This document shows, one piece after another, positions 1 through 9,815 of a stretch of 9,815 nt of DNA. Every line of letters begins with the position of its first letter. The stretch's first letter is position 1. The notes under the pieces are model-generated. The model was given only the letters and a program-made list of their open reading frames with translations, searched no databases and was not told where the DNA came from. The position numbers were made by a program, and so were the translations under genes. The stretch spans positions 1 to 9,815 of the forward strand of contig RFFU01000057.1 of the NCBI GenBank assembly GCA_003697085.1, in the 5' to 3' direction. Source of the stretch: Candidatus Hydrogenedentota bacterium. Lineage in GTDB: Bacteria; UBA8481; J006.

Positions 1-96
1 CCCTCGTCCCAAAAGCCCCCACCCCTCTCCCGCTCCAAGGCACCCTCCCGCGATACCGGCGACACCACCCAAGAATTCCCGGCGTGAAAACTTCAT
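1..96 (-). CDS. N-terminus of a Tat-exported protein (partial, runs off the window)
   Basis: Thirty-two codons are visible, from the ATG at 94-96 to the window edge without a stop. The peptide begins MKFSRREFLGGVAGIAGG, a clear twin-arginine signal (S-R-R-x-F-L at residues 4-9 followed by a Gly/Ala-rich hydrophobic stretch), so the product should be exported folded, as is usual for cofactor-containing proteins. Cys19 follows A-G-G; this is a weak lipobox, so a Tat lipoprotein is possible but not secure. The start is supported by AAGGAGGTG at 108-116, located in the last codons of the DUF362 gene. The spacing from the AGGAGG core is about 13 bases, slightly long. The gap to the upstream stop is only 8 bases, so it belongs to the same operon. 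The mature domain is not in the window. By context it could be the radical SAM member of the AmmeMemoRadiSam set or another redox protein, but nothing visible decides this. Confidence 0.72.
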   Translation of the reverse strand, partial: MKFSRREFLGGVAGIAGGCLGAGEGWGLLGRG

Positions 97-104
97 CGCG
101 AAAC

Positions 105-1103
105 TTACACCTCCTTCAAATCGACCTTCTCGGGAACAACCCCGAGGCCGCGGCGGGCGCAGGTTCCGATGAATCGTGCTGGACGCTTCGCTTCCTCCAA
201 CGTCGGCAGTCCCTTCCGCGCTCGTTCTTCCTCGAGAACACGACGAATTCCCTCGTCTACGGCGACGAGGTCGGTTCCCGCCACGATCCCCCCCCAACGC
301 CAGGCCCAACGGCGTTTGTACCCGGGACCGCCCTCGCATTGCGACAGTGTTCCATCCGCAATCGCCAGTCTCACCTTCCTGCGAAGAAGGTCCAACTCGT
401 TCAGATCGGCAATGAAGGGATCACAGCCGTTTGCGTGGTATTTGTTCGGATTTGAGATCACGCCGTACCAGTTCTTGAGCGACCCGGAGACGCCGGCGAG
501 TTCATGGTCCTTGACGACAGGCATATCGATCAACGCGGTGCACCGCTCCGTGACGATCCGGCTGATCCGTGTTCCGACCCGCCCCGACTCGAAGAGGTTT
601 CCCGAGTACCCGCCCCCTTCCAATCCGTCGGTTCCGACGCAATAATAGCCTTCATCATTTCCGACGTGGAATCCCGCGCGTCGCAATTCGTGGGAATACC
701 TGTCGAAAACCACGATCCGCTCGCGTTTCACCCCGACCTCGTCAAGAAAAGAGATGACGGCGCGCACGAGTTCAGGGCGCGTCGAGAGCCGCCTCCCCGC
801 GATGGTATTGACTTTGATCCCCACCCAATCCTCGGGATCGAAAAGTGTCCGGAAAACGGAGGTCGTGTCCTTCGAGCCGGAGAGTTCCGCCAGCGCCTCG
901 CGAATCAAGATCCGACAGGTTTTTTCATCGAGAGCGCCATCGTCCTTAAAGACCTTCTTCGAGCGAACCCGGATCGAACGGCCGCGAAAATCCGCTTTCG
1001 CCGAGAACTTCTTCCTGGACGCGAAGGCCAGCGCCGCCCGCCCGAACGGCGTCAGCGCCGCCGCGGCCGCGGCTGCGGTTCCGAGAAAACGACGCCGCTT
1101 CAT
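105..1103 (-). CDS. Tat-exported DUF362 domain protein
   Basis: 332 residues from the ATG at 1101-1103. A longer in-frame start exists at 1199 but is rejected: the ATG at 1103 follows GGAAGGGG and starts directly with a Tat signal (MKRRRFLG, then a poly-Ala core ending ALAFA near residue 28). After the signal the protein matches the DUF362 family: D-W-V-G-I-K-V-N-T at about 92-100, and the block MPVVKDHELAGVSGSLKNWYG around 194-214, the family's most conserved part. No CxxCxxC ferredoxin motif is present, although some DUF362 proteins carry one. The biochemical role of the family is not established; it often sits with iron-sulfur or redox partners. The start overlaps the stop of the Memo-AMMECR1 gene as ATGA, so the two are translationally coupled. 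A run of eight G (288-295) lies within the coding sequence but the frame is intact. Confidence 0.9.
   Translation of the reverse strand: MKRRRFLGTAAAAAAALTPFGRAALAFASRKKFSAKADFRGRSIRVRSKKVFKDDGALDEKTCRILIREALAELSGSKDTTSVFRTLFDPEDWVGIKVNTIAGRRLSTRPELVRAVISFLDEVGVKRERIVVFDRYSHELRRAGFHVGNDEGYYCVGTDGLEGGGYSGNLFESGRVGTRISRIVTERCTALIDMPVVKDHELAGVSGSLKNWYGVISNPNKYHANGCDPFIADLNELDLLRRKVRLAIADGTLSQCEGGPGYKRRWAWRWGGIVAGTDLVAVDEGIRRVLEEERARKGLPTLEEAKRPARFIGTCARRGLGVVPEKVDLKEV
108..116 (-). promoter_or_regulatory. Strong Shine-Dalgarno site for the partial Tat-signal gene
   Basis: On the minus strand this reads AAGGAGGTG, a nine-base match to the 3' end of 16S rRNA. It lies within the last codons of the DUF362 reading frame (K-E-V-stop), 11 bases before the ATG at 96. 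Its quality is the main reason for accepting the short edge ORF as real. Confidence 0.7.
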
Positions 1104-2653
1104 AATTCCCCTTCCGAAAAAACTTCCGCCTGGTACGTCAATATCTCCGCACCATGTTTCCAGGCGTCCGGAGGCAGACCGGCCTTGTGCGCCGCGCAAT
1201 TCGAAAGAAACTCCTCGACGCTCCAGCCCGTCTCCGTCGCCACCTGCGGGAGGAAGGTTCCGGACCGAAACCCCTGCCGGACGATGATACCGTCGCGGCC
1301 AAGCACGATCTCTTCCGGCCCGCTCACTTTCCTCGGCGGTGTCAGCACCGAGATCTCGATCTCGATCCCCCCCAACTCCATCCGATCCACCGGCCGAAAC
1401 CGGTTGTCACGAAAGGCCGCGGCGATCGTCATTTCGCGGATCGTCTTCACCAGCGGCTGATCGGGAGTAAATTGGCCGATACAGCCTCGCAGCCGTCCGT
1501 TGTATTTGAGCGTCACGAAGGCGCCTCGGTGCTGCGCAAGATGTCCCGTCGCTGCGGGCGGCGCGGGCTCGTCCAAACCCTGAACCTTCGCCTCGAGCAC
1601 CTCCCGCGCGTATCTCAACAGCGTCCTTCGTTCCTCCGGCGTCAATTTCTCCGCCTCGCCTCCCCTTCCCTCCGCTGGTTGGCTCTGTGGTTCCCGTTCG
1701 CTCATCGCCGTCGCCTCCTTTCCGCTTCCCTTCTCATCGTTTTCCTTCCAGAACACGATCGCCGCGTATCCTACAACGGCCTTCGGATCGCCGTCCGGAG
1801 CCGAGGCCGAGGTCCCGTAACGCACGATTCGCCCGCGGAATCCCCCGGCTTCCTTCATCGCAGCGACCGCCGTCAGAACCGGCATCGCTCCGCACGCCTC
1901 CCCTTCCCCTCTCGAGAAGAGTTCGCGAAGACGGTCGAAATCGAGCGCCGCCGCCGCCGTGATCGTCTTTGTGTCCATCACCTCGGCCACCGCGAGCGGA
2001 TGGTAGTGAGAAAGGTCGGTCGAGACGACCAGCAGTACGTTCTCTTCCGCAAGGATCCTCCCCAGTTCCCGCACGAAGAGTCGCCACGGCGTTCCCGAGA
2101 GGCGCCCCATCAACAAGGGAAGAACGGGGGTCCCCGAAAGCGCCCGTTGCACGAAGGGAAGTTCGTTCTCCGCCGAATGTTCCCCATCGAAGGGGGTGAG
2201 AAAGGCTCGGGAAGAGGGAACCGCATCGAGAATGCGACGGCCGAGTTTCGTTGCAATCCGCGACGTTCCGAGGGGAGTCCGATAGCCTTTGCGATCAAAG
2301 ACGGCGACCCCGGGAAAGGCGTACCGATGTGTGAAACCCAGAACGATCACGGCATCGTATTTTCGCCCCTGTACGGCGCGGAATCCCGCTCCGGCCACGG
2401 GGCCGGAATAGACGTAGCCGGCATGCGGAACGATCAGAACGCGCGGCGTCGAATCGACGGCGACCGCGGGTGATTCCGAAAGGAACCGATCGACCATGCG
2501 GCGCAGCTCGTCTCTTTCGGCGGGGAACCATCGCCCGCCGCCTCGTGCCTCGAAGATTTCTCCCGATTTCGGCGAAATCGATGAAGCCCCACACGCCGCC
2601 AGGAGAAGAATCGCGAGAATGAGGCCGCATCGCCGGCCACTGACATTGATCAC
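1100..2653 (-). CDS. Memo-AMMECR1 fusion lipoprotein (AmmeMemoRadiSam proteins B + A)
   Basis: 517 residues from the GTG at 2651-2653. A longer ATG start at 2710 is possible but would contain a TATAAT promoter-like box and bury the signal peptide; the GTG lies 8 bases after GGGAAAGGGG and gives a compact lipoprotein signal with lipobox L-A-A-C (Cys21). Residues about 60-300 are a Memo domain: PHAGYVYSG (His77), GFTHRY (His109), GEHSAENELPF (His159), TDLSHYHP (His216, His218) and EACGAMPV (Cys254). From what is known of human MEMO1, His77, His109 and Cys254 correspond to its metal ligands. A charged, low-complexity linker (about 303-336) leads to an AMMECR1 domain (about 336-515) with the signature LRGCIGQF near 388-395. 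These are the B and A proteins normally encoded beside a radical SAM enzyme. Memo is related to aromatic-ring-opening dioxygenases; the pathway is unknown. The lipobox predicts that both domains act outside the cytoplasm. It is first in an operon with the DUF362 gene. Confidence 0.9.
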   Translation of the reverse strand: MINVSGRRCGLILAILLLAACGASSISPKSGEIFEARGGGRWFPAERDELRRMVDRFLSESPAVAVDSTPRVLIVPHAGYVYSGPVAGAGFRAVQGRKYDAVIVLGFTHRYAFPGVAVFDRKGYRTPLGTSRIATKLGRRILDAVPSSRAFLTPFDGEHSAENELPFVQRALSGTPVLPLLMGRLSGTPWRLFVRELGRILAEENVLLVVSTDLSHYHPLAVAEVMDTKTITAAAALDFDRLRELFSRGEGEACGAMPVLTAVAAMKEAGGFRGRIVRYGTSASAPDGDPKAVVGYAAIVFWKENDEKGSGKEATAMSEREPQSQPAEGRGGEAEKLTPEERRTLLRYAREVLEAKVQGLDEPAPPAATGHLAQHRGAFVTLKYNGRLRGCIGQFTPDQPLVKTIREMTIAAAFRDNRFRPVDRMELGGIEIEISVLTPPRKVSGPEEIVLGRDGIIVRQGFRSGTFLPQVATETGWSVEEFLSNCAAHKAGLPPDAWKHGAEILTYQAEVFSEGEL

Positions 2654-2661
2654 AGGCTTCA

Positions 2662-2671
2662 CCCCTTTCCC
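2662..2671 (-). promoter_or_regulatory. Shine-Dalgarno site deciding the GTG start of the Memo-AMMECR1 gene
   Basis: Minus strand GGGAAAGGGG, with 8 bases between it and the GTG at 2653. No comparable site precedes the ATG at 2710. Together with the lipoprotein signal that begins at the GTG, this favours the shorter protein. Confidence 0.5.
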
Positions 2672-2686
2672 AACAACACCACTGAA

Positions 2687-2692
2687 ATTATA
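2687..2692 (-). promoter_or_regulatory. Possible -10 box for the Memo/DUF362 operon
   Basis: A perfect TATAAT on the minus strand, about 34 bases before the GTG start, would place transcription start near 2680. No good TTGACA lies at 16-18 bases upstream; that position is occupied by the end of the shared AATGACACC motif and AGAGAA. The box is suggestive but not a complete sigma-70 promoter. Confidence 0.35.
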
Positions 2693-2698
2693 AGCAAA

Positions 2699-2713
2699 AA
2701 AAGGTGTCATTCT
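2699..2713. repeat. Copy 1 of a 15-base motif shared by both operon leaders
   Basis: Plus strand AAAAGGTGTCATTCT (minus strand AGAATGACACCTTTT). It is identical over 15 bases to 9710-9724. It ends 46 bases before the GTG start of the Memo-AMMECR1 gene. It may be a regulatory element or simply a dispersed intergenic repeat. Confidence 0.55.
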
Positions 2714-2786
2714 CTTATTTTTTTCCCGGGAGCCTCCAGGTCGTGCGTGCGGAGGATGGAAGGGACCAGGTTACCGGTCAAGGGCT

Positions 2787-2860
2787 AAGAAAAAGGCAAA
2801 AGGCAAAAGGAAAAAGGGAAATGGGAAAAGGGAAGGGAAAAAGGGAAAGGCAAAAGGAAA
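2787..2860 (+). repeat. Polypurine tract
   Basis: Seventy of 74 bases are purines, built from irregular units such as GGCAAAA, GGGAAA and GGAAAAA; the four interruptions are C2797, C2804, T2822 and C2851. It lies between the two operons. In a transcript reading through from the sugar operon it would be an unstructured C/U-rich stretch. It produces apparent ORFs in several frames, none believable. Confidence 0.75.
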
Positions 2861-2875
2861 CGGACGAGTGGAAAA

Positions 2876-2891
2876 CAGACTCTCCCGTCTG
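2876..2891. repeat. Short hairpin within the intergenic repeat block
   Basis: CAGAC and GTCTG arms (2876-2880 and 2887-2891) flank a six-base loop. It directly precedes the first copy of the inverted AGKMP-type repeat and looks like part of the same repeat mosaic. It has no U-tract, so I do not call it a terminator. Confidence 0.35.
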
Positions 2892-2897
2892 CGGTGA

Positions 2898-2928
2898 AAC
2901 CTGGGATCGCAGGCATCTTGCCCGCCGG
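2898..2928. repeat. Left copy of an inverted dispersed repeat (CAGGCATCTTGCC type)
   Basis: The reverse complement of this 31-base stretch matches 3078-3108 at 27 of 31 positions, sharing GGCAAGATGCC and TCCCAGGTT. In one frame the repeat reads AGKMPA(I/L)PG, a string I recognise from spurious ORFs in many bacterial genomes, which marks it as an interspersed non-coding repeat. Confidence 0.65.
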
Positions 2929-2986
2929 AAACGGGCCGAAAGCGCGAAGAACCCAGAGCAACGGTCGGCGGTGCCCCACACACCCA

Positions 2987-3030
2987 GTGTCATTCCGAGG
3001 AGGGAGCAACGCCTGACGAGGAATCCCCCA
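2987..3030. repeat. GTCATTCCGAG...GAGGAATC dispersed intergenic repeat
   Basis: The stretch starts GTGTCATTCCGAGGAGGGAG and ends near GACGAGGAATCCCCC. Inverted arms ATTCC (2992-2996) and GGAAT (3020-3024) enclose it. It resembles the widespread GTCATTCCGAGCGAAGCGAGGAATC family of intergenic repeats. The family assignment comes from memory of the sequence and is not tested here. Confidence 0.5.
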
Positions 3031-3050
3031 CGAGTGCACGATTGGCCTTC

Positions 3051-3070
3051 CCCAGGTTGGAGAACCTGCG
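3051..3070. repeat. Copy 1 of a CCCAGGTTsGAGAACCT stem-loop repeat
   Basis: CCCAGGTTGGAGAACCTGCG matches 3101-3120 at 18 of 20 positions, exactly 50 bases apart. The AGGTT and AACCT arms can pair. It lies downstream of the sugar-operon stop codon on the minus strand. Confidence 0.55.
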
Positions 3071-3077
3071 CACCATT

Positions 3078-3108
3078 CCTGCCGGCAAGATGCCGGCGCT
3101 CCCAGGTT
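3078..3108. repeat. Right copy of the inverted dispersed repeat, with a perfect hairpin
   Basis: Inverted relative to 2898-2928 (27 of 31 positions). Inside it, GCCGGC-AAGAT-GCCGGC (3081-3097) is a perfect 6-bp stem with a 5-base loop. On the minus strand it follows the stop of the 303-residue gene and could slow or end transcription, but there is no U-run. Confidence 0.6.
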
Positions 3109-3120
3109 CGAGAACCTACG
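3101..3120. repeat. Copy 2 of the CCCAGGTTsGAGAACCT repeat, containing a stop codon
   Basis: CCCAGGTTCGAGAACCTACG. AGGTTC and GAACCT form a 6-bp inverted repeat around GA. The minus-strand TAG stop at 3116-3118 falls inside this repeat, so the repeat supplies the last codons or stop of the gene and the first bases downstream. Confidence 0.55.
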
Positions 3121-4027
3121 CCCCCCTTGCTTCTCTCTCCCGGCGAATCACCGCGAACGTCTCCTCGGCGTGCGCCTCCGTCGAGACGCCCACGACGATG
3201 GAATCCACGTTCGGAAAACGGAAGAGATATTCATAGGCTTCCGCGGGCCGCAGGTACCCGCTGGCCAGCGTTCCCATCGCCACGAAGGAAAGCCCCCCTT
3301 CCTTCAAGGCTCGCTCGTTCGACGGACGGTCCGGATTCATCTGATATCCGGCCTTGTTGAACGAGGCCATGATGACCGGTCTCTCGATTCCCCATTCGTG
3401 GAGTCGTCTCAATAAATACGGAAGATTATACGTGCAGTACGCGGCGGCGGCGCCGTTATACCGCCGCGGAATGTACTCCTCGTAGAATTCAAAGATGCCT
3501 CGAAGCCCCAACCCGAGACAGAGGTCGGTCAGAGCCTGATGAAGAAAGACGGCTCTGAGATCCAGCGAGGTGAAGACCGCCATCTCGAGATCGATCAAGG
3601 TCTCGATCATCTTCATCAGATCCCGCCCCAAAACCCCCGCTCCTCCCTTCAGAATTGTTCCGAGTTTCGTCCCAATACCGGCCCCGGAAAGAGAATCCAG
3701 GACGACGTTCGTCAGGCCCTTTTCGTTGGCCATCCGCACATACTTCGCAATGTACGGAAGCACAGGATAGAGCCGGAGACCGTCGGAAATGCCGGGTTCC
3801 GCCCGCAGGGCATCGCAGATCGGGCGCGCCCGCGGATGAGTCGAGAGCATCAGCGCGTCAACGCCGCGCTCCCGAGCGAATCGAATCATCGCCGTCACGT
3901 TTCGAATATCGGAGAACTTCTGATCCCGCGCGGCTCCCTTCTCGTGGGAAAGGTGGTCCACGCCGAAGAAGGGATTGTGTCCCAGGATGATCGGGTCGAG
4001 GGGAGGTCTCGTCGTTTCGTGTTTCAT
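3116..4027 (-). CDS. Conserved TIM-barrel protein, aldo/keto-reductase-like, function unknown
   Basis: 303 residues. The start ATG overlaps the upstream oxidoreductase stop as ATGA and is preceded by GGAGGAG. The alternation of predicted strands and helices, together with the end (S-F-V-A-M-G-T-L-A-S-G-Y-L-R-P near 247-261, then N-V-D-S-I-V-V-G-V-S-T at 273-283), resembles the final barrel strands of aldo/keto reductases, where a similar V-D-S-V-I-V-G motif binds the cofactor phosphate. The N-terminus, LGHNPFFGVDHLSHE at 15-29, is distinctive and not typical of that family, and I cannot see the usual D-Y-K-H catalytic tetrad. There is no signal peptide or membrane segment, so it should be cytosolic. 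As last gene of the sugar operon it may act on a sugar or sugar nucleotide, or as an isomerase-type enzyme; this is inference. The stop codon lies in a dispersed repeat. Confidence 0.82.
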   Translation of the reverse strand: MKHETTRPPLDPIILGHNPFFGVDHLSHEKGAARDQKFSDIRNVTAMIRFARERGVDALMLSTHPRARPICDALRAEPGISDGLRLYPVLPYIAKYVRMANEKGLTNVVLDSLSGAGIGTKLGTILKGGAGVLGRDLMKMIETLIDLEMAVFTSLDLRAVFLHQALTDLCLGLGLRGIFEFYEEYIPRRYNGAAAAYCTYNLPYLLRRLHEWGIERPVIMASFNKAGYQMNPDRPSNERALKEGGLSFVAMGTLASGYLRPAEAYEYLFRFPNVDSIVVGVSTEAHAEETFAVIRREREARGA

Positions 4028-5076
4028 CGTTCTCCTCCGAACGCATCCGGTTCCTTCGGCGCTCCCCGATCCGCGGCCGAGGCATAAATCGCGTCGATGA
4101 GACGATGGACCTTCCAGGCCGCGCGAACATTATTTTCCGGACTTCGCCCCTCCCGGACACACCGCAAAAATTCGATATTCTCCCGGGTGTACTGTCCCCC
4201 GCCGATATCGATCGGGACTCCTTCGAAGAGTTCCGGTATCCGCTCGATCGTCCACCCTCGCGACAACCCCGCGGCCTCTTTCTCCAAAAAGACCTTCACG
4301 ATATCGTCCGTGACGATGAGCGTACCGTCCGTTCCGTGCACGTCAAAGCGGGTCTCGACAAGGCGATGGCCTCGCACGCTCCAGGAAGAATCGAGCCAGC
4401 CCGTGACTCCGCTTTTCATCTCAAAGATCACGTGAAGGAAATCCTCGGTCTCACCGGAATAAAAATTGTTCTGGCGCGCGTTGACAAACGCCGCCTCGCC
4501 GAAATACCACGTCACGAGGTCGAGGGCATGGGAGCAAGGCCCCATAATCAGCCCGCCGCCGGATTTCTTCTTGTCATATCGCCAGCCCTTCCCTTTCCGG
4601 AAGAGTTGCGAGACATACATCGTAACCTGAAATTGAATCACCTTCCCCAGAACGCCCGATTCCAGCAACGACTTCGCTCGCCGGAAGGTCGGGAGGTACC
4701 GCATCATCCAAGCCACCATATTCGGGACGGAGCGGCGCTCGAGCGCATCGACGAGCCGCCGCGCCTCGGAGGCCGTGGTGGACAGCGGTTTCTCGACGAA
4801 GGTGGAAACTCCGTGTTCCACACAAGCGATCCCCATATCCACGTGTTGGAAGACAGGGGTTGCAATGTAGGCGGCATCGAGATCTTCCTTTTTGAGCATC
4901 TCACGATAATCCGAATAAACTCTCACATCGGGCTTGAGCGTTTTCAAGGCGCGCGCGACCAGGTCGGACGGTTCCGCTACTGCGGCCAAGGTCGATCCTT
5001 CCAACCCGTTCACGATTCCCCCGTGAAGCATTCCCATCTTACCGAATCCAATGATTCCGATCCTCAAATCCGCCAT
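4024..5076 (-). CDS. Gfo/Idh/MocA family NAD(P)-dependent sugar oxidoreductase
   Basis: 350 residues, the family's normal length. The N-terminal Rossmann fold carries G-F-G-K-M-G at 10-15, and the family's E-K-P motif is at 95-97 (its lysine contacts substrate and cofactor). The C-terminal domain contains GGGLIMGPCSHALD at 173-186, with His183 and Asp186 at the usual catalytic positions. Members oxidise or reduce a hydroxyl or keto group of sugars, inositols or sugar nucleotides; the substrate cannot be read from sequence. The start is supported by GGAGGAG about 9 bases upstream, which overlaps the end of the glycosyltransferase gene (3 bases between stop and start). It is cytosolic, with no signal or membrane segment. 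Its place beside a nucleotide-sugar dehydrogenase suggests that it processes a 3-keto or uronic-acid nucleotide sugar; that is inference. Confidence 0.9.
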   Translation of the reverse strand: MADLRIGIIGFGKMGMLHGGIVNGLEGSTLAAVAEPSDLVARALKTLKPDVRVYSDYREMLKKEDLDAAYIATPVFQHVDMGIACVEHGVSTFVEKPLSTTASEARRLVDALERRSVPNMVAWMMRYLPTFRRAKSLLESGVLGKVIQFQVTMYVSQLFRKGKGWRYDKKKSGGGLIMGPCSHALDLVTWYFGEAAFVNARQNNFYSGETEDFLHVIFEMKSGVTGWLDSSWSVRGHRLVETRFDVHGTDGTLIVTDDIVKVFLEKEAAGLSRGWTIERIPELFEGVPIDIGGGQYTRENIEFLRCVREGRSPENNVRAAWKVHRLIDAIYASAADRGAPKEPDAFGGER

Positions 5077-5079
5077 CCG

Positions 5080-6045
5080 TCATCTCCTCCGGGAATCGTG
5101 CACCGACTTGTCCACCATATACTTCACGTCCTTGAGAAGTTGGAGAACGAATCCGAAGAAGAAGAGTTGCGTTCCCATCGTGACCAGCAATGTAACCAGA
5201 AGGAGGGCGGGCAGTCGTTTGAAGAGCGCCGCGATCTGAAACCCCTCCTGCCAGAAGACAAAGCCGAAATAACCGAACGCGGAAAGCACGAAGATGATCC
5301 CGAGGGAATAAAGCCACTTCAGATGGGCCTTTGACCGGAGAATCAGGATCGGAAGCGTGTAGAAGATGTACGTCGGAATCGACGCGACGACACGCGAGGA
5401 GCCGGCGGCGCGCTTACGCCAGACGCTCGGAATCTCCTTGATGCGGAACCCCTTCTGGTCGGCGTCGATGATCGTCTCCTGTACATAGGTGTGCGTGCCC
5501 AGCATCTCGAGTTCCTCCACGACCTCGGGCTTCATCGCCCGGATTCCACCGTGGGAATCGGTCAGCGGGAGTCCGGTGAAGGCTCTGAGCATTGCGGAGA
5601 GCACGATGGTGCCGAACCGATTGATCAGCGGGTAGCGATATTGAACGAGCCCGGGACGGCAGAAGCGCGATGCCAAGACCAGGTCCGCCTGATCATTCGC
5701 TACCACTTCGAGGAAACGCGGGATCTCCTCCGGATCGGTCTGGCCGTCGGCGTCATACATCATAATGAAGTCGGGATGGTGATCGAGCGCGGCCTTCAGA
5801 CCGACGTACATCGCGTACCCCAGCCCTTTCCCTCCCCCGTTGACGATCACGGCGCCCTTCTCCCGAGCGATGCGGCGCGTGCCGTCCTTCGAATCGTCGG
5901 AGAGAAGAATGATCGGTTTGGGAAGGTCGTGCTTCTCGAAACTCCCGAAAACTTCCTCCAGAGTCTCCGCGATTCGCTGCTCCTCGTTTCGGGTCGGAAT
6001 GACGACACAGATCCGCTTCTCTTTCAACTTCTCCGCCAGTGTCAT
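5080..6045 (-). CDS. GT2 glycosyltransferase, polyprenyl-phosphate type with two C-terminal membrane helices
   Basis: 321 residues from the ATG at 6043-6045. The frame is open to an ATG at 6180, but the inner start has GGAGG 10 bases upstream, overlaps the dehydrogenase stop as ATGA and begins the family fold immediately. The GT-A domain shows VVIPTRNEE (14-22), SDDSKDGT (49-56), the metal-binding D-A-D (98-100) in YDADGQTDPEE, and ASRF (125-128). Two hydrophobic segments near 244-264 and 279-304 anchor it in the inner membrane. This layout matches the dolichyl/undecaprenyl-phosphate mannosyl- and glucosyltransferases, which load a sugar from a nucleotide donor onto a lipid carrier on the cytoplasmic face. 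The sugar is unknown. The downstream oxidoreductase follows after 3 bases. Its neighbours point to cell-envelope glycan synthesis or glycosylation of exported molecules. Confidence 0.9.
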   Translation of the reverse strand: MTLAEKLKEKRICVVIPTRNEEQRIAETLEEVFGSFEKHDLPKPIILLSDDSKDGTRRIAREKGAVIVNGGGKGLGYAMYVGLKAALDHHPDFIMMYDADGQTDPEEIPRFLEVVANDQADLVLASRFCRPGLVQYRYPLINRFGTIVLSAMLRAFTGLPLTDSHGGIRAMKPEVVEELEMLGTHTYVQETIIDADQKGFRIKEIPSVWRKRAAGSSRVVASIPTYIFYTLPILILRSKAHLKWLYSLGIIFVLSAFGYFGFVFWQEGFQIAALFKRLPALLLVTLLVTMGTQLFFFGFVLQLLKDVKYMVDKSVHDSRRR

Positions 6046-7343
6046 TCTGGGGGAACCTCCACGAGCGAATGGTATTGCCTCGACGAGCGCAACCGCGCCC
6101 CGACCGAATGCCACTTCAGGTTGAGGACAGGTTTTCCGGACTCGAGGAGCAACCGCTCCGTCTCCTCCGATATCCGCCACGGCCCCAATACGATAACGTC
6201 CGCCTTCTCGATGAGTTCCGCTTCCGACCCCACCGGTTCGACGCCATCGGCCGATCCCAACGTCAGACGAGCCAGGGCGGCGGGATGGTCGAAAACATAC
6301 TGGAGCATCTTGCGGCTGTAACTGCGCCGCCGGGACGAGATTCTCTCGATTCCCGCCAAAACGGGACTCTCCCGCAGATCATCGGTCCCCGGCTTGAAGG
6401 TGATGCCGAAATATCCCACGCTTCCCGGTTCCCGTTCGAGAATCCATTTCACCATTTGAAGAATCATCTCGTCGTTGCTCTTCAGGATCGCCTCGAAGAG
6501 CATCGGATCGATCCCGGCCGCCCGGGAAAAGGAAACAAGCGCTCTCAATTCCTTTGGAAGACAGGACCCGCCGAAGGCGAAACCGGGCCGCATATAATAC
6601 GACGAGAGATTGAGTTTTCGGTCCTCACAGAAGACCTCCATTACCTCCGCGGCATCGACGCCGCGCGACTTGAGAATCAGAGCCAGTTCGTTCGTAAAAG
6701 CGATCTTGAGCGCGTGGAAGGCATTGTTCGCGTATTTGATCGCCTCGGCCGAACGGATCGCAATCCGTTTCACCGGTACCTTCACCTCGGGCAACAGCCG
6801 GGAAACGACTTCGATCGGAAACACCTCCGCGGCGCCGATCACATTGAGGCTCGGCTCGAAGAAATCTTTTACAGCCGTCCCCTCGCGCAGGAACTCCGGA
6901 TAAAACGCCACGCGGGAGAAAGGATCGGGATCCCGAGGAAGAAGCGGAATGAGCCGTTCTTCCAACGTTCCCGGAGGCGAAGTGCTTCGTACCAAGACGA
7001 TATGATCCGGTTTTTCCGCCAAGACCTCGGCCATCCGAGCCATCGTGCTTTCGACATACTTCGTCTCGACACCTCCGTCCGGGCGGCTCGGTGTTCCGAC
7101 ACAGATGAGGGAAAGATCGGTTTCCTCGACGGCCTTTCGCGACTCGGTCGTCGCACGAATCCGATCCGTCCCGGTAACCCCCAACTCCTCCAACCCCGGC
7201 TCGTAGATCGTCCACCGGCCGTCGTTGACCGCCTCGACTTTCTCCTCAACCACATCCACACCGAGCACGGTGTGTCCCTGCTTCGCCAGGCAAGCCGCCG
7301 TGACGCAACCAACGTAACCCAATCCGAAAACCGAGACTCTCAT
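6042..7343 (-). CDS. UDP-glucose/GDP-mannose 6-dehydrogenase family protein, closest in motif to GDP-mannose dehydrogenase
   Basis: 433 residues, full length. It carries the NAD-binding G-L-G-Y-V-G (7-12), CVGTPSRPDGG (81-91), YPEFLREGTAV (148-158), IKYANNAFHA (202-211), the catalytic Cys261 in FAFGGSCLPKELRAL (255-269), and TFKPGTDDLRESP (315-327). The enzyme oxidises the C6 hydroxyl of a hexose nucleotide in two NAD-dependent steps to the uronic acid. The strings MRPGFAFGGSCLPK and YPEFLREGTAVKDFFEP look more like AlgD-type GDP-mannose dehydrogenases than UDP-glucose ones, but the substrate is not proven. The start at the conserved MRVSVFGLGYVG is certain by family, although no good Shine-Dalgarno site precedes it. 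It lies 52 bases after the aconitase stop and overlaps the glycosyltransferase start by 4 bases, so it opens the sugar cluster. Confidence 0.92.
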   Translation of the reverse strand: MRVSVFGLGYVGCVTAACLAKQGHTVLGVDVVEEKVEAVNDGRWTIYEPGLEELGVTGTDRIRATTESRKAVEETDLSLICVGTPSRPDGGVETKYVESTMARMAEVLAEKPDHIVLVRSTSPPGTLEERLIPLLPRDPDPFSRVAFYPEFLREGTAVKDFFEPSLNVIGAAEVFPIEVVSRLLPEVKVPVKRIAIRSAEAIKYANNAFHALKIAFTNELALILKSRGVDAAEVMEVFCEDRKLNLSSYYMRPGFAFGGSCLPKELRALVSFSRAAGIDPMLFEAILKSNDEMILQMVKWILEREPGSVGYFGITFKPGTDDLRESPVLAGIERISSRRRSYSRKMLQYVFDHPAALARLTLGSADGVEPVGSEAELIEKADVIVLGPWRISEETERLLLESGKPVLNLKWHSVGARLRSSRQYHSLVEVPPE

Positions 7344-7395
7344 CAGGACGACATCCCGGTTTTCTTCGATCCGAGGAGTCTCTTCTCTCTCCGAC

Positions 7396-9642
7396 TCACG
7401 CGTCGCTCGCGCGGATCGCGTTCAACGCCGACCCCTCGAAGAACCAGCGGACTTGGCTCTCCGTCAGAGTATGCCGGGCGAGAACCGTCTCTTCGCTGCC
7501 GTCGGAATGGCGGACGAGGACGGAGACCTCGGAGCCCGGAGCAAGGTTCTCGAGTCCGCGAATCGCAATCACATCGTCCTCTCGAAACGTCTCGTAATCC
7601 GCGGGATTCTTGAACCAGAGAGGAAGGATCCCCTGTTTCTTCAGATTCGTCTCGTGAATCCTCGCGAACGACTTTACGATCACGGCTCGGCATCCCAGAT
7701 GCCGGGGCTCCATCGCCGCATGTTCCCGCGAGGATCCTTCTCCGTAGTTTTCATCTCCCACAACGATCCACCCGCGGCCCGAGGCCTTCCATTTCCGGGC
7801 CAGCGCCGGAAACGGTTTTCCATGACTCTGCCCCACCTCCTCGGTGAAGGCATTCACCGCCCCCAGGAACATGTTGTCGCTGATCTTGTCCAGATGCCCG
7901 CGGTAGCGCAACCAGGGACCGGCCTGCGAAATATGGTCCGTCGTGCACTTTCCCTTCGCCTTGACCAGGATCGAGAGATTCTCGAAATCCTCGGGAATCC
8001 GCCATTTCGGGAACGGCTCCAAAAGCGCCAACCTCTCGCTCCCTGGATCGACCACGACCTCGACCGAGGCTCCTTTTTCATCAGGAGGAAGGAAACCGGT
8101 TTCGTCGATCACAAAACCGCGTTCGGGTATCTCCGGCCCTTCCGGGGGTTTAAAGCAGAACTCCCCGCCGTCGGGTTTTGGAACCGCATCATTCAAGGGA
8201 TTGAAATCGAAGGTCCCCGCAAAGGCATACGCCGTGACGATCTCCGGCGAACCGATGAAGGAATGAGTGGCCGGATTTCCATCGTTGCGCTTCTTGAAAT
8301 TTCTGTTGTAGGAGGTCACGATCGAATTCGGCGTTCCTTCCGGCACATCGTCGCGTTTCCATTGTCCGATGCAGGGACCGCACGCGTTCGCCAAGACCAC
8401 GGCTCCCGCTTCCTTGAAGAGGTCCAAAAGGCCGTCTCGGGCGATCGTCTTGTGTATCTGCTCGGAACCGGGAGTCACCAAAAGCGGTATCCTCGTTTTC
8501 ATCCCGGCGGAAACGGCCTGCCGGACGATATGCGCCGCCCGGGAAAGATCCTCGTAGGACGAGTTCGTGCAGGACCCGATCAGGGCCGCGGATATCTCGA
8601 CCGGCCACCCGTTCTCCCGCGCATCCGCTCCCATGCGCGAGACGGGATGCGCAAGATCGGGGGTATGTGGGCCGACGAGATGCGGTTCGAGAGAGTCGAG
8701 ATCGATCTCGATGATCTCGTCGAAGTACCGTTCGGGATCCTTATCGACCTCCGAATCCGCTCTGAGAAACTCGATGTATTCCTCCGCGAGTTCCACGACG
8801 GCCTCGCGTTCCGTCGCCGCAAGATAACGCGCCTGGCGTTCATCGTAGGGAAAGATCGAGGTCGTTGCGCCGATCTCCGCGCCCATATTCGTGATGGTGC
8901 ATTTTCCGGTCGCCGAAATCGACGCCGTTCCCGGCCCGAAATACTCGACGATCTTCCCCGTCCCCCCCTTGACCGTCAGCGTCTCAGCAACCTTCAAAAT
9001 GACATCCTTCGGCGAGGTCCACCCGCTCAACTTTCCCTTGAGATAGACTCCGATCAACCGGGGATTCGCCACGGCCCACGGCATCCCGACCATTACGTCG
9101 ACGGCATCCGCGCCGCCCACGCCGACCGCCACCATCCCCATCCCTCCGGCATTGGGGGTGTGCGAATCCGTCCCGATCATCATCCCTCCGGGAAAGGCGT
9201 ACTTCTCGAGAACAACCTGATGGATGATCCCCGCTCCCGGCCCCCAGAATCCCATACCGTACTTTTGAGCCGCTGAGCGGAGGAAACGATAGACTTCGCC
9301 GTTGATATCCTGGGCGGAAGCAAGATCCTCTTCCGCTCCGCGCCGCGCCAGAATCAAATGATCACAGTGAACGGTCGTGGGAACCGCCACCGAGGAACGA
9401 CCGGCTGTCATAAACTGTAGAATCGCCATCTGCGCCGTGGCGTCCTGCATCGCGACTCGGTCCGGCCGGAGAAGAAGTTCCGAGCGCCCGCGTGTCAGAT
9501 CCTGCCCCTCGGGATCGTCCAGATGCGAAAAGAGCACCTTCTCCGCATAGGTCATCGGGCGGCCCAGACGTTCTCTTATGATCGGAATCGTTTTTTTCAT
9601 ATGTTCATAGACGCGCCGAGTCAATTCGATATCGAATTCCAT
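7396..9642 (-). CDS. Aconitate hydratase, mitochondrial-like type
   Basis: 748 residues, the usual length for the mitochondrial-type enzyme and shorter than the bacterial AcnA and AcnB types. It isomerises citrate to isocitrate in the TCA cycle in the cytosol, using a [4Fe-4S] cluster. Cluster ligands are Cys358 (GSCTNSSYED), Cys421 and Cys424 (ANACGPCIGQW). Active-site blocks are all present: VHCDHL (91-96), GTDSHTPNAGGMG (157-169), GAEIGATTSIFPYD (254-267), SYNRNF (444-449) with Arg452, and GEGSSREHAAMEPRH (634-648) with the catalytic Ser637 and Arg639. The start is preceded by AGAGGTGG. The gene is intact. It stands first in the minus-strand series, with the sugar genes 52 bases downstream and no visible terminator between, so cotranscription is possible but functionally unexplained. 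Confidence 0.95.
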   Translation of the reverse strand: MEFDIELTRRVYEHMKKTIPIIRERLGRPMTYAEKVLFSHLDDPEGQDLTRGRSELLLRPDRVAMQDATAQMAILQFMTAGRSSVAVPTTVHCDHLILARRGAEEDLASAQDINGEVYRFLRSAAQKYGMGFWGPGAGIIHQVVLEKYAFPGGMMIGTDSHTPNAGGMGMVAVGVGGADAVDVMVGMPWAVANPRLIGVYLKGKLSGWTSPKDVILKVAETLTVKGGTGKIVEYFGPGTASISATGKCTITNMGAEIGATTSIFPYDERQARYLAATEREAVVELAEEYIEFLRADSEVDKDPERYFDEIIEIDLDSLEPHLVGPHTPDLAHPVSRMGADARENGWPVEISAALIGSCTNSSYEDLSRAAHIVRQAVSAGMKTRIPLLVTPGSEQIHKTIARDGLLDLFKEAGAVVLANACGPCIGQWKRDDVPEGTPNSIVTSYNRNFKKRNDGNPATHSFIGSPEIVTAYAFAGTFDFNPLNDAVPKPDGGEFCFKPPEGPEIPERGFVIDETGFLPPDEKGASVEVVVDPGSERLALLEPFPKWRIPEDFENLSILVKAKGKCTTDHISQAGPWLRYRGHLDKISDNMFLGAVNAFTEEVGQSHGKPFPALARKWKASGRGWIVVGDENYGEGSSREHAAMEPRHLGCRAVIVKSFARIHETNLKKQGILPLWFKNPADYETFREDDVIAIRGLENLAPGSEVSVLVRHSDGSEETVLARHTLTESQVRWFFEGSALNAIRASDA

Positions 9643-9684
9643 TCTTCCACCTCTTCCGGCAAAAATTTCCCCGCAAGACGCCGC

Positions 9685-9690
9685 ATTATG
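9685..9690 (-). promoter_or_regulatory. Possible -10 box for the aconitase gene
   Basis: Minus strand CATAAT, about 42 bases before the ATG. The region 17 bases further upstream is T-rich (TTTTCT) with no good -35. A perfect TTGACA exists at 9732-9737 but is 41 bases from this box, too far to pair with it. I treat it as weak evidence only. Confidence 0.25.
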
Positions 9691-9709
9691 CCAGAATTCC
9701 CCCCCCGAG

Positions 9710-9724
9710 AAAAGGTGTCATTCT
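9710..9724. repeat. Copy 2 of the 15-base motif shared by both operon leaders
   Basis: Identical to 2699-2713 on the plus strand and in the same orientation relative to the downstream gene. It ends 67 bases before the aconitase ATG. On the minus strand a run of eight G (9699-9706) separates it from the CATAAT box. Confidence 0.55.
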
Positions 9725-9777
9725 TCCCATTTGTCAATTTCAGGTTTCACGGGAAGGAAGGATTCCTCCAACGCCGG

Positions 9778-9815
9778 GCCGGGGACACGGCCGAAGCAGC
9801 CGGGGGCACAGCGAA
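9778..9815. repeat. Start of a 21-base GC-rich tandem repeat at the window edge
   Basis: GCCGGGGACACGGCCGAA (9778-9795) is followed 21 bases later by GCCGGGGGCACAGCGAA (9799-9815), which differs by two substitutions and one deleted base and runs off the edge. It looks like a minisatellite-type intergenic repeat. No gene is visible in 9643-9815 on either strand. Confidence 0.4.

Follow-up and report, generated by a model that had tools for sequence, protein, structure and literature searches.

Does the Memo-AMMECR1 system of bacteria always work in the cytosol, where it is customarily placed, or does an exported form of it exist? The conservation of Memo and AMMECR1, which form a widespread but poorly understood three-protein system with a radical SAM enzyme, extends from archaea to humans, and their common biochemical role is unknown. 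Memo-Ammecr1 systems and the contexts of Memo were reportedly treated by Burroughs et al. in 2019. The question is raised here by a 9,815-nucleotide stretch of DNA from a Candidatus Hydrogenedentota bacterium (the window), which makes up the whole of contig C87 in a 3.2 Mb genome comprising 145 contigs. Its minus strand carries an operon of three close-packed genes, encoding a Memo-AMMECR1 fusion, a DUF362 protein and a truncated third protein. A sequence-only reading had claimed export signals on all three products, and had suggested an envelope-located redox or cofactor reaction. The locus is considered here, with a probability of about 0.6, to encode an extracytoplasmic form of the AmmeMemoRadiSam system, a reading in which export is the part supported by sequence.

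The fusion (positions 1100..2662, minus strand; 520 residues) corresponds to AmmeMemoRadiSam proteins B and A, scoring 205.8 bits against TIGR04336 (the Memo family; cut-off 26) and 177 bits against TIGR04335 (the AMMECR1 family; cut-off 99), and Pfam also gives Memo and AMMECR1 domains. No other strong match to Memo or AMMECR1 was found in the genome. Nine fusions could be aligned over their full length, and the histidine and cysteine ligands of Memo were observed to be invariant in this alignment. In the window fusion these residues are H80, H112 and C257, placed like H49, H81 and C244 of human MEMO1, which are its iron and copper ligands (PMC11081632). Unlike the window protein, a predicted lipoprotein, human MEMO1 is neither exported nor fused to AMMECR1. 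The second gene (105..1103, minus strand) encodes a DUF362 protein of 332 residues, with 81 bits against PF04015.

Only the 5′ end of the third gene lies in the window (1..96, minus strand). The last 36 bases of another contig of the genome, C32, were found to be an exact overlap with the first 36 bases of the window; the frame stays open across the join, and the gene continues on that contig (G000:C32; L121, 3330-4541, minus strand). The reconstruction thus depends on 36 bases. The joined product of 423 residues scores 356.6 bits against TIGR04337, the AmmeMemoRadiSam radical SAM enzyme (cut-off 220), and contains the CxxxCxxC motif as CNVECRFC. The identity of the third protein as the radical SAM partner was beyond the reach of the sequence-only reading. 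A profile search detected two TIGR04337 members in this genome, one at the end of C32 and one on contig C109, the latter without an export signal. The operon therefore shares all three families of the AmmeMemoRadiSam system (TIGR04335, TIGR04336 and TIGR04337), each above its curated cut-off and with catalytic and metal motifs kept. It differs from that system in that the whole triad carries export signals, accompanied by a DUF362 protein with a twin-arginine (Tat) signal and by a dedicated membrane partner, described below.

The fusion begins with the lipoprotein signal peptide MKPVINVSGRRCGLILAILLLAAC (2591..2662, minus strand), whose end, LILAILLLAAC, holds the claimed lipobox LAAC, followed by G, and meets the criterion for a bacterial lipoprotein. 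The start was placed at a GTG at 2662; an in-frame alternative GTG at 2653 had been the start in the sequence-only reading, and the signal is kept with either. The DUF362 protein starts with the Tat signal MKRRRFLGTAAAAAAALTPFGRAALAF (1023..1103, minus strand) and the radical SAM enzyme with MKFSRREFLGGVAGIAGGC. A Tat signal was required to have an RR motif with a hydrophobic residue at +4, followed by an h-region of 13 or more uncharged residues; both signals satisfy this, with the motifs SRREFLG and KRRRFLG and 16 uncharged residues each, as had been noticed for the DUF362 protein and the partial third protein. The genome also encodes the Tat translocase (TatC, 202.7 bits).

Translation from starts downstream of the signals would have refuted the envelope reading, and the starts and ribosome-binding sites were instead found upstream of them. 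The ATG of the DUF362 gene overlaps the stop codon of the fusion (TTATGA), with GGAAGGGG just upstream. The ATG of the radical SAM gene is closely preceded by the ribosome-binding site AAGGAGGTG with the TAA stop codon of the DUF362 gene (105..116, minus strand); this site lies inside the end of the DUF362 gene, an arrangement read as translational coupling. Between the ATG at 96 and the conserved domain of the radical SAM gene there are TTG codons only, so that a downstream start without the signal is unlikely. For the window genes, starts that skip the signals were rejected on the basis of these codons, the upstream ribosome-binding sites and the gene overlaps.

Export signals were called by motif and hydrophobicity rules, without a SignalP-class prediction, and with controls. 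None of 21 cytosolic control proteins was called exported, the same scan gave 37 Tat calls among 606 other open reading frames, and 70 of 110 members of the radical SAM family itself were scored as having no signal; chance was ruled out as the source of the signals on these grounds. The rules are permissive, and not every individual call is secure (doubtful ones include L110, L240 and L244). Given the open frame through the C32 join and the Tat signal on the joined product, all three triad members carry export signals. Export of the fusion, the DUF362 protein and the radical SAM enzyme is thus predicted with high, though not complete, confidence, against the customary cytosolic location, and no experimental localisation is available.

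Are these signals a property of the family or of this genome? A fusion-anchored set of 80 fusion loci was collected from named genomes of Omnitrophota, Bacteroidota, Acidobacteriota, Aminicenantota, Thermodesulfobacteriota and other lineages. Most homologous fusions were found to carry a lipobox or a Sec-type signal in the same place as in the window fusion. In many loci the neighbouring radical SAM enzyme has a canonical Tat signal (SRREFLN, DRRFFLK, NRREFLK), a KR form of it in Bacteroidota or a Sec-like signal in Omnitrophota. In 36 of the 37 loci of this set whose radical SAM enzyme is exported, Memo also has a signal. The comparison of homologous operons, proposed with the sequence-only reading, thus places signal peptides in many phyla, and the envelope location is supported by the homologues' signals together with the start sites.

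The radical SAM family was also sampled regardless of Memo, from the TIGR04337 members above the cut-off in 251 diverse genomes (110 loci; the census). An export signal was found in 40 of these enzymes. The 70 enzymes without one mostly begin directly at the domain, and this absence of an N-terminal extension, shared by the C109 paralogue, is the usual form of the family. On a tree of 166 sequences, the export trait was inferred to change 11 times, compared with a mean of 55 and a minimum of 45 in shuffles. The clade of the window enzyme contains 32 exported members out of 33 (support 96), and CxxxCxxC is kept in all 77 exported enzymes of the tree set. Enzymes with predicted export therefore make up a large share of the family and group by clade.

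The two main rivals to chemistry outside the cytoplasm are anchoring at the inner face of the membrane and completion of the chemistry in the cytoplasm before co-export. According to the former, the N-terminal segments would be vestigial signals or would serve to anchor the proteins in the membrane, with the domains acting on its cytoplasmic face. This would agree with the Sec-like hydrophobic segments that stand in place of Tat motifs in some lineages (L048, L054 and L060), and with the loci of Prevotellaceae, in which the fusion is a lipoprotein but its radical SAM partner has no signal and is shorter at the C-terminus. The Prevotellaceae pairing also counts against the extracytoplasmic reading. 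However, the charges flanking the segments of exported radical SAM enzymes favour an N-in/C-out orientation by 59 to 10 under the positive-inside rule, the RR motif is retained in canonical form (in the clade of the window enzyme, 31 of the 33 members were called Tat), and the lipoboxes on the partner fusions indicate the outer face. Inner-face anchoring is thus regarded as improbable.

Clustering of neighbouring genes brought up a membrane protein that contains a spermidine-synthase-like domain (MFS-SpeE). It was adjacent in 16/40 exported versus 2/70 non-exported census loci (p = 8e-7), and in 25/37 versus 2/20 loci of the fusion-anchored set. A profile was built from copies beside exported enzymes, which is a caveat for what follows, although these copies came from genomes other than those tested. 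With this profile, a full-length or long copy was detected elsewhere in 17 of 20 genomes that have an exported enzyme without an adjacent MFS-SpeE gene (305-900 bits, full length in 15 of the 17), compared with none of 34 genomes having only non-exported enzymes (no match above 190 bits; p = 2e-11) and with 0 of 20 genomes in which the radical SAM family has no member. Overall, MFS-SpeE is present in 33/36 genomes with an exported enzyme and in 2/35 without, and the two proteins co-occur almost obligately. The genome of the window also contains MFS-SpeE, on contig C67, where its neighbours encode a DUF6599 lipoprotein, a second Tat DUF362 protein and a NapH-NapG-like polyferredoxin. In Acidobacteriota, such a gene set is also found next to the genes for the fusion and the radical SAM enzyme.

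What could this partner do? In an AlphaFold2 model of MFS-SpeE (pLDDT 84, pTM 0.89), the MFS-like helices match SV2A (Z 21.7, 351 residues) and SV2B (Z 20.7), and the domain at about residues 245-515 matches spermidine synthase, with Z 27.8 to 3anx, a complex with MTA. The protein thus resembles spermidine synthase and the fused MFS-spermidine synthases (NF037959, PRK03612) in its SpeE-fold domain and MFS-like transmembrane halves. It differs from these in several respects. Of 31 sequences, 30 have another residue in place of the first catalytic Asp of the DxxD motif, so that the two-aspartate criterion for a spermidine synthase is failed, while the nucleotide-binding motif is for the most part retained. 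Its scores lie far below the cut-offs for polyamine aminopropyltransferases, and it forms a subfamily linked to the exported radical SAM enzyme. MFS proteins have their central loop on the cytoplasmic side. From the two folds, the retained motif and the cytoplasmic loop, it is a reasonable inference, although not shown, that MFS-SpeE may transport or sense SAM or a related nucleoside. Nothing on a fused MFS spermidine synthase was found in the open-access literature searched.

It remains possible, if not the favoured view, that the triad is exported but that MFS-SpeE has an unrelated role, such as the export of polyamines or nucleosides, or that of an aminopropyl-type transferase bound to the membrane, and that the two co-occur through a shared lifestyle, e.g., anaerobic envelope metabolism. 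Known SpeE-fold enzymes bind decarboxylated SAM and MTA, as in complexes among the structure matches, and the stability of export on the tree leaves too few phylogenetically independent contrasts for the MFS-SpeE link. Such an explanation has to accommodate the contrast between genomes with and without an exported enzyme, the frequent location of both genes in the same operon, and the almost general loss of the catalytic Asp.

The other partner in the operon, the DUF362 protein, gave only chance matches in a sequence search against solved structures, and the fold search was the informative one. Its AlphaFold2 model (pLDDT 89) matches malate and lactate racemases of the LarA fold with Z 16.6 to 14, the best match having an rmsd of 3.1 over 209 aligned residues. 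DUF362 and DUF2088 belong to a common Pfam clan, CL0471 (PMC11770544). Despite this common fold and clan, the DUF362 protein differs from the LarA lactate/malate racemases (DUF2088, nickel-pincer nucleotide) in its 16-18% identity, its shorter length, its predicted Tat export and the absence of shown cofactor binding. Invariant K and H residues were also observed. A DUF362 gene was adjacent in 7/40 exported versus 0/70 non-exported census loci (p = 6e-4), and a DsbD-like gene in 6/40 versus 1/70 (p = 0.009). The polyferredoxin was only weakly associated with export (8/20 versus 4/34 genomes, p = 0.04); it is therefore optional and ruled out as an obligate electron donor. It has NapH-like membrane and NapG-like ferredoxin parts, but unlike the NapH/NapG quinol dehydrogenase ferredoxins it is one fused protein in the window's genome, with no nitrate reductase seen nearby. 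An RnfG/NapH-like protein at locus L084 is a further possible redox module.

How might such a system operate? The most likely sequence of events, by inference, is that Tat would carry the radical SAM enzyme out in folded form with its [4Fe-4S] cluster, and the DUF362 protein likewise, while the metal-binding Memo-AMMECR1 protein would be lipid-anchored beside them. The exported triad and the DUF362 protein would then jointly modify an envelope molecule, probably a lipid, quinone, polymer or cofactor, although the substrate is unknown. An exported radical SAM enzyme would need S-adenosylmethionine outside the cytoplasm. On weaker inference, MFS-SpeE could carry SAM, or a nucleoside derived from it, through the membrane or recycle its products, and membrane redox modules could donate electrons in some lineages, such as the NapH-NapG-like polyferredoxin here and DsbD-like proteins in Omnitrophota. 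Two considerations count against this extracytoplasmic reading: free SAM outside the cytoplasm has, to our knowledge, not been described, and radical SAM enzymes need low-potential electrons, which quinol-linked modules may not provide.

These difficulties are avoided if the radical SAM chemistry, on the DUF362 protein, the fusion or a cofactor, is finished in the cytoplasm, where SAM and reductant are found, and the folded complex then leaves via Tat. Tat is known to export folded, cofactor-loaded proteins and complexes, and a Tat-signal DUF362 protein is co-encoded. However, the radical SAM enzyme is exported on its own signal in many loci, some of these signals are Sec-like and Sec passes unfolded proteins, and the near-obligate MFS-SpeE partner would be left unexplained. 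Prior completion in the cytoplasm is accordingly considered unlikely, if less so than inner-face anchoring. The occurrence of radical SAM chemistry outside the cytoplasm with transported SAM is itself only a tentative proposal. Equally speculative is its fullest form, in which a widespread bacterial radical SAM enzyme would act outside, with SAM or a nucleoside delivered by a dedicated MFS transporter bearing a SpeE-fold ligand-binding module, and with lipid-anchored Memo-AMMECR1 and LarA-fold DUF362 partners. The envelope location proposed in the sequence-only reading has held up, and its redox or cofactor reaction can be narrowed to a radical SAM-type system outside the cytoplasm with a dedicated MFS-type partner.

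What is new in this locus? The AmmeMemoRadiSam triad was already known, and the new element, not found in the open-access literature searched, is its exported form with a dedicated MFS-SpeE partner. That search also returned nothing on periplasmic, exported or secreted radical SAM enzymes; it did not cover Burroughs et al. 2019 (JBC), in which a mention of signal peptides is not excluded. With about one-third of the sampled bacterial radical SAM partners predicted to carry export signals, the search for the substrate moves to the cell envelope, with fewer candidates. In the near-obligate MFS-SpeE partner there is a specific protein to consider as a SAM transporter of a new kind. The assumption that radical SAM enzymes are cytoplasmic would be broken if the chemistry does take place outside.

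Elsewhere in the genome from which the window derives, a four-gene cluster on contig C67 (L147, 7526-13332) was found to encode a DUF6599 lipoprotein, a Tat DUF362 protein (Npun_F2552-like), a NapH-NapG-like polyferredoxin fusion and an MFS-SpeE protein, the MFS-fold membrane protein with a spermidine-synthase-fold domain that partners exported radical SAM enzymes. The genome also carries a second AmmeMemoRadiSam radical SAM paralogue, on the minus strand of contig C109 (L122, 7195-8268), from which an export signal is absent. Despite this signal-less paralogue, the exported fusion is the sole strong Memo/AMMECR1 match in the genome.

Within the window, a dispersed intergenic repeat occupies 2776-3128, with a minor match at 9710-9741. 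This repeat has about 80 matches across the genome, at 72-95% identity, and includes a stretch rich in AGGAAAAGGG; one of its segments has the minus-strand sequence GGGGGATTCCTCGTCAGGCGTTGCTCCCTCCTCGGAATGACACTGGGTG. Upstream of the operon and on its strand (minus), window 3116-9642 contains genes for an unmatched 303-aa protein, a Gfo/Idh/MocA oxidoreductase and a family 2 glycosyltransferase; a nucleotide-sugar dehydrogenase and an aconitase are assigned there from reading of the sequence. None of these genes has an evident link to the operon.

In the Omnitrophota exported loci L048, L054, L060 and L079, a DsbD_2/CcdA-like membrane protein adjoins the fusion, and the signals of the radical SAM enzymes are Sec-like, not Tat. 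A lipoprotein fusion of Thermodesulfovibrio is adjoined by a protein that combines FMN_bind (RnfG-like) and NapH-like polyferredoxin parts (L084, 3546-4766), and one genome contains a tandem pair of Memo-AMMECR1 fusions (L014; G059:C1:918313-921275). In Prevotellaceae (L099, L100, L101, L116, L118 and L120), no MFS-SpeE gene was found nearby, the radical SAM enzyme has no signal and is shorter at the C-terminus, and the Memo-AMMECR1 fusion is a lipoprotein. These Prevotellaceae loci apparently represent a mixed form.
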